In this document: positions 1 to 64,000 of the stretch, in pieces
Layout: each line of letters opens with the position of its first letter
Position numbering within the stretch: the first letter of the stretch is position 1
Notes under the pieces: model-generated
The model's database searches: none
What the model saw: only the letters and a program-made list of their open reading frames with translations
What the model was told of the DNA's origin: nothing
Translations under genes and position numbers: made by a program
Source of the DNA: Stenotrophomonas maltophilia
Lineage (GTDB): Bacteria > Pseudomonadota > Gammaproteobacteria > Xanthomonadales > Xanthomonadaceae
Assembly: GCF_001676385.1 (NCBI RefSeq)
Contig: NZ_LYVJ01000002.1
Coordinates: 62,001 to 126,000, forward strand
Length of the DNA: 64,000 nucleotides
Direction of reading: 5' to 3'

Positions 1-1634
1 GCCGCCTCGACGTTGGCCGCGATCATGCATTCCTCGATCAGCTTGTGCGCGTCGTTGCGCACCAGCATGCCGGCCTGGGTGACTTCACCGCGGTTGTCCA
101 GCACGAAGCGCACTTCGCTGCTTTCGAACTCGATGGCACCGCGCTTGGCACGTGCCTTGGACAGCACCTTGTACAGCTGGTGCAGGCGCTGCACCTGCGG
201 CAGCAGGCCGCCCATCCAGGCCTTGGTATCGGCATCGTCCTCGCCCACCGCCTTCCACACCTGGGTGTAGGTCAGGCGCGCGTGCGAGTTCATCACCGCT
301 TCGTAGAAGCGCGAATGCGTGACCACGCCATCGCGGTCGATCTGCATGTCGCAGACGAAACACATGCGGTCAACCTTCGGCATCAGCGAGCAGATGCCGT
401 TGGACAGCGTCTCCGGCAACATCGGCACCACGAAGCCCGGGAAATACACCGAAGTGGCGCGCTTCTGCGCCTCTTCGTCCAGCGGCGTGCCGGGCCGGAC
501 GTAGTTGGAGACATCGGCAATCGCCACCACCAGCCGGAAGCCATCGGCGTTCGGCTCGCAGTACACCGCGTCATCGAAGTCTTTGGCGTCTTCGCCGTCG
601 ATGGTGACCAGCGGCGTGCTTCGCAGGTCGACGCGGCCACCGATCATCGCCGGCTCGACCACCAGCGGTACCGAGGCGGCTTCGTCCAGCACCTCCTGCG
701 GGAACTCGAACGGCAGCTCGTGGCCGTGGATGGCGGTCTCCACCACCAGCGAGGCGGTCAGCTTGTCGCCGAGCACCGCGATGATGCGGCCGATCGGCGG
801 GCGGCGGCTGTCTGGCGCCTGGGTCAGTTCGCAGACCACCAGCTGGCCGTCGCGCGCACCACCGGTCTGGTCCGGCGGCACCTGCACGTTGCGCTGCACG
901 CGCTTGTCGTCGGGCACCACGTAGTTGATGCCCATCTCGACGCTGAAGCGACCGATCAGACGAGTCATGCCGCGCTCCAGCACGCGGGCGATGCTGCCTT
1001 CGCGGCGGCCACGGTGGTCGATGCCGGTCACCCGGGCCAGCACCTTGTCACCGTGCATGACCTTGCGCATTTCATACGGCGGCAGGAACAGGTCGTCGCC
1101 ACCCTCGACCGGGCGCAGGAAGCCGAACCCTTCCGGGTTGGCAATGACCACGCCGGTGACCAGGTTCAGGGCCTGGATCGGGGCGAAGCCGCCACGGCGG
1201 TTCTGCACCAGCTGGCCATCGCGGACCATGGCGCCGAGCCGGCGCGACAGCGCCTCGGCCCGGTCCGGCGCAGTCAAGCCAAGGCGCGCGCCCAGTTCCT
1301 CGGCGGTCTGCGGCCCTTCGCACCGTTCCAGCAGGGTCAGGATGGCCTCGCGGCTGGCAATGGGCTGTTCATACTTTTCGGCCTCACGGGCGGCATAGGG
1401 ATCGTCGATCACCTTGCCGGCCGGAGGCAGCTTGCGGCCCGGGGCCGGGCCCGGTGCCTCGGCGCTGCGGTTGCGGCCGCCACGCGGCGCTGCGCCGCCC
1501 TCATTCAATTCGGGGAACCAGCCCGGCAGCGGCTTGCCCGGCTGGGTGGTGCGGGCTGCGCCCGCCTTGTTCCCCTTCTTCGGGGCTTGGCTGCGGGACG
1601 TGCCCCCGCCCTTGCTTGGTTTTTTGGTAGTCAT
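1..1634 (-). CDS. rnr: Ribonuclease R, 3' end cut by window edge
   Basis: Processive 3'-5' exoribonuclease of the RNB/RNase II family, degrading structured RNA and working in RNA quality control. Visible are about 544 N-terminal residues from the ATG at 1634. The first ~95 residues are a low-complexity Lys/Gly/Pro-rich extension. They are followed by a winged-helix-like segment (EELGARLGL), cold-shock/OB parts, and the start of the RNB domain with the catalytic-site stretch TIDGEDAKDFDDAVY. The C-terminal RNB remainder, S1 domain and basic tail lie beyond position 1. In many proteobacteria rnr sits next to rlmB, which would lie off the left edge (known from other genomes, not visible here). 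Identification is firm; the exact start is likely because no better Met lies upstream. Confidence 0.95.
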   Translation of the reverse strand, partial: MTTKKPSKGGGTSRSQAPKKGNKAGAARTTQPGKPLPGWFPELNEGGAAPRGGRNRSAEAPGPAPGRKLPPAGKVIDDPYAAREAEKYEQPIASREAILTLLERCEGPQTAEELGARLGLTAPDRAEALSRRLGAMVRDGQLVQNRRGGFAPIQALNLVTGVVIANPEGFGFLRPVEGGDDLFLPPYEMRKVMHGDKVLARVTGIDHRGRREGSIARVLERGMTRLIGRFSVEMGINYVVPDDKRVQRNVQVPPDQTGGARDGQLVVCELTQAPDSRRPPIGRIIAVLGDKLTASLVVETAIHGHELPFEFPQEVLDEAASVPLVVEPAMIGGRVDLRSTPLVTIDGEDAKDFDDAVYCEPNADGFRLVVAIADVSNYVRPGTPLDEEAQKRATSVYFPGFVVPMLPETLSNGICSLMPKVDRMCFVCDMQIDRDGVVTHSRFYEAVMNSHARLTYTQVWKAVGEDDADTKAWMGGLLPQVQRLHQLYKVLSKARAKRGAIEFESSEVRFVLDNRGEVTQAGMLVRNDAHKLIEECMIAANVEA

Positions 1635-1718
1635 CGCCCTACATGGTAGCCGGTGAGGGCGTGCAGAACGGGTCAGCAGTCTCATCAAGGCAGCATGTGA
1701 AAAAAAACCAGGAAGTCG

Positions 1719-1747
1719 TTGACAGCCTGCGGATTCATCTTCACAAT
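1719..1747 (+). promoter_or_regulatory. Promoter of tRNA-Leu copy 1
   Basis: TTGACA (1719-1724), a 17-bp spacer and CACAAT (1742-1747), 14 bp before the tRNA. The same TTGACA-N17-CA(T/G/C)AAT layout precedes all three tRNA-Leu copies, which supports function. Sigma-70 assignment is inferred from consensus match. Confidence 0.75.
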
Positions 1748-1761
1748 TGCGCCTCTGGAAC

Positions 1762-1846
<85 letters not shown>

Positions 1847-1855
1847 CACTTGAAG

Positions 1856-1882
1856 AAACCCCTGAGCGATCAGGGGTTTTTT
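1856..1882 (+). terminator. Rho-independent terminator of tRNA-Leu copy 1
   Basis: Stem CCCCTGA/TCAGGGG with a GCGA tetraloop (1859-1876), followed by six T residues and preceded by an A run. It lies 10 bp after the tRNA. Confidence 0.85.
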
Positions 1883-1901
1883 GTTGCCCGCGCCACCGGC
1901 C

Positions 1902-2288
1902 TCAGATCCACACATCATTCCTGGCGGTACGGTCGCCGACGGCATCCCCCGTGTTGAGCACGCCACGGGGCTCGATCAGCATCAACTGCACCTCCTCCTC
2001 GGCACACGTCCTGTGCTCGACGCCCCGTGGCACGACATAGAGCTCGCCCGGTCCCACCACAACATGCTCCTGGCGCATTTCGATGCGCAGCCGGCCGGCA
2101 ATGACAAGGAAGGCTTCGTCCGTCGCTGCATGGGCATGCCAGACGAATTCGCCCTGCAGGCGCACGACCTTGAACTGGTAATCGTTCATCTCGGCGATTA
2201 CCCGGGGCGACCATTGCTCGGTCAGCAGGGCGAACTTGTCGGCAACGTTCACCGGGCGACGGCCCGGAGGCGGGAAGTGAAGGTCCAT
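1902..2288 (-). CDS. Cupin-domain protein
   Basis: Small single-domain cupin of 128 residues. A metal-binding motif is visible in the stretch FVWHAHAATDEAFLVIAGRL (cupin motif 1: two His and one Glu), and motif 2 follows as GELYVVPRGVEHR. The second His of motif 1 and the motif 2 His are present, so a mononuclear metal site is plausible; the substrate is unknown. I chose the ATG at 2288 because the upstream in-frame extension would run into the AraC gene and looks non-coding. It lies 76 bp downstream of the AraC-type gene on the same strand, so that regulator may control it. Both genes sit between two identical tRNA-Leu copies, a likely acquired cassette. Confidence 0.85.
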   Translation of the reverse strand: MDLHFPPPGRRPVNVADKFALLTEQWSPRVIAEMNDYQFKVVRLQGEFVWHAHAATDEAFLVIAGRLRIEMRQEHVVVGPGELYVVPRGVEHRTCAEEEVQLMLIEPRGVLNTGDAVGDRTARNDVWI

Positions 2289-2364
2289 GCGGAGGCTCTG
2301 CGCTCTTGAAGGGATCGCCAGTTTCCGGGCCCGGCCACCCGGCCTCTTGCACGATCGTGCAGCC

Positions 2365-3189
2365 TCAGTCGCCCCACACCGTCGCACCGGTTCGCTGCAA
2401 CCAGCGCCCCGGTGCGACTCCGTAGGCCGCGACGAACTGTCGCGTCATGTGGCTCTGGTCGAAGAAGCCGGCATCCAGCGCCGCGGAAGCGAGCGTCCTC
2501 CCTTCCAGCAGGTGTGCACGCACCTGGTCGAGCCTGCGCAGAATGAGGAAGCGATAGGGGCTGGTGCCCAGGACAGCGCGAAAATCGCGGCTCAGCTGCC
2601 AACGATCCATGCCGCTGGCATGCGCCAGCTGCTCAAGCGTCTTCGGCCTGCCGAGACCATCCAGCATGTACTCGCGCGCACGCGCCACGCCGGCAACGTC
2701 CGGCGCACTCTTCCGCAGGCGATGCCCAGCGGCGGCAACGAGACTGCGCGCCAGATCGTAAAGCCCGTCGGCCTCCTCAAGCGGGTCCAGCCCGCCATCC
2801 AACCGCGCCAGCAGGGCAACGATCGACGCGCGCAGGCGGGGATCGCGCGACACTGCTCCCTCGATGAACGGAAGCACGGTGCCGCCCAGCACCTGCTGCA
2901 TCTGCCACGGCGAAACATACGCCATGCGATAGCGGAAGCCCTCTGCGGTACCGGCGTGGCCGTCATGCAGTTCGTCGGGATGAAGGACCAGCACCGTCCC
3001 CGGCAATCCATGCCTCTGGCTGCGCCGGTAGCGGAAGCTCTGTACCCCTGAGACCGTGTAGCCGACCGCATAGGTATCGTGGCGGTGCGGGGTATAGCCA
3101 TGGCCACGGAAGAAGGCTTCGAAGCGCTCAATGGCTTCGGTGCTGCGGCCGCGACGCACCCAGTCGTGGGAAGTGGATGGATCATTCAT
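2365..3189 (-). CDS. AraC-family transcriptional regulator
   Basis: 274-residue activator-type regulator. The N-terminal half is a cupin-like effector-binding domain (AraC_binding type, for example PHRHDTYAVGYTVSGVQSF near residues 35-53). The C-terminal ~100 residues carry two helix-turn-helix units (LEQLAHASGMDRWQLSRDF and ASAALDAGFFDQSHMTRQF), followed by the family signature around APGRWLQ. An upstream TTG at 3195 is possible, but the ATG at 3189 gives the normal N-terminus. It precedes the cupin gene on the same strand and probably regulates it. Ligand unknown. Confidence 0.88.
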   Translation of the reverse strand: MNDPSTSHDWVRRGRSTEAIERFEAFFRGHGYTPHRHDTYAVGYTVSGVQSFRYRRSQRHGLPGTVLVLHPDELHDGHAGTAEGFRYRMAYVSPWQMQQVLGGTVLPFIEGAVSRDPRLRASIVALLARLDGGLDPLEEADGLYDLARSLVAAAGHRLRKSAPDVAGVARAREYMLDGLGRPKTLEQLAHASGMDRWQLSRDFRAVLGTSPYRFLILRRLDQVRAHLLEGRTLASAALDAGFFDQSHMTRQFVAAYGVAPGRWLQRTGATVWGD

Positions 3190-3268
3190 CTGCAATCTGG
3201 CACGGCGGCCTTCCCTGTCACGCGGACCCCAACGGTCCCGGCTTCCACCCTACCGGCTTTCCCAGGTG

Positions 3269-3297
3269 TTGACACCGCTCTGGCCGCACCCCATAAT
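3269..3297 (+). promoter_or_regulatory. Promoter of tRNA-Leu copy 2
   Basis: TTGACA (3269-3274), 17-bp spacer, CATAAT (3292-3297), 13 bp before the tRNA. Same architecture as the other two copies although the flanking sequence differs. Confidence 0.8.
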
Positions 3298-3310
3298 CTC
3301 GCTCCTCGAC

Positions 3311-3395
<85 letters not shown>

Positions 3396-3411
3396 CGTCG
3401 AGAATGAGAAG

Positions 3412-3433
3412 AACCCGCGGAAGCGGGTTTTTT
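3412..3433 (+). terminator. Rho-independent terminator of tRNA-Leu copy 2
   Basis: Stem ACCCGC/GCGGGT with a GGAA loop, ending in a run of six T. Reading the other way it also lies just beyond the stop of the TauE-like gene at 3452. Confidence 0.85.
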
Positions 3434-3451
3434 CATGCCCGCAATCCGGCA

Positions 3452-4198
3452 TCAGACCAGCGGCCGCAGCACCAGTTCCAGCCCAAGCAGCAGCAGGAAC
3501 CCAAGGAAACAGGCGCGGAACACCCGCGCACTGATCCGCTGCCGGATCACCTGCCCCAGCCACATGCCGAGCAGCGCAGGCAGCACCGCCAGCGCACTCA
3601 GCCCCAACTGCTGGATGCCGAATGCGCCATGCGCGACCAGGCCTGCCGTAAGCGAAATCGTCGACACGGTGAACGCCAACCCGAGCGCCTGCACCAACTC
3701 TTCGCGCGGCAACCCCAGCGACTGCAGGTACGGCACGGCCGGCATCACGAACACGCCGGTGGCTCCGGTCACCACACCGGACAGCGCCCCCACCAGCGGC
3801 CCCAGCCAGCGCTCGCGTCGCTGCGGCACGCGGAACACCGGCGCGAGCAGCGCATAGGCCGCATAGGCGACCAGCGCCAGGCCCAGTGCCACGCGCGACG
3901 CGGTGCGATCGACCCGCACCAGCAGCGCTGCCGAACCCAGCGTCACCACCACCACGGCCAGCATCATCGGCCACAACCGACGCACGATGTGGCCCAGCGA
4001 TGGCCCGGACAGCAGTTGCCATGCATTGGTGACGAAGGTCGGAATGAACAGCATCGAGGCGGCCGCCACCGGCGAAAGCGCCCCACCCAGCAGCCCCATC
4101 GCCACCGTCGGCAGCCCCATGCCGGTCACGCCCTTGACCACACCGGCCAGCACGAACACCACCACCAGCAGCCCATAGAAGTACATCGATTCGCTCAT
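3452..4198 (-). CDS. TauE/SafE-family sulfite exporter-like permease
   Basis: 248-residue integral membrane protein of the TauE/SafE (DUF81) family, which exports or imports sulfur-containing organic anions or sulfite across the inner membrane. About eight hydrophobic segments are visible. The sequence has the two-repeat layout typical of the family, with Gly-rich half-helix motifs GVVKGVTGMGLP near residue 18 and GALSGVVTGATGVFVMPAV in the second half. I chose the ATG at 4198: the longer upstream reading frame overlaps the divergent LysR gene and is not membrane-like. The divergent LysR gene 99 bp away is the likely regulator. Substrate not determinable from sequence. Confidence 0.88.
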   Translation of the reverse strand: MSESMYFYGLLVVVFVLAGVVKGVTGMGLPTVAMGLLGGALSPVAAASMLFIPTFVTNAWQLLSGPSLGHIVRRLWPMMLAVVVVTLGSAALLVRVDRTASRVALGLALVAYAAYALLAPVFRVPQRRERWLGPLVGALSGVVTGATGVFVMPAVPYLQSLGLPREELVQALGLAFTVSTISLTAGLVAHGAFGIQQLGLSALAVLPALLGMWLGQVIRQRISARVFRACFLGFLLLLGLELVLRPLV

Positions 4199-4297
4199 GC
4201 CGTCATTGGATCGGGAAGCCCGCCGGCGCACAATGCGGTCTTCCCGCCCATGCCTTCGGCGGATCCGAAGGCCACGACGCTGCGATGAGGGCACGAC

Positions 4298-5197
4298 ATG
4301 CGGATGGACATCGCCGACCTGCGCCTGTTCCTGGCCATCGCCGACGCCGGCAGCATCACCGCGGGCGCAGCGCGGGCGAACCTGGCACTGGGTTCTGCCA
4401 GCGAGCGCCTGCGCACGATCGAGGCGGATGCCGGCACCCCATTGTTGAACCGGCATCCGCGTGGGGTCAGCCTGACCGAAGCCGGTGCCGCCCTCGCCCA
4501 CCATGCGCGGTTGATCCTGCAGCAGCAGGCGCAGTTGCGCGACGAACTGCAGGCGTTCGCGCATGGCGCGCGTGGCACCCTGCACCTGTATGCCAACACC
4601 GCGGCACTGACCCATTATCTACCCTCGCGGCTGGCGCCCTGGCTGGCCGCGCGCCCGCGCCTGCATGTCGAGCTGCTGGAACGCACCAGTCCCGAGATCG
4701 TGCGTGCGATCAGCGGCGGCCAGGCCGAGGCCGGCATCATCAGTGATGCGGTCGCGGCCGACGGCCTGGAGCAGCACGTGGTCGCCGAAGACCCGCTGGT
4801 CATGCTGCTGCCGTCCAGCCATCGCTTCGCGTCGCGGCGCACGCTGGCCTTCGCGGACATCGCGGGCGACGCCTTCGTTGCATTGGCCGATGGCAATGCA
4901 CTGCAGGCCTATATCGGGGACCAGGCCCGCATCATCGGCCGCCGCCTCGACGTGCGCATCCGCATGAAGACCTTCGAAGGGGTCTGCATCATGGTCGGCC
5001 ACGGCATCGGCGTCGGCATCGTGCCGCGTACCATCGCCCGCCAGCATCGGCGCAGCACCCAGGCCGTTGCCGTGCCGCTCGCCGATGCGTGGGCGCAACG
5101 CCGTTTGTGCGCCTGTTTCGGCGACTGGGCACAACTGTCGCCGGCGATGCGCAGCCTGCTGCAGCACCTGGGCGTGCGGCCGCACGGAAAAGCGTGA
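4298..5197 (+). CDS. LysR-family transcriptional regulator
   Basis: 299 residues. The N-terminal winged HTH covers residues ~1-62 (DLRLFLAIADAGSITAGAA, then TEAGAALAHHARLIL). A periplasmic-binding-protein-like effector domain follows (~90-290). The start at 4298 (MRMDIAD) could also be the ATG six bases on. It is divergent from the TauE/SafE permease, and LysR regulators usually control the divergent neighbour, so a role in controlling the permease is inferred. Both genes lie between tRNA-Leu copies 2 and 3. Confidence 0.9.
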   Translation: MRMDIADLRLFLAIADAGSITAGAARANLALGSASERLRTIEADAGTPLLNRHPRGVSLTEAGAALAHHARLILQQQAQLRDELQAFAHGARGTLHLYANTAALTHYLPSRLAPWLAARPRLHVELLERTSPEIVRAISGGQAEAGIISDAVAADGLEQHVVAEDPLVMLLPSSHRFASRRTLAFADIAGDAFVALADGNALQAYIGDQARIIGRRLDVRIRMKTFEGVCIMVGHGIGVGIVPRTIARQHRRSTQAVAVPLADAWAQRRLCACFGDWAQLSPAMRSLLQHLGVRPHGKA

Positions 5198-5204
5198 AAT
5201 GTTG

Positions 5205-5233
5205 TTGACACACTGCCGCCGGTAGCCCAGAAT
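5205..5233 (+). promoter_or_regulatory. Promoter of tRNA-Leu copy 3
   Basis: TTGACA (5205-5210), 17-bp spacer, CAGAAT (5228-5233), 14 bp before the tRNA. It starts 7 bp after the LysR stop codon. Confidence 0.75.
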
Positions 5234-5247
5234 TTCTCTCCTGAGTC

Positions 5248-5332
<85 letters not shown>

Positions 5333-5347
5333 CGACTCAAGATGATC

Positions 5348-5370
5348 AAACCCGCGAAAGCGGGTTTTTT
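5348..5370 (+). terminator. Rho-independent terminator of tRNA-Leu copy 3
   Basis: CCCGC/GCGGG stem with a GAAA tetraloop, flanked by AAA and six T. Closely similar to the terminator of copy 2. Confidence 0.85.
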
Positions 5371-5427
5371 CGTTTCCGGGACCGGGTAACGCCGGCCATG
5401 CCCGGCGAGCGCAGCGCAATGCACTCA

Positions 5428-5457
5428 CAGAAACCCCGCCTTGCGGCGGGGCTTCTG
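5428..5457 (-). terminator. Terminator downstream of emrB
   Basis: Inverted repeat CAGAA..CCCCGCC / GGCGGGG..TTCTG around a TTGC loop, 20 bp beyond the emrB stop. The T tract is short, so termination efficiency is uncertain. Confidence 0.5.
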
Positions 5458-5476
5458 CATTCGGCTGCATGTTCGA

Positions 5477-7063
5477 TCAGTGCCCGCCGCCGGCAGCCGC
5501 GCCAGCGCCTGCACCGAAGGGCGGCTTGGCCAGCCACAGGAAGGTGATGATCGCCAGGAAGATCCAGCCCAGCAGGAAGAAGATGTCGTTGAAGCCCATC
5601 TGCGATGCCTGGTGGTTGATCATGTTGTTCAGCACCGCTGCGCCGTGCTGCAAGTCGCCCTGCCCCATGGCGGCCACCTGATCCTGCATGCCCGGCTGGT
5701 AGGCAGAGATGTGCTCGGTCAGGTCGGCATGATGCACCTGGGTACGCCGTGCCCACAGCCAGGTCGTCAGCGATGCAGCGAAACTACCCCCCAGCGTGCG
5801 CAGGAAGGTGGCCAGGCCGGAGCCCGCCGCGATCTCGCGGCCATCCAGGTCCGACAGCAGGATCTGCAGCACCGGCATGAAGAACAGCGCAACACCGATA
5901 CCCATGATCAGCTGCACGCCGGCAACGTGCATGTAGTCCACCTGCAGGTTGAAGTTCGAGCGCAGGAAACTGGTCAGCGACAGCACGACGAACGCGATCG
6001 TGGCCAGCATGCGCATGTCGAAGCGCGACGCATACTTGCCCACGAACGGGGTCATGATCACTGGCAGGATGCCGATCGGCGCCGTCGCCAGACCCGCCCA
6101 GATCGCGGTGTAGCCCATGTCACGCTGCAACCACTGCGGGATCAGCAGGGCCACGCTGAAGAACGCCGCATAGGCCACCACCATCGCCAGCGTACCGGCG
6201 CGGAAGTTGCGATGGCGGAACAGCTTCAGGTCGACGATCGGATCCTTGTCGGTCAGCTCCCAGATCAGGAACACCGTCAGCGTGACCACCGCCACGCAGG
6301 CCAGCACCACGATCTTCGTCGACGCGAACCAGTCCTCGTCGTTGCCCAGGTCGAGCACCAGCTGCAGGGCACCGACGCCGATCACCAGGGTGACCAGGCC
6401 GATGTAGTCCATCTTCGGCTTCTCGATCTGTTCCGGGCGCCCCTTCAACTGGTTGCCGACCACCAGCGCGGCGAAGATGCCCAAGGGGACGTTGATCAGG
6501 AAGATCCATTCCCAGCTGTAGTTGTCGGTGATCCAGCCGCCGAGGATGGGGCCGCAGATCGGCGCCACCACCGTGATCATCGCCAGCAGCGCCAAGGCCT
6601 GCCCGCGTTTCTCGCGGGGATAGATCGAGACCAGCAGCGACTGCGTGATCGGGTACATCGGGCCGGCCACGAACCCCTGCAGCGCCCGCGACACCACCAG
6701 CATGCCCATGCTCTGCGCCAGGCCGCACAACAGCGAGGTGATGACGAAGGCCAGCGTGGCCCAGACGAACAGCTTGCGTTCGCCGAAGCGGCGGCTGAGC
6801 CAGCCGGTCAGCGGCAGCGCGATGGCCGTGCTGACCGCGAACGAGGTGATGACCCAGGTCGCCTGCTGCGAACTGGCACCGAGGTTACCGGCGATGGTCG
6901 GCAGCGAGACGTTGGCGATGGTGGTGTCGAGCACCTGCATGAACGACGCCATCGCCAGGCCCACGGTGCACAGGGCCACGCTGGGTGGCAGGAACCCGGA
7001 GGCCGCACCCGGCGCCGCCGGTGCGCCCGGAGCGCCGGGCGCGGCTGGAGCTTGTGCGGACAT
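5477..7063 (-). CDS. emrB: EmrB-type MFS drug efflux permease (DHA2 family)
   Basis: 528-residue inner-membrane proton/drug antiporter with the ~14 transmembrane segments of the DHA2 family. Motif A-like stretch WLSRRFGERKLF is near residue 99, and motif C-like PICGPILGGWITDNYSWEWIF is near residues 168-188. The N-terminus carries a short Ala/Pro/Gly repeat before the first helix, and the C-terminus ends in a Gly/Ala tail followed by His; both are unusual low-complexity ends. It is the last gene of emrR-emrC-emrA-emrB, 7 bp after emrA. The gene set corresponds to the EmrCAB tripartite pump known in S. maltophilia, which exports hydrophobic compounds such as uncouplers and some antibiotics. 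Confidence 0.93.
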   Translation of the reverse strand: MSAQAPAAPGAPGAPAAPGAASGFLPPSVALCTVGLAMASFMQVLDTTIANVSLPTIAGNLGASSQQATWVITSFAVSTAIALPLTGWLSRRFGERKLFVWATLAFVITSLLCGLAQSMGMLVVSRALQGFVAGPMYPITQSLLVSIYPREKRGQALALLAMITVVAPICGPILGGWITDNYSWEWIFLINVPLGIFAALVVGNQLKGRPEQIEKPKMDYIGLVTLVIGVGALQLVLDLGNDEDWFASTKIVVLACVAVVTLTVFLIWELTDKDPIVDLKLFRHRNFRAGTLAMVVAYAAFFSVALLIPQWLQRDMGYTAIWAGLATAPIGILPVIMTPFVGKYASRFDMRMLATIAFVVLSLTSFLRSNFNLQVDYMHVAGVQLIMGIGVALFFMPVLQILLSDLDGREIAAGSGLATFLRTLGGSFAASLTTWLWARRTQVHHADLTEHISAYQPGMQDQVAAMGQGDLQHGAAVLNNMINHQASQMGFNDIFFLLGWIFLAIITFLWLAKPPFGAGAGAAAGGGH

Positions 7064-7070
7064 GGCGACC

Positions 7071-8249
7071 TCAGCCCACCTTCGCCTGCTGCGGCAGGTT
7101 GCCCTGGATGATCGTATGGATCACCTCGTCGGCATCATGCAGCTGCTTGGCGTACACATCGGTGTCGAACACCGTGCCCTTGGCCGGCGCGCTGGGCAGC
7201 ACTTCGCCCTTCTGGTCGCGCAGGCTCACTTCAGCCTTCATCGACAGGCCGATGCGCAACGGGTGCTCGGCCAGCTGCTTGGGGTCGATGGCGATGCGCA
7301 CCGGTACACGCTGCACGATCTTGATCCAGTTGCCGCTGGCGTTCTGCGCCGGCAACAGCGAGAACGCCGAACCGGTGCCCAGGCCCAGGCTCTGGATGCG
7401 GCCCTTGTACTTCACGTCGCCGGCGTACAGGTCCGACTTCAGTTCCACTTCCTGGCCCAGGCGCATGTGGCGCAGCTGGGTTTCCTTGAAGTTGGCCTCG
7501 ACCCACATCTGCTCGGTCGGCACCACGGCCATCAGCGCATTGCCCGGCTGCACGCGCTGGCCGACCTGCACCGAACGACGGGCGACGTAGCCGCTGACCG
7601 GTGCGACGATGCCGGCGCGGGCGTTGTTGAGGAAGGCCTGGCGCAGCTGCGCAGCAGCGGCCTGCACATCCGGCTGGGTGGCGATCACAGTGTCGTCGAC
7701 CAGCGCACGGTTGCGCTCGACGGTCTCGCGCGAACCGGCCACGGCCGCTTCCGCGGCGGCCAGCTCATCGCGGGCGTGAGCCAGTTCTTCGTTGGAGATC
7801 GCACCGGTGGCGGCCAGGTCCTTGCGGCGGGCGTAGTCTTCGCGCACGCGCTTCAGAGTCACCTGGCGGGCATTCAGGTCGGCCTGCGCACCTTCCACGC
7901 TGCGGTACAGGCCGCGGGTCTGGCGCACCGTCTTGGCCAGGTTGGCTTCGGCCTGCTGCAGTGCCACTGCGGTATCGGACGGGTCCAGCTGCACCAGCAG
8001 CTGGCCGCGCTCCACGCGCATGCCGTCATCGGCGTTGATGGCGACCACGGTACCGGCCACCAGCGGGGTGATCTGCACCTGGTTGCCCTGCACGTAGGCA
8101 TCGTCGGTCTCTTCGAACCAACGGCCGAACATGAAGTACCACAGCGCCAGTGCGGCAAGCAGCAGCACGACGATCACGAACAGGCCGCGCAGCAGGTGGC
8201 CGCGGCGGTTGGGGGCGGCCGGGGCCGCAGTGTCTTGGGTCTGGCTCAT
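7071..8249 (-). CDS. emrA: EmrA-type periplasmic adaptor (membrane fusion protein)
   Basis: 392 residues. The cytoplasmic N-terminus is followed by one signal-anchor helix (residues ~19-41). A biotinyl-lipoyl-like half (TDDAYVQGNQVQITPLVAGTV), a coiled-coil hairpin of about 100 residues rich in Ala/Glu/Arg, the second lipoyl half (IVAPVSGYVARRSVQVGQRV) and a beta-barrel domain follow. This is the standard HlyD/EmrA plan. It joins the MFS permease EmrB to an outer-membrane channel. It lies 11 bp downstream of emrC, in one transcription unit. Confidence 0.93.
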   Translation of the reverse strand: MSQTQDTAAPAAPNRRGHLLRGLFVIVVLLLAALALWYFMFGRWFEETDDAYVQGNQVQITPLVAGTVVAINADDGMRVERGQLLVQLDPSDTAVALQQAEANLAKTVRQTRGLYRSVEGAQADLNARQVTLKRVREDYARRKDLAATGAISNEELAHARDELAAAEAAVAGSRETVERNRALVDDTVIATQPDVQAAAAQLRQAFLNNARAGIVAPVSGYVARRSVQVGQRVQPGNALMAVVPTEQMWVEANFKETQLRHMRLGQEVELKSDLYAGDVKYKGRIQSLGLGTGSAFSLLPAQNASGNWIKIVQRVPVRIAIDPKQLAEHPLRIGLSMKAEVSLRDQKGEVLPSAPAKGTVFDTDVYAKQLHDADEVIHTIIQGNLPQQAKVG

Positions 8250-8260
8250 GGCGGAAGTCT

Positions 8261-9754
8261 TCAGGAATGCGAGGAAACGGAATGGGAAGCGATCGGCGCG
8301 CGGTCGGCGTCGCTGGGCTGGAAGCCACCGCCCAGCGCCTTGCTCAGGCGCACCGATGACTGCACCTGCTGCGACTGCAGGCTGGCCAGCTGCTGCTGCG
8401 ACTGCAGCAGGGTGGACTGCGCGGTCAGCACGTCCAGGTAGCTGCCGATGCCCGCGCGGTAGCGCTGCTGCGCCAGGTCGAAGGCGGAACGCGCCGTGTC
8501 CACCGCCTGCTGCTGCGACTGTGCCTGCTGCGCCAGCGAGCGCACCGCATTGACCTGGTCGGCCACGTCGCGGAGCGCGTCCAGCACCGCCTGGTTGTAG
8601 TTGGCCACCGCCAGGTCGTACTGCGCATCGGTATTGGCGAGGTTGGCGCGCAGCTTGCCGCCTTCGAAGATCGGCAGGCTCAGCGCCGGACCGATGTAGG
8701 CGAAGGTGGAGCTGCTCTTCAGCAGGTCGCCCACATTCGGGGCAACCACGCCGGCCAGCGCGGTCAGGTTGAAGCTCGGGTAGAACTTGGTCTTGGCGAC
8801 CTTGATCTGCTTGTCGGCCGCTTCCACACGCCAGCGCGCGGCCACGATGTCGGGGCGGCGGCCCAGCAGTTCGCTGGGCAGCACGCCCGGCAGCTGCAGC
8901 GCCACCGGGTTCAGCGGCTGCGGGCGCTGGATCGACAGGCCACGATCCGGCCCTTTGCCGATCAGCGCGGCCAACGCGGTGCGGGCCGCGTCGATACGCT
9001 GCTGCGCGGCCTGCACCTGCTGCTGCGCGGCCGGCACGCGGGCTTCGGCCTGGCGCACCTGCAGGTCGCTGTCGATGCCGGCGCGGCGACGCTGGCGGGT
9101 GAGTTCCAGCGACTTCTGCGAACGCGTCAGCTCTTCCTCGGCCACATCATTGAGCTGCCACGCATAGGCCAGGTCAGCATAGGCCTGGGTGATGGCGGTG
9201 GACAGGTTCAGGCGCGCGGCCTGCGCTTCCACGGTGGCGGCGTGCGCGCCATCCACGGCGGCTTCCCATGCGGCGCGCTTGCCACCCCAGAGGTCCACGC
9301 CGTAACTGAAGTCGAAGGCGATCTGGCTGCTGCCCGCGTAGTGCCCGCCCATTTCGCTGCCTGCCATCGATTCAGGCAGGCGCAGGCCGGTGTAACCCCC
9401 GGACACCGACAGGCTGGGCAGCTCATCGGCACGCGCAGTGCCGACCTGGGCCTGGGCCTGGCGCAGGCGCGCATCGGCGGCGTCCAGGCTCGGATGACCG
9501 GCGAGCCCTTCAGCGACCAGCGCATCCAGCTGTGCATCGCCCAGTGCCTTCCACCAGTCCTGCGCCGGGAAGCCGGTGGCGCTCAGGTCGGTATCAGCCA
9601 GCGTGCGTTCGCTGTGCAGGTTGTCCACATCGAGCAGGTGGCCCTGCGGGGTGAGGCCACGACTGCTGGCGCAGGCGGCCAGGGCCAGGGCCAGCGCTGA
9701 CACCAGCAGCGCGCGCCCGGACCGGCGGAGAGTGGGATGCAGGATCGGGTTCAT
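8261..9754 (-). CDS. emrC: Outer-membrane efflux lipoprotein of the EmrCAB pump
   Basis: 497-residue OprM/NodT-type outer membrane factor. The signal peptide ends in a lipobox (LALAAC, Cys near residue 28), so the protein is lipid-anchored. Two duplicated OEP repeats with long coiled-coil helices and a beta-barrel segment fill the remainder, for example LPGVLPSELLGRRPDIVAARW, the conserved start of the second OEP repeat. The ATG overlaps the emrR stop as ATGA (9751-9754), suggesting translational coupling. Encoding the channel in the same operon sets the Stenotrophomonas emr locus apart from E. coli emrAB, which relies on TolC. Confidence 0.92.
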   Translation of the reverse strand: MNPILHPTLRRSGRALLVSALALALAACASSRGLTPQGHLLDVDNLHSERTLADTDLSATGFPAQDWWKALGDAQLDALVAEGLAGHPSLDAADARLRQAQAQVGTARADELPSLSVSGGYTGLRLPESMAGSEMGGHYAGSSQIAFDFSYGVDLWGGKRAAWEAAVDGAHAATVEAQAARLNLSTAITQAYADLAYAWQLNDVAEEELTRSQKSLELTRQRRRAGIDSDLQVRQAEARVPAAQQQVQAAQQRIDAARTALAALIGKGPDRGLSIQRPQPLNPVALQLPGVLPSELLGRRPDIVAARWRVEAADKQIKVAKTKFYPSFNLTALAGVVAPNVGDLLKSSSTFAYIGPALSLPIFEGGKLRANLANTDAQYDLAVANYNQAVLDALRDVADQVNAVRSLAQQAQSQQQAVDTARSAFDLAQQRYRAGIGSYLDVLTAQSTLLQSQQQLASLQSQQVQSSVRLSKALGGGFQPSDADRAPIASHSVSSHS

Positions 9755-10194
9755 GGGGTCGTCAGGGAATCGCGGATTCGGGTAAGGAGGGACAGCAGCA
9801 GCGTGCGCTCATCGGCGGAGAGGTCGCGCAGGGCGTAATCCATCACCGCATCGCCACGCAGCTTCAGCCGCGCCCACAAGGCACGGCCTTCGTCGGTCAG
9901 CACGATCTGCAGTGCACGCCGGTCCTGCGCGTGCGCTTCGCGGCGCACGCAGCCCAGGGCTTCCAGCTTGTCCAGCAGGCGGGTCACCGCACTGGGCACC
10001 TGGTCGATGGCCTGGGCCAGTTCATTGGCAGTGCACGGCGCCATGTTGGAAAGCACCTTCAGCCCGATGTAATGGGTGAAGCCGATCCCCAGGTCTTCTT
10101 CAGCCATGGAGGCGTCGAGCTGGCGGACCAGGCCGTCGCGCACCTGGCGCAGCAGCAGGCCGAAGCTGGGGGGAGTGGTTGCAGGGCAGATCAT
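9751..10194 (-). CDS. emrR: MarR-family repressor of the emr operon
   Basis: 147 residues with the winged-helix MarR fold. The recognition region is TANELAQAIDQVPSAVTRLL, the wing is RREAHAQDRRALQI, and the helical dimerisation ends flank them. First gene of emrRCAB, overlapping emrC by 4 bp. The family is usually ligand-responsive and autorepressing: drug binding releases DNA. The start at 10194 is chosen by family length; the reading frame remains open far upstream without MarR similarity. Two perfect palindromes at 10219-10256 lie 25-60 bp upstream and are the obvious operator candidates. Confidence 0.92.
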   Translation of the reverse strand: MICPATTPPSFGLLLRQVRDGLVRQLDASMAEEDLGIGFTHYIGLKVLSNMAPCTANELAQAIDQVPSAVTRLLDKLEALGCVRREAHAQDRRALQIVLTDEGRALWARLKLRGDAVMDYALRDLSADERTLLLSLLTRIRDSLTTP

Positions 10195-10218
10195 GGTGGA
10201 GCATTCTCTTCCAAAAAA

Positions 10219-10256
10219 AATATTTCTCAATGGAAATATTCGATCTGGCATCGAAT
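10219..10256. promoter_or_regulatory. Twin palindromic operator between emrR and the AraC gene
   Basis: Two perfect inverted repeats share three bases. The first has arms AATATTTC/GAAATATT with a 6-bp spacer (10219-10240). The second has arms ATTCGAT/ATCGAAT with a 5-bp spacer (10238-10256). They form an AT-rich island in a GC-rich region. MarR proteins bind 16-22 bp AT-rich palindromes, so EmrR autoregulation is the likely use; the second site could serve EmrR or the divergent AraC regulator. Function is inferred. Confidence 0.65.
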
Positions 10257-10363
10257 GCTGTGTTGCAGCAACGGGCTCGATCAATGAAGGCACCACCTTA
10301 ATGGCCCCCCGGCGTGGCCCGGTAGTACAATCCAGCCATGGAATGACATATTTCAGCCAGTGA

Positions 10364-11248
10364 ATGATGATGAACAAGGCAGAAATTCCCGCTCCCAGGC
10401 GCTTGCTGCGTGATGAGGCACTGGACTGGTTCGAGCGCAACGACGGCCCACCGGTCGTCGGATTCCGCTTCGACAGTCCGCAGGGGCTTCTCCGGGAAGT
10501 GGACTGGCACCACCACCAGCGCGCGCAGCTGATCTGTGTCGAACGCGGACTGCTGACCACCCGCACTTCGCATGGCACCTGGTCGCTGGCGCCGGGCTCG
10601 GCCGGCTGGATGCCCGCACTGGAACCCCACACCGTCACCCTGGACGGCCCGTTGCGCGGCTGGGGCATGGCCCTGGCGGCGCCGGTGTGCGCCACCCTGC
10701 CCGCCGCCCCCTGCGTGCTGGGCCTGTCCAAGCTGGCGCAGGCGCTGGCCGACCGCATCTGCGACTGGCCGCCGGGCTACGACACCACGCCTGAGCGCCA
10801 GCACATCATCCATGTGCTACAGGATGAGATCCGCGCGGCACCACGCCAGCGCATGCACCTGCCGATGCCGCACGACCGGCGCCTGCTGAAGATCGCCTCG
10901 CAGCTGCTGGCCGATCCGTCCGACGAGCGCAGCCTGGCCGAGTGGGCACACTGGGCCGGGCTGTCACCGCGCAGCCTGACCCGCCACTTCCGCGACGAAA
11001 CCACGCTCAGCTTCGCCCAGTGGCGGCAGCAGGCCCGCCTGGCCGAGGCGCTGCGCCAGCTGACCGACGGCCGCAGCGTGGCCGACATCGCCCACGCACT
11101 GGGCTTCAGCAGCGCCAGCGCCTTCGTCACCGTGTTCCGACGCCACTTCGGGCTGCCGCCGGGACGCTACCTGGCGCGGGCCGGGCACGGCCTGGAAACC
11201 GGGCTCGACCCCGCGCGCGGCTTGGCATCCCCCGCCGCATCCGGATAA
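10364..11248 (+). CDS. AraC-family regulator divergent from the emr operon
   Basis: 294 residues. The N-terminal cupin-like AraC_binding domain covers ~35-120 (VDWHHHQRAQLICVERG). The C-terminal double HTH covers ~175-270 (RSLAEWAHWAGLSPRSLTRH and VADIAHALGFSSASAFVTVF), followed by the family signature RHFGLPPGRYL. This layout is like the NimR/YdeO-type subgroup, often controlling a neighbouring exporter. It is separated from emrR by 169 bp of shared regulatory DNA. Three consecutive ATG codons are possible starts. Ligand and targets unknown. Confidence 0.88.
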   Translation: MMMNKAEIPAPRRLLRDEALDWFERNDGPPVVGFRFDSPQGLLREVDWHHHQRAQLICVERGLLTTRTSHGTWSLAPGSAGWMPALEPHTVTLDGPLRGWGMALAAPVCATLPAAPCVLGLSKLAQALADRICDWPPGYDTTPERQHIIHVLQDEIRAAPRQRMHLPMPHDRRLLKIASQLLADPSDERSLAEWAHWAGLSPRSLTRHFRDETTLSFAQWRQQARLAEALRQLTDGRSVADIAHALGFSSASAFVTVFRRHFGLPPGRYLARAGHGLETGLDPARGLASPAASG

Positions 11249-11307
11249 TCACAGGATTGCGAGCGGCGACTGCCGTCGCCGCCTCCCGACATAGGTAACA
11301 ACGCCGC

Positions 11308-13551
11308 ATGACCGAACTTGCCCGCCCCGTGTTCCACGGATTCGAACAACTGCCGCTGCGCGAGTACGCCGAACGCGCCTACCTCGACTACTCGATGTAC
11401 GTGGTCCTGGACCGCGCCCTGCCGTTCATCGGCGACGGCCTGAAGCCGGTGCAGCGCCGCATCATCTATTCGATGAGCGAGCTGGGCCTGAATGCTGCGT
11501 CCAAGCCGAAGAAGTCCGCGCGCACCGTCGGTGACGTCATCGGTAAATACCATCCGCACGGCGACAGCGCGTGCTACGAAGCGCTGGTGCTGATGGCGCA
11601 GCCGTTCTCGTACCGCTATCCGCTGATCGAAGGCCAGGGCAACTTTGGCTCGAGCGACGACCCGAAGTCGTTCGCGGCGATGCGTTACACCGAATCCAAG
11701 CTGACCCCGATCGCCGAAGTGCTGCTGGGCGAACTGGGCCAGGGCACCACCGACTGGGCGCCGAACTTCGACGGCACGCTGCAGGAGCCGACCTGGATGC
11801 CGGCGCGGCTGCCGCACCTGCTGCTCAATGGCACCACCGGCATCGCCGTGGGCATGGCCACCGACGTGCCGCCGCACAACCTCAACGAGATCGTCAGCGC
11901 ACTGCTGCACCTGCTGGACAATCCCGATGCCAGCGTGCGCGACCTGTGCGAGCACGTGCAGGGCCCGGACTACCCGTCCAGCGCCGAGATCATCACTTCG
12001 GCCAACGACCTGCGGAACATCTACGAGACCGGCAACGGCAGCGTGCGCGCACGAGCGACCTTCACCAGGGAAGCCAGCAACATCGTGGTCACCGCGCTGC
12101 CGTTCCAGGTGTCGCCGTCGAAGGTGATCGAGCAGATCGCCGCGCAGATGCGCGCCAAGAAGCTGCCGTGGCTGGAAGACATCCGCGATGAGTCCGACCA
12201 CGCCAACCCGGTGCGCGTGGTACTGGTGCCGCGTTCCAACCGCGTCGACGCCGAGCAGCTGATGGGCCACCTGTTCGCGACCACGGACCTGGAGCGCAGC
12301 TACCGCGTCAACCTCAACGTGATCGGGCTGGACGGGCGTCCGCAGGTGAAGAACCTGAAGATGCTGCTCAGCGAATGGCTGGCTTTCCGCAGCAACACCG
12401 TCACCCGCCGCCTGCAGCACCGCCTGCAGAAGGTCGAGCGCCGCCTGCACCTGCTGGAAGGCCTGCTGGTCGCCTTCCTCAACCTGGACGAGGTGATCCA
12501 CATCATCCGGACCGAGGACGAGCCGAAGGCCGCGCTGATGGCGCGATTCGGCCTGTCCGAGGAACAGGCCGAGTACATCCTGGAAACCAAGCTGAAGCAG
12601 CTGGCCCGCCTGGAAGAGATGAAGATCCGCGGCGAGCAGGACGAGCTGGCCAAGGAGCGCGAGAAGATCCTCGGCATCCTCGACAGCAAGGCCAAGCTGA
12701 AGAAGCTGATCCGCGACGAACTGACCGCCGACGCCAAGAAGTTCGGCGACGCACGCCGTTCGCCGCTGGTGCAGCGCCAGGCCGCGCAGGCCATCGACGA
12801 GACCGAGCTGGTGCCGAGCGAGCCGATGACCGTGGTGCTGTCCGAGAAGGGCTGGATCCGCGCCGCCAAGGGCCACGACGTCGATGCGTCGGCGCTGTCC
12901 TACCGCGAGGGTGACGGCCTGCAGGGTGCGGTGCGTGCGCGCAGCACCCAGCAGGTCGCGTTCCTGGACAGCGAAGGCCGCGCGTACTCGACGCCGGTGC
13001 ACACCCTGCCCTCCGCGCGTGGCAATGGCGAACCACTGACCGGCCGCTTCTCGCCGGCACCCGGTACCAGCTTCGTGACCCTGGCCAGCGCCGAACCAGA
13101 CACCCGCTTCGTGCTGGCTTCCAGCCACGGCTATGGCTTCGTCACCCGCTTCGAGAACCTGATCGGCCGCAACAAGGCCGGCAAGGCGATGTTGAATCTG
13201 TCGGCCGGTTCCTCGGTACTGGCCCCGTCGGCCGTGGCCAACGTGGCGACCGACCGCATCGTGGCGGTGACCAGTTCGGGCAACCTGCTGGCGATCGCCG
13301 CCAGCGACCTGCCGGAACTGGACAAGGGCAAGGGCAACAAGATCATCGAGATCCCCAAGGCCAAGCTCGCCACCGAACGCGTGGTCGCCGTCGTGGCGAT
13401 CAGCCCGGGGCAGACCCTGCTGGTCCGCAGCGGCCAGCGCACGATGGGCCTGAAGTTCAACGAGCTCGACGCCTATCTCGGCGCCCGCGCCACCCGCGGC
13501 CACTTGCTGCCGCGCGGCTGGCAGAAGGTGGAAGGGTTGTCGGTGGAATGA
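11308..13551 (+). CDS. parC: DNA topoisomerase IV subunit A
   Basis: 747-residue ATP-dependent type IIA topoisomerase subunit that decatenates daughter chromosomes with ParE. The winged-helix/tower region contains the catalytic Tyr at 127 (AAMRYTES). The quinolone-resistance region reads [12 protein letters not shown], so the residues matching E. coli Ser80 and Glu84 (here Ser87 and Glu91) are the unmutated type. The long coiled coil (~350-470) and C-terminal beta-pinwheel are present and of normal length. It lies alone; parE is not in the window. Confidence 0.97.
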
Positions 13552-13564
13552 GGCACCGCTCCTG

Positions 13565-13588
13565 GTAGGTGTCAACCTTGGTTGACAC
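13565..13588 (+). repeat. SMAG-type REP palindrome
   Basis: GTAG head followed by GTGTCAACC / GGTTGACAC arms with a 2-bp loop. The GTAG-headed short palindrome is the signature of Stenotrophomonas SMAG REP elements. Confidence 0.75.
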
Positions 13589-13610
13589 GCTTTCGCGGAC
13601 GTCAGACACG

Positions 13611-13642
13611 AAGAAGCCGGGGAATTCCCCGGCTTCTTCGTT
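13611..13642 (+). terminator. Terminator downstream of parC
   Basis: Perfect 12-bp stem AAGAAGCCGGGG / CCCCGGCTTCTT with an AATT loop, 60 bp after the parC stop. The symmetrical AAGAAG/CTTCTT ends could let it act in both directions. Confidence 0.7.
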
Positions 13643-13735
13643 GTCGGCTGGCGGGCGGTGGAGCGGCTGGCTGGCGTAGGCTGGCGGGCGGTGCTCCGGC
13701 GCTGGCGGGCGACAGGACGCTGTGCTTCTTCCGGC

Positions 13736-13868
13736 AGAGCCGACTGCTGGTCGGCTGCTCTTTGCTCCTGGTAGAGCCGACTGCTGGTCGGCTGCTCTTT
13801 GCTCCTGGTAGAGCCGACTGTTAGTCGGCTGCTTTACCGAAAAGCGGCCGACCAGCGGTCGGCCCTAC
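13736..13868. repeat. Tandem 37-bp SMAG repeats plus an inverted SMAG
   Basis: Three direct copies of a 37-bp unit begin at 13736, 13773 and 13810. Each contains AGAGCCGACTG..GTCGGCTGC; copies 2 and 3 carry the GTAG head. An inverted SMAG follows at 13844-13868 (ending CTAC). Together with the parC terminator this fills the 334-bp gap between parC and bfr (13552-13885); I see no gene in it. Confidence 0.75.
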
Positions 13869-13885
13869 CGGGTCGGGGTGCCGGT

Positions 13886-14374
13886 TCAGTGCGCCGGGGC
13901 GCCGCTGCCGTCGATCTTGCTCAGTTGGTACAGCTCCAGGCCGATCCGCTTGATCAGGCCGAGCTGCTGCTCCAGCCACCAGGCGTGGTCTTCCTCGGTG
14001 TCCTTCAGCTGCGCCAGCAGGATGTCGCGGCTCACGTAGTCGCCCTTCTCTTCGCACAGTTTCATGCCGGCGGCCAGATTGTTCCGAACGGCGTATTCAG
14101 TATCCAGGTCTTTCTGCAGCATCTCTTCCACGGTCCTGCCCGGCTCGGTGGCATGCGGGCGCATGTCCGGGTCGCCGCCCAGGAACAGGATCCGGCGCAG
14201 CAGCGCATCGGCATGCTGGGTCTCCTCTTCCATCTCGTGGTTGAGGCGTTCGTACAGCGCGAACAGGCCCTGGTCCTCGTAACGGCGGGAATGGATGAAG
14301 TACTGGTCGCGGGCGGCGAGCTCGCCGCGCAGCAGTTCCTTCAGGCAGGCGATGACGTCCGGGTTGCCTTTCAT
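13886..14374 (-). CDS. bfr: Bacterioferritin-type iron storage protein
   Basis: 162 residues forming the four-helix ferritin fold, expected as a 24-mer cage that oxidises Fe(II) and stores it in the cytoplasm. Ferroxidase ligands are all recognisable: Glu18, Glu51, His54, Glu93 (Glu94 in E. coli numbering, one-residue shift), Glu127 and His130. The haem-binding Met52 of classical bacterioferritin is Thr here (E51-T52-Q53-H54), so haem may be absent. A good ribosome site (AGGAG) lies 7 bp before the ATG at 14374. Divergent from the acylase gene. It could equally be called a bacterioferritin-like ferritin. Confidence 0.92.
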
Positions 14375-14497
14375 GGGGGGCTCCTGTGAATCGATGCGGC
14401 CTAGGGTGCCGCATTTCAGAATACGGTGATCTAATCGGAATCAGTCGCAGTTGCGCCTGCGGCTACAATCGACCCACAAGCGTGGAAAGGACGTGCG

Positions 14498-16825
14498 ATG
14501 CGACGTACATGGCGTTGGGTGCTGGGCGTGTTGATCGTCGTCGTACTGGTCACCGCACTGGTCCTGTGGCTGCTGCTGCGAGGCAGCCTGGCCGACCTTG
14601 ACGGCGAGCACGCCCTGCCGGGCCTGGCCGCGCCGGTCACCCTCGAGCGCGACGCGCTGGGCGTGGTCACCATCACTGCCGGCAGCCAGGCCGACGCGAT
14701 GCGCGCACTGGGCCGCGTGCATGCGCAGGAGCGCTATTTCGAAATGGACCTGATGCGCCGCAGCGCCGCCGGCGAACTGTCAGCGCTGTTCGGGCCGAAA
14801 GCCATCGACGCCGACAAGCGCATGCGCGTGCATCGCCTGCGCGCCCGCACCGAAGCGCACCTGGACGCCGCGCTGGGCGCCAACGGTGATGCCGTGCGCG
14901 CCTATGTGGACGGTGTCAACGAAGGGCTGACCGATCTCTCCGTGCGCCCATGGCCCTACCTGCTGCTGCGGCAGTCACCGCAGCCCTGGCAGGCCAGCGA
15001 CAGCGTGCTGGCCGGGTTGGCCATGTACGCCGACCTGCAGGACCCGGGCAACCAGACCGAGCTTGCGCTGAACCGCATCCGCGCGGTGGTGCCGCCGGCG
15101 CTGCATGCACTGGTCGCCCACGGCGGCACCGAATGGGACGCACCGCTGTTCGGCGGACCCACCGGGAACGCCGTGCTGCCCGACGCGGGCCAGCTCGATC
15201 TGCGCTCATTGAGGGCAAAACCGGGCGCCAAGCAGGAAGACGCAGACGCCGTCGGCAGCAACAACTTCGCCGTGGCCGGCGCACTCACCGCCGACGGTCG
15301 CGCGATCATCGCCGACGACATGCACCTGGGCCTGCGCGCACCCGGCCTCTGGTTCCGCGTGCGCCTGCGCTATCCCGACCCGCAGGCTGCCGGCGGCCAG
15401 GTCGATGTCACCGGCTTCTCGCTGCCCGGCCTGCCGGCAGTGATCGTCGGCAGCAACGGGCACGTGGCCTGGGGCTTCACCAACAGCTACATCGATACAG
15501 CGGACTTTCGCACTGAAGCGGCCAACGCCACGGTGACCGTGCATGAAGAACGCATCGCGGTAGCCGGCCAGGCCGACGTGCGGTTCCCCGTACGCGAAAC
15601 CGCCTGGGGCCCCATCCTGCACACGCATGCCGATGGCAGCGGTGACGCCCTGCGCTGGGTCGCCCACCTGCCCGGCGCGGTGCGCCTGGACTTCGGCGAT
15701 CTGGCCCGTGCCGGCGATCTGGAGAGCGCACTGCAGTTCGCCGACCGCGCCGGCATCCCCGCGCAGAACCTGGTGGTTGGTGACCGCAGCGGGCGCATTG
15801 CCTGGCGCCTGATCGGCGCCCGCCCGGATCGTGGTCCAGGCTGCGCACCGGCGGGCTTCACCGCCGCCAACAACCAGGACTGCGCGCCCTGGCCGATCCG
15901 TAGCGACGCTTCACCGGCGCTGGTCGATCCGCCCGACCATCGCTTGTGGACCGCCAATGGCCGCGTTCTCGACGGCGAGGCACTGGCCAACGCTGGCAAC
16001 GGCGGCTATGACCTGGGTGCACGAGCACGGCAGATCCGCGACCTGCTCGCCAGCCAGGACCGCTTCGACGAGCACGATCTGCTGGCGATCCAGCTCGATG
16101 ACCGCGCGGTGTTCCTGCAGCGCTGGTGGGCGCTGCTGCACGATGTCATCGATCGCAGCGACGATCCCGCACTGAGGCGCTTGAAGGTGGCCAGCCATCA
16201 ATGGAGCGGCCGCGCCTCGGCCAGCTCGGTCAGCTACCGGGTGGTGCGCGAGTTCCGCACGCAGGTGATGGATACCCTGTCCGATGCACTGCTGGCCCCG
16301 GCCAACGCGCAGCTCGGCGATGACTACCTGGACCCGCGCCTGGCGCAGTTGGAAGGTGTGGCCTGGCCGATGCTGCAGCAGCGCCCCGCCAACCTTCTGC
16401 CACCGGCCTTCGACAGCTGGGACGCGCTGTTGCTTGATGCCGCACGCCGCACCGAGGGCGAGCTTGCCAGGCAGGGCCCGCTGGCCCAGCGCACCTGGGG
16501 TGAACGCAACACGGCAGCGATCTGCCATCCGATGGCTCGCGCGTTGCCGGAGATTGCCAGGCACTGGCTGTGCATGCCCGCCGACCACCTGCCCGGCGAC
16601 CGCGACATGCCGCGCGTGCAGACGCCGAGCTTCGGCGCCTCCCAGCGCATGGTGGTCTCGCCCGGGCACGAGGCTGACGGCATCGTGAACATGCCGGGTG
16701 GCCAGAGCGGTCATCCACTGTCACCGTACTGGGGCGCCGGCCATGAGGACTGGGCGCACGGGCGGCCGACACCATTCCTGCCGGGCAAGGCGCAGCATGT
16801 CATGACGCTGGCGCCGACCCGTTGA
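14498..16825 (+). CDS. Penicillin acylase-family Ntn hydrolase
   Basis: 775 residues. A single N-terminal hydrophobic segment (~8-27) is a signal anchor or uncleaved signal, so the enzyme is likely periplasmic. The family is made as a precursor that self-cleaves to alpha and beta chains. The new N-terminal nucleophile is Ser254 in the motif GSNNFAV, and the stretches around DDMHLGLRAPGLWF and the Trp/Gly-rich C-terminus match the beta chain. The family hydrolyses amide bonds of beta-lactams, acyl-homoserine lactones or acyl amino acids; which one applies here is not predictable. A TACAAT -10-like element at 14464-14469 lies upstream. Confidence 0.88.
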   Translation: MRRTWRWVLGVLIVVVLVTALVLWLLLRGSLADLDGEHALPGLAAPVTLERDALGVVTITAGSQADAMRALGRVHAQERYFEMDLMRRSAAGELSALFGPKAIDADKRMRVHRLRARTEAHLDAALGANGDAVRAYVDGVNEGLTDLSVRPWPYLLLRQSPQPWQASDSVLAGLAMYADLQDPGNQTELALNRIRAVVPPALHALVAHGGTEWDAPLFGGPTGNAVLPDAGQLDLRSLRAKPGAKQEDADAVGSNNFAVAGALTADGRAIIADDMHLGLRAPGLWFRVRLRYPDPQAAGGQVDVTGFSLPGLPAVIVGSNGHVAWGFTNSYIDTADFRTEAANATVTVHEERIAVAGQADVRFPVRETAWGPILHTHADGSGDALRWVAHLPGAVRLDFGDLARAGDLESALQFADRAGIPAQNLVVGDRSGRIAWRLIGARPDRGPGCAPAGFTAANNQDCAPWPIRSDASPALVDPPDHRLWTANGRVLDGEALANAGNGGYDLGARARQIRDLLASQDRFDEHDLLAIQLDDRAVFLQRWWALLHDVIDRSDDPALRRLKVASHQWSGRASASSVSYRVVREFRTQVMDTLSDALLAPANAQLGDDYLDPRLAQLEGVAWPMLQQRPANLLPPAFDSWDALLLDAARRTEGELARQGPLAQRTWGERNTAAICHPMARALPEIARHWLCMPADHLPGDRDMPRVQTPSFGASQRMVVSPGHEADGIVNMPGGQSGHPLSPYWGAGHEDWAHGRPTPFLPGKAQHVMTLAPTR

Positions 16826-16862
16826 CGGCGGCGCCCAAAAGGCCGGGGGCGCACTGCACGCT

Positions 16863-16923
16863 GTAGAGCCGAGCCCACGCTCGGCTGCTTCTGGCGCGGA
16901 GCCGAGCATGGGCTCGGCTCCAC
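16863..16923. repeat. Inverted pair of SMAG repeats
   Basis: A forward GTAGAGCCGAGCCCACGCTC.. unit (16863-16888) and a reverse unit (16896-16923) face each other and can fold into one long hairpin, placed between two convergent genes. May act as an mRNA 3' end stabiliser or terminator (inferred). Confidence 0.75.
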
Positions 16924-16945
16924 AGAATGCCCGCGGCGCTCCGGG

Positions 16946-18334
16946 TCAGCTCCTGCGCCGCTCGATCAGGTTCAGCAGTGGCCCAGTCATCGCGGTGGTC
17001 ACCAGCGCCATGATCACCAGCACCGCGAACAGGCGGTCGCCGAGCAGGCCCAGTTCGTACCCGAGGTTGAGCACGATCAGCTCCATCAGGCCACGGGTGT
17101 TCATCAGCGCGCCCAACCGCCACGCTTCGCGTGATGGCATGCCCGCGCTGCGTGCGGCGCTGAAGGTGCCCAGCAGCTTGCCCGTCGTGGCCACCGCAAT
17201 CACCACCACGCACAGCACGATGTCACTGGCCTGCAGCGCGTCGGCGCGCATGCGCAGCCCGGTCATGGCGAAGAACAACGGCAGCAGCAGCGTGACCGCG
17301 AACGGTTCGACGCGGGCCATCAGCAGGTCGCGCAGCTGCGCGTTGGACGATACCGCGACGCCCGCTGCGAACGCGCCGAACAGCGCGTGGATGCCCAGCA
17401 CCTCGGTGACCAACGCACTGCCCAGCGACAGCAACAGGATGCCCAGCAGCCAGCGGCCTTCACGTCCCGGCGCGATCTGCTGGCGGGCGAACCATGGCTT
17501 CACCAGCCCCAGCATCAGCGTCACGAATGCAACCACGCACAGCAGGTTGAGGCTGGCCGGCAGCCATCCGCTGGCCTGGGCGGCAGCCACGATCAGCGCC
17601 AGCAGGCACCATGCCGTGGCATCGCCCAATGCCGCGCAGGCGATGGCGGTCTGGCCCAGCGGCGTGTGCGTGGTCCCGCGATCGGCAAGGATGCGCAACA
17701 GCACGGGGAACGCGGTGATGCTCATCGAGATGCCGACGAACAACGCAAATGCAGTGAAGCCCACGCCCTGCGGGCCATGCTGCGGATACAGCCAGATCGC
17801 CAGGGCAACGCCGAGTACGAACGGCACTGCAATGCCGGCATGGCTGACCGTGAAGGCGAAACGCCGGCGGCCACGCAGCGCCGCCAGGTCCAGCTCGGCA
17901 CCGGCCACCAGCAGGAACATCAGCACGCCCAGCTGGCTGAGCATGCCCAGCGGACCCAGCGAGCTGGCCGGGAACAGGGCGCCATGCAGCTGTGGCAGCA
18001 GGCTCCCCAGCACCAGCGGGCCCATCATCAGGCCGGCGGCCATCTCGCCGATCACTGCCGGTTGCCCAAGGCGCTTGAGCATCGCCCCCGCGCCCTTGGC
18101 CACCAGCAGCAGCACCAGCAACTGCAACAGGAACAGGCCCAGCGGTGACGCCAGGTGGTGCGCCCAGCTACCTTCGGAGGCGACTGCCGCGCGCGCGACC
18201 GCCCGGGGGGCTTCGGGGCCCGCATAGCGGGCCAGCAACACCCCGGCCAGCAGCGGTGCACCCGCCCAGGCCAGGTAGCGCCTCCCCCATTTCTTCGGCG
18301 GCACATCGCCGCCTGCCCGTACGTCCATGAACAT
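16946..18334 (-). CDS. CPA2-type cation/proton antiporter
   Basis: 462-residue Na+/H+ exchanger-like membrane protein with about 12-13 hydrophobic segments. The conserved IGEMAAGLMMGPLVLGSLLP segment near residue 97, LGVLMFLLVAGAELDL (with the acidic ion-binding pair region) and the end segment NTRGLMELIVLNLG are typical of the KefB/NapA/GerN group. No C-terminal TrkA-N/RCK domain is present, so this is a stand-alone antiporter. The ATG at 18334 is preferred over a longer frame because GGGGA lies just upstream and the extra residues look non-coding. Transported cation not determinable. Confidence 0.85.
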   Translation of the reverse strand: MFMDVRAGGDVPPKKWGRRYLAWAGAPLLAGVLLARYAGPEAPRAVARAAVASEGSWAHHLASPLGLFLLQLLVLLLVAKGAGAMLKRLGQPAVIGEMAAGLMMGPLVLGSLLPQLHGALFPASSLGPLGMLSQLGVLMFLLVAGAELDLAALRGRRRFAFTVSHAGIAVPFVLGVALAIWLYPQHGPQGVGFTAFALFVGISMSITAFPVLLRILADRGTTHTPLGQTAIACAALGDATAWCLLALIVAAAQASGWLPASLNLLCVVAFVTLMLGLVKPWFARQQIAPGREGRWLLGILLLSLGSALVTEVLGIHALFGAFAAGVAVSSNAQLRDLLMARVEPFAVTLLLPLFFAMTGLRMRADALQASDIVLCVVVIAVATTGKLLGTFSAARSAGMPSREAWRLGALMNTRGLMELIVLNLGYELGLLGDRLFAVLVIMALVTTAMTGPLLNLIERRRS

Positions 18335-18367
18335 TCCCCAATGTGCAGGGGGGCGATGATACGTCGC

Positions 18368-18433
18368 AAAAAGGGGATGGAGAGCATCACGTCGTTCATG
18401 CCACAAACGACTTAATCCCCTCCGTCCCCTTTT
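18368..18433 (-). repeat. Nested inverted repeat, probable asnB terminator
   Basis: Outer arms AAAAAGGGGATGGAG (18368-18382) and CTCCGTCCCCTTTT (18420-18433) pair with one wobble. Inner arms GTCGTT (18391) and AACGAC (18406) form a second stem. Read on the minus strand the structure follows the asnB stop by 6 bp and ends in CCCC plus T5, so it can terminate asnB. The outer sequence resembles RAYT-type REP elements of proteobacteria (from memory). Confidence 0.6.
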
Positions 18434-18439
18434 GGGGGC

Positions 18440-20131
18440 TCAGGCCAGGGCCTGCTCGTGCACGCCGGCGATCGCGCGGCCCGACGGATCGGCAGCCGCG
18501 GCGAAGCTGGCATCCCAGGCAATGGCCGCCGGCGATGAACAGGCGATGGACTTGCCTCCCGGCACGGTCTCGGCGGCCGCCCGGCTCGGGAAGAACTGCT
18601 CGAACAGATGGCGGTAGTAATACGCCTCCTTGGTCTGCGGCGGGTTGTGCGGAAAGCGCTTGCCCGCCGCCGCCAGCACGCGGTCGCTGACCTGCGCCTC
18701 GGCGTGCGCCTTCAGCCCATCGATCCAGCCGTAACCCACCCCATCGCTGAACTGTTCCTTCTGCCGCCACAGGATGCTGTCCGGCAGGTAGCCGTCGAAC
18801 GCCTCGCGGAGCACCGCCTTCTCGATGCGACGGCCGCCGAAGCCGGCATCCACCATCTTGTGCGCAGCATCGAAGCGCATTGCCACATCAAGGAACTCAC
18901 GGTCGAGGAACGGCACCCGCGGCTCCACGCCCCAGGCCATCATCGACTTGTTGGCGCGCAGGCAGTCGTAGTTGTGCAGCGCATCGAGCTTGCGCACCAG
19001 CTCATCGTGGAATTCACGCGCATCCGGCGCCTTGTGGAAGTACAGGTAGCCACCGAAGATCTCGTCGCTGCCCTCGCCCGACAGCACCATCTTCACTCCC
19101 ATCGCCTTGATCCGCCGCGCCAGCAGGAACATCGGCGTCGACGCGCGGATGGTGGTGACGTCGTACGTCTCGATATGGCGGATCACTTCCGGCAGCGCAT
19201 CCAGGCCCTCCTCGAAGGTGTACTCGAAACCGTGGTGCACGGTGCCGAGCGCTTCGGCGGCGATGGCAGCGGCGGCCAGATCGGGCGAGCCCTTCAAACC
19301 GATCGCGAACGAGTGCAACCGCGGCCACCACGCTTCGCTCTGGCCACCGTCCTCGATGCGGCGACGCGCATAGCGTGCCGCGACGGCCGCCACCAGCGAC
19401 GAATCCAGGCCGCCGGACAGCAGGACGCCATACGGCACGTCGCTCATCAGCTGGCGTTCCACCGCATGCTCGAAGGCCTGGCGCAGTTCGCCCAGATCGG
19501 CCTGGCGACCCTGCACGTCGGCATAGTCGCGCCACGGTTGCTGGTAATAGCGCACCAGCTCTCCGCTGGCGCTGTCGAAATAGTGGCCCGGCGGGAACTG
19601 CGCGACATCGGCGCAGGTGTCGACCAATGCCTTCATTTCCGAAGCCACGCGCAGGCGCCCCTGGGCATCGTGGCCCCAGTACAGCGGCACCACACCGACC
19701 GGGTCGCGCGCCACCAGCACACGACCGGCGTCGCGGTCCCACAGCGCGAAGGCGAAGATGCCGTTGAGCTGCTCGAGCCACTGCGCGGGCGATCCACCCT
19801 GGCGGTACAACGCGTTGATCACCTCGCAGTCCGAGCCGGTCTGGAAGTCATAGGCGGTGGTCAGTGCCGCCTTCAACCGCTGGTGGTTGTAGATCTCGCC
19901 GTTCACCGCCAGCGCCAGCTGGCCATCGGCCGAGAGCAGCGGCTGCGAGCCACCCGCGGGATCGACGATGGCCAGCCGCTCGTGGACCAGCAACGCACCA
20001 TCGTCGAGGTACACGCCGCTCCAGTCCGGGCCCCGATGGCGCTGGCGCTGCGACAGTTCCAGCGCGTGGCGGCGCAGGGCAGGAAGATCGTCACCGGCCT
20101 GCAGGCCGAAGAGTCCGAAGATCGAACACAT
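18440..20131 (-). CDS. asnB: Asparagine synthase (glutamine-hydrolysing)
   Basis: 563-residue cytoplasmic enzyme: aspartate + glutamine + ATP give asparagine + glutamate + AMP + PPi. Cys2 (Cys1 after Met removal) is the glutaminase nucleophile. The N-terminal Ntn domain includes RHRGPDWSG and NGEIYNH. The synthetase domain carries the PP-loop SGGLDSS (239-245) and LSGEGSDEIFGGY. Length fits E. coli AsnB (554). The start at 20131 is fixed by Cys2 and by AGGAG 8 bp upstream. The gene follows dapE on the same strand, but a leader peptide and terminator intervene (20213-20370), so expression is probably set by attenuation in response to charged tRNA-Asn. Confidence 0.96.
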   Translation of the reverse strand: MCSIFGLFGLQAGDDLPALRRHALELSQRQRHRGPDWSGVYLDDGALLVHERLAIVDPAGGSQPLLSADGQLALAVNGEIYNHQRLKAALTTAYDFQTGSDCEVINALYRQGGSPAQWLEQLNGIFAFALWDRDAGRVLVARDPVGVVPLYWGHDAQGRLRVASEMKALVDTCADVAQFPPGHYFDSASGELVRYYQQPWRDYADVQGRQADLGELRQAFEHAVERQLMSDVPYGVLLSGGLDSSLVAAVAARYARRRIEDGGQSEAWWPRLHSFAIGLKGSPDLAAAAIAAEALGTVHHGFEYTFEEGLDALPEVIRHIETYDVTTIRASTPMFLLARRIKAMGVKMVLSGEGSDEIFGGYLYFHKAPDAREFHDELVRKLDALHNYDCLRANKSMMAWGVEPRVPFLDREFLDVAMRFDAAHKMVDAGFGGRRIEKAVLREAFDGYLPDSILWRQKEQFSDGVGYGWIDGLKAHAEAQVSDRVLAAAGKRFPHNPPQTKEAYYYRHLFEQFFPSRAAAETVPGGKSIACSSPAAIAWDASFAAAADPSGRAIAGVHEQALA

Positions 20132-20212
20132 GGGGGAAGCTCCTGTTGGGGATTTCACGGGTGGGGGTGTTCGACCGGCCATCCAGGCCCGGGTGGGGCT
20201 GCGCCCGGGCAC

Positions 20213-20243
20213 AAAAAAACCCGCATCGACCGATGCGGGTTTT
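20213..20243 (-). terminator. Attenuator terminator upstream of asnB
   Basis: On the minus strand: A4, stem CCCGCATC / GATGCGGG with a GGTC loop, then seven U. Further A-U pairs extend the stem base. It ends 81 nt before the asnB ATG and lies between a leader ORF and the gene, the classical position of an attenuator. Its 5' arm (20239-20230) is perfectly complementary over 10 nt to codons 25-28 of the leader ORF. Confidence 0.85.
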
Positions 20244-20268
20244 CTGGTGTCCGGGCGTGTGTTGCTGT

Positions 20269-20370
20269 CTATCTACCCAGGGCGCAGTCCCGCATCGGCC
20301 ACGCACGATTATTCGCGCGCAGATTATTGCGGTTGTTGTTATTGACGGCGGTGGCCAGGCGGATCGACAT
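20269..20370 (-). CDS. Asn-rich leader peptide of asnB (33 aa)
   Basis: ATG at 20370, TAG at 20271-20269, 33 codons. Asn occupies residues 10-13, 15-16 and 20-21: eight of 33, against a few percent normally. Five of the eight are AAT although the neighbouring genes strongly prefer AAC. The stop lies 25 nt before the terminator hairpin. Upstream, TTGCGC-N17-TAGGGT could be a promoter whose start point would fall at or next to the ATG, giving a nearly leaderless message; alternatively TTAGGG is a weak ribosome site. No symbol is established; it would be the asnB leader. Confidence 0.8.
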   Translation of the reverse strand: MSIRLATAVNNNNRNNLRANNRAWPMRDCALGR

Positions 20371-20433
20371 GGCACCGACCCTAACCCGGTTTCCGGCACG
20401 GCGCAACCGTTGCGTTGGCAACCAGGTGAAGGT

Positions 20434-20500
20434 GTGCCGACCAACGGTCGGCACCCAGCAGTCGGCGCCCACAGGGGTAGCGCCGGGCCGTGCCCGGCGC
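20434..20500. repeat. Two REP palindromes between dapE and the asnB leader
   Basis: GTGCCGACC / GGTCGGCAC around AAC (20434-20454), then a GTAG-headed SMAG with GCGCCGGGC / GCCCGGCGC-like arms (20477-20500), directly after the dapE stop at 20507. Probably a 3' boundary of the dapE message. With the leader this accounts for the 375-bp gap 20132-20506. Confidence 0.7.
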
Positions 20501-20506
20501 CATGCC

Positions 20507-21634
20507 TCACACCAGCAGTCGCTCCACCAGCCGCTGGTACAGCCCCGGCAGTGCCTCCAGCTCGTCCACGCGTACATTCTCATCCACCTGGTGGATGCTG
20601 GCGTTGACCGGCCCCACTTCGATGCACTGCGCACCCAACGGCGCGATGAAGCGGGCATCGGAGGTGCCACCGCCGGTACTTTCCTCAGGGGCACCACCGA
20701 TGTGCTCGGCCAGCACCGCGCGCGCGGTGGCCCGCAGCGTGCCTTCCGGGGTGTAGAACGGCTCGCCGCTTCGATGCCATTTCAGCGCGTACTGCAGGCC
20801 ATGGCGATCCAGCAGTGCGGTGATCTCCGCTTCCAGCTTCGGCGCATCCCAGTGCGGGTTGTAGCGGATGTTGAAATCCACTTCGAGCTCGCCGGGAATC
20901 ACGTTGTTGGCACCGGTACCGGCGTGGATGTTGGAGATCTGCAGGCTGGTCGGCGGGAAGCTCTCATACCCCTCGTCCCAGCGTCGCGCAGTCAGCTCGG
21001 CCAGGGCCGGGGCCGCCCGGTGGATCGGGTTGCGTGCCTTGTCCGGATACGCGACGTGCCCCTGTACGCCCTGCACCCGCAGCTTGGCCGACAGGCTGCC
21101 ACGACGCCCCACGCGCAGCAGGTCACCCAGCGTCGCGGTCGAGGACGGCTCACCGGTGATGCACCAGTCGATGCGCTGGCCGCGCTCGGCGAACAGGCGC
21201 GCGACGTGACGCACGCCATCGATGGCATCGCCCTCCTCGTCGCTGGTCAGCAGCACCGCCAGCGTGCCGGGGTGATCCGGATGCGCAGCAACGAACTGCT
21301 CGGCAGCCACCACGAACGCGGCCACGCTGCCCTTCATGTCGGCGGCGCCGCGGCCATACAGCGCCCCATCACGGATCTGCGGGCTGAACGGATCGCTGGC
21401 CCAGGCCTCACGGGGGCCCGGCGGCACCACGTCGGTGTGGCCCAGCAGCACCAGCACCGGCGCCCCCTGGCCGTGGGTGGCCCACAGGTTGTCGACCTCG
21501 CCCAGCCGCAGGTGCTCGCACTGGAACCCGGCCTGCTCCAGGCGCGCCGCCAGCAGTGCCTGGCAGCCAGCATCGTCCGGCGTCACCGAGGGCCGTGCGA
21601 TCAGTTCGCAGGCCAGGTCGAGGACCGCGCTCAT
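20507..21634 (-). CDS. dapE: Succinyl-diaminopimelate desuccinylase
   Basis: 375-residue M20-family zinc hydrolase, converting N-succinyl-LL-diaminopimelate to LL-diaminopimelate and succinate in lysine and peptidoglycan synthesis. Metal-binding stretches are visible: [10 protein letters not shown] (His66, Asp68), [19 protein letters not shown] (the catalytic Glu pair), GEPSS and the late His in NASIHQVDE. Its ATG overlaps the stop of the ArsC-like gene as ATGA (21631-21634). Works with dapD, encoded three genes upstream in the same run. Confidence 0.96.
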
Positions 21635-21996
21635 GCGTCACCGACGCCGAAGCGTGCCTTGAAGCCGTTGTCGCTGAAACCCTGGCTGACCATGCCGTCG
21701 GCGGTGACCACCACCGGGCGCTTGATCAGCTGCGGGTACTCGCGCAGCAGCAGCTTCCATTCGGCATCGGACTCGGCCGCCTTGCGGTTGTCCGGCAGCT
21801 GGCGCCAGGTGGTGGAGGACCTGTTGACCATCGCGGCCAGCCCTCCCAGCTGCGCGGCCCACGCCAGCAACGTCTCCGGGCTCGGCTTGGTGTCGCGGTA
21901 GTCGACGAAGGTGTACGGCACACCGAAGCGGTCCAGCCACCTGGTCGCCTTCTTGCAGGTATCGCAGTTCTTCAAACCGTAGACAGTAGTGCTCAT
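21631..21996 (-). CDS. ArsC/Spx-family reductase-like protein (YffB type)
   Basis: 121 residues with a thioredoxin-like fold. The N-terminal motif KNCDTCKKA (CxxC) and late RPVVVTADG follow the YffB/ArsC family. YffB-type proteins are not true arsenate reductases and their role is poorly known; they are often encoded immediately before dapE, as here and in E. coli. The ATG at 21996 is chosen over one six bases upstream because the domain starts at once. The stop overlaps dapE by 4 bp. Confidence 0.9.
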
Positions 21997-22033
21997 GGCC
22001 ATCCGTGATGCTGGAAAACAGACGGCCAGAATC

Positions 22034-22900
22034 TCACAACAGGCGCTCGGACACGACCCGGAACGGGACCTGGGGCAACCGGAAGGCCAGCCCCTCGTGC
22101 AACGCCACGCCCATTGCCTGCAGCCTCGGGCACTGCGGCTCGCCGTCCAGCCGCAACGGTTGCAGGTGGGCGATTTCCACCAGCAGCGCGATGCGGGTGC
22201 TGGCCCAGTGCCGGTCACAGGTTCGGGCGATGGCCTGGTGCTGGCAGGTCAGGAAGCGCAGCAGGGCCTGGTGGCCGCCGAAGGCCGCCCCCCACGCTGC
22301 ATCCTCCCAGCCTGCAGCAGCCTGCCACTGCAGGTGCAGCGCAGGCGCACTGCCCTGCCCGCCTTCGACCACGGTGTGCCCACCGCCATCGGCGCACACC
22401 ACATGCGCGAAGCGCGTGGACAGATGTGGCTGCATGGCATCGCTGAAGGCGCGCGCGCCGGCGACGAAGGCCAGCTGGTCCATCACGTTGCGATCGAACA
22501 GCACCACCGGCGTCCCGTCCGGATCATCGTCACGGCGCAGGTACCAGCGCCAGTTGCTCTGCCTGGGCGACGGCATCAGCGACCGCAGTGGCCCGGCCAG
22601 CGCTGGCCCGAAATGGCCGTGCCGGTAGCTGAGGATGGTGTAAGGCGTGCGTCCGGCATGCACCACGTAATGGTGGCCCGGCGGAGGCGTTGGCGCGTGC
22701 CCTACGTCGACCCACCAGCTCACGTACACCACGTCGCGCACATCGCTGGCCAGCACCGGCATCGGCCAGCGCCGCGACAGCGCGCGGCGCAACCGGGTCC
22801 AGCGCGGGGCGTGCAGCAGGCGCGGCAGCATCCGCCCGAACAGGGTGCCGGACGGATGCCGGTAGATCGCGGACGTCGCCAGATCCTCCGGCGCAGTCAT
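22034..22900 (-). CDS. Uncharacterised protein between dapD and yffB-like gene
   Basis: 288 residues; I do not recognise the family with confidence. It lacks a signal peptide and membrane segments. Trp, Arg and His are frequent (SWWVDVGHAP; RQSNWRWYLRRDDD). It starts 2 bp after the dapD stop and ends 37 bp before the ArsC-like gene, so it belongs to the map/glnD-dapE transcription run. Codon pattern and position support a real gene. A beta-rich ligand-binding fold is possible but is only a guess. Confidence 0.75.
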   Translation of the reverse strand: MTAPEDLATSAIYRHPSGTLFGRMLPRLLHAPRWTRLRRALSRRWPMPVLASDVRDVVYVSWWVDVGHAPTPPPGHHYVVHAGRTPYTILSYRHGHFGPALAGPLRSLMPSPRQSNWRWYLRRDDDPDGTPVVLFDRNVMDQLAFVAGARAFSDAMQPHLSTRFAHVVCADGGGHTVVEGGQGSAPALHLQWQAAAGWEDAAWGAAFGGHQALLRFLTCQHQAIARTCDRHWASTRIALLVEIAHLQPLRLDGEPQCPRLQAMGVALHEGLAFRLPQVPFRVVSERLL

Positions 22901-22902
22901 CT

Positions 22903-23961
22903 TCAGTCGGCCAGGCCGCGCAGCAGGTCGTTGACGCTGGTCTTGCTGCGGGTCTTGGCATCAACCTGCTTGACGATCACCGCGCAGTACAGCGAATGGG
23001 TACCGTCCTTGCTCGGCAGCGAGCCGGACACCACCACGCTGTACGGCGGGATGTAGCCGTAGCTGATCTCGCCGGTGGCACGGTTGTAGATGCGGGTGCT
23101 CTGGCTGAGGAACACGCCCATGCCGATCACGCTGTGGTGGCCGACCACCACGCCTTCGACCACTTCCGAGCGCGCACCGATGAAACAGTGGTCCTCGATG
23201 ATGGTCGGGCTGGCCTGCAGCGGTTCCAGCACGCCGCCGATGCCGGCACCGCCGGACAGATGGCAGTGCTTGCCGATCTGCGCGCACGAACCCACCGTGG
23301 CCCAGGTGTCGACCATGGTGCCTTCGCCGACGTAGGCTCCGATGTTGGTGAAGCTCGGCATCAACACCACGTCCTTGCCGAAGTACGAGCCGCGGCGGGC
23401 AATCGCGCCCGGCACCACGCGCACGCCGCTCCGGCGGAACTTCGCTTCGTCGTAGCCGGCGAAGCGCGATTCGACCTTGTCCCAGAACGGTGCCGGACGT
23501 GCGTCGACCACCGCCATGTCGTTCACGCGGAAGTACAGCAGCACCGCCTTCTTCAACCACTCGTTGACCTTCCAGCCACCCTGCCCGTCCGGCTCGGCGA
23601 CGCGGAACTCACCGCTCTCCAGGCCATCGATCACGCGGTTGACCAGCGGCCGGGTCGAGCCTTCCAGTTCGTGCAGGGTCAGCGTGGCGCGGCGTTCGAA
23701 CGCGCTCTCGATGCCGAACTTCAACTCTTCCACGCCGGGCGCCGCCGGCTTGCGCAGCGACTTGCGGGCGATGGTTTCGGCACGTGCGGCTTCGACGCTC
23801 CGGGCCGGTGCCTTCTTCGCCGCCACCTTTTTCGCCGGGGCCTTCACTGCAGCGGCCTTCTTCGGCGCAGCGGTCTTCTTCGCGGCCGGGGTGGCAGCGG
23901 TTTTCCGGGCCGCCGTACTCTTGGCGGTCGCGGCGGTCTTCTTGGCGGGCTTGGTGGCCAT
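22903..23961 (-). CDS. dapD: Tetrahydrodipicolinate N-succinyltransferase with Lys/Ala-rich N-terminal tail
   Basis: 352 residues; transfers succinyl from succinyl-CoA to tetrahydrodipicolinate in the DAP/lysine pathway. Residues ~75-352 match the usual ~275-residue enzyme: helical N-domain, then left-handed beta-helix with hexapeptides ([40 protein letters not shown]). Residues 1-~70 are a histone-H1-like tail of Lys, Ala, Pro and Thr with repeated AAKK/PAKK units, absent from E. coli DapD. The ATG at 23961 overlaps the glnD stop (TGATG) with GGAG 10 bp upstream, supporting this start. No internal ATG exists at the domain boundary; an internal GTG start cannot be excluded. Confidence 0.93.
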
Positions 23962-26588
23962 CAGGTGGGGTCTCCGGCGTTTCGATCAGGATCCAGGCAG
24001 GCCAGCATCGCGTCATGCAGCTGCTGCCGGGCAGTTTCAGTAAGGGGGAGGTCGTGTTCGTCACTGATCACGAAGGTGTCTTCGGCGCGTTCGCCAAAGG
24101 TGGCAATGCGCGCATCATGCACGCGCAGGCCCTGGTTGCGCAGCACGAACGCGACGTCGGCCAGCAGGCCGGGGCGGTCGGGGGCGACCAGGGCGAATCG
24201 GGTCGCACCGGGCTCGTCGCGGAACTCGATGCGCGGGGCGAAGCGGAAGTGGCGCAACTGCCGTGGCACCGCCCGGCGTGAGGGCCGCAGGCGGCCCAGG
24301 TCACCGCCCAATGCCTCGCGCAGCGCTGCTTCCAGGTGGGCGCTGCTGCCATCGGCAAAGCTGTCGGCCGGGCTCACTTCAAACGTATCGAAAATCGTGC
24401 CGGCCGGACCATCGAGCACGCGGGCGCGATGGATGCCGTAGCCCTTGCGGTCCAGCGTCATCACGATCGCGGCAAACAATCCGTCGCGGTCGGGCGAGTG
24501 CACGAATACTTCCAGTGCCGGGTCATCGACGCTGATCCGGCGCACCTTCACAAGCGTGTGGCCCTGTTTCACCGGTACCAGCGCAGCGGCCTGCCACGCC
24601 AGCTGCTCCGGGCGCAGCCGCATGAAGCCCTCGTCCGGCATCACTGCGAACTGGCGGTCGATGGTGGCGTCGTCGTAGCCCTGCTCGCGCACCAGCGCGC
24701 GCACGCTGTCGCGCGCCTCGGCCACCCGCTCGGCAACCGGCACCGGATGCTCCAGCCCTTCGCGCAGCGCGCGCCGGGTGGCGAAGTACAGGTCGGCCAA
24801 CAGGCGGTCCTTCCAGGCGTTCCACAGCTTCGGGCTGGTGCCGGCGATATCGGCACAGGTCAGCAGGTACAGGTAATCCAGGCGGTCGCGGCTCCCGACC
24901 AGGGTGGCGAAACGATGGATCACCTCCGGATCGGCGATGTCCTGCTTCTGCGCGGTCACCGACATGCGCAGGTGCTGTTCAACCAGCCACGCGACCAGTT
25001 CGGTATCGGACGCGCTCAGCGCATGTGCCTGGCAGAATGCGCGCGCGTCCACCGCGCCCAGTTCGGAATGGTCGCCGCCCCGGCCCTTGGCGATGTCATG
25101 GAACAGGCCGGCCAGCAGCAGCAGCTCCGGCTTGCGCAGGCGGGGCCACACTTCATGCGCGATCGAGAAACGTTCATCGGCACGGCTGCTGGCGAACTGG
25201 CCGATGTTGCGCAGGACCATCAGCGTGTGCTGGTCGACGGTGTAGACGTGGAACAGGTCGAACTGCATGCGGCCGCTGACCTGCGCGAAGGCGGGAATCC
25301 ACTGGCCCAGAACGCCCAGCCGCGCCATGCGCGAGAGCGTATCGACCGGGCGCTGGCCCCGCAGCAGCGCAAGGAACTGCTCGCGCGCATCGCCATCGGC
25401 CTGGTCATAGGCCGGCAGCAACGGCAGCGACTCGGCCAGCGCACGTGCGGTCAGCGAATGCAGGCCGCGCACCTGCGGGTTGTTGGCCCAGCTGGCAAAC
25501 AGGGAAAATACCTGGCCGATGTCAGCGCATGGCCACTCGGCCTGGTTCGCGGCCAGGTAGCCGCGCCGCAGGGAAAAACCCACGGTCAGCGGCTCCGGCT
25601 GGGCCTCGCCATCGAACTGCTCCTCGAAGCGCTGCAGCAGGCGGTCGCTGATCCGGCGCACCACGGAAGCGGCACGATAGAAGCCCTGCATCATCTTTTC
25701 GACGCCGAGATTCTCGGCATCGTCCTCGAAGCCCAGGCGTGCCGCCAGGGACTTCTGGTAGTCGAACCGCAGGCGTTCTTCCGGACGGCGCGCCACCAGG
25801 TGCAGGCCGAAGCGCAAGCGCGCCAGGACGGCACGCTCGCGCTTCAATGCAGCGGCTTCATCGGCACCCAGATGGCCCAGCCCGACCAGCGCTTCCAGGT
25901 CACGCACGCCGAACGCACGCAGCGCCATCCAGCCCAGCGTATTGAGGTCACGCAGGCCACCGGGCCCATCCTTCAGGTCCGGCTCCAGGTTGTCGGCAGT
26001 ATCACCGAAGCGCTGGTGGCGATTGCGCAGTTCCTCCAGCTTGGCCAGGAAGAACGCCCTTGCCGGCCACAGTTCGCGGTCGTCGATGGCCTCGCGCAGC
26101 GCGCGACGCGCGGCGTCGTCGGCCAGGATCGGGCGCGCCTCGATCAGCGCGGTCAGCACGGTCTGGTCGGCAGCGGCCTCGCGGCACTGCGCGGCCGACC
26201 GCACCGCGTGGCTGATCGCCATGCCGCAATCCCACAGCAATGCGAACAACCGCGCCAGCGCCGCCTCATGGCCCCGCTGCGCCGGCAGCTCGCCGAACAC
26301 CAGCAGATCGATGTCCGAGTGCGGGAACAGCTCGCCCCGGCCGTAGCCTCCCACCGCGAACAGTGACAGGCCGCTGTCGGCCGGCAGGCAGCGCTGCCAG
26401 GCCAGGCGGATGAGGTGGTCTGCCGCGCGCGCGCGCAACGCCAGCAGGCGCTCGATGTTGTCGCCCTGGTCGAAGCGGCGGTACAGGCGCGCGTCGGCCT
26501 GCTGCTGCGCCTGGCGCGCAGCGGCCGCCCAGTCCGGGTCGTTGAGCGACGCGGCCGGCGTGTCCAGCAGCGAACTCGCCGGCAACAT
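23961..26588 (-). CDS. glnD: Bifunctional PII uridylyltransferase / uridylyl-removing enzyme
   Basis: 875-residue nitrogen sensor that uridylylates PII protein when glutamine is low and deuridylylates it when high. Domains in order: nucleotidyltransferase ([17 protein letters not shown], ~residues 80-97), GlnD linker, HD domain ([17 protein letters not shown]), and two C-terminal ACT domains that bind glutamine (near [15 protein letters not shown] and [14 protein letters not shown]). Length is near normal. The stop overlaps the dapD start. Its grouping with asnB places glutamine sensing and glutamine-dependent asparagine synthesis in one neighbourhood. Confidence 0.96.
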
Positions 26589-26590
26589 CC

Positions 26591-27367
26591 TCAGGAAACC
26601 TGCGATTCGCCCGGCGACAGGGTCAGCACGTCAACGCCGGTCTCGGTGACCGCGACCATGTGCTCCCACTGCGCCGACAGCTTGCGGTCCTTGGTCACCA
26701 CGGTCCAGCCATCCGGCAGCACCTTGTTGTAGCGGGTGCCCTCGTTGATCATCGGCTCGATGGTGAAGGTCATGCCCGGCTGCAGCACCAGGCCCTGACC
26801 CGGGCGGCCGTAATGCACCACCTGCGGCTCGTCGTGGTAGACCTTGCCGATGCCGTGGCCGCAGTACTCGCGCACCACACTGAAACGCTCGCCTTCGGCA
26901 TAGCTCTGGATGGCATGGCCGATGTCGCCCAGGGTGGCGCCCGGCTTCACCGCGCGGATGCCGCGCCACATGGCTTCGTAGGTGGTTTCCACCAGGCGGC
27001 GGGCCATCACCGACGGGGTGCCGACGAAGTACATGCGGCTGGTGTCGCCGTGCCAGCCATCCTTGATGACAGTGACATCAATATTGATGATGTCGCCATC
27101 CTTGAGCACCTTCCCTTCGCTGGGGATGCCGTGGCAGATCACGTTGTTGACCGAGGTGCACACGGTCTTCGGGAAGCCGCGGTAACCGACGTTGGCCGGA
27201 ATGGCGCCCTGCACGTTCACGATGTGATCGTGGCAGATGCGGTCCAGTTCCTCGGTGGTGACGCCGGGCTTGACGTGGGGGGCAACGATGTCGAGCACTT
27301 CGCTGGCCAGGCGGCCGGCAATGCGCATCATCTCGATTTCCTGCGGGGTTTTCAGATTCACGCTCAT
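26591..27367 (-). CDS. map: Methionine aminopeptidase type I
   Basis: 258 residues; removes the initiator Met from nascent proteins with a dinuclear metal site. Ligand regions visible: the His near NNVICHGIPSEG, INIDVTVIKDGWHGDTSRM (two Asp), CGHGIGKVYHDEPQVVHYG (His), FTIEPMIN (Glu), and EHMVAVTETG (Glu). I use the ATG at 27367 (MSVNLK); an in-frame ATG nine bases upstream is possible. Divergent from rpsB, the common order in proteobacteria. glnD follows 2 bp after the stop. Confidence 0.96.
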   Translation of the reverse strand: MSVNLKTPQEIEMMRIAGRLASEVLDIVAPHVKPGVTTEELDRICHDHIVNVQGAIPANVGYRGFPKTVCTSVNNVICHGIPSEGKVLKDGDIINIDVTVIKDGWHGDTSRMYFVGTPSVMARRLVETTYEAMWRGIRAVKPGATLGDIGHAIQSYAEGERFSVVREYCGHGIGKVYHDEPQVVHYGRPGQGLVLQPGMTFTIEPMINEGTRYNKVLPDGWTVVTKDRKLSAQWEHMVAVTETGVDVLTLSPGESQVS

Positions 27368-27513
27368 GGCACCCATTATCGCCGATCCGGCCACAATCTG
27401 AACGAACGCCGCCCAACTGGTGTTGGAGGCAGGGTCGCTGCCGGAGGAACGCCCGGCGCGTCGCAGGGCCGGCTGCGACTGCACCGCAGTGCAGTTGCCA
27501 GGCCGCCCGGCAA

Positions 27514-27543
27514 TTGCAGCGCGCTCGCCGAGCGGGCTATAAT
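27514..27543 (+). promoter_or_regulatory. rpsB promoter
   Basis: TTGCAG (27514-27519), 18-bp spacer, perfect TATAAT (27538-27543). The predicted start near 27550 leaves a leader of about 210 nt before rpsB. Confidence 0.75.
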
Positions 27544-27549
27544 CGACCG

Positions 27550-27761
27550 GATTCCTGCCGCCTGCGTGCGCGGGAGGCCGTCCACACCGGACGTCACCGG
27601 TGAATCCACACCTGCTGCCCCCATCCGTGCCGGGGTGCTCCGCGAGGAGTTCGGCCACGGAGGCAGCTGGGAAGCCCAACCCCGGAACCGATCGCGCTTC
27701 CACGCGCCCGCATACCCAAACCCGCGGGCGGAATCGCCGGTTCCATATCAGGAGTATTGCA
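27550..27761 (+). promoter_or_regulatory. Long 5' leader of rpsB, probable S2 autoregulatory leader
   Basis: About 210 nt between the predicted transcription start and the rpsB ATG, rich in short complementary GC segments, with no credible ORF. In gammaproteobacteria an rpsB leader of similar length binds ribosomal protein S2 and represses translation of rpsB-tsf; this is the inferred role. A ribosome site AGGAG stands at 27750-27754. This leader, the promoter and the map upstream region fill the gap 27368-27761. Confidence 0.5.
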
Positions 27762-28568
27762 ATGCCCCAGGTCACCATGCGTCAGATGCTGGAAGCCGGC
27801 GTCCACTTCGGCCACCAGACCCGCTACTGGAACCCGAAGATGGCTCCGTACATCTTCGGCGCCCGCGGCAAGATCCACATCATCAACCTGGAAAAGACCG
27901 TCCCGCTGTTCAACGACGCGATGAACTTCATCTCGTCGGTGGCCCAGAAGCGCGGCACCGTCCTGTTCCTGGGCACCAAGCGCAGCGCCCGCGAAACCAT
28001 CAAGGAAGAAGCCGAGCGTTGCGGCATGCCGTTCATGAACCAGCGCTGGCTGGGCGGCACCCTGACCAACTTCCGTACCGTCAAGCAGTCGGTTGCCCGC
28101 CTGAAGGAACTGGAAGCCGGTGAAACCGACGGCACCTTCGAGAAGCTGGTCAAGCACGAAGTGCTGGGCCTGCGTCGCGAGCGCGACAAGCTGGAAGCCT
28201 CGCTGGGCGGCATCAAGGACATGAACCGCCTGCCGGACGCCATCTTCGTGATCGACATCGGCCACGAAGACATCGCGATCAAGGAAGCCAAGAAGCTGGG
28301 CATCCCGGTCATCGCCGTGGTCGACACCAACTACAACCCGGAACTGGTTGATTACGCCATCCCGGGCAACGACGACGCCATCCGCGCTGTGCAGCTGTAC
28401 GCCCGCGCCGCTGCCGACGCCGTGCTGGAAGGCAAGGCCGCTGCCCCGCACGCCGCTTCGGTGCGTGAGGAAGAGTTCGCTGAAGCCGCTGCCGAAGGCG
28501 AAGAGAAGCCGGCCCGCCGCGCTCCGGCCAAGAAGGCTGCCAAGAAGGGCGACGACGCCCAGGCCTGA
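27762..28568 (+). CDS. rpsB: 30S ribosomal protein S2
   Basis: 268 residues. The core is canonical ([45 protein letters not shown]). The C-terminus extends some 25-30 residues beyond E. coli S2 in an acidic then Ala/Lys-rich tail ([11 protein letters not shown]). Start fixed by AGGAG 7 bp upstream and by homology; longer upstream frames are not coding. First gene of the large plus-strand cluster. Confidence 0.98.
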
Positions 28569-28694
28569 TCCAGGCCCCGGGGTGGACGCCCGGCGTCCAC
28601 CCTCCCTGCACGCAGCCCCTGGCGCGTGACAGGACCGTGTCACACGGGCCGGCCACGATGCCGGCCCAACCCCTTTCTTTCGTGAGGTAATCCC

Positions 28695-29570
28695 GTGGAA
28701 ATCACTGCTTCCCTGGTCAAGGAACTGCGCGAGCGCACCGGCGCCGGCATGATGGAATGCAAGAAGGCGCTTACCGAAGCCAACGGCGACATCGACGCCG
28801 CGGCCGAAGCCATGCGCAAGTCCGGCGCTGCCAAGGCCGACAAGAAGGCTGACCGCGTGGCCGCCGAAGGCCGCCTGGGCCTGGCCCAGGATGGCGGCAA
28901 GGCCGTGCTGGTCGAAGTCAACTCGGAAACCGACTTCGTCGCCAACGATGACAACTTCAAGTCCTTCGTCAACGCCGTCGCCGCTGCCGCGCTGGCTTCG
29001 GGCGCCAACGACGTCGAAGCCCTGAAGGCCGCCACGCTGGCCGACGGCCGCACCGTCGAGGAAGCCCGCGCCACTGCCGTGCAGACCCTGGGCGAGAACA
29101 TCCAGATCCGTCGCATGGTCAAGGTCGACACCACCGGCAACATCGGTGCCTATGTCCACACCAACGGCAAGGTCGGCGTGCTGGTCGACCTGATCGGCGG
29201 TGACACCGAGCTGGCCCGTGGCCTGGCCATGCACGTGGCTGCGCTTAAGCCGCCGCACAACAAGGCTGCGGACGTCCCGGCCGAGTTCGTCGAGAAGGAA
29301 AAGGAAATCGAACTGGCCAAGATGTCCGAAAAGGACAAGGCGAAGCCGGCCGAGATCCTGGAAAAGATCATCAGCGGCAAGATCAACAAGATCGTCAGCG
29401 ACGTGACCCTGTACGGCCAGACCTACGTGCTGGGCGACACCACGGTCGAGCAGGTGGTCAAGGCCGCTGGCGCGGACGTGGCCGGCTTCAAGCTGCTGAT
29501 CGTCGGCGAAGGCATCGAGAAGGTGGTGGAAGACTACGCCGCCGAAGTTGCCAAGGCGATGCAGGTCTGA
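28695..29570 (+). CDS. tsf: Elongation factor Ts
   Basis: 291 residues; nucleotide exchange factor for EF-Tu. The N-terminal UBA-like domain ([20 protein letters not shown]) and the core with [10 protein letters not shown] and the coiled-coil/C-terminal module are intact. It starts with GTG at 28695, with GAGG 8 bp upstream. Lies 126 bp after rpsB, as in most bacteria; a strong terminator follows. Confidence 0.98.
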
Positions 29571-29598
29571 TTGCGGCCTGCTGGCCGTGAAGCGACCA

Positions 29599-29631
29599 GA
29601 AAGAGCCGCGGGAAACCGCGGCTCTTTTTTT
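29599..29631 (+). terminator. Rho-independent terminator of rpsB-tsf
   Basis: Stem AAAGAGCCGCGG / CCGCGGCTCTTT with a GAAA loop and a run of seven T, 29 bp after the tsf stop. It separates rpsB-tsf from the following genes. Confidence 0.92.
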
Positions 29632-29666
29632 ATGCATGGGCCCAGGGATTAACCCATGGCCCATCG

Positions 29667-29691
29667 GTGGGTGCGCACCGTTGGTGCGCAC
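29667..29691 (+). repeat. SMAG-like REP palindrome (GTGG head)
   Basis: GTGG followed by GTGCGCACC / GGTGCGCAC with a GTT loop. Sits in the 258-bp interval between tsf and the HDOD-GGDEF gene. Confidence 0.65.
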
Positions 29692-29828
29692 AACCGGCAC
29701 CTTTGCGTTGCGCGCGAATCAAGCCGATACTCGCCCCACGGAATGAGTGGTCACATAGCAGGAACGAAAATCGCGGACTGTGATGCATTCCTAGGTATTC
29801 TTGTCCCAATGGAATTGAACGACCCGAC

Positions 29829-31361
29829 ATGCCTCCCGAGCTGACAGCTGCCCTGGCGCTCTGCCGCAACCTGCCCTCGCCACCCGGTATTGCCCTGCGC
29901 ATCATCGAACTGGCCCAGGATCCGGAAGCGGACATCACCACCGCCGCCGACATCATCGCCATCGATATGGCGCTGAGCGCTCGCATGCTGCGCATCGCCA
30001 ATTCACCGCTGTACGCCAGCCGCCGCCGCATCGAGAACCTTGGCCAGGCGCTGACCATGCTGGGCCTGAATGCGACGATCAGCCTGGCCCTCGGCTTCAC
30101 CGTCACCCAGGGCCTGACCGGCGGCGCCGACCACGACCTGCGCCAGCGGGCCTGGAAACGCAGCATCCTCAGTGCCCTGGCTGCCAGCCAGCTGGGCCAG
30201 GCCCGGGGCCTGCGCCGACTTGAAGAACTGATGCTGGCCGGCCTGCTGCAGGACCTGGGCGTGCTGTGCCTGGCCCAGGCCGAAGCGGAGCGCTACCTGC
30301 CGCTGCTGCGCGAGGCACGCGACAATACCGACCTCGTCGCCCGCGAGCGCAACGTGCTGGGCTGCAGCCACGCCGACGTCGGTGCCTGGGTGGCCGAACA
30401 GTGGGGCCTGCCACGCTACCTGGTGGAAAGCATCAGCCACAGCGAGGACGAGGGCACCGCGGAATCCCCGTTCCAGGCCTGCGTGCAGTTGTCCGGTGCC
30501 GTGGCCGACATCTGGCTGGACGATGATGCCGATGCCGCGCGTGAGCGCGCCCTGCAGCAGGTGCACAACCGCCTGGATCTGGACAGCGCCCGCTTCGACC
30601 AGGTCCTGGCCCGCATCAGCGAAGCACTGCCGGACATCGCCAGCCTGTTCGAGGCCGGCCTCAGTTCGCCGTCCCGGGTGCGTGAACTGATCGACCACGC
30701 CCAGGAGCTGGCCACCCTGCGCAACCTGCGCGAGCTGCAGGACGCCGACCAGGCGCGCCGTCGCGCCGACGAGTTCGAGGCCCGGGCCAAGCGCCTGGCC
30801 GACCAGGCCCATCGTGATGCACTGACCGGCGTGCTCAACCGCCGCCAGCTGGAAGCCGTACTGGAGCAGGAGTTCCTGCGCGCCGCCCGCCACGGCTGGC
30901 CGCTGTCGGTCGCCTTCATCGACCTGGATGACTTCAAGAAGATCAATGATGCCCACGGCCACCTGACCGGTGATGAAGTGCTGCGCGCCTTCGCCGGCAA
31001 GCTGCAGGGCCAACTGCGCAACAGCGACACCGTGGCCCGCTTCGGTGGCGAGGAATTCGTCGCGCTGCTGCCCAATACCAGTGAATCGGTGGCGCTGGAT
31101 GTAATCCGCCGGGTACTGGCCAACATCGTTGCCACGCCGATGGCCGAGCTGGAAGACGGGCCACTGTTCGTCACGTTCTCCGCCGGGGTGGCCACCCAGG
31201 GCGGATATGAGCGCTTCGCCGACGTGCAGGACCTGCTGCGGGCGGCCGATGACGTGCTTTACCGCTCCAAGAACCTGGGCCGGAACCGGGTCATCGCCCG
31301 CTCGCCCGGGGCCCTCGGCCAGGACGAGCTGTCGGCCACGGCCGGCGCCGAACTGGGCTGA
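29829..31361 (+). CDS. HDOD-GGDEF fusion, probable diguanylate cyclase
   Basis: 510 residues, cytoplasmic. The N-terminal HDOD domain (~10-210) is a signalling relative of HD phosphohydrolases. A helical/coiled linker follows (~270-330), then a GGDEF domain from DALTGVLNRRQLE. The active-site motif is GGEEF, so c-di-GMP synthesis from two GTP is likely. Five residues before it RNSD matches the RxxD inhibitory I-site, suggesting product feedback. It sits between tsf and pyrH with its own terminator upstream, an insertion into a usually contiguous essential cluster. Input signal for HDOD unknown. Confidence 0.92.
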   Translation: MPPELTAALALCRNLPSPPGIALRIIELAQDPEADITTAADIIAIDMALSARMLRIANSPLYASRRRIENLGQALTMLGLNATISLALGFTVTQGLTGGADHDLRQRAWKRSILSALAASQLGQARGLRRLEELMLAGLLQDLGVLCLAQAEAERYLPLLREARDNTDLVARERNVLGCSHADVGAWVAEQWGLPRYLVESISHSEDEGTAESPFQACVQLSGAVADIWLDDDADAARERALQQVHNRLDLDSARFDQVLARISEALPDIASLFEAGLSSPSRVRELIDHAQELATLRNLRELQDADQARRRADEFEARAKRLADQAHRDALTGVLNRRQLEAVLEQEFLRAARHGWPLSVAFIDLDDFKKINDAHGHLTGDEVLRAFAGKLQGQLRNSDTVARFGGEEFVALLPNTSESVALDVIRRVLANIVATPMAELEDGPLFVTFSAGVATQGGYERFADVQDLLRAADDVLYRSKNLGRNRVIARSPGALGQDELSATAGAELG

Positions 31362-31419
31362 ACGGCAATCCCGATGGCCGGGCCGCCGGCCGATTCTGCG
31401 CCGCAGTGCACAAAACACT

Positions 31420-31447
31420 TTGGCCCGACGCCGCATGCGCGTAGAAT
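31420..31447 (+). promoter_or_regulatory. pyrH promoter
   Basis: TTGGCC (31420-31425), 16-bp spacer, TAGAAT (31442-31447), 31 bp before the pyrH ATG. Confidence 0.6.
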
Positions 31448-31478
31448 CGCCCGCGATTTCCACGCACCCGAGGTCCCC

Positions 31479-32207
31479 ATGTCCAAGCTCGCCTATCGCC
31501 GCATCCTGCTGAAACTGTCCGGGGAGGCGCTGATGGGAGACGAGGACTACGGCATCGACCCGAAGGTGATCAACCGCCTGGCCCGCGAAGTCATCGAAGC
31601 CCAGCAGGCAGGCGCTGAAGTGGCCCTGGTGATCGGCGGCGGCAACATCTTCCGGGGCGCCGGGCTCGCTGCCGGCGGCATGGACCGGGTCACCGGCGAC
31701 CAGATGGGCATGCTGGCCACCGTGATCAACGCGCTGGCCATGCAGGACGCGCTCGAGAAGCTCGGTGCCAAGGCCCGCGTGATGAGTGCGATCAAGATCA
31801 ACGACGTGTGCGAGGACTACATCCGCCGCCGCGCGATCCGGCACCTGGAAAAGGGCCGCCTGGTGATCTTCGCTGCCGGTGTCGGCAGCCCGTTCTTCAC
31901 CACTGATTCCGGCGCCGCGCTGCGTGCGATCGAGATCGGCGCCGACCTGCTGCTGAAGGCGACCAAGGTCGATGGCGTGTATGACAAGGATCCGAACAAG
32001 CACAGCGACGCCGTGCGCTTCGACAGCCTGAGCTACGACGAAGTCATCCGCCGTGGCCTGGAAGTCATGGATACCGCCGCCTTCGCGCTGGCCCGCGACA
32101 GCGACCTGCCGATGCGCGTGTTCGACATGGGCCAGCCCGGCGAGCTGCTGAAGATCCTCAACGGCGAGAATATCGGCACCCTGGTCCAGGGCCGCGACCC
32201 GGCCTGA
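31479..32207 (+). CDS. pyrH: UMP kinase
   Basis: 242-residue hexameric amino-acid-kinase-fold enzyme making UDP from UMP. Nucleotide-binding motifs [19 protein letters not shown], and [16 protein letters not shown] are intact. GAGG lies 5 bp before the ATG at 31479. The gene starts a new unit after the HDOD-GGDEF gene and precedes frr. Confidence 0.97.
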
Positions 32208-32263
32208 GGCCGGCACCGGGCGGAACCGGGCCGATCGGGGCCCGGCAGCTTCCCATATTCGCC

Positions 32264-32269
32264 TATAAT
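32264..32269 (+). promoter_or_regulatory. Possible -10 element before frr
   Basis: Perfect TATAAT 32 bp before the frr ATG. No good -35 hexamer is present at 16-18 bp, so this is a tentative internal promoter. Confidence 0.4.
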
Positions 32270-32301
32270 CGCCCGATTCCAGTTACACCCAGGACCGGGC
32301 G

Positions 32302-32856
32302 ATGCTCAACGACATCAAGAACAACGCGCAGACGCGCATGGCCAAGAGCATCGACGCTCTTAAGCACACCCTCACCTCGATCCGGACCGGGCGCGCGACC
32401 CCGGCCCTGCTGGACCGCGTCACCGTCAGCGCCTACGGCAACCCCAGCACCCCGCTGAACCAGGTGGCGTCGATCTCCAACGCCGACGCCCACTCGCTGC
32501 TGGTCACCCCGTTCGACAAGGGCATGATCAAGGAGATCGAAAAGGGGCTCTACAACGCGGAGTTCACCCCCAACACCCTGGGCACCGCGATCCGCATCAA
32601 CATGCCGCCGCCGACCGAGGAGCGCCGCAAAGAGCTGGTCAAGCAGGTGCAGAAGGAAGGCGAAGGCGCCAAGATCGCGATCCGCAACATCCGCCAGGAT
32701 GCGAACAAGGAAATCGCCAAGCTGGTCAAGGACAAGGCCATCAGCGAAGACGAGAAGAAGCGCGGCGAAGACGACATCCAGAAGCTGACCGACGCCAACA
32801 TCAAGGACGTCGACAAGGTCGTCGCCGAGAAGGAAAAAGAACTGCTGTCGGTCTGA
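32302..32856 (+). CDS. frr: Ribosome recycling factor
   Basis: 184 residues; splits post-termination ribosomes with EF-G. The helical domain I / beta domain II layout is intact, with SIRTGRATPALLDRV near the start and the long C-terminal helix. Normal length (E. coli 185). Lies 94 bp after pyrH and 5 bp before uppS. Confidence 0.98.
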   Translation: MLNDIKNNAQTRMAKSIDALKHTLTSIRTGRATPALLDRVTVSAYGNPSTPLNQVASISNADAHSLLVTPFDKGMIKEIEKGLYNAEFTPNTLGTAIRINMPPPTEERRKELVKQVQKEGEGAKIAIRNIRQDANKEIAKLVKDKAISEDEKKRGEDDIQKLTDANIKDVDKVVAEKEKELLSV

Positions 32857-32861
32857 AGTCG

Positions 32862-33629
32862 ATGCCTTCAGCCCCGCCTCCGTTGCCGGCCGCCCTGCCT
32901 CGCCACATTGCCATCATCATGGATGGCAATGGCCGCTGGGCACAGCAGCGCCGCCGCCCGCGCGTCATCGGCCATCGTGCCGGCGCGCGCGCGGTCAACC
33001 GCACCATCGAGCGCTGCCTTGAACTGGGCATTCCCGCGCTGACCCTGTTCGCCTTTTCCAGCGAGAACTGGGGCCGGCCGCAGGAGGAAGTCGATGCGTT
33101 GATGAAGCTGTTCCTCGGCGCACTCGACCGCGAAGTGGACGAACTGCACCGCCGGGGCGTGCGCGTACGCTTCATCGGTGAACGCGAGCGCTTCGGCGCA
33201 GGGCTGGTCAGCCGCATGCAGCTGGCCGAGCAGCGCACTGCCGACAACACCACGTTGACCCTGTCGATCGCCGCCAGCTACGGCGGCCGCCAGGACATTA
33301 CCCGTGCCACGCGCGCATTGGCCGCCGAAGTGGCGGCCGGTCGCCTGCTGCCCGAGCAGATCGACGAATCGCTGCTGGGCAGCCAGGTCGCCCTGGCTGA
33401 CCTGCCGCCACCGGATCTGTTCATCCGCACCGGCGGCGACACCCGCATCAGCAATTTCCTGCTGTGGCAGCTCGCGTACACCGAGCTGTGGTTCACCGAG
33501 GCCCTGTGGCCCGACTTCGATGCCGATCTGCTGCAACTGGCGCTGGATGCCTACGCGGGCCGCGAGCGTCGTTTCGGCCTGACCAGCGCCCAGATCGCCG
33601 CACTGGCCACCGAGACCTCCAGCCCATGA
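32862..33629 (+). CDS. uppS: Undecaprenyl diphosphate synthase
   Basis: 255-residue cis-prenyltransferase making the C55 lipid carrier for peptidoglycan and O-antigen. Catalytic Asp21 is in HIAIIMDGNGRWA; FSSENWGRP and the C-terminal RTGGDTRISNFLLWQLAYTE motif are present. The stop overlaps the cdsA ATG as ATGA, so translation is probably coupled. Confidence 0.97.
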   Translation: MPSAPPPLPAALPRHIAIIMDGNGRWAQQRRRPRVIGHRAGARAVNRTIERCLELGIPALTLFAFSSENWGRPQEEVDALMKLFLGALDREVDELHRRGVRVRFIGERERFGAGLVSRMQLAEQRTADNTTLTLSIAASYGGRQDITRATRALAAEVAAGRLLPEQIDESLLGSQVALADLPPPDLFIRTGGDTRISNFLLWQLAYTELWFTEALWPDFDADLLQLALDAYAGRERRFGLTSAQIAALATETSSP

Positions 33630-34462
33630 CCAAGACCCGAGTCCTCGCCGCGCTGATCATGGCGCCGGTCGCCATTGCCGCGATCCTGCTGCTGCCGACC
33701 CAATGGCTGGCCGCCGCGGCCGCCGCGGTACTGCTGATCGGCCTGTGGGAATGGCTGAAGCTGGCCGGCATCGAAGACACCCTGGCGCGTACCGTCCTGC
33801 TGGTGCTGAACCTGCTGCTGATGGTGCTGCTGGTATGGGCTGATGGCAGCACCCTGGTGCTGTTCCAGATCACCACGCTGGTCGGTGTCGGCTGGTGGCT
33901 GGCGGCACTGGCCTGGCTGCGCTTCTTCAATTTCGGCGCAGAGCCCACGGCCCCCTCGCGGATCATGAAAATGCTGGCCGGCACCCTCGCCATCGTCCCG
34001 GCGTGGGCCGCGCTGGTGCTGATCCATGCCGGTGGCGATCCGCCGGGCCAGCAGGGTCATCTGTGGTTGCTGGCAGCGCTGGCGCTGGTCTGGGCCGCGG
34101 ACTCGGGCGCGTACTTTGCCGGCCGCCATTTCGGCAGGCACAAGCTGGCCCCGCGGATCAGCCCGAACAAGACCTGGGAAGGCCTGTTCGGTGGCCTGCT
34201 GGCCGGCGTTGCCGTTGCCGCCGGCCTGGGCTGGATGGCCGGCATCGATACCGCCCACCTGCCCGGCCTGCTGGCCACTTCGGTGATCGCCGTCTTCGCT
34301 TCGGTGCTGGGTGACCTGTTCGAGAGTCTGATCAAGCGCCACGCCGGCGCCAAGGACTCCGGCAACCTGATCCCCGGCCACGGGGGCATTCTCGACCGTG
34401 TCGATGGTGTCCTGGCCGCCGTGCCGGTGTTTGCGCTCGGCAAGGAAATCTTCGGGTTCTGA
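33626..34462 (+). CDS. cdsA: Phosphatidate cytidylyltransferase
   Basis: 278 residues, integral membrane; makes CDP-diacylglycerol from CTP and phosphatidic acid. Several hydrophobic helices, then the family signature near the C-terminus ([20 protein letters not shown] and [10 protein letters not shown]). The start at 33626 overlaps the uppS stop; the longer frame upstream lies inside uppS and is not real. Confidence 0.96.
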
Positions 34463-34464
34463 TC

Positions 34465-35655
34465 ATGAATACTGCCGCAGACCTGCGCCGGGTCGCCATA
34501 TTCGGCGCCACCGGCTCGATCGGCACCTCCACGCTGGACGTGATCGCCCGCCATCCGCAGCGCTACAGGGCCAGCGTGCTGGCCGCTGGACGCCAGGTGC
34601 AGGCGCTGCTGGCCCTGTGCCGCCAGCATCGGCCGGCCCACGCCGTGATCGCCGATGAATCGCTGTATGCCGACCTGCGTGACGGCCTGCGCGACGCTGG
34701 CCTCGCCACCGAGGCCCACGCCGGCGCTGCTGCCCTGGACCAGTTGGCCGCCAGTGATGCGTGCGACACGGTGGTCGCGGCCATCGTCGGTGCCGCGGGG
34801 CTGTCGTCGACCCTGGCCGCGGCGGGAGCCGGCAAGCGCATCCTGCTGGCCAACAAGGAATCGCTGGTGCTGGCCGGTGAGCTACTGACCCGCACCGCCG
34901 AACGTGCCGGTGCCGAGATCATTCCGATCGACAGCGAGCACAGCGCCATCTTCCAGTGCCTGCGTTCGCGCGACGCCAGCATCGACGGCGCCGGCGTCCG
35001 CCGCATCCTGCTGACCGCATCCGGCGGCCCGTTCCGCGGCCGCAGCCGCGCCGAGCTGGCGCAGGTGACCCCGGCGCAGGCCGTGGCGCACCCGAAATGG
35101 TCGATGGGCCCGAAGATCTCCGTGGACTCGGCGACATTGATGAACAAGGGCCTGGAGGTGATCGAGGCCCATCATTTGTTCGCCGTGCCTGGCGAGCGGA
35201 TCGAGGTGCTGGTGCACCCGCAGAGCCTGGTCCATTCGCTGGTCGAATTCGTCGACGGTTCGACCCTGGCGCAGTTGGGCCTGCCGGACATGCGCACGAC
35301 CCTGGCCGTCGGCCTGGGTTGGCCACAACGCATCGAATCGGGCGTGGCAGGGCTGGACCTGCTGGCGCAGGGCCGGCTGGATTTCGAGGCGCCGGACACC
35401 GACGCCTTCCCGTGCCTGGCCCTGGCCTGGCAGGCCATGCAGGCCGGTGGCACCGCCCCGGCGGTGCTCAACGCTGCCAATGAAGAGGCGGTTTCAGCAT
35501 TTCTTCAGGGCCGGATCGGTTTCCTGACGATTCCCGGGCTGGTTGCTAACGCACTTTCAACACTGCCGGCCCAGCCAGCCGATACACTGGAGGTCCTGTT
35601 GTCCGCCGACCAGCGGGCCCGCCAGCTGACCCTGAACGCCATCGACGCCGCCTGA
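34465..35655 (+). CDS. dxr: 1-deoxy-D-xylulose 5-phosphate reductoisomerase
   Basis: 396 residues; second step of the MEP isoprenoid pathway (NADPH and divalent metal). NADPH motif [13 protein letters not shown] near residue 14, active-site [10 protein letters not shown], and [20 protein letters not shown] with metal ligands. Starts 2 bp after cdsA. Supplies precursors for the UppS reaction encoded just upstream. Confidence 0.97.
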
Positions 35656-35709
35656 ACGACCACATCCCGCCCAGCATGACGCCGCCCTCGCCCACCACTG
35701 TGAGCCTGC

Positions 35710-37068
35710 ATGACTGATTTCATCGGTTCGGTCTGGTGGATGATCGTCAGCCTCGGGCTGCTGGTTACCTTCCACGAATTCGGGCATTACTGGGTCGGCC
35801 GCCTGTGCGGGGTCAAGGTGCTGCGTTTCTCCGTCGGCTTCGGCCGGCCGCTGTGGTCACGCCGCGACAGGCACGGCACCGAGTTCGCCATCGCCGCCAT
35901 CCCGCTGGGTGGCTACGTCAGGTTCCTCGACGAGCGTGAGGTCGAGGTGCACCCGCACGAACGTGGCCAGGCCTTCAACCACAAGACGGTCTGGCAGCGC
36001 ATCGCCATTGTCGCCGCCGGCCCGCTCGCCAACCTGCTGCTGTGCATCCTGCTGCTGTGGGCGATGTTCGTCATCGGCAAGCAGGATTACTCGCCGACCC
36101 TCGGCCGGGTCACCGGCATCGCCGCCAGTGCCGGCCTGGCCAGCGGTGACCGCGTGCTGCGCGTGGACGAGCGCCCGGTGGCCACCCTCGGCGAGGCCAG
36201 CATGGCACTGACCGCCGCGGCGATGGACCGGCGCGACGTGACGCTCGAGGTCATCTCGGCCGACGACCAGGTCCGGCTGCGCGTGCTGCCGATGTCGCGG
36301 CTGCCCGCTGGATTCGATGAGCGGCGCGTGCCGATCCTGGCCGGCCTGCACTGGAAATCATGGCTGCAGCCGGCGTTGGTGAAATCACTGACCCGGGACT
36401 CGGTGGTGGCCGGGCAACTGCAACCGGGCGACCTGATCGTGGCGATCGACGGCCAGCCCATCGACAGCGCCGAACAGGTCGTCGGCGGGATCCAGGCACT
36501 CGGTCGCACCGGCCGCCCCGGCATGATCGAGGTGCTGCGCGGCGGCGAGCGCCTTGCGCTGGAAGTCACCCCGCGCCAGGGCAAGGACCCCCAGGGTCAG
36601 CCGGCCTGGCAGATCGGCGTGGAGTTCCCGACCACGTTCAGCCCTCCCTATGACACCCTGCTGCGCTACGGGCCACTGGATGCGGTGACCGCGGCCGTGC
36701 GCGAAACCGGGCGCCTGGCCGCCGATTCGCTGGGCATGATGGGCCGCATCATCACCGGCAAGGCTTCGCTGCAGAACGTTTCGGGACCGGTCACCATCGC
36801 CCGCGTAGCCAACGTCTCGGCCAAGCGCGGCCTGGACTGGTTCCTGCAGTTCCTTGCCCTGCTCTCGCTCAGCCTGTGCATCATCAACCTGCTGCCGATT
36901 CCGATCTTGGACGGCGGGCACCTGCTGTATTACCTTATCGAGTTGGTCAAGGGCAGCCCGCTGAGCGAGCGCGCCATCGCCGCCGGCCAGTACATCGGCC
37001 TGGCGTTGCTGGCCGGGCTGATGGGGTTGGCGTTCTACAACGACATCCTCGGCCTGGTCCCGCGATGA
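35710..37068 (+). CDS. rseP: RseP site-2 intramembrane protease
   Basis: 452-residue inner-membrane zinc protease of the sigma-E envelope-stress cascade; it cleaves RseA after DegS and removes signal-peptide remnants. Zinc motif HEFGH (residues 22-26) in the first helix, two periplasmic PDZ domains (~115-300), and the last-helix motif NLLPIPILDGGHLLYY with the third zinc ligand Asp. Its stop overlaps a possible upstream start for bamA. Confidence 0.96.
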   Translation: MTDFIGSVWWMIVSLGLLVTFHEFGHYWVGRLCGVKVLRFSVGFGRPLWSRRDRHGTEFAIAAIPLGGYVRFLDEREVEVHPHERGQAFNHKTVWQRIAIVAAGPLANLLLCILLLWAMFVIGKQDYSPTLGRVTGIAASAGLASGDRVLRVDERPVATLGEASMALTAAAMDRRDVTLEVISADDQVRLRVLPMSRLPAGFDERRVPILAGLHWKSWLQPALVKSLTRDSVVAGQLQPGDLIVAIDGQPIDSAEQVVGGIQALGRTGRPGMIEVLRGGERLALEVTPRQGKDPQGQPAWQIGVEFPTTFSPPYDTLLRYGPLDAVTAAVRETGRLAADSLGMMGRIITGKASLQNVSGPVTIARVANVSAKRGLDWFLQFLALLSLSLCIINLLPIPILDGGHLLYYLIELVKGSPLSERAIAAGQYIGLALLAGLMGLAFYNDILGLVPR

Positions 37069-37142
37069 ACTTTTCCACGTTGTTGCCGTCTACAGCGTCG
37101 GCATCCCGCACCAATGAAATCGACCTTCCTACCGGACGTGAC

Positions 37143-39506
37143 ATGACGCGACTCCCCAATCGCCGCCTGCTGGCCCTCGCCCTCGCCGCCGTCACCGGCG
37201 CCCCCGCCCTGGCCCAGGCAGCCGAGCCCTTCACTGTCAGCGACATCCGCGTCGATGGCCTGCAGCGCATCAGCTCGGGCACGGTGTTCACCTACCTGCC
37301 GGTGGAGCGTGGCGAGACGATCACTGACAGCAAGGTCGGCGAAACGATCCGCGCCCTGTACAAGACCGGCTTCTTTGAAGACGTGCAGCTGGACCGCCAG
37401 GGCAGCATCCTGGTGGTGACGGTCAAGGAACGCCCGGCGATCAACAAGCTGACCGTGACCGGCAACAAGGACATCAAGTCCGAGCAGCTGCTCAAGGGCC
37501 TGTCCGACATCGGCCTGTCCGAGGGCGGCACCTTCGACCGGCTGAGCCTGGACCGCGTGACCCAGGAACTGCGTCGCCAGTACAACGACCGCGGCAAGTA
37601 CAACGTCGAGATCACCCCGACGGTGAGTCCGCTGGACCGCAACCGCGTGGACATCGCGATCGCCATCAAGGAAGGCAAGGCGGCCAAGATCCGCCACGTC
37701 AACCTGGTCGGCACCGAGAAGTTCGAGAGCGAGGACATCCTGAAGACCTGGGAATCCAAGGAGCACAACTGGGCGTCGTGGTACCGCCGTGATGACCAGT
37801 ACTCCAAGGAAAAACTGTCCGGCGACCTGGAGAAGCTCAACTCCTGGTACCTGGACCGCGGCTATGTCGACTTCAGCATCGATTCGACCCAGGTATCGAT
37901 CAGCCCCGACAAGCGCGACATGTTCCTCACCGCCGGCGTGACCGAAGGTGCGCAGTACAAGATCTCCGAGATCAAGGTCAGTGGCGACACCATCCTCCCG
38001 CAGGAAGACGTCGAGCGCATGGTGGTCCAGAAGCCCGGCGATACGTTCTCGCGTGCGCTGCTGGAATTCAGCTCGGACACCATCACCAACTCGCTGTCCA
38101 ACATCGGCTACGCGTTCGCCAGGGTGAACCCGATTCCGACCACCAACCGCGCCGAGCAGACGGTGGCCATCAACATGCAGGTCGTGCCCGGCCCGCGTGT
38201 GTCGGTGCGACGCATCCTGTTCCGCGGCAATACCCGCACCTCCGACGAAGTGATGCGTCGCGAAATGCGCCAGTTCGAGAACACCTGGTATTCGCAGGCC
38301 GCGATCGACCGTTCCAAGATCCGCCTGCAGCGCCTGGGCTACTTCGAGTCGGTGGAAGTGGAAACCCCGGCCGTCAGCGGCAGCAACGACCAGGTCGACG
38401 TTGTCTACAACGTCAAGGAGACCACCTCCGGCAGCTTCGTGTTCGGCCTGGGCTATTCGCAGTCCTATGGCATGACCACCTCGGTACAGCTGTCGCAGAA
38501 CAACTTCCTCGGCGGCGGCAACCGCGTGTCGGTCGAAGCCTCGCGCAGCAGCTACCTGCAGCGTTACGGCTTCAGCTACACCAACCCGTACTTCACCGAT
38601 GACGGCGTGTCGCTGGGCTACAACCTGTCCTGGCGCGAACTGGACTACTCCGACTTCAATACCGCGCAGTACAACAGCACCAACGGTGCCGCGCAGGTGG
38701 TGTTCGGCGTGCCGCTGACCGAGACCGATACCGTCTCGCTGATGTTCGGCATCGACAGCAACCAGATCACCACCTACCAGGGCTCAACCCCACAGTCGAT
38801 CATCGACTACATCAACGTGCTCGGCAGCAAGACCTTCCATGCCTGGCGCACCGAGCTGGGCTGGGCACGCGACTCGCGCAACGACTACTTCATGCCGACC
38901 CGCGGCACCTACCAGCGCGTCGGTCTGGAAACCACGCTGCCGGGCTCGACCATCGAGTACTACAAGCTGAACTACCAGATCAGCAAGTACTGGCCGATCA
39001 TGCCGTCGCTGGTGATCAACACCCGTGCCGAAATCGGCTACGGTGACAGCTACGGCAAGGACAAGACCGCGATGGTGCCGGACAAGGATGGCAACCTGCG
39101 CTCGGTCACTGCCAGCGGACTGCCGTTCTACGAGAACTTCTATGCCGGTGGTACCAACTCGGTGCGCGGCTTCGAGGACAACACCCTGGGCCCGCGCGAG
39201 GCCACGGACGGCTATCCGGATGGCCAGCCGCTGGGTGGCTCGCTGAAGACCGTCGGTTCGGTCGAAGCCTACTTCCCACGCCTGTTCGACAGCCCGTCGG
39301 CGCGTGTCTCGGCCTTCGTCGACTTCGGCAACGTCTACACCGGCGTGGACAACTTCAAGGCCAACGAGCTGCGCGTGTCGACCGGTGTCGCCCTGCTGTG
39401 GCGCGCCCCGGTCGGCCCGATCTCGATCAGCTATGCCTTCCCGCTGAAGAAGGAAGACGGCGACAAGATCGAGCGCCTGCAATTCACGTTCGGTGGGCAG
39501 TTCTGA
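37143..39506 (+). CDS. bamA: Outer membrane protein assembly factor BamA
   Basis: 787 residues. Signal peptide (~1-24, ending ALAQA), five POTRA domains, then a 16-strand beta-barrel. The conserved VRGF motif is in GTNSVRGFEDNTLGP, and the barrel ends in an aromatic (GGQF), the outer-membrane signature. Central subunit of the Bam complex that inserts outer-membrane proteins. I chose the ATG at 37143, which gives a normal signal peptide; an in-frame ATG at 37065 overlaps the rseP stop as ATGA and would add 26 residues. Confidence 0.95.
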   Translation: MTRLPNRRLLALALAAVTGAPALAQAAEPFTVSDIRVDGLQRISSGTVFTYLPVERGETITDSKVGETIRALYKTGFFEDVQLDRQGSILVVTVKERPAINKLTVTGNKDIKSEQLLKGLSDIGLSEGGTFDRLSLDRVTQELRRQYNDRGKYNVEITPTVSPLDRNRVDIAIAIKEGKAAKIRHVNLVGTEKFESEDILKTWESKEHNWASWYRRDDQYSKEKLSGDLEKLNSWYLDRGYVDFSIDSTQVSISPDKRDMFLTAGVTEGAQYKISEIKVSGDTILPQEDVERMVVQKPGDTFSRALLEFSSDTITNSLSNIGYAFARVNPIPTTNRAEQTVAINMQVVPGPRVSVRRILFRGNTRTSDEVMRREMRQFENTWYSQAAIDRSKIRLQRLGYFESVEVETPAVSGSNDQVDVVYNVKETTSGSFVFGLGYSQSYGMTTSVQLSQNNFLGGGNRVSVEASRSSYLQRYGFSYTNPYFTDDGVSLGYNLSWRELDYSDFNTAQYNSTNGAAQVVFGVPLTETDTVSLMFGIDSNQITTYQGSTPQSIIDYINVLGSKTFHAWRTELGWARDSRNDYFMPTRGTYQRVGLETTLPGSTIEYYKLNYQISKYWPIMPSLVINTRAEIGYGDSYGKDKTAMVPDKDGNLRSVTASGLPFYENFYAGGTNSVRGFEDNTLGPREATDGYPDGQPLGGSLKTVGSVEAYFPRLFDSPSARVSAFVDFGNVYTGVDNFKANELRVSTGVALLWRAPVGPISISYAFPLKKEDGDKIERLQFTFGGQF

Positions 39507-39560
39507 CGAACCGCCCTGCGGTTCATCAGAACCGCATGCGCATATCCCCCGCGCCGTTAC

Positions 39561-39706
39561 GCATGCCATCCATGGCATGCGCCCTTCGGGCCGTTGCTTA
39601 GCAACGTTGGGAATCGCTCCTGCGATTCCCAGGGGCGCGCCCCCTTAACAAAGGGGGGGCTCTCCACCAGACGGGGTGCGAAGCGCCGGGCATTGCCCGG
39701 CGTTTT
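39561..39706. repeat. Hairpin cluster and terminator after bamA
   Basis: Successive perfect stems: GCATGCCAT/ATGGCATGC (39561-39580), CGTTGC/GCAACG (39592-39606), GGGAATCGC/GCGATTCCC (39609-39630), then CGCCGGGC/GCCCGGCG plus T4 (39684-39706), which is a plausible rho-independent terminator for the rpsB-bamA half of the cluster. Confidence 0.65.
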
Positions 39707-40072
39707 CGTTTGGCCTGGATGCCGGAAGCGCCCGCTCTGCTTTTGATCTTTTCTGTTTTTCCGTGGCTGGCACTCGCGCCAGGCCGTCGCAGGTCGGACG
39801 GGGTGGGGCTGCGGGGGTGTGAGCCGCATGGGCCCGAGGCATGCCTCGGGCGGGTTGGGCAGGACGCCCAACCCAGGTCTCGCCGCGTGAGCAGGACAGC
39901 GCATGCGAGCAAGCGGCGACCAAGGCTACATGGACGTACTTGCGCCGCCCCCCGCAGTCCCGCCCGTCCGACCCAGCCCATGACACTGGCTCTGCCGGCC
40001 GCGAGGGGCCCTGCCGTTGGCTGCATATGCCCCCCGCATGACCGCAGTGGCGTCACACGTTAAACTCCCGCC
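39707..40072. other. Non-coding stretch before lpxD
   Basis: 366 bp with no convincing gene. It holds a palindrome CCCGAGGC/GCCTCGGG (39833-39850) and a stem GGGTTGGGC/GCCCAACCC (39852-39874). In E. coli this position (bamA to lpxD) carries skp; no Skp-like ORF is seen here. Confidence 0.6.
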
Positions 40073-41095
40073 GTGAATACTCCCACCTACACCGCCCAGC
40101 AACTCGCCGAGCAGTTCGGCCTGCAGGTCCATGGCGACCCCGCCACCGCCATCCACGGCGTGGCCACCCTCGCCCATGCCGGTCCTGGCCAGCTGACCTT
40201 CCTCGCCAACCCGCGCTACCGCGCCCAGCTGGCCGACAGCCAGGCATCGCTGGTCGTGCTGCGCGCCGACGATGCCGAGGCCGCCCCCGGCACCGCGCTC
40301 GTGGCCAAGGATCCCTACACCACGTTCGCCAAGATCGCTGCGCTGTTCGATATCGCGCCGGCGCGCCCGCCCGGCGTTCACCCCAGCGCCGTCATCGATC
40401 CCAGTGCCCAGGTTGCAGCCAGCGCCCACATCGGCCCGTTCGTCTCGATCGGCGCACGCAGCGTGGTCGGCGAGAACTGCGTCATCGGTGCTGGCAGCGT
40501 GATCGGCGAAGACTGCAGCCTTGGCAACGGCTGCGAGCTGATCGCGCGGGTCACCCTGGTTACCCGGGTCAAGCTCGGCAAGCGTGTGCGCGTGCATCCC
40601 GGTGCCGTGCTCGGCGCAGATGGCTTCGGCCTGGCGATGGACGCCGGCAAGTGGATCAAGGTGCCGCAGCTGGGGGGCGTACGCATCGGCGATGACTGCG
40701 AGATCGGTGCCAACACCTGCGTCGATCGTGGTGCGCTGGAAGACACCGTGCTGGACGAGGACGTGCGCCTGGACAACCTAGTGCAGATCGCCCACAACGT
40801 GCAGATCGGCGCGCACTCGGCCATCGCCGGCTGCACCGGCATCGCCGGCAGTGCCAGGATCGGCCGCTACTGCCTGCTCGGCGGTCACGTCGGCGTGGTC
40901 GGCCACCTCGAGATCTGCGACAAGGTCGTGATCACCGGCAAATCGGTGGTCCGCAACTCCATCCATGAGCCGGGCGAGTACTCGTCCGGTACCCCGTTGA
41001 CCGACAACCGCACGTGGCGCAAGAACGCCGCGCGCTTCAAGCAGCTGGACGCACTCGCCCGCCGCGTCCTGGCCGCTGGCAAGGAGAAAGAATGA
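40073..41095 (+). CDS. lpxD: UDP-3-O-(3-hydroxyacyl)glucosamine N-acyltransferase
   Basis: 340 residues; third step of lipid A synthesis. N-terminal uridine-binding domain, left-handed beta-helix with hexapeptide repeats (~100-300), the catalytic His in NLVQIAHNVQIG, and a C-terminal helix. GTG start at 40073. The stop overlaps the fabZ ATG (ATGA). First gene of lpxD-fabZ-lpxA-lpxB-rnhB. Confidence 0.96.
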   Translation: MNTPTYTAQQLAEQFGLQVHGDPATAIHGVATLAHAGPGQLTFLANPRYRAQLADSQASLVVLRADDAEAAPGTALVAKDPYTTFAKIAALFDIAPARPPGVHPSAVIDPSAQVAASAHIGPFVSIGARSVVGENCVIGAGSVIGEDCSLGNGCELIARVTLVTRVKLGKRVRVHPGAVLGADGFGLAMDAGKWIKVPQLGGVRIGDDCEIGANTCVDRGALEDTVLDEDVRLDNLVQIAHNVQIGAHSAIAGCTGIAGSARIGRYCLLGGHVGVVGHLEICDKVVITGKSVVRNSIHEPGEYSSGTPLTDNRTWRKNAARFKQLDALARRVLAAGKEKE

Positions 41096-41550
41096 ACGAC
41101 ACGCTGCAGCTTCCGATCGACGTCTGCCAGATCCAGGAACTGCTTCCGCACCGTTACCCGTTCCTGCTCGTGGACAGGGTGCTTGAACTCGACATCGAGG
41201 CCAAGCGCATCCTGGCCCAGAAGAACGTGAGCATCAACGAACCCTTCTTCCAGGGCCACTTCCCGGGCCGCCCGATCATGCCTGGCGTGCTGATCATCGA
41301 AGCACTGGCCCAGGCCGGCGGCGTGATGACCCAGCTCACGCTGGGCCGCGATGCGCAGTCCAAGCTGTTCTACATGGTCAAGGTGGAAAACGCCCGCTTC
41401 AACAAGCAGGTCGTGCCCGGCGATGTGCTGATGCTCGACGTGCAGATGAAGCGCCTGATCCGCAATATGGGCTGGTACTACGGCGAAGCCAAGGTCAACG
41501 GTGAAGTCGTTGCCTCGGCCGAGGTCATGTGCGCCGGCGCCAAGGGCTGA
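41092..41550 (+). CDS. fabZ: 3-hydroxyacyl-[acyl-carrier-protein] dehydratase FabZ
   Basis: 152-residue hot-dog-fold dehydratase of fatty acid synthesis. The active-site His and Glu are in [26 protein letters not shown] lies 5 bp before the ATG at 41092, inside the end of lpxD. It draws on the same 3-hydroxyacyl-ACP pool as LpxA/LpxD, which explains the grouping. Confidence 0.97.
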
Positions 41551-41566
41551 CCCAGCGGAGGCTGCA

Positions 41567-42358
41567 ATGACTGACAACGCACCACGGATCCACCCGACCG
41601 CCGTCATCGATCCGGCCGCACGCCTGGCCGATGATGTGCAGGTGGGCGCCTTCACCCTGATCGGCCCCGACGTCGAAATCGGCGCCGGCACGGTGATCGG
41701 GCCCCATTGCAGCATCCATGGCCCGACCCGGATCGGCCGCGACAACCGTTTCATTGGCCATGCGGCGGTCGGTGGCGAGCCGCAGGACAAGAAATTCGGC
41801 GGTGAGCGCACCGAACTGGTGATCGGCGACCGCAACGTGTTCCGCGAATTCGTCACCCTGAACCGCGGCACCGGCGGCGGTGGCGGCACCACTACCATCG
41901 GCAACGACAACTGGATGCTGGCCTACACGCACGTGGCGCACGATTGCCACGTCGGCAACTTCTGCGTGTTCTCCAACAACACCACGCTGGCGGGCCACGT
42001 CACCGTGGGCGACTACGTGATCATCAGCGGCTTCGCCGGTGCACACCAGTTCTGCCGCATCGGTGCCCATGCCTTCCTCGGCATGGGCGCGCTGACCAAT
42101 GGTGACGTGCCCCCCTTCACCATGGTCGGCACCGATTCACTGGGTCGCCCACGCGGCATCAACAGCGAGGGCCTGAAGCGCCGTGGCTTTGATGCCGAGC
42201 GCATTTCCGCGATCAAGCGCGCCTACCGCACCCTGTACGTGGCCGGCCTGCCGTTGGCCGAGGCCAAGCAGCAGCTGACCGAGCAGGCGCGCGACAGCGA
42301 CGACGTCAAGGCGATGCTGGACTTCATCGAACACGCCGAGAGGCCACTGCTGCGATGA
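41567..42358 (+). CDS. lpxA: UDP-N-acetylglucosamine O-acyltransferase
   Basis: 263 residues; first step of lipid A synthesis. Hexapeptide beta-helix over ~10-190 with the catalytic His region [13 protein letters not shown], then a helical C-terminal domain. CGGAGG lies 5 bp upstream. The stop overlaps lpxB (ATGA). Confidence 0.97.
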
Positions 42359-43614
42359 GCGGCACGACCGGCCAGGCGCCCGGCAGCGCCGCCGTGATCC
42401 CACTGGCTTCCGTCGCCGGCAGCGGTCCTGCGCAGCGGGTGTCCAGCGAGCGCCCGCTGCGGATCGCGCTGGTCGCCGGTGAGGCGTCCGGCGACCTGCT
42501 CGGTGCCGGCCTGGTACGCGAACTGAAGGCGCGTTTCCCGAACGCCGAGTTCGCCGGCATCGGTGGCGATGCCATGCGCAGCGCCGGTTGCCAGACCTGG
42601 CACGATGCCAGCGAGCTGGCGGTGATGGGCCTGACCGAAGTGTTGCGCCACCTGCCGCGCCTGCTGAAGCTGCGCTCCGCGTTCCGCCAGCGTGCGCTGG
42701 AATGGCAGCCGGACGTGTTCATCGGCATCGACGCCCCCGACTTCAACCTGGGCATCGAGCGCTGGCTGAAACAGCGTGGCGTGCGCACCGTGCATTACGT
42801 CAGCCCGTCGGTCTGGGCCTGGCGCGAAAAGCGCGCCGAGAAAATCGGCAGCAGCGCCGACCTGGTGCTCTGCCTGTTCCCGATGGAACCGCCGATCTAT
42901 GCCAGGCATGGCATCGACGCGCGCTTCGTCGGCCATCCGATGGCCGACGACATTCCCCTGCAGGGCAGCCGCGACGAAGCCCGCGCGGCATTGGGCCTGC
43001 CCGCCTCGGCCAAGGTACTGGCGGTACTGCCAGGCAGCCGCCTGGGCGAAATCTCGCGGCTCGGCGAGCCGTTCTTCGAAGCCGCCTGGCAGGTCTCCGA
43101 ACGCATCCCGGGCCTGCACGTGGTAGTGCCTGCCGCCAATCCCGCATGCAAGCGGCTGATCGAGGAACAGCTGTCCCGCTCGGCATTGCCGGTGGCGTAC
43201 TCGCATGTGCTCGACGGCCAGGCACGCACGGCGATGATCGCCGCTGACGTCGTGGTTCTGGCGTCCGGCACGGCGACCCTGGAGGCCATGCTGGTCAAGC
43301 GCCCGATGGTGGTCGGCTACCGGGTCAACGAACTGACCTACCGTCTGGTCAAGGCACTGGGCCTGATCAAGGTGGACCGCTTCGCCCTGCCCAACATCCT
43401 GGCTGGCCAGGACCTGGCCCCGGAACTGATGCAGCACGACTGCACGCCGGACAGGCTGGCGGCCGCCATCCTGCAGTGGTTCGACCATCCGCAACGGGTG
43501 ACCGACCTGCAGGGCACCTACGTCCACCTGCATGAGCGCCTGCGGCGCAATGCCTCGGCCCGCGCTGCAGACGCCGTCAGCGAACTGCTGATGTGCGGCC
43601 AGGAACAGCGATGA
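42355..43614 (+). CDS. lpxB: Lipid A disaccharide synthase
   Basis: 419-residue GT19 glycosyltransferase joining 2,3-diacylglucosamine-1-phosphate to its UDP form. Conserved [50 protein letters not shown] and [10 protein letters not shown] are all present. About 33 N-terminal residues precede the usual start of the fold; an internal start is possible, but the ATGA overlap with lpxA favours 42355. The stop overlaps rnhB (ATGA). Confidence 0.96.
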
Positions 43615-44279
43615 ACCGCCGTCGCGCCGCAGCGGCCAGCCTGGCACTGTTCGACGGCGCGGCCGTGGTCGAGCCTGGTCGCCTGGTCGCCGGCATCGAC
43701 GAAGCCGGCCGTGGCCCGCTGGCCGGACCCGTCGCCGTCGCCGCGGTGGTGTTCGACCCCTCCAGGCCACGCATCAACGGCCTCGACGATTCCAAGCAAC
43801 TCGCCGCCAGCCGACGAGAGCAGCTGCATGACCGCATCATCGAGCGTGCACTCGCCTGGCACGTGGTGCTGGTGGATGTGGGTACCATCGACCGCCTGAA
43901 CATCTACCAGGCGACGCTGCAGGGCATGCGCGAGGTGGCCGCCGCGGTGGCCCATGTCGCCGGCTTCGCGCGTATCGACGGCAACGTGGTCCCCAAGGGC
44001 CTGGCGCTGCCGGCACAGGCGCTGGTCGGCGGGGATGGCATCGACCGCGCGATCATGGCGGCATCGATCCTGGCCAAGGTGTCGCGCGATCGCTACATGC
44101 AGGACCTGCACGCCCGGCATCCACAGTACGGCTTCGACCAGCACAAGGGCTACGGCACGCCGGCCCACCTGGCCGCCCTGCGCGAGCATGGGCCCTGTGC
44201 CGAGCACCGGCGCAGCTTCGCCCCGGTGCGGGAGTGCCTGGACCTGACGCAGGCGGCGGCCATCGCAGCCATTGCCTGA
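43611..44279 (+). CDS. rnhB: Ribonuclease HII
   Basis: 222 residues; nicks RNA in RNA/DNA hybrids, including single misincorporated ribonucleotides. Catalytic motif [14 protein letters not shown] near residue 28, and later Asp-containing segments [17 protein letters not shown]. Starts within the lpxB stop. Confidence 0.96.
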
Positions 44280-44292
44280 GTCGGCTGGAATC

Positions 44293-44349
44293 GTAGAGCC
44301 GAGCCCATGCTCGGCTGTCCGCAGCAGCCGAGCATCGGCTCGGCTCTAC
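44293..44349. repeat. Inverted pair of SMAG repeats
   Basis: Forward GTAGAGCCGAGCCCATGCTC.. unit at 44293-44317 and a reverse unit ending in CTAC at 44349; together one long hairpin between rnhB and dnaE. Confidence 0.8.
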
Positions 44350-44516
44350 AGGAAACGCTCTCCCGCACGCCTGAACCTGCCTGCGTTCCCCGGCATGTCA
44401 AGAGCTTGTCGCCTCCCCCCGCCCTCGCTACCCTGACCGGGCATTCCAGCGCTTCCCGACCCCGGCGACGAACCTCCGTCAGCACCCGGGGCCCGCGCGC
44501 TCCAACCTGGTCCGGC

Positions 44517-47500
44517 ATGTCCAACTCCCGCTTCGTACATCTCCACGTCCACACCGAGTTCTCGCTGGCGGACTCGACCATCCGCGTGCCGGCCAAGCCG
44601 GATCAGGCAGACCCGAAGAAGGCCAAGCAGGCCAACCTGCTGTCGCGCTCGGTGGAACTCGGCCTGCCCGCACTGGCAGTGACCGATCTCAACAACCTGT
44701 TCGCCCTGGTCAAGTTCTACAAGGCCGCCGAAGGGGTGGGCATCAAGCCGATCGCCGGTGCCGACGTGCTGATCGCCGAGGAAGGCCAGGACCCGTGGCG
44801 GATGACCCTGCTGTGCCGTGATCGCGAGGGCTACCTGAGCCTGTCGCGGCTGCTGACCCGTGCCTGGATGGAAGGCCATCGCCCCGAAGGCGGCGTAGCC
44901 ATCCACCCGGACTGGCTGAAGGCCGGCAACGCCAACCTGTTCGCACTGGCCGGGCGGCAGAGCCTGGCCGGGCGCCTGGCGCTGGATGGCAAGCATGAAC
45001 TGGCCGAGCAGCAGCTGGCCGACTGGCAACGGGTATTCGGCGATGGCCTGCACCTGGAGCTGACCCGCACCGGCCGCGAGGGCGAGGAGACCTTCAACCA
45101 GTTCGCGCTGATGGCCGCAGGCCAGCGCGGCCTGCCGGTGGTGGCCAGCAATGACGTGCGCTTCCTGTCGCCGTCGGATTTCAGCGCGCACGAAGCGCGC
45201 GTGTGCATTTCCACCGGCCGCGTGCTGGACGACCCCAAGCGCCCACGCGAATACAGCGACCAGCAGTACCTGAAGTCGGCCGAGGAGATGTGCGCGCTGT
45301 TCGCCGACATTCCCGATGCGATCGACAACACGCTGGCGCTGGCCGAGCGCTGCAACATCGAGATGCGGCTGGGCACCTACTTCCTGCCCAACTATCCGGT
45401 GCCCGACGACGAGACCCTGGACACCTGGATCCAGAAGATGTCGCGCGATGGCCTGGAAGAACGCCTGGCGAAGAATCCGCTGGCGCCGGGCAAGACCCGC
45501 GAGGATTACTTCGAGCGCCTGGAGTTCGAGCTCGACACCATCATCAAGATGGGCTTCCCCGGCTACTTCCTGATCGTGGCCGACTTCATCCAGTGGGGCA
45601 AGGGCCAGGGCATCCCGATCGGCCCCGGCCGTGGTTCCGGCGCGGGTTCGCTGGTGGCGTGGGCGCTGAAGATCACCGATCTGGACCCGCTGCCATACAA
45701 CCTGCTGTTCGAGCGCTTCCTGAACCCGGAACGCGTGTCGATGCCCGACTTCGACATCGACTTCTGCATGGACCGCCGCGACGAAGTGATCGACTACGTC
45801 GCGCGCAAGTACGGGCGCGAACGCGTCAGCCAGATCATCACCTACGGCACCATGGCGGCCAAGGCAGTGGTGCGCGACTCCGGCCGCGTGCTGGGCTTCC
45901 CGTACGGCCTGGTCGACGGCGTCTCCAAGCTGATCCCGAACATCCTGGGCATCCACCTGAAGGATGCGCTGGGCAAGGGCAAGGAAGGCCCCAGCTCGGA
46001 AATGGCCTCGCCCGAACTGATCCAGCGCTACGAGTCCGAGGACGACGTCCGCGACCTGATCGACCTGGCACTGCAGCTGGAAGACCTGACCCGCAACGCC
46101 GGCAAGCACGCCGGCGGCGTGGTGATCGGTCCCGAGCCGCTGAGCGAATTCTGCCCGCTGTACGCCGAACACGACGAGAACGGCCTCGGCAAGAACCCGG
46201 TCACCCAGTTCGACAAGAACGACGTGGAAGAAGTCGGCCTGGTGAAGTTCGACTTCCTCGGCCTGCGCACGCTGACCATCATCGATTGGGCGGTGAAGGC
46301 GATCAACAAGCGCCACGAACGCGCGGGCATTCCGCCGGTGGACATCGCCGCGATCCCGCTCGACGACGCGCCCACCTACAAGGACATCTTCGCCAACGGC
46401 AACACCGGCGCGGTGTTCCAGTTCGAATCCTCCGGCATGCGCCGCCTGCTGAAGGACGCGCGCCCCGATCGTTTCGAAGACCTGATCGCGCTGGTGTCGC
46501 TGTACCGCCCTGGCCCGATGGACCTGATTCCTTCCTTCAACGCGCGCAAGCACGGCCAGGAAGAAATCATCTATCCCGATCCGCGCACCGAAGCCATCCT
46601 GAAGGACACCTACGGCATCATGGTGTACCAGGAGCAGGTGATGCAGATGGCGCAGATCGTCGGCGGCTACTCGCTGGGCGGCGCCGACCTGCTGCGCCGC
46701 GCGATGGGCAAGAAGGTGCCGGCCGAGATGGCCAAGCACCGCGAGATCTTCCGCGAGGGTGCGGCCAAGGGCGGTGTCGACGGTCCCAAGGCCGACGAGA
46801 TCTTCGACCTGATGGAGAAGTTCGCCGGCTACGGCTTCAACAAGTCGCACGCCGCCGCATATGCGCTGGTCAGCTACCAGACTGCTTGGCTGAAGCGGCA
46901 TTACCCGGCCGAATTCATGGCAGCCACGCTGTCGTCCGATCTGGACAATACCGACAAGGTGGTCGGCTTCCTCGACGAGGTGCGCAACCTGGGACTGACC
47001 GTGCTGCCGCCGAAGGTGAACCAGTCGGCCTTCATGTTCGAGGCGGTGACACCGGACACCATCCAGTATGGCCTTGGTGCGATCAAGGGCGTCGGCCAGG
47101 GTGCCTGCGAAGCCGTGGTCGAAGAACGCCAGAAGGGCGGCCCATACCGGGACCTGCTTGATTTCTGCACCCGCGTCGGCTCGGCCAAGCTCAACCGGCG
47201 CACGCTGGAAGCGATGATCAACTGCGGTGCATTGGACGAGCTGGGTCGCAACCGTGCATCGCTGATGCTGCAGCTGCCGGAAGTGATCAAGGCCACCGAC
47301 CAGATGGCACGTGAGCGCGCCTCCGGCCAGAACTCGTTGTTCGGTGGCCCGGACCCCAGCACGGTATCGATCCAGCTGGACCTGCCCGAAACCGACGAAT
47401 GGCCGCTGCTGCAACGCCTGAACGGTGAGCGTGACACGCTCGGCTTCTACCTCAGTGGCCATCCCTTCGACCCCTGGCGCGACGATGTGCGCGACCTGGT

Positions 47501-48107
47501 CGGCAACGATCTGGGCTCGGTGGAGAAGATCTGGAGCGCCAACAGTGGGGGCGGTGGTGGCGGCGAGAAACGCTGGCGCCCGGAAGTGCAGACGGTACTG
47601 GCCGGCCAGGTGGTCGGCGTGCGCCGCAAGGGTGAGAGCCAGATCTTCATCCAGCTGGAGGACGGACGCGGCCGTGTCGAGTGCAGCGCGTTCTCCGACG
47701 CGATGGCCGAATTCGGCCACCTGATGACCAAGGACCGCATCCTGGTCGTCAAGGGCGGCCTGCGCGAAGACGAGTTCAACGGCGGGTACGCGCTGCGCAT
47801 CCGCCAGTGCTGGGACTTCGACGAGGTCTGCGCCAACTACGCCACCCGCCTTTCGCTGCGCCTGGACCTGCGCCAGCAGCGCCCGGTGTGGGAGCGCATC
47901 AACGCGCTGCTCGACCGTCATCGCCCGGGCCGCACGCCACTTCGCCTGGACCTGCTGCTCAACGGTCCACAGGGCGGCGTCGCCGGCATGCTCGACGTCT
48001 CTGGCCAGAGCGCGGTACGCATCGATTCCAGACTGATGGAGGCGCTGCGCGCCGACCCGGCCGTGCGCACGCTGAAGGTGCGTTACAGCCCGCCGTGGGC
48101 CAGCTGA
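44517..48107 (+). CDS. dnaE: DNA polymerase III alpha subunit
   Basis: 1196-residue C-family replicative polymerase. N-terminal PHP domain (FVHLHVHTEFSLADS), then the palm with catalytic acids in PGRGSGAGSLVAWAL and PDFDIDFCMDRRDEVIDYV, fingers, tandem HhH and a C-terminal OB fold (VVGVRRKGESQIFIQLEDG). A six-Gly run lies just before the OB-fold domain (encoded near 47547-47565), probably a flexible linker. The ATG at 44517 matches the family start; the longer frame begins within the SMAG pair and is not coding. Confidence 0.97.
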   Translation: MSNSRFVHLHVHTEFSLADSTIRVPAKPDQADPKKAKQANLLSRSVELGLPALAVTDLNNLFALVKFYKAAEGVGIKPIAGADVLIAEEGQDPWRMTLLCRDREGYLSLSRLLTRAWMEGHRPEGGVAIHPDWLKAGNANLFALAGRQSLAGRLALDGKHELAEQQLADWQRVFGDGLHLELTRTGREGEETFNQFALMAAGQRGLPVVASNDVRFLSPSDFSAHEARVCISTGRVLDDPKRPREYSDQQYLKSAEEMCALFADIPDAIDNTLALAERCNIEMRLGTYFLPNYPVPDDETLDTWIQKMSRDGLEERLAKNPLAPGKTREDYFERLEFELDTIIKMGFPGYFLIVADFIQWGKGQGIPIGPGRGSGAGSLVAWALKITDLDPLPYNLLFERFLNPERVSMPDFDIDFCMDRRDEVIDYVARKYGRERVSQIITYGTMAAKAVVRDSGRVLGFPYGLVDGVSKLIPNILGIHLKDALGKGKEGPSSEMASPELIQRYESEDDVRDLIDLALQLEDLTRNAGKHAGGVVIGPEPLSEFCPLYAEHDENGLGKNPVTQFDKNDVEEVGLVKFDFLGLRTLTIIDWAVKAINKRHERAGIPPVDIAAIPLDDAPTYKDIFANGNTGAVFQFESSGMRRLLKDARPDRFEDLIALVSLYRPGPMDLIPSFNARKHGQEEIIYPDPRTEAILKDTYGIMVYQEQVMQMAQIVGGYSLGGADLLRRAMGKKVPAEMAKHREIFREGAAKGGVDGPKADEIFDLMEKFAGYGFNKSHAAAYALVSYQTAWLKRHYPAEFMAATLSSDLDNTDKVVGFLDEVRNLGLTVLPPKVNQSAFMFEAVTPDTIQYGLGAIKGVGQGACEAVVEERQKGGPYRDLLDFCTRVGSAKLNRRTLEAMINCGALDELGRNRASLMLQLPEVIKATDQMARERASGQNSLFGGPDPSTVSIQLDLPETDEWPLLQRLNGERDTLGFYLSGHPFDPWRDDVRDLVGNDLGSVEKIWSANSGGGGGGEKRWRPEVQTVLAGQVVGVRRKGESQIFIQLEDGRGRVECSAFSDAMAEFGHLMTKDRILVVKGGLREDEFNGGYALRIRQCWDFDEVCANYATRLSLRLDLRQQRPVWERINALLDRHRPGRTPLRLDLLLNGPQGGVAGMLDVSGQSAVRIDSRLMEALRADPAVRTLKVRYSPPWAS

Positions 48108-48171
48108 GGCCGGCCCCGTCGTTTCCCTGCCCTGCCCCTTTTCGCGTTCCCGATATCAAGGACGATTGCCG

Positions 48172-49041
48172 ATGAAGACCCTGTTGTTCCCCTTTGCCGC
48201 CGCATTGGCCCTGGCCGCCTGCTCGCCGTCGAAGATCGAGTTCCAGATCGACAACCCGACCGACACGCCGCTGGCGCTGAGCATCGACGGCCAGGACCTG
48301 CCGGTGACCGCGCACGGTTCGCGCCCGGTCTCGCTTGCCATCGGCGAGCATCGCCTGCACACCGACAGGCTCGGCGACGTGCGGTTCATCGTCTATGTGG
48401 ACGGTCGTGGCGGCCTGATCAACCCGACCCTGAGCGAGTACGTGATCGCCCGCGAGATCTATGTCACGGACGAGAGCAAGCTGAAGAACTTCGGCGTCGG
48501 CAACACCGGCATCGAGCTGGGAGGCGTCAGCTTCGAAGGTCCATTCGAGAAGAGCCACGAGCTGTTCATCGACAAGACCTGGACCTACGGCGTGCGTGAG
48601 CCGTTCCCGAAGGAAAAAGTGGTGGCCCATGTCGACTCCAGTGGCGGCCAGATCGTTGCCAAGGTGTTCACCGCCCCGGACTTCATTGCCTACGTGGAAG
48701 AAGGCATGGGCGAGCCTGGCGCGTTCAAGCGCGAGCAGCCGGCAGGTTACGTTGCCCCGGTCCATGCGCTGGAGCGGGCCCCGGCCACCTTGCCAGCCCT
48801 GGACCCGGCCTTCGAAGCGCATGCCGGCCCCCTGCGCGAGGTCTACGCGCGCTGGCTGAAGGCCACCACCGCCGATGAACAGAAGGCCTTGCGCAAGCAG
48901 GACTTCGACGCGCAGATGGCCTTCACTTCGGCCACCGCGACCCTGGGAGCCAAGCTGGGGCGGGACGCCAACGAGGCCTACAACGACTTTGTCTCGCAAC
49001 GCAGCCAGCTGATGGGCCGCAGCGCCCTGGTGGTGCCCTGA
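48172..49041 (+). CDS. Uncharacterised lipoprotein
   Basis: 289 residues with a lipoprotein signal (lipobox LAAC, Cys at residue 19). The first ~110 mature residues look like beta-rich repeats (FQIDNPTDTPLALSIDGQ); the C-terminal third is helical and charged. I do not recognise a family. It lies between dnaE and accA, which are adjacent in E. coli, so it is a lineage-specific insertion in the cluster. Location, inner or outer membrane, is open (Ser at +2 suggests outer). Confidence 0.82.
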   Translation: MKTLLFPFAAALALAACSPSKIEFQIDNPTDTPLALSIDGQDLPVTAHGSRPVSLAIGEHRLHTDRLGDVRFIVYVDGRGGLINPTLSEYVIAREIYVTDESKLKNFGVGNTGIELGGVSFEGPFEKSHELFIDKTWTYGVREPFPKEKVVAHVDSSGGQIVAKVFTAPDFIAYVEEGMGEPGAFKREQPAGYVAPVHALERAPATLPALDPAFEAHAGPLREVYARWLKATTADEQKALRKQDFDAQMAFTSATATLGAKLGRDANEAYNDFVSQRSQLMGRSALVVP

Positions 49042-49154
49042 GCTGACTGGCGCGCCCCGCCCGGCTGCGCTACCGTCGCCTTCCAGACGAAGGCGTACGG
49101 GTGGTCCGCACGCATTCGGCTAGAATTGCCCTCTTCTTTACACGACGGCTTCCG

Positions 49155-50114
49155 ATGAATCCGAACTACCTCGACTTCGAGCAACCCATCGCCGACCTGG
49201 AAGCCAAGATCCAGGAACTGCGCAACGCCAGCGCCGGGCCGGCGGTCAATGTCGAGGCGGAAGTGAATGCGCTGCAGGACAAGCTGCGCGCGCGCACCGC
49301 GCAGATCTTCCGCAACCTGACGTCCTGGCAGGTCCTGCAGCTGGCCCGCCACCCGTCGCGCCCGTACACCGCCGACTACATCCGCATCATCTGCGATGAG
49401 TTCCAGGAGCTGGCGGGCGACCGCGCCTTCGCCGACGACAAGGCCATCATGGGTGGCCTGGCCCGCATCAACGGCCGTGCGGTGATGGTGATCGGCCACC
49501 AGAAGGGCCGTGACACCAAGGAAAAGATCAAGCGCAACTTCGGCATGCCCAAGCCGGAGGGTTACCGCAAGGCACTGCGCCTGATGAAGATGGCCGAGCG
49601 CTTCGGCCTGCCGGTGCTGACCCTGATCGATACCGCCGGTGCCTGGCCGGGCATCGACGCCGAGTCGCGTGGCCAGTCCGAGGCGATCGCCCGCAACCTG
49701 ATCGAGATGGCCGAACTGAAGGTGCCGATCATCTGCACCGTGATCGGCGAAGGCGGCTCCGGCGGCGCACTGGCGCTGGGCGTGGGCGACCGCACCGTGA
49801 TGCTGGAATACGCGGTGTACTCGACCATCACCCCGGAAGGCTGCGCCTCGATCCTGTGGAAAGACGCGGGCAAGGCCAAGGAAGCGGCAGAGCAGCTGGG
49901 CCTGACCGCCCCGCGCCTGAAGAGCCTGGGCCTGGTCGACAAGGTCGTGCGCGAGCCGACCGGTGGCGCCCACCGCAACCCGACGCAGATGGCCAAGCGG
50001 CTGAAGGCGGTGCTGCTGAACGAGCTGGACGCGCTGGACAAGCTGTCCACCGAGCAGTTGCTGGAACAGCGCTACACGCGCCTGCGCAGCTACGGCACGT
50101 ACGAAGCAGCCTGA
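49155..50114 (+). CDS. accA: Acetyl-CoA carboxylase carboxyltransferase subunit alpha
   Basis: 319 residues; with AccD transfers carboxyl from biotin to acetyl-CoA, the first step of fatty acid synthesis. Crotonase-like fold with [20 protein letters not shown] and the oxyanion-hole region [18 protein letters not shown] at 49155. A TAGAAT -10-like hexamer is at 49121-49126. A 13-bp perfect hairpin follows the stop by 11 bp. Confidence 0.97.
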
Positions 50115-50125
50115 TTCATCGGCTT

Positions 50126-50362
50126 GTTACTTTCTTGCTCGTGCAAGAAAGTAACCAAAGAACACGCCGCCGAACGCGAGCCGGTGCTGTGCACCGGTTC
50201 CCTGCGCTTCTCGGTGAATCAGGGGACGGCGCCGAACTCGCTGCGCTCACACATCGGCGCCTCTTCGCCCCTGTTTCACCTGCGATGCTCGGCTCGCTCA
50301 TGGCGGACCTGAACATCAAAAACCACAGCTGCACCCAGTAGAGCCACGCCATGCGTGGATGC
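50126..50362. repeat. Long intergenic repeat, copy A
   Basis: About 237 bp. It opens with a perfect 13-bp hairpin (GTTACTTTCTTGC/GCAAGAAAGTAAC, 50126-50155). Conserved blocks follow, such as CTTCTCGGTGAATCAGGGGA and GCGATGCTCGGCTCGCTC, and it closes with a SMAG palindrome (50338-50362). The same order recurs at 55.5-56.0 kb. The short ORFs in it appear to follow from the repeat rather than being genes. The first hairpin may terminate accA. Confidence 0.75.
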
Positions 50363-50398
50363 ATCTGTGCGATGCGCCGCGCGCGCAGCGCGCCCCGT

Positions 50399-50854
50399 TC
50401 AGAACGGCTTGGCCAGCACCAGCCACACGATCGGAATGAAGGCCAGCAGCGGGATCTCGTTGATCCAGCGCAGCGCGCGCGACGACGGCAGCGCCCGGCC
50501 CTTGGCCACGCCCTTGAGCAGGCGCCCGATCCAGATGAAATACGCCAGCAGCACCACCACCAGACCCAGCTTGGCGTGCAGCCAACCGGCAGCCCCTGGC
50601 GCGACCATGGTCGGGAAATCCGGGATGACCTTGTAGCCCAGCCACAGCACCAGGCCGAGCAGGAATGCCAGTCCGAACATCGAGTGGCCGAAGCGGTACA
50701 GGCGCATGCCCATCAGCTGCAGGCGCTCGGTCACCGCCGGCTGGCCTGCGGTCTCGGCCAGGTTCACCAGGATGCGCGGCAGATAGAACACCGTGGCCAT
50801 CCACGCCACCACGAAGACGATGTGGAAGGTCTTGACCCAGTAGTAGCTCTGCAT
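50399..50854 (-). CDS. HemJ-like / CopD-family membrane protein
   Basis: 151 residues with four hydrophobic helices. The start YYWVKTFHIVFVVAWMATVF with FYLPRILV matches HemJ, the protoporphyrinogen IX oxidase of many proteobacteria (conserved His near residue 11). I chose the ATG at 50854 because upstream in-frame residues lack similarity. Orientation is opposite to accA. Stenotrophomonas may hold another such oxidase elsewhere, which would change the reading; hence no symbol. Confidence 0.82.
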   Translation of the reverse strand: MQSYYWVKTFHIVFVVAWMATVFYLPRILVNLAETAGQPAVTERLQLMGMRLYRFGHSMFGLAFLLGLVLWLGYKVIPDFPTMVAPGAAGWLHAKLGLVVVLLAYFIWIGRLLKGVAKGRALPSSRALRWINEIPLLAFIPIVWLVLAKPF

Positions 50855-51003
50855 GCGCTCGCTCCGGCGGCTGGCGTAGGTTGGCGGCCATTCTCGCATG
50901 CCATGGCGAAGCCGCCGCAGGCACGCACGCTGCGGCATGTCGACGCATGGTGCCCCGCAACGCCTTAGGATAGGCGCCGTTTTCACCGATCACGCACCGC
51001 CCC

Positions 51004-51594
51004 ATGGACAAGACCTACGACGCCGCCTACTTCCAGCGCTGGTATCGCCGCGCCGACATCGGAGGCAGCGCCCGCCTGGCACGCAAGGTCGCTTTGGCCG
51101 TGGCCAGTGCCGAGTACTACCTCGAGCGGCCGATCCGCAGCGTGCTGGACATCGGCTGCGGCGAAGGCGCCTGGCGCGCGCCGCTGCTGAAGCTGCGTCC
51201 GAAGGTCGAATACCTGGGCTTTGACAGCAGCGAGTACGCTGTGCGCCGCTACGGCCGAACCCGCAACCTGCACCTGGCCCGGTTCGGCGACTTCGCCTGG
51301 CTGCGGCCCTGCGCCCCGGTCGACCTGCTGGTCTGCTCCGACGTGATGCACTACGTGCCCGACCGCGAGCTGCGCGCCGGCCTGGCCGGCGTGGCTGAGC
51401 TGACCGGCGGCGTGGCCTTCCTGGAGACCTTCGCCGCCGAGGATGCGTTCGAGGGCGACCACGACGGTTTCCAGGCCCGCCCGGCGCGCTGGTACCGGCG
51501 GACGTTGGCCCGGCACGGCCTGCTGCCGGTCGGGTCGCACTGCTGGCTTGGCCCCGCCCTGGCAGGCGATGCGGCCGCGTTGGAACGGATGTGA
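51004..51594 (+). CDS. Class I SAM-dependent methyltransferase
   Basis: 196 residues with a single Rossmann-type methyltransferase domain. Motif I is VLDIGCGEGAW (near residue 47-57), the acidic end of strand 2 is LGFDSSE, and motif IV-like VDLLVCSDVMHYV follows. Substrate unknown. Divergent from the HemJ-like gene with 149 bp between the starts. Confidence 0.85.
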   Translation: MDKTYDAAYFQRWYRRADIGGSARLARKVALAVASAEYYLERPIRSVLDIGCGEGAWRAPLLKLRPKVEYLGFDSSEYAVRRYGRTRNLHLARFGDFAWLRPCAPVDLLVCSDVMHYVPDRELRAGLAGVAELTGGVAFLETFAAEDAFEGDHDGFQARPARWYRRTLARHGLLPVGSHCWLGPALAGDAAALERM

Positions 51595-51687
51595 ATCCGG
51601 ATTCATTATTTTCAGCCGACTTAACCTGCGGGACACCCGGATGGGATATGCTGCGCGGCAACATATGACCATACATATTCGGTCGGC

Positions 51688-52995
51688 ATGCTCTATCAAC
51701 TGCACGAACTGACCCGCAACCTGCTCGCCCCCTGGGTGCACCAGGCCCAGGCCAACGCCAGGTTCTTCACCAACCCGGGCCACTGGTGGTCGCAGATGCC
51801 GGGCGCCGATCGCCTGGCGGCGGTCAACGAGCTGTTCCACCGCATCGGCAAGGATTACGAGAAGCCCGAATGGGGCATCAACGAAATCGACGTCGAAGGC
51901 GAGCGCGTGCCGATCGTCGTGCACGAGGAAGTGAGCAAGCCGTTCTGCAAGCTGCTGCGCTTCAAGCGCCACAGCAATGAAGCCGAGCAGCTGCACACCA
52001 TGCTCAACCAGCCGTTCGTTCTGGTGGTGGCGCCCCTGTCAGGCCATCACGCCACGCTGCTGCGCGACACCGTGCGCACGCTGCTGCGCGACCATCGCGT
52101 ATACGTCACCGACTGGGTGGATGCACGCATGGTGCCGGCCAGCGAAGGCGAGTTCGGCCTGGACGACTACGTCGCCTACATCCAGGAATTCATCCGCCAC
52201 CTCGGCGTGGAGCGCCTGCACGTAGTCAGTGTCTGCCAACCGACCGTGCCAGTGCTGGCAGCGGTATCGCTGATGGCCAGCCGCGGTGAACCAACGCCGC
52301 GCACGCTGGTGATGATGGGCGGCCCGATCGATGCGCGCTGCAGCCCGACCGCCGTGAACAACCTGGCTACGCAGAACCCGCTGTCGTGGTTCGAGAACAA
52401 CGTCATCCACACCGTGCCGGCCAGCTATCCCGGTGCCGGCCGCCGCGTGTATCCGGGGTTCCTGCAGCACGCCGGCTTCCTGTCGATGAACCCGAGCCGC
52501 CATTTCAGCTCGCACTGGGATTTCTACACCGACCTGGTCAAGGGCGACCTGGAAGACGCCGACGCGCACCGTCGCTTCTACGACGAGTACAACGCAGTAC
52601 TCGACATGCCGGCCAAGTACTACCTGGATACCATCCGCGTGGTGTTCCAGGATTTCCTGCTGCCGCGTGGCGAATGGGTGGTCAACGGCGAAAAGGTCGA
52701 TCCGTCGGCGATCCGCGATACCGCGCTGCTGAGCATTGAAGGCGAGCTGGACGACATTGCCGGGCTCGGCCAGACCGAAGCGGCGCAGGCGCTGTGCACC
52801 GGCATCAGCGCTGACCAGCGCGAGCATTTCATCGTCGAAGGCGCCGGCCACTATGGCATTTTCAGTGGCCGTCGCTGGCGCGAAGTGGTGTATCCGAAGG
52901 TGCGCGACTTCTTCGCCGCGCATGCCGAAGCGCCTGCGGCGAAGGCTTCGAAGAAGAAGAACAACGTCACCCCGCTGCGGCGCAAGGCGGGCTGA
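51688..52995 (+). CDS. phaZ: Intracellular polyhydroxybutyrate depolymerase
   Basis: 435 residues without a signal peptide, matching the intracellular PHA depolymerase family that mobilises storage granules. The alpha/beta-hydrolase nucleophile is Cys183 in the lipase-box-like VVSVCQPTVPVLA, characteristic of this group. The C-terminus ends in a Lys-rich tail (KASKKKNNVTP). Upstream, ACATAT occurs twice (51661, 51673) and GACC/GGTC arms flank an AT-rich core, suggesting a regulated promoter. No PHA synthase is in the window. Confidence 0.9.
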   Translation: MLYQLHELTRNLLAPWVHQAQANARFFTNPGHWWSQMPGADRLAAVNELFHRIGKDYEKPEWGINEIDVEGERVPIVVHEEVSKPFCKLLRFKRHSNEAEQLHTMLNQPFVLVVAPLSGHHATLLRDTVRTLLRDHRVYVTDWVDARMVPASEGEFGLDDYVAYIQEFIRHLGVERLHVVSVCQPTVPVLAAVSLMASRGEPTPRTLVMMGGPIDARCSPTAVNNLATQNPLSWFENNVIHTVPASYPGAGRRVYPGFLQHAGFLSMNPSRHFSSHWDFYTDLVKGDLEDADAHRRFYDEYNAVLDMPAKYYLDTIRVVFQDFLLPRGEWVVNGEKVDPSAIRDTALLSIEGELDDIAGLGQTEAAQALCTGISADQREHFIVEGAGHYGIFSGRRWREVVYPKVRDFFAAHAEAPAAKASKKKNNVTPLRRKAG

Positions 52996-53004
52996 TTCCC
53001 GGCA

Positions 53005-53097
53005 GGGGTCGGATCCCTTTCCAACGGAAAGGGCTCTGACCCCAGCATGATGGGATCCGGGGTCAGAGCCCTGTTCTGCGAACAGGGATCCGACCCC
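53005..53097. repeat. Paired RAYT-type palindromic repeat
   Basis: Two hairpins, 53005-53043 and 53059-53097. Each has GGGGTC..GACCCC ends and CCCTTTCC/GGAAAGGG or CCCTGTTC/GAACAGGG inner arms, and they are inverted relative to one another. The GGGGTCAGAGCCC core is a REP family common in proteobacteria (from memory). It lies between the convergent phaZ and sensor genes and could end both messages. Confidence 0.7.
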
Positions 53098-53104
53098 TGG
53101 CCTG

Positions 53105-54094
53105 TTACAACCGCACCAGCAGGTTCTTGGCGATCAGCCCGTGCAGCTTGCCGATGGCACGCGCCAGGTGCATCGTCAGCACCAGCAGCAGCACGCCTGC
53201 GGCGGCAGTGGCGATGCCCAGCAACGGCGAGGCGGCCATCGGCAGCATGTTCACGCCGTCGACATACACCCCCGGCAGGTCACCGCTGAACAGCGCCGCC
53301 ACAGGCGCCCAGACCAGGCCCAGCGACAGCGACAGCAGGGTCACTGCGATGCTGAAGTAGGCCACGCCGAGCGGCAGCATCAGCACGAAGTACAGCAGCG
53401 TCAGCCAGGTCCGGCCGTCGGTGAACATGTCGCCGATGCGCTGCAGCCAGGTGCGGCTGCGGTCGGTATAGCGCGGACGGCGCGGCATGCGTTCGCCGAG
53501 CAGCGCCTCCACCAGCCGCCCTTCCAGCAGCGCCAGCCCGCGCACCGAGCCGAAGAACAGCACGGTCAGCGGGATGCCGACGATCAGGACCAGCAGGCCC
53601 AACGACAGCGACAGGCCGGTCACCACCCAGGTGAAGAAGAAGATGCCGGTGGCCAGCGACAGCAGCATGTAGAACAGCGCGCCGTAGGTATGCGGATCGG
53701 CCACCACGCCGAAGAAGCGGGCCAGCAGCGAGCGCGGCACCGGCGCCGGCGGTGGTGCGGCCGGCTCCACGCCACTGGCTTCGGCCGCCGCACGCAGCAC
53801 CGGCGCGGTATCCGCACGCGGCGTGCGCAGCGCGCGGTTCACCGTCACTTCGGTCTCGCGGTAGATCTCGGCCACTTCATCAGGCGCACCGTAGCTACCG
53901 GCGACGTCGGCGATCACCTCGGCTTCGCTGCGGCCAGGCTGCGCCGCCAGCTCCGAGCGCAGGTATTCCTCGGCGTCGTACAGCGCGTCCTGCACCATCG
54001 CCGCATCGGCACCCTCCAGCGCCGCGCGCAGCTGCGCCAGGTACTGCGGAATGGTGGTCGGCAGGGCGCTGCCTGCCAGGTTCGGGTCGTTCAT
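53105..54094 (-). CDS. Membrane protein with DUF1700-like head and sensor domain, PadR partner
   Basis: 329 residues. The cytoplasmic N-terminal ~70 residues (YLAQLRAALEGADAAMVQDA.. with EVIADVAGSYGAPDEVA) resemble the DUF1700/HAAS helical module commonly linked to PadR regulators. A Pro/Ala linker follows, then a membrane region with about four to six helices like the Sensor family. Its ATG overlaps the padR stop (ATGA at 54091), so the pair is one operon. A role as membrane sensor or antagonist acting with PadR is inferred. Confidence 0.8.
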   Translation of the reverse strand: MNDPNLAGSALPTTIPQYLAQLRAALEGADAAMVQDALYDAEEYLRSELAAQPGRSEAEVIADVAGSYGAPDEVAEIYRETEVTVNRALRTPRADTAPVLRAAAEASGVEPAAPPPAPVPRSLLARFFGVVADPHTYGALFYMLLSLATGIFFFTWVVTGLSLSLGLLVLIVGIPLTVLFFGSVRGLALLEGRLVEALLGERMPRRPRYTDRSRTWLQRIGDMFTDGRTWLTLLYFVLMLPLGVAYFSIAVTLLSLSLGLVWAPVAALFSGDLPGVYVDGVNMLPMAASPLLGIATAAAGVLLLVLTMHLARAIGKLHGLIAKNLLVRL

Positions 54095-54456
54095 TGCGGT
54101 ACCCCCTCCAACACGGAATCGACGGAATCTCGGGTGGCCCGCCACGCCTGGCGCCACTGCGCCAGCACCTCGCGGCCACGTTCGTTGATGCGGTAGTAGC
54201 GCCGCGGCGGTCCGCTGCTGGAGGGCTCGACATGGCTCTCCAGCAGGCCGGCAGCTTCCAGGTTGCGCAGCACCGGGTACAGCGCGCTCTGCTTGCCGCT
54301 CAGTACGCCCTCGCCCACCCGCTCCAGCTCCTTGGCGATCAGGTAGCCGTACAGCGGCTCGCCGGCCCGGGCCAGCACCGCCAGCAGGGCCAGCGACACG
54401 GTCCCGGCGCTCAGCTCCTTCTGGAACTTCTTCAGGTGGACGTCGTCCTCGGACAT
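54091..54456 (-). CDS. PadR-family transcriptional regulator
   Basis: 121 residues with the PadR winged helix (GTVSLALLAVLARAGEPLYGY, then LSGKQSALYPVLRNLEAAGLL and a wing RRYYRINERGREVL) and a short C-terminal dimer helix. A near-perfect palindrome 14 bp upstream is the probable autoregulatory operator. Ligand unknown. Confidence 0.9.
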   Translation of the reverse strand: MSEDDVHLKKFQKELSAGTVSLALLAVLARAGEPLYGYLIAKELERVGEGVLSGKQSALYPVLRNLEAAGLLESHVEPSSSGPPRRYYRINERGREVLAQWRQAWRATRDSVDSVLEGVPQ

Positions 54457-54469
54457 GCCCGGCCCTCCA

Positions 54470-54490
54470 CTACGTTGAACTCAACAGTAG
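54470..54490. promoter_or_regulatory. Palindromic operator upstream of padR
   Basis: CTAC-GTTGA-AC-TCAAC-A-GTAG: perfect GTTGA/TCAAC inner arms and CTAC/GTAG outer arms with one extra base. Just upstream of the padR start; typical of PadR autoregulation (inferred). Confidence 0.6.
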
Positions 54491-54589
54491 TATGAAGTTC
54501 GGTATAGCGAATGTGTCGTTAGTCATTCCGGTTGGCGTGGCGGGGCTGCTCGCGCAGAATCGGGGCCTCGTTCATGTTCCGGGGTTCCC

Positions 54590-55486
54590 ATGCCGCACCG
54601 TCGTCGCCTTGCCCTGATCGCCCTCGCCAGCCTGCTGCCCGCCATGGCCAGCGCCGCCTCGCCCTACCGCAGCCCGCAGCAGATCCTCGAAGCGTCGGCG
54701 GCCAGCGACTGGCGCACGCCGGACCCGGCCAACCTGCTGTACATGGACCTGCCGGCCGGGCGGGTGATCATCGAGCTGGCGCCACAGTTCGCCCCGCGCC
54801 ATGTCGCCAACATCCAGACCTTCGCCCACGAGCACTTCTGGGACGGCACCAGCATCTACCGCTCGCAGGACAATTTCGTGGTGCAGTTCGGCGATGCCGA
54901 CGCCGATGACGCGGCCAGGGCCAAGCCGTTCGGCAGTGCCGCGCGCAAGCTGCCGGCCGAGTTCGAGCGCCCCAGCGCCGGCCTGAAGGTGAGCGTGCTG
55001 CCGGATCGTGACGGCTGGGCGGCGCAGACCGGTTTCGTCGACGGCTTCCCGGTCGGGCAGGACCCGCAGGCCGGCAAGGCCTGGCTGGCGCATTGCTACG
55101 GCATGCTCGGCGCCGGCCGCAGCAACGAGGAAGACAGCAGCATCGGCGCCGAACTGTACGTGGTGACCGGGCAGTCGCCGCGCCAGCTGGACCGCAACAT
55201 CACCCTGGTCGGTCGCGTGCTGAAGGGCATGGAACTGCTCAGCGCGGTCCCGCGTGGGCCGGCACCGATGGGTTTCTATACCGACCCGAAGCTGCGTACA
55301 CCAATCGTGTCGATCCGCCGTGCCAGCGATGTGCCGGCGGCGGAGCGGACGCCGATCCAGGTGCTGCGCACCGATTCGAAGACCTTCGCCGACACGGTGG
55401 AGGCGCGGCGCAATCGCGTGGACGATTTCTACAAGCGTCCGGCGGGGCATATCGACCTGTGCAATATTCCGGTGCCAGTGCGGTAG
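54590..55486 (+). CDS. Secreted cyclophilin-type peptidyl-prolyl isomerase
   Basis: 298 residues. The cleavable signal peptide ends near ASA (residue 23), so the protein is periplasmic. The cyclophilin domain spans ~45-240: [34 protein letters not shown] (the usual F-Q-G block varied) and late [20 protein letters not shown]. The catalytic Arg of hCypA is matched approximately by Arg in IYRSQDNF. Longer than E. coli PpiA, with a C-terminal addition of about 60 residues. Assists folding of envelope proteins. Confidence 0.9.
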
Positions 55487-55500
55487 GAGCCTGGCTTCCT

Positions 55501-56038
55501 GCGCGTGGCACGTGCTGAAGGCGCTGCACTGTTCATGGGCGTTACTTTTCTTTTCGCGCGAAAAGAAAAGTAACCAAAAGAAACGCGCCGCCAGGTCGCG
55601 AGCCGCCGTGCTGCGCACGTCGGCCCCTGCGCTTCTCGGTGAATCAGGGGACGGCGCCGAACTCGCTGCGCTCAGACATCGGCGCCTCTGCGCCCCTGAT
55701 TCCCCTGCGATGCTCGGCTCGCTCAAGGCGGACCCAGTTCAAAGGCCACAGCTGCACCCAGAAGATCCACGCAATGCGTGGATGCTTTTGCTGTTGATCT
55801 TGACCTCCCAGTCCGCCTTGAGCGAGCCGAGCACCGCAGGTCCGGCGAGGGCGAAGAGGCGCGGGTGTCTGAGCGCAGCGAGTTCCCGCGCCGTCCCTCG
55901 ACGGGCCGAGGAGCGCAGGGCACCGGTGCGCAGCACCGGCTCGCGGTCGGCGGAACGTTTCTTTTGGTTACTTTTCTTTGCGTACAAAGAAAAGTAACGC
56001 CCATGAACAGTGAAGCACCTTCAGCACATGCCACGCGC
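55501..56038. repeat. Large imperfect inverted repeat (copies B and C)
   Basis: Two ~268-bp arms meet at a SMAG-like palindrome near 55767-55785. Each arm runs from an outer flank (GCGCGTGGCACGTGCTG at 55501; its near-complement at 56022-56038), through a hairpin (GTTACTTTTCTTTT/AAAAGAAAAGTAAC at 55541-55574; GTTACTTTTCTTTG/CAAAGAAAAGTAAC at 55967-55998), then GC-rich conserved blocks to the centre. It occupies the 566-bp gap between the cyclophilin and EamA genes; no gene is credible inside. Same family as copy A at 50126. Confidence 0.8.
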
Positions 56039-56052
56039 AAAACGCCAACGCC

Positions 56053-56925
56053 TCAGCCCTTCTGACTCACCGCCACACTTCCCAGAATCAACGCACCGGC
56101 AATCAGCATCTGCACTGTCACCGGCTCGCCCAGGAACAACCACGCGAAGGCCGCGCCGAACAGCGGGATCAGGTAGGTCACCGTCGACGCGCGCGAGGGT
56201 CCGATACGGCCGATCAGGCGGTAGAACATCAGGAACGCCAGGCCGGTGCAGGCCACGCCCAGCGCGATCGCCGCGCCCCACGCCTTCAATGGAATCACTG
56301 CCTGCGGCCAGTGGCTGACCGCCATCGGCAGCATCCACAGCGAGGCACACGACAGCGTCGCAGCCGCCGCGGCCGCCGACGGCAGCCCGGTCATGTGCCG
56401 CTTCACCAGGTTCACGCCCAGGCCGTACAGCAGCGAGGCCGCCGCACCGGCCAGCACCGCGGCGCCGATGCTCAGGCCCGACACCTTGGCCGTGGCCAGC
56501 ACCACCACGCCGGCAAAGCCGACCAGCAGCGCGCCCGCGCGGCGCAGGCCGATCTTCTCGCCGAAGAACAGGAAGGCGATCAGCGCGGCGAACAACACGG
56601 TCATCGCATTGCAGATCGCACCGATCGCGGCAGGCGCCCGTTCGGCCGAATAGGCAAACAGCACGAACGGCAGTGCCGAGTTGACCAGGCCGATCGGTGC
56701 CAGCCACAGCCAGCGCCGCGGCGGGAACTGCGCGCGGGCGCGCCACAGGAACGGCAGCAGCACCAGCGCGCCCAGTACCAGCCGCACCTCGACCAGCGCG
56801 AACGGGCCGAACGAGGGAACGGCCACCCGCATGAACAGGAACGAACAGCCCCAGATGGCGCCCAGCAGTGTCAGTTCCAACGGCGTGCGCCAGTCGCGCT
56901 CGACCGCCTGTGGGACCGCATTCAT
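56053..56925 (-). CDS. EamA-family (DMT superfamily) transporter
   Basis: 290 residues with ten hydrophobic helices in two EamA repeats (first repeat GAIWGCSFLFMRVAV; second VGFAGVV onward, with VTYLIPLFGAAFAWLFLGEP near the end). Inner-membrane exporter of small metabolites or amino acids; substrate unknown. Divergent from a LysR gene 115 bp away that probably controls it. Confidence 0.9.
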   Translation of the reverse strand: MNAVPQAVERDWRTPLELTLLGAIWGCSFLFMRVAVPSFGPFALVEVRLVLGALVLLPFLWRARAQFPPRRWLWLAPIGLVNSALPFVLFAYSAERAPAAIGAICNAMTVLFAALIAFLFFGEKIGLRRAGALLVGFAGVVVLATAKVSGLSIGAAVLAGAAASLLYGLGVNLVKRHMTGLPSAAAAAATLSCASLWMLPMAVSHWPQAVIPLKAWGAAIALGVACTGLAFLMFYRLIGRIGPSRASTVTYLIPLFGAAFAWLFLGEPVTVQMLIAGALILGSVAVSQKG

Positions 56926-57040
56926 ACCGTGCCTCCGTCCATCGTCAGTTCCTCGTCAGGGCAGACAGGATCCGGCGCAGACGGCTGCCGCACAAGCGCG
57001 TAGTATCGCTGCCAGCCACAAATATGGTTTGAGGCTGGAC

Positions 57041-57985
57041 ATGCAGCTACGCCCTTCCCTGCTCCCCGCACTGGCCGTGTTCGCGGTCGCCGCACGCCAC
57101 CAGAATTTCGCCCAGGCCGCACAGGAGCTGCACCTGACTGCCAGTGCGGTCAGCCATCACGTGCGCCGCCTGGAGGAAGTGCTGGCGACCCGGCTGTTCC
57201 TCCGCCACGCGCGCGGCGTGCGCCTGACCGCCGAGGGCCGGCAGCTGGCCGACGCCGCCAGCGCCGCCTTCAGCGATGTCGCGGCGGTCGCCCACCACCT
57301 GCACCCGGACGCGGACAGCGTGCCGCTGCGGATCACAACGCTGCGCTCGCTCTCCTACTGCTGGCTGCTGCCGCGGCTGCCGCGCTTCACCCAGGCGCAT
57401 CCGCATATCCGCATCGAGTTGCATACCGGCAGCGGGCTGGATCGTTACGACGACAACGGACCGGAAGTCGGTATCCGCTATGGGATGGGCCAGTGGCCGG
57501 GCCTGCGTGCGCAACACCTGATGGATGATTACCTGTTCCCGGTGGCCTCCCCGGCACTGGCCGGGGTGGAAACGCTGGCCGATCCAGCGCGCATCGCCGA
57601 GCTGCCGCTGCTGGCCGATCTGTCACCGCAGGGCTGGCGCGACTGGTTCCGCCATGCCGGCGTGCATCCGCCCTCGCCGCTGCCGCCGATGCACACCTTC
57701 GCCGACAGTACCGATGCGATGCGCGCAGCGGTGTATGGCATGGGCGCGGTGCTGGCACGCACCCACATCGCCCAGCCTTACCTGCAACGTTACGAGGTGG
57801 TACGCCTGCCCGGGCCGGCGTTGAAGGCGCGCTATGCCTACTACGTGGTGCACGCCGAAGGGCAACCACCCAGCCCGGCCGCGCGCCTGTTCATCGATTG
57901 GGTGCTGGAACAGGCCCAGGACGAACGCACGCCGATTCCGGCGCTGCCGGACAGCCTGCTGGGGCGCCCGGCCACGCCTCCCTGA
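57041..57985 (+). CDS. LysR-family regulator divergent from EamA exporter
   Basis: 314 residues. The HTH (LAVFAVAARHQNFAQAAQEL, then ASAVSHHVRRLEEVL and FLRHARGVRLT) resembles the GcvA subgroup, with a substrate-binding domain from ~90. The ATG at 57041 is chosen by family start; the longer frame lies antisense to the exporter. Likely regulator of the divergent exporter (inferred). Confidence 0.9.
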   Translation: MQLRPSLLPALAVFAVAARHQNFAQAAQELHLTASAVSHHVRRLEEVLATRLFLRHARGVRLTAEGRQLADAASAAFSDVAAVAHHLHPDADSVPLRITTLRSLSYCWLLPRLPRFTQAHPHIRIELHTGSGLDRYDDNGPEVGIRYGMGQWPGLRAQHLMDDYLFPVASPALAGVETLADPARIAELPLLADLSPQGWRDWFRHAGVHPPSPLPPMHTFADSTDAMRAAVYGMGAVLARTHIAQPYLQRYEVVRLPGPALKARYAYYVVHAEGQPPSPAARLFIDWVLEQAQDERTPIPALPDSLLGRPATPP

Positions 57986-58053
57986 CTGCGCCCTCACCGG
58001 TTCTTTGCCCGGCGCTGGCTAGGCTGCAGGCAACTCCACAACGCATCCACGCC

Positions 58054-58347
58054 ATGGCCATGCTGCGACTGCGCATCACCGGAACCGAAGACGACGCCCG
58101 TGCCATCAGCGACCTGCTGCTCGGCCTGGATGGCATCGAACATGTCGAGGAAACCGACGACCTGATGCCGCACATGGACGACGACGATTCCAGCTCGGCT
58201 GGGCTGTCAGACGACATTGGGCCCGGCATCCACGAACTGGAGGTGGAAGTCGGCAACGAAAGCACCGCGCAGAAGGTGCGCGATGCCGTGCAGGAGCTGG
58301 CGCTGGAGCTGGACGTGTTCGTCGAATACGAGACCGACGAGGGATGA
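58054..58347 (+). CDS. Small acidic uncharacterised protein
   Basis: 97 residues. A beta-alpha-beta start (LRLRITGTEDDARAISDLLL) and end (HELEVEVGNESTAQKVRDAV) flank a disordered acidic insert with MDDDDSSS. The overall pattern suggests a ferredoxin-like fold with a variable loop. No family recognised. Lies 68 bp after the LysR gene on the same strand; a start 6 bp downstream is also possible. Confidence 0.7.
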   Translation: MAMLRLRITGTEDDARAISDLLLGLDGIEHVEETDDLMPHMDDDDSSSAGLSDDIGPGIHELEVEVGNESTAQKVRDAVQELALELDVFVEYETDEG

Positions 58348-58387
58348 GTTGCCGCCGGTGGTGGCCCAGCGCTACCGAGGGCCCCCG

Positions 58388-58413
58388 GTAGCGCCGGTCC
58401 ACGACCGGCGAGC
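58388..58413 (+). repeat. SMAG-type REP palindrome
   Basis: GTAG head with GCGCCGGTC / GACCGGCG arms around CAC, between two convergent genes. Confidence 0.75.
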
Positions 58414-58430
58414 GCAGTGCGTGGTTTCGA

Positions 58431-59234
58431 TCAGGCCTTGCGGCGACGGCGACGCAGCACTGCGCGGACGCCCCAGGCCACGATCAGCGCCAGCACGGCC
58501 ACCGGCAGCAACGCGGCCGCGGCACGGATCAGGAATGCCACGCTGGTGCTGAGGATGCTGCCCGACTCGCTCAGCGCCTGGCCGATCTCGCTGCGGCTGC
58601 GCTGGCCGGAGGTGGTGTCGAAGTGGATCGTCACCAGCTGCGTATCGATGCGCCGGCGCTGCTGCGCGGCGTCCTTGTTGGCCTGCTCGACGCCTGCTTC
58701 GATCTCCGACAGGCGCGTGGTGATCGCCAGCAGGTCCTCGATCTTCAGGTCCTTGCGATCCTGGTAGGACAGCAGGCGCGCATGCTCCTTTTCCAGCCGT
58801 GCCCGGGTCAGCGCGGTGTCGGCCACCTGCTGCGCGAGGTCCTCGGCGCGCGTGGTGCGCGACTGGAGGCGGCCTCCTTCACCGGCCATCGCGATCAATG
58901 GCTCGGCGCCCTTCGGTGCAATGCGCACCCTCACTTCGCCGCTGGGTTGCTCATCACTGCGTTGATCGACCTGCAACACCGCGCAGTCACCGAACTTCGC
59001 GCTCTGGCAGGCCTGTGCGACCTGCTGGATGCGCGGTGCGATCTGCGCGGCCTCCAGCTGGACCTGCACGTCGTGCTCATAGGCCAGGAATGCCCCCTCC
59101 GGCGAGGCGACAGCTGCCTCAGCGGTGCCGCCGCCACCCGCGTCCGCCGCGCTCTCGCCCTGCTTGGCGCAGGCGGCCAGCGCCAGCAGCAGCACCGGCA
59201 GTGCCACTCGTGCCCATGCGCGCACCGGCCTCAC
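58431..59234 (-). CDS. DUF4349-family lipoprotein
   Basis: 267 residues. Lipoprotein signal (LALAAC, Cys at ~22), a Gly/Ala linker, a DUF4349 domain with a central coiled coil (LTRARLEKEHARLLSYQDRK), one C-terminal transmembrane helix (~232-258) and an RRRRRK tail. Function of the family is unknown; the combination of lipid anchor and C-terminal helix tethers it to the envelope. Its ATG overlaps the GFA stop (59231-59234), forming a two-gene unit. Confidence 0.88.
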   Translation of the reverse strand: MRPVRAWARVALPVLLLALAACAKQGESAADAGGGGTAEAAVASPEGAFLAYEHDVQVQLEAAQIAPRIQQVAQACQSAKFGDCAVLQVDQRSDEQPSGEVRVRIAPKGAEPLIAMAGEGGRLQSRTTRAEDLAQQVADTALTRARLEKEHARLLSYQDRKDLKIEDLLAITTRLSEIEAGVEQANKDAAQQRRRIDTQLVTIHFDTTSGQRSRSEIGQALSESGSILSTSVAFLIRAAAALLPVAVLALIVAWGVRAVLRRRRRKA

Positions 59235-59587
59235 AGCGACGCCCCGTCATAGGAAGTGACCGACACGGCCCCCAGGTCCACTGCCGGCACGCAGCGCACG
59301 TTCACGGCCACCATCGGTGCACCCGTGCGCGGGTCCGTCGCTTCGCTGTACGGCGCGATGCCACACTCGCGGCAGTGGTGATGATCGATGTGGCCCTTGT
59401 TGAAATGATAGGTGGCCACGTCGGCCGGATCGGTGGCCAGCTGGAACGCCTCGCGCGGGGCGAACCACAACAGGCTGCCGCGACGACGGCACATCGAGCA
59501 GTTGCAGTCCACGACGTCGCTGATCGGCGCCGCGGCCTGTACGGTGAATGCGATCCTGCCGCAGTGGCAGCTTCCCTGGTATTGCAT
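59231..59587 (-). CDS. GFA-family (glutathione-dependent formaldehyde-activating enzyme-like) protein
   Basis: 118-residue zinc-binding protein of the Mss4-like fold. Cys clusters GSCHCGRIAF, CNCSMCRRRG and HHCRECGIAPY supply the zinc ligands. Only some members act on glutathione and formaldehyde; most are uncharacterised, so substrate is unassigned. Co-transcribed with the DUF4349 lipoprotein by 4-bp overlap. Confidence 0.9.
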   Translation of the reverse strand: MQYQGSCHCGRIAFTVQAAAPISDVVDCNCSMCRRRGSLLWFAPREAFQLATDPADVATYHFNKGHIDHHHCRECGIAPYSEATDPRTGAPMVAVNVRCVPAVDLGAVSVTSYDGASL

Positions 59588-59699
59588 GTCCTGCGCTCCG
59601 CTGGAGAGTCCTTGGCTGCACCCATGGTAATCCTATGGCACGGGGACAAGGCAGCCCGGGGGCACTATGCTCGTGGTTTGACCCTGCACAGGAACGCCG

Positions 59700-61508
59700 A
59701 TGCGCCCGCATCTTCTTGCCCTCGCCCTGGTCGCCGCCCTGGCCGGTTGCCAGCAGGCCGACGCCCCGCCCCACGCTTCCACTCCGGCCACCGCCCAGCA
59801 GGCCGGTGATGCGGCAGTCGATGCCGCCTTTGCCGATCTGTCCAAGCGCGCCCTGGATACCTGGATGCAGCTGTCGCCGGTCAGCGCGACCCAGATCGGT
59901 GACCACCGCTACGACAGCGAGCTGGACGACCTGAGTGCCGCCGGCCAGCAGAAGACCGTCGCCGCCTACAAGGCGCTGCTGGGCGAGCTGGACAAGATCG
60001 ACGTGGCCAAGCTGGGCCGCGAGAACCAGGTGGACGCGGCGATCCTGCGCAACCAGCTGCAGTCGGAAATCTGGAACGCCGAAGTGCTGCAGTCCGGCAA
60101 GTGGGACCCGCAGCTGTACAACGGCGTCGCCGGCAGCGCGATCTACGGCCTGATGGCGCGTGAATTCGCGCCGCTGCCGGAGCGCCTGAAGTCGGCCACC
60201 GCGCGCATGGAAAAACTGCCGGCGATCTTCGCCCAGGCGCGCGAGAACCTGGATCCGGCCCGCGTGCCGAAGATCCATGCCGAGACGGTGGCCAAGCAGA
60301 ACAAGGGCATCCTCAGCATCGTCGACACCTTCATCACCCCGCATATCGGTGAACTGCCGCAGGCCGACCAGCAGCGGCTGCAGGCCGCCATCGACGGCCT
60401 GAAGAAGGCCGTGGACGAGCAGCAGGCCTGGCTGGACAAGACCCTGGTGCCGAATGCCAAGGGCGATTTCCGCATCGGTGCGGAAAAATACGACCAGAAG
60501 CTGAAGTTCGCGCTGAACTCCTCGCTGTCGCGGCAGGAGATCGGTGAGCGTGCACGCGCCGAACTCAAGCGTGTGCGCGAGGACATGTACCGCATTGCTC
60601 AGACCGTGCTGAAGGACAAGCCGGGTGCGCCGGAGATGCCGGCACAGCCGACCGACGAGCAGCAGCAGAAGGCGATCGAGGCCGCACTGGAACTGGCCTA
60701 CGCCGACAAGCCGGCACGCGACAAGGTGGTCGACGATGCCAAGGCCGCGCTGGAGCAGTCCACCGCGTTCGTGCGCCAGCATGACCTGATGACGCTGCCC
60801 GACGCGCCGGTGGACATCATCCTGATGCCGGAATTCCAGCGTGGCGTGGCCGTAGCCTACTGTGATTCGCCGGGTCCGCTGGACAAGAACCTGAAGACGT
60901 TCTACGCCGTGTCGCCGATTCCGGACGACTGGAACGAGAAGCAGGTCGATTCGTTCCTGCGTGAGTACAACTCACGCATGATCCACCTGCTGAGCATCCA
61001 CGAGGGCACCCCGGGCCACTACCTGGAAGGCTGGCACTCGGCCAAGTTCCCCTCCACCCTGCGTGCGGTGCTGCGTTCGGGGCTGTTCGCCGAAGGCTGG
61101 GCGGTCTACACCGAGCGCATGATGCAGGAGCAGGGTTACCTCGACAACGACCCGCTGTTCCACCTGGTGCAGCTGAAGTTCTACCTGCGCACGATCTCCA
61201 ACGCGATCCTCGACCAGGGCGTGCACGTGGACAACTGGGATCGCGAGAAGGCGATGCACCTGATGACCCACGACGCGTTCCAGCAGGAAAGCGAAGCGGC
61301 CGGCAAGTGGGTGCGCGCGCAGCTGACCTCGGCGCAGCTGCCGACCTACTTCGTCGGAGCGCAGGAACACTTCGACACCCGCAAGGCAGTGCAGGAAAAG
61401 CTCGGCGACTCGTTCAATCTCAAGGCGTACCACGACCAGATGCTGTCCTACGGCGCGCCGCCGGTGCGCTTCGCGCGCCAGCTGATGCTGGACCAGCCGA
61501 TCGAGTGA
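59700..61508 (+). CDS. DUF885-family lipoprotein, probable metallopeptidase
   Basis: 602 residues. Lipobox LAGC (Cys at ~17), so envelope-anchored. The DUF885 domain fills the rest, with the zinc-binding-like motif SIHEGTPGHYLEGWHS (~residues 430-445) and the downstream Glu-containing EGWAVYTERMM, resembling HExxH-type peptidases. Family members are thought to be carboxypeptidase- or dipeptidase-like; substrate unknown. A strong hairpin follows the stop. Confidence 0.88.
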   Translation: MRPHLLALALVAALAGCQQADAPPHASTPATAQQAGDAAVDAAFADLSKRALDTWMQLSPVSATQIGDHRYDSELDDLSAAGQQKTVAAYKALLGELDKIDVAKLGRENQVDAAILRNQLQSEIWNAEVLQSGKWDPQLYNGVAGSAIYGLMAREFAPLPERLKSATARMEKLPAIFAQARENLDPARVPKIHAETVAKQNKGILSIVDTFITPHIGELPQADQQRLQAAIDGLKKAVDEQQAWLDKTLVPNAKGDFRIGAEKYDQKLKFALNSSLSRQEIGERARAELKRVREDMYRIAQTVLKDKPGAPEMPAQPTDEQQQKAIEAALELAYADKPARDKVVDDAKAALEQSTAFVRQHDLMTLPDAPVDIILMPEFQRGVAVAYCDSPGPLDKNLKTFYAVSPIPDDWNEKQVDSFLREYNSRMIHLLSIHEGTPGHYLEGWHSAKFPSTLRAVLRSGLFAEGWAVYTERMMQEQGYLDNDPLFHLVQLKFYLRTISNAILDQGVHVDNWDREKAMHLMTHDAFQQESEAAGKWVRAQLTSAQLPTYFVGAQEHFDTRKAVQEKLGDSFNLKAYHDQMLSYGAPPVRFARQLMLDQPIE

Positions 61509-61530
61509 TCGAACGGGTGTGAATGGAAAC

Positions 61531-61561
61531 CAGACGGCCCGGGGAAAACCCGGGCCGTCTG
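61531..61561. terminator. Bidirectional hairpin terminator
   Basis: Perfect 13-bp stem CAGACGGCCCGGG / CCCGGGCCGTCTG with a GAAAA loop, between the convergent DUF885 and ABC genes. No long T tract, so it may act with Rho or as an end stabiliser. Confidence 0.6.
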
Positions 61562-61604
61562 CTGTTGCAGCGCGCGGGGCGCTGGTGATCTGCCTCCTCA
61601 GCAG

Positions 61605-63437
61605 TCATTGGTCGGCGGCGACAAATCCCCCGGTCTGCCGCGCCCACAACCGGGCGTACAGGCCGCCGGCAGCGATCAGCTCGGCATGTGTGCCGGTCTC
61701 GACAATCCGCCCTTGGTCCATCACCACCAGCCGGTCCATGCGCGCGATGGTCGACAGGCGGTGCGCGATCGCGATCACTGTCTTGCCCCCCATCAGCTCG
61801 TCCAGGCTGTCCTGGATCGCCGCCTCCACTTCCGAATCCAGTGCCGAGGTCGCCTCGTCCAGCACCAGGATCGGTGCGTCCTTCAACAGCACGCGGGCAA
61901 TGGCGATACGCTGGCGCTGGCCACCGGACAGCTTCACGCCGCGCTCGCCGACATGCGCGTCGTAGCCGCGCCGTCCCTGCCCGTCCACCAGCGTGTCGAT
62001 GAAGCTGGCGGCACGCGCCTTGGCCACTGCAGCGCGCAGCTGTTCTTCGGTCGCCTCAGGACGGCCATACAGCAGGTTGTCGCGAATCGAGCGGTGCAGC
62101 AGCGACGTATCCTGGGTGACCACGCCTATCTGCTGGCGCAGGCTTTCCTGCGTGACGAACGCAATGTCCTGGTCGTCGATCAGGATGCGGCCGCGTTCCA
62201 GGTCGTACAGGCGCAGCAGCACGTTGACCAGGGTCGACTTGCCGGCACCGGAGGGGCCGACCAGGCCGATCTTCTCGCCCGGCTTCACCACCAGGTCCAG
62301 CCCGGCGATCACCCCGCCCTTCTTGCCGTAGTGGAAATGGATATCCTGGAAATCCACGCCGCCGCGGGTCACCCGCAACGGCACGGCGTCCTCGCGGTCC
62401 TGCACGGTCAGCGGCTGGGCGATGGTGGTGATGCCATCCTGCACCGTGCCGATGTCCTCGAAGATGCCGTTGATGGTCCACATGATCCAGCCGGACATGT
62501 TGTGGATGCGGATCACCAGGCCGGTCGCCAGGGTGATTGCTCCGACGGTGATGTGGCCGCCATTCCACAGCCACAGCGCCAGCCCGCAAGTGCCGGCGAT
62601 CAGGAAACCGTTGACGATGGCGATGGCCAGGTCCATGCCGGTGGTCACCCGCGTCTGCGCGCGGTGCTTGACCGCCAGTTCCTGGATCGACTCGGCCACA
62701 TAGGCCTGCTCGCGGCCGCCGTGGGCGAACAGCTTCAGCGTGGGAATGTTGGTATAGCCGTCGACGATGCGACCCATCGCCTTGGAGCGCGCCTCGGAAG
62801 CGATCCATGCACGCTCCTTCGCGCGCGGCACGAAGTACACCATGATCACCACGTAGGCCAGCAACCACAGGACCAACGGCACCATCAGCCGCCAGTCGGC
62901 CTGCGCGAACAGGTACAGCGCGGTGCCTGTATAGACCACGATGTACCAGAGCGAATCGACCATCTGCACGGCTGATTCGCGCAGCGAGGTACCGGTCTGC
63001 ATCACCCGGTTGGCAACGCTGCCGGCGAAGTCGTTCTGGAAGAAGCTCAGGCTCTGCCGCACCACGTAGTTGTGCATCAGCCAGCGCGAACGATTGCTCA
63101 GCCCGGGCACGATGGCCTGGTTGACCAGCAGGTTGTGCAGGCCGACCAGGATCGGCCGTGCGATGACCGTGATGAACAGCATCCAGCCCAGTTCAGTGGC
63201 GTGGCGCTTGAAGAAACCGGCACCGGGCTGCTCGGCGACCATGTCGACGATGCGGCCCAGGTAGTCGAACATCGCCACTTCCACCAGCGCCAGCAGCAGG
63301 CCGGCGATGAGGGTGGCCAGCAGCACCGGCCACACCGGGCGCAGGTAATGCAGGTAGAACGGCAACACCCTGCGCGGTGGCATGCGCCCATCCACGGGCG
63401 GGAACACCGGAATCAGGGATTCAAACCAACGGAACAT
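61605..63437 (-). CDS. ABC exporter, fused membrane and ATPase domains
   Basis: 610-residue half-transporter. Type IV exporter membrane domain (~20-340, six helices; AMFDYLGRIVDMV and a coupling region YTNIPTLKLFAHGGRE), then the nucleotide-binding domain: Walker A GLVGPSGAGKS, Q-loop VTQDTSLLHRS, signature LSGGQRQRIAIARVL, Walker B ILVLDEATSALD, H-loop IAHRLSTIA. All motifs intact, so active as a homodimer. The ATG at 63437 has GAGGG 6 bp upstream. Resembles multidrug/lipid exporters of the MsbA-like group; msbA identity is not supported by context. Confidence 0.92.
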   Translation of the reverse strand: MFRWFESLIPVFPPVDGRMPPRRVLPFYLHYLRPVWPVLLATLIAGLLLALVEVAMFDYLGRIVDMVAEQPGAGFFKRHATELGWMLFITVIARPILVGLHNLLVNQAIVPGLSNRSRWLMHNYVVRQSLSFFQNDFAGSVANRVMQTGTSLRESAVQMVDSLWYIVVYTGTALYLFAQADWRLMVPLVLWLLAYVVIMVYFVPRAKERAWIASEARSKAMGRIVDGYTNIPTLKLFAHGGREQAYVAESIQELAVKHRAQTRVTTGMDLAIAIVNGFLIAGTCGLALWLWNGGHITVGAITLATGLVIRIHNMSGWIMWTINGIFEDIGTVQDGITTIAQPLTVQDREDAVPLRVTRGGVDFQDIHFHYGKKGGVIAGLDLVVKPGEKIGLVGPSGAGKSTLVNVLLRLYDLERGRILIDDQDIAFVTQESLRQQIGVVTQDTSLLHRSIRDNLLYGRPEATEEQLRAAVAKARAASFIDTLVDGQGRRGYDAHVGERGVKLSGGQRQRIAIARVLLKDAPILVLDEATSALDSEVEAAIQDSLDELMGGKTVIAIAHRLSTIARMDRLVVMDQGRIVETGTHAELIAAGGLYARLWARQTGGFVAADQ

Positions 63438-63516
63438 CGCATTCCCTCGCCACTTGCAACCGGCGGAGTATCCCACGCCGGACGTGTACGCCAGCCGATG
63501 ATCGCCCGTTCCCCTG

Positions 63517-63572
63517 GTAGTGGCCCACCTTGGTGGGCGCCCCACCGCAGGCCGACCGAGGTCGGCAGCTAC
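63517..63572. repeat. Inverted pair of SMAG repeats
   Basis: Forward GTAGTGGCCCACCTTGGTGG.. (63517-63543) and reverse GCCGACC/GGTCGGC unit ending CTAC (63550-63572), between the ABC gene and the edge gene. Confidence 0.75.
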
Positions 63573-64000
63573 CGGTCAGCCGGGGTGAACAGCAGGTCCT
63601 GGAAATCGAAGCTGAAATCGGTCAGGTCGGAGATCGCCTGCATGCGCACCTCGCTCACCTTGCCGTCCGGGTCCAGGCTGAAGTTCACGAACGCATCGGC
63701 GTTGAGCGAACGGTCGTCCCAGCGCACGATGAAGGTGTCGTGCTGCCAGTGCTCAAGGCGCCCGCTCAGCTGGGCGGTCTTCATGAAGCGCAGGCGCAGG
63801 CCCTTGCCCTCGGTACTGATCTGCATGTCGCCATACCAGCGGTCGCGGAACGTGCCGGTGTAGCCGGCCAGCGCCAGTGATGGCTTGCTGCCCTTGTCGC
63901 GTGCGCTCTGGTGCTTGGCCCAGGCCTCGTCGGCCTTGTCCTGGCCCTTGGCCACCGCCTTGGCGTAGGCGTCCACCCAGTCGTGGGTCCCGCCGCCCAG
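63569..64000 (-). CDS. C-terminal part of a probable serine hydrolase with DUF3471-like domain, cut by window edge
   Basis: About 143 C-terminal residues visible; the frame remains open to position 64000. The segment LAGYTGTFRDRWYGDMQIST followed by LRLRFMKTAQLSGRLEHWQHDTF fits the beta-rich DUF3471 domain that ends many beta-lactamase-like (class C / AmpH-type) serine hydrolases in this lineage. The catalytic domain would lie to the right of the window, so the overall call is an inference from the tail. Confidence 0.7.
   Translation of the reverse strand: MGGGTHDWVDAYAKAVAKGQDKADEAWAKHQSARDKGSKPSLALAGYTGTFRDRWYGDMQISTEGKGLRLRFMKTAQLSGRLEHWQHDTFIVRWDDRSLNADAFVNFSLDPDGKVSEVRMQAISDLTDFSFDFQDLLFTPADR

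Follow-up and report, generated by a model that had tools for sequence, protein, structure and literature searches.

An asparagine-rich leader ORF and competing RNA pairings upstream of asnB point to a ribosome-mediated attenuator in Stenotrophomonas and related bacteria

Introduction

In Stenotrophomonas maltophilia, a short open reading frame crowded with Asn codons precedes asnB, the gene for asparagine synthase B, and the question raised by this locus is whether the ORF serves to sense the amino acid that the gene product makes. In the Trp, His, Thr, Leu, and Phe leaders of enterobacteria, an ORF with control codons is followed by an intrinsic terminator, and the 5' strand of an alternative antiterminator becomes available when the ribosome stalls. 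The amino acids classically associated with leader attenuation are Trp, His, Thr, Leu, Ile/Val, and Phe, and to our knowledge neither Asn nor asnB belongs to the known leader-peptide attenuator amino acids and genes. An initial annotation, made from the sequence alone, had proposed such a trp/his-type attenuator for this locus, with a control codon that matches the product of the gene. Here, we analyzed the window (a stretch of 64,000 nucleotides from S. maltophilia) together with the asnB upstream regions of its relatives. The conserved Asn runs and antiterminator complementarity described below support that proposal: the locus very probably encodes a transcription attenuator of the ribosome-mediated type, through which the charging of tRNA-Asn governs asnB. 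The observed arrangement of leader, terminator, and asnB is confirmed as real and beyond chance, and from it we infer ribosome stalling, a leaderless start, termination, and a response to Asn.

Results

The asnB upstream region carries, on the minus strand, a 33-codon ORF (20370-20269, stop codon TAG) encoding MSIRLATAVNNNNRNNLRANNRAWPMRDCALGR. Its eight Asn residues occupy positions 10-13, 15-16, and 20-21, and the putative control region, codons 10-21 (AAT AAC AAC AAC CGC AAT AAT CTG CGC GCG AAT AAT), spans 20308-20343. The ORF is placed between dapE, which ends at 20507, and asnB (18440-20131, start ATG at 20131), all three on the minus strand, so that the position and Asn content proposed initially were borne out. 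The presumed controlled gene, a glutamine-hydrolysing asparagine synthase B, matches NCBIfam PRK09431 with 863.3 bits (cut-off 499), and its nearest named AsnB is from S. maltophilia (98%). In a search for AsnB, the genome of the window contained one full AsnB and one distant homologue. A 1097-codon ORF on the plus strand (18608-21901) runs antisense to asnB, the leader, and dapE, and is probably a high-GC artefact.

Among 105,226 stop-free stretches of 14 codons taken from the six reading frames of the window, the leader cluster, with 8 Asn, was the sole case reaching at least 5 Asn. The fold energy of the leader region was also below that of all 200 dinucleotide shuffles (z -3.98). A chance Asn-rich ORF was ruled out by this unique cluster within the window and by the conservation of the leader upstream of asnB.

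A rho-independent terminator with seven U had been proposed between the leader and asnB, and a hairpin with a U7 tract (20213-20219, minus strand; T7 in the DNA) was indeed found there. Its first arm, segment 3 (CCCGCATCGG, 20230-20239, minus strand), would double as the 3' strand of an antiterminator, while its second arm constitutes segment 4 (CGATGCGGG, 20220-20228, minus strand). A simple terminator scan of the window did not list this hairpin, probably because pairing of its arms can continue into the T run. The 5' strand of the antiterminator, segment 2 (CCGATGCGGG, 20289-20298, minus strand), lies inside the leader ORF at codons 25-28. Segments 2 (20298-20289) and 3 (20239-20230) are perfect complements, and the 10-nt match between the leader codons and the first terminator arm noted earlier thus holds.

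The part of the proposal that fared less well is a 1:2 pause hairpin formed by GGCCAC (20356-20351) and GTGGCC (20302-20297). Both sequences are present on the minus strand, and they pair when the modelled ribosome occupies the stop codon; their mutual pairing is absent from the unmasked minimum-energy fold, and GGCCAC occurs 5' of the first Asn codon in 15 of 200 leaders, which rules the pairing out as a conserved element. Segment 2 was predicted to pair mainly with the leader sequence preceding the Asn codons in 56/200 leaders, and with any 5' sequence in 166/200. In the window, another predicted hairpin (20299-20322, minus strand) immediately precedes segment 2, the last two Asn codons being located at the loop. 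A similar fold appears in relatives: among leaders of the Stenotrophomonas/Xanthomonas type, 16 of the 20 shown (of 42) have a hairpin of 9-10 pairs abutting segment 2. This hairpin may act as the pause hairpin, or it may stack on the 2:3 helix.

These elements suggest the following mechanism. Transcription would begin on the A of the leader AUG or on a neighbouring base, and the resulting leaderless mRNA would be translated during its synthesis. When free Asn is scarce, Asn-tRNA would become scarce as well and the ribosome would stall in the Asn run, leaving segment 2 free to pair with segment 3, so that the terminator would be blocked and asnB transcribed. When Asn-tRNA is plentiful, the ribosome would reach the stop codon and cover segment 2, the 3:4 terminator would form, and asnB would not be read.

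The conservation of the leader was assessed in the DNA upstream of asnB from 80 named loci and from further genomes of the family and order of the window (268 regions, 248 distinct), a leader being called when some stretch of 14 codons contained at least 4 Asn. For the family, 150 of the 178 genomes with an asnB match were examined (G040 included); G023, which has no upstream DNA, is not part of this set. From the 57 asnB matches outside the family, we took all those of two leader-bearing families (16 and 3) and 20 of the remaining 38. Two regions were dropped, one having no start found (L250) and one offering 60 nt of upstream sequence (L040). Asn-rich leaders preceded asnB in 141/149 genomes of the family, which bears out the expectation that the Asn runs are conserved in close relatives, and in 14/15 and 3/3 genomes of the two related families of the order. 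They were likewise present at 62 of the 65 named loci of the order, a set that overlaps the genome sets and includes two loci titled only Pseudomonadota or Proteobacteria. None was found at 14 named outgroup loci or in the one family member with a divergent asnB. In four other families of the order, 2/20 genomes passed the Asn count, both judged to do so by chance; L252 and L262, which have 4 Asn and belong to families without the leader, were left out.

Six of the regions that failed the count (L026, L096, L163, L165, L193, and L249) still display, by eye, a poorer leader and a terminator. On the opposite strand, Asn counts peaked at 2 and never exceeded 4 (265 regions). By loose criteria, a hairpin with a T-rich tail followed the leader in 204/205 cases. 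At one locus (L195) the leader is displaced far upstream of asnB, and at two (L188 and L204) it is not recognisable; by eye, GC-rich repeat-like stretches adjoin asnB in L188 and L195. Two metagenome-assembled genomes titled Holophagales (L035) and Deltaproteobacteria (L070) carry an AsnB that falls inside the Lysobacterales AsnB group, without the leader, through either misbinning or transfer. Some family members, such as G040, G004, and G022, contain a lower-scoring, divergent AsnB (64% identity in G040).

The broad distribution of the leader bears on whether the hairpin is merely the 3' terminator of dapE, with an accidental Asn ORF beside it. In the window, dapE does share the strand of the hairpin and ends about 265 nt before it, but this interval contains a conserved promoter-like block as well as the leader, and the Asn density of the leader is unique in the window. 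Furthermore, a dapE match was found at 18 of the 80 named loci, and 46 leader-bearing loci lack dapE in their upstream DNA (up to 2.5 kb, and less than 1.5 kb for five of the 46). The leader thus follows asnB rather than dapE and stays with it where dapE is not upstream. This already contradicts the dapE terminator reading, which we ruled out and regard as extremely improbable.

Codon usage within the leaders speaks to a further possibility, that the leader acts through Rho access or general translation speed and that its Asn codons are merely slow. AAT, rare in asnB, is enriched in the leaders, accounting for 591 of 1268 leader Asn codons versus 80 of 768 in full asnB genes preceded by a leader. 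However, the common codon AAC still makes up 677/1268 leader Asn codons, and conservation extends to an intrinsic terminator and the pairing that competes with it, leaving such an effect very unlikely beside attenuation by Asn-specific stalling. In an alignment of 34 leaders, AAC and AAT replace each other where Asn is retained, a synonymous exchange that points to selection at the amino-acid level.

Compensatory changes had been expected in both helices if the attenuator is real, and they were found in both. In an alignment of 53 sequences, the 3:4 terminator helix was 96.1% paired with 67 two-sided cells. In the same alignment, 75.9% of cells of the 2:3 helix were paired, compared with 69.1 +/- 0.9 in shuffles (0/500) and at most 41.8% in slid controls. 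Two-sided cells in this helix numbered 34 versus 19.8 in shuffles (0/500); the pairs of this helix in which a two-sided change occurred at all numbered 5 versus 4.4, which is no increase over shuffles (208/500 shuffles reach 5). Pairing energies agree, as the 2:3 duplex of each leader's own segments averaged -16.2 kcal/mol versus -14.5 +/- 0.2 kcal/mol when arms were permuted between species (86 arm types; 0/1000). When single leaders were shuffled by mononucleotide, the native 2:3 duplex ranked in the best 5 of 100 for only 131/204.

The clearest case of co-change involves the motif P[RQ][AV][GD]D, found near the C-terminus of 60/203 leaders. Pro-Arg leaders carry a CCCGC terminator arm (44/44), and Pro-Gln leaders carry CCTGC (16/16). 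In the alignment, five terminators with that U (CCTGC) keep the terminator pair, four as U-G and one as U-A. Since the terminators keep their pair mostly as U-G, the peptide change appears to follow the antiterminator pairing. Mapped onto a phylogeny of 80 AsnB proteins, the Arg/Gln swap corresponds to 3 changes on each side but to only 2 supported pairs that are independent, a number too small for a phylogenetic test to reach significance, and the neighbouring 2:3 pair has no phylogenetic support for co-change on this tree. Co-variation measured against shuffles is inflated by related sequences. An antiterminator using the first terminator arm is therefore backed by good co-variation that is not phylogenetically decisive, because independent co-changes on the AsnB tree are few.

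The same co-change helps to weigh whether the product of the ORF is instead a small Asn-rich protein that acts in its own right, the RNA structure being secondary. A C-terminal RARPMR motif is conserved in leaders of the Stenotrophomonas/Xanthomonas type, as might be expected of such a protein. Yet the codons of the conserved C-terminus form the very stretch of RNA that is complementary to the terminator, and whether this C-terminus carries Arg or Gln tracks the terminator arm. In addition, leaders range from 20 to 50 codons (50 being the limit of the start rule), with a median of 33 codons and 6 Asn, and their N-terminus looks unconserved by eye. We therefore consider an independent protein function highly improbable and an RNA-based attenuator the preferred explanation for this conservation.

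To model the effect of the ribosome, its footprint was imposed as unpaired bases in equilibrium folds, the real race being kinetic. In the window, the terminator had a probability of 1.0 both when no ribosome was placed and when it stood at the stop codon; with the A site on the first Asn codon this value fell to 0.0, and on the fourth it was 0.25, in line with the behaviour anticipated for folds with and without a ribosome. Over 200 leaders, the mean probability of the nascent 2:3 pairing was 0.58 unmasked, 0.68 with the ribosome stalled at the first Asn codon, and 0.16 with the ribosome at the stop codon; the difference between stalled and stop states exceeded 0.05 in 169/200 and was below -0.05 in 6. 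For full-length folds, the mean terminator probability rose from 0.80 with the ribosome stalled to 0.97 with the ribosome at the stop codon (unmasked mean, 0.90), with a shift between stop and stalled states above 0.05 in 55/200 and below -0.05 in 3, and in most leaders the terminator was favoured even when the ribosome was stalled. The stop codon lies 5-7 nt after segment 2 in 108/200 leaders, and a terminating ribosome would thus cover this segment. In the species of the window, the stop codon lies 16-17 nt past segment 2. A ribosome terminating there would shield hardly any of this segment, and in that state the nascent 2:3 pairing stays at 1.0. In these models, the outcome in this species must depend on the passage of the ribosome.

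Leader starts were assigned to the most upstream in-frame ATG at most 50 codons from the stop, giving 200 leaders with 194 unique upstream stretches. In the window, a candidate -35 element (TTGCGC, 20401-20406, minus strand), which corresponds to a conserved T-rich block in relatives, is separated by a 17-nt spacer from a candidate -10 element (TAGGGT, 20378-20383, minus strand) that ends 7 nt before the leader ATG. Both are weak, each with 3/6 matches to the sigma-70 consensus, and a sigma-70 consensus promoter scan of 18000-22500 listed none. Across the 194 unique leaders, T was found at columns -36 and -35 in 51% and 82%, respectively, and G or T at -34 in 87%. The pattern nAnnnT ended 6-7 nt before the leader ATG in 136/194 leaders, compared with 53/879 other ATGs, and no Shine-Dalgarno-like block was seen in the aligned upstream columns of these leaders. 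Given a conserved promoter ending this close to the ATG, the mRNA is probably leaderless, and the transcript is predicted to start on 20370, the A of the AUG, or at most about 1 nt away.

A sensor of this type would report free Asn if Asn-tRNA is made from it. AsnRS scored over its cut-off in 98/99 family genomes, and GatB in none of the 99, so that Asn-tRNA should come from, and report, free Asn. A transamidation route to Asn-tRNA, which would uncouple the sensor from free Asn, was ruled out by these AsnRS and GatB results.

A covariance model of leader and terminator was built from 53 leaders, its own members matching by construction. Matches with E <1e-7 occurred in 28 of 40 family genomes, one in each and all directly upstream of asnB; a search for other genes under the same element therefore yielded none in these 28. 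The remaining 12 comprise four genomes with no asnB match, seven with a divergent asnB (E 1e-236 to 1e-251), none of which had a strong match to the leader model, and one (G003) whose usual asnB lacks a recognisable leader, an apparent loss. Weaker matches among those listed were read as ordinary terminators. Under stricter filters, a search of 232 genomes of the class gave strong matches only in three genomes of the window's family. At 17 weaker class-wide loci (L279-L295), with 1-5 Asn per 14 codons mid-locus, no convincing leader was found; one of them (L290) reaches 5 Asn per 14 codons, on both strands.

At the gathering thresholds of Rfam 15, there was no match at the leader and three tRNA matches in the whole window. 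Below threshold, the best-scoring family was Thr_leader with 22.8 bits (gathering 55), and Leu_leader reached 20.3 bits (gathering 50). The window also contains three identical tRNA-Leu(CAG) genes on the plus strand (1762-1846, 3311-3395, and 5248-5332), spaced 1.5-1.9 kb apart. They sit in 115-nt repeats, two of which share 83% and 90% identity with the first; protein ORFs occupy the intervals, and the arrangement perhaps reflects serial insertions at a tRNA site.

Discussion

Clustered cognate codons upstream, an intrinsic terminator, and a predicted antiterminator were all found at the asnB locus, and the charging genes of the family should tie the cognate tRNA to free Asn. If correct, this reading extends the apparent range of ribosome-mediated attenuation to asparagine, and it offers a specific, testable asparagine sensor for several bacterial families that include plant pathogens and opportunists. 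Leaders from multiple families, in which Arg/Gln swaps track RNA pairing, also form a natural data set on attenuator evolution, one that extends to initiation on apparently leaderless mRNA.

We found no report of an Asn or asnB leader attenuator in a search of open-access literature assessed by title and the opening of the abstract. Word searches of the main texts of PMC2965389, PMC1262725, PMC3039613, and PMC8632094 likewise revealed no asparagine or asnB leader.

Like the enterobacterial Trp, His, Thr, Leu, and Phe leaders, the asnB leader combines control codons for the product of the pathway, an intrinsic terminator, and an antiterminator whose 5' strand would be freed by stalling. Unlike them, it uses Asn, its segment 2 lies inside the ORF, and its start is predicted to be leaderless; its scores for Rfam Thr_leader (RF00506) and Leu_leader (RF00512) are below the gathering thresholds. 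Asparagine genes of Firmicutes are controlled by T-box riboswitches, which recognise uncharged tRNA by direct binding, with no leader ORF required. The asnB leader resembles them in that it is predicted to sense tRNA-Asn charging via attenuation; unlike T-boxes, it uses a leader ORF, and no T-box match was found in the window at gathering thresholds.

Beyond the classical amino acids, attenuators have been predicted for Cys leaders in Actinobacteria (PMC1262725) and for the uORFC-8-2 motif upstream of cysS in Rhodobacterales, a putative ribosome-mediated attenuator (PMC8632094). The asnB leader shares with uORFC-8-2 its prediction by comparison and its non-classical amino acid, but the latter, as presented there, involves Cys codons and a tRNA synthetase gene in Alphaproteobacteria.

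The predicted leaderless start has a parallel in the trpL attenuator RNA of Sinorhizobium meliloti (rnTrpL), whose 5' end is the ATG of the leader ORF (PMC7298713); that system responds to Trp and belongs to another bacterial class. Trans functions are described in the same paper for both rnTrpL and its peptide, peTrpL. By analogy, the asnB locus might combine a first Asn-specific attenuator with effects in trans, when Asn is plentiful, of its terminated leaderless transcript (about 155 nt) and its Asn-rich peptide, other nitrogen or amino-acid genes being conceivable targets, a speculative extension that we consider unlikely. Compared with these known systems, the asnB leader would employ a classical mechanism while representing a new family by its amino-acid specificity and sequence.
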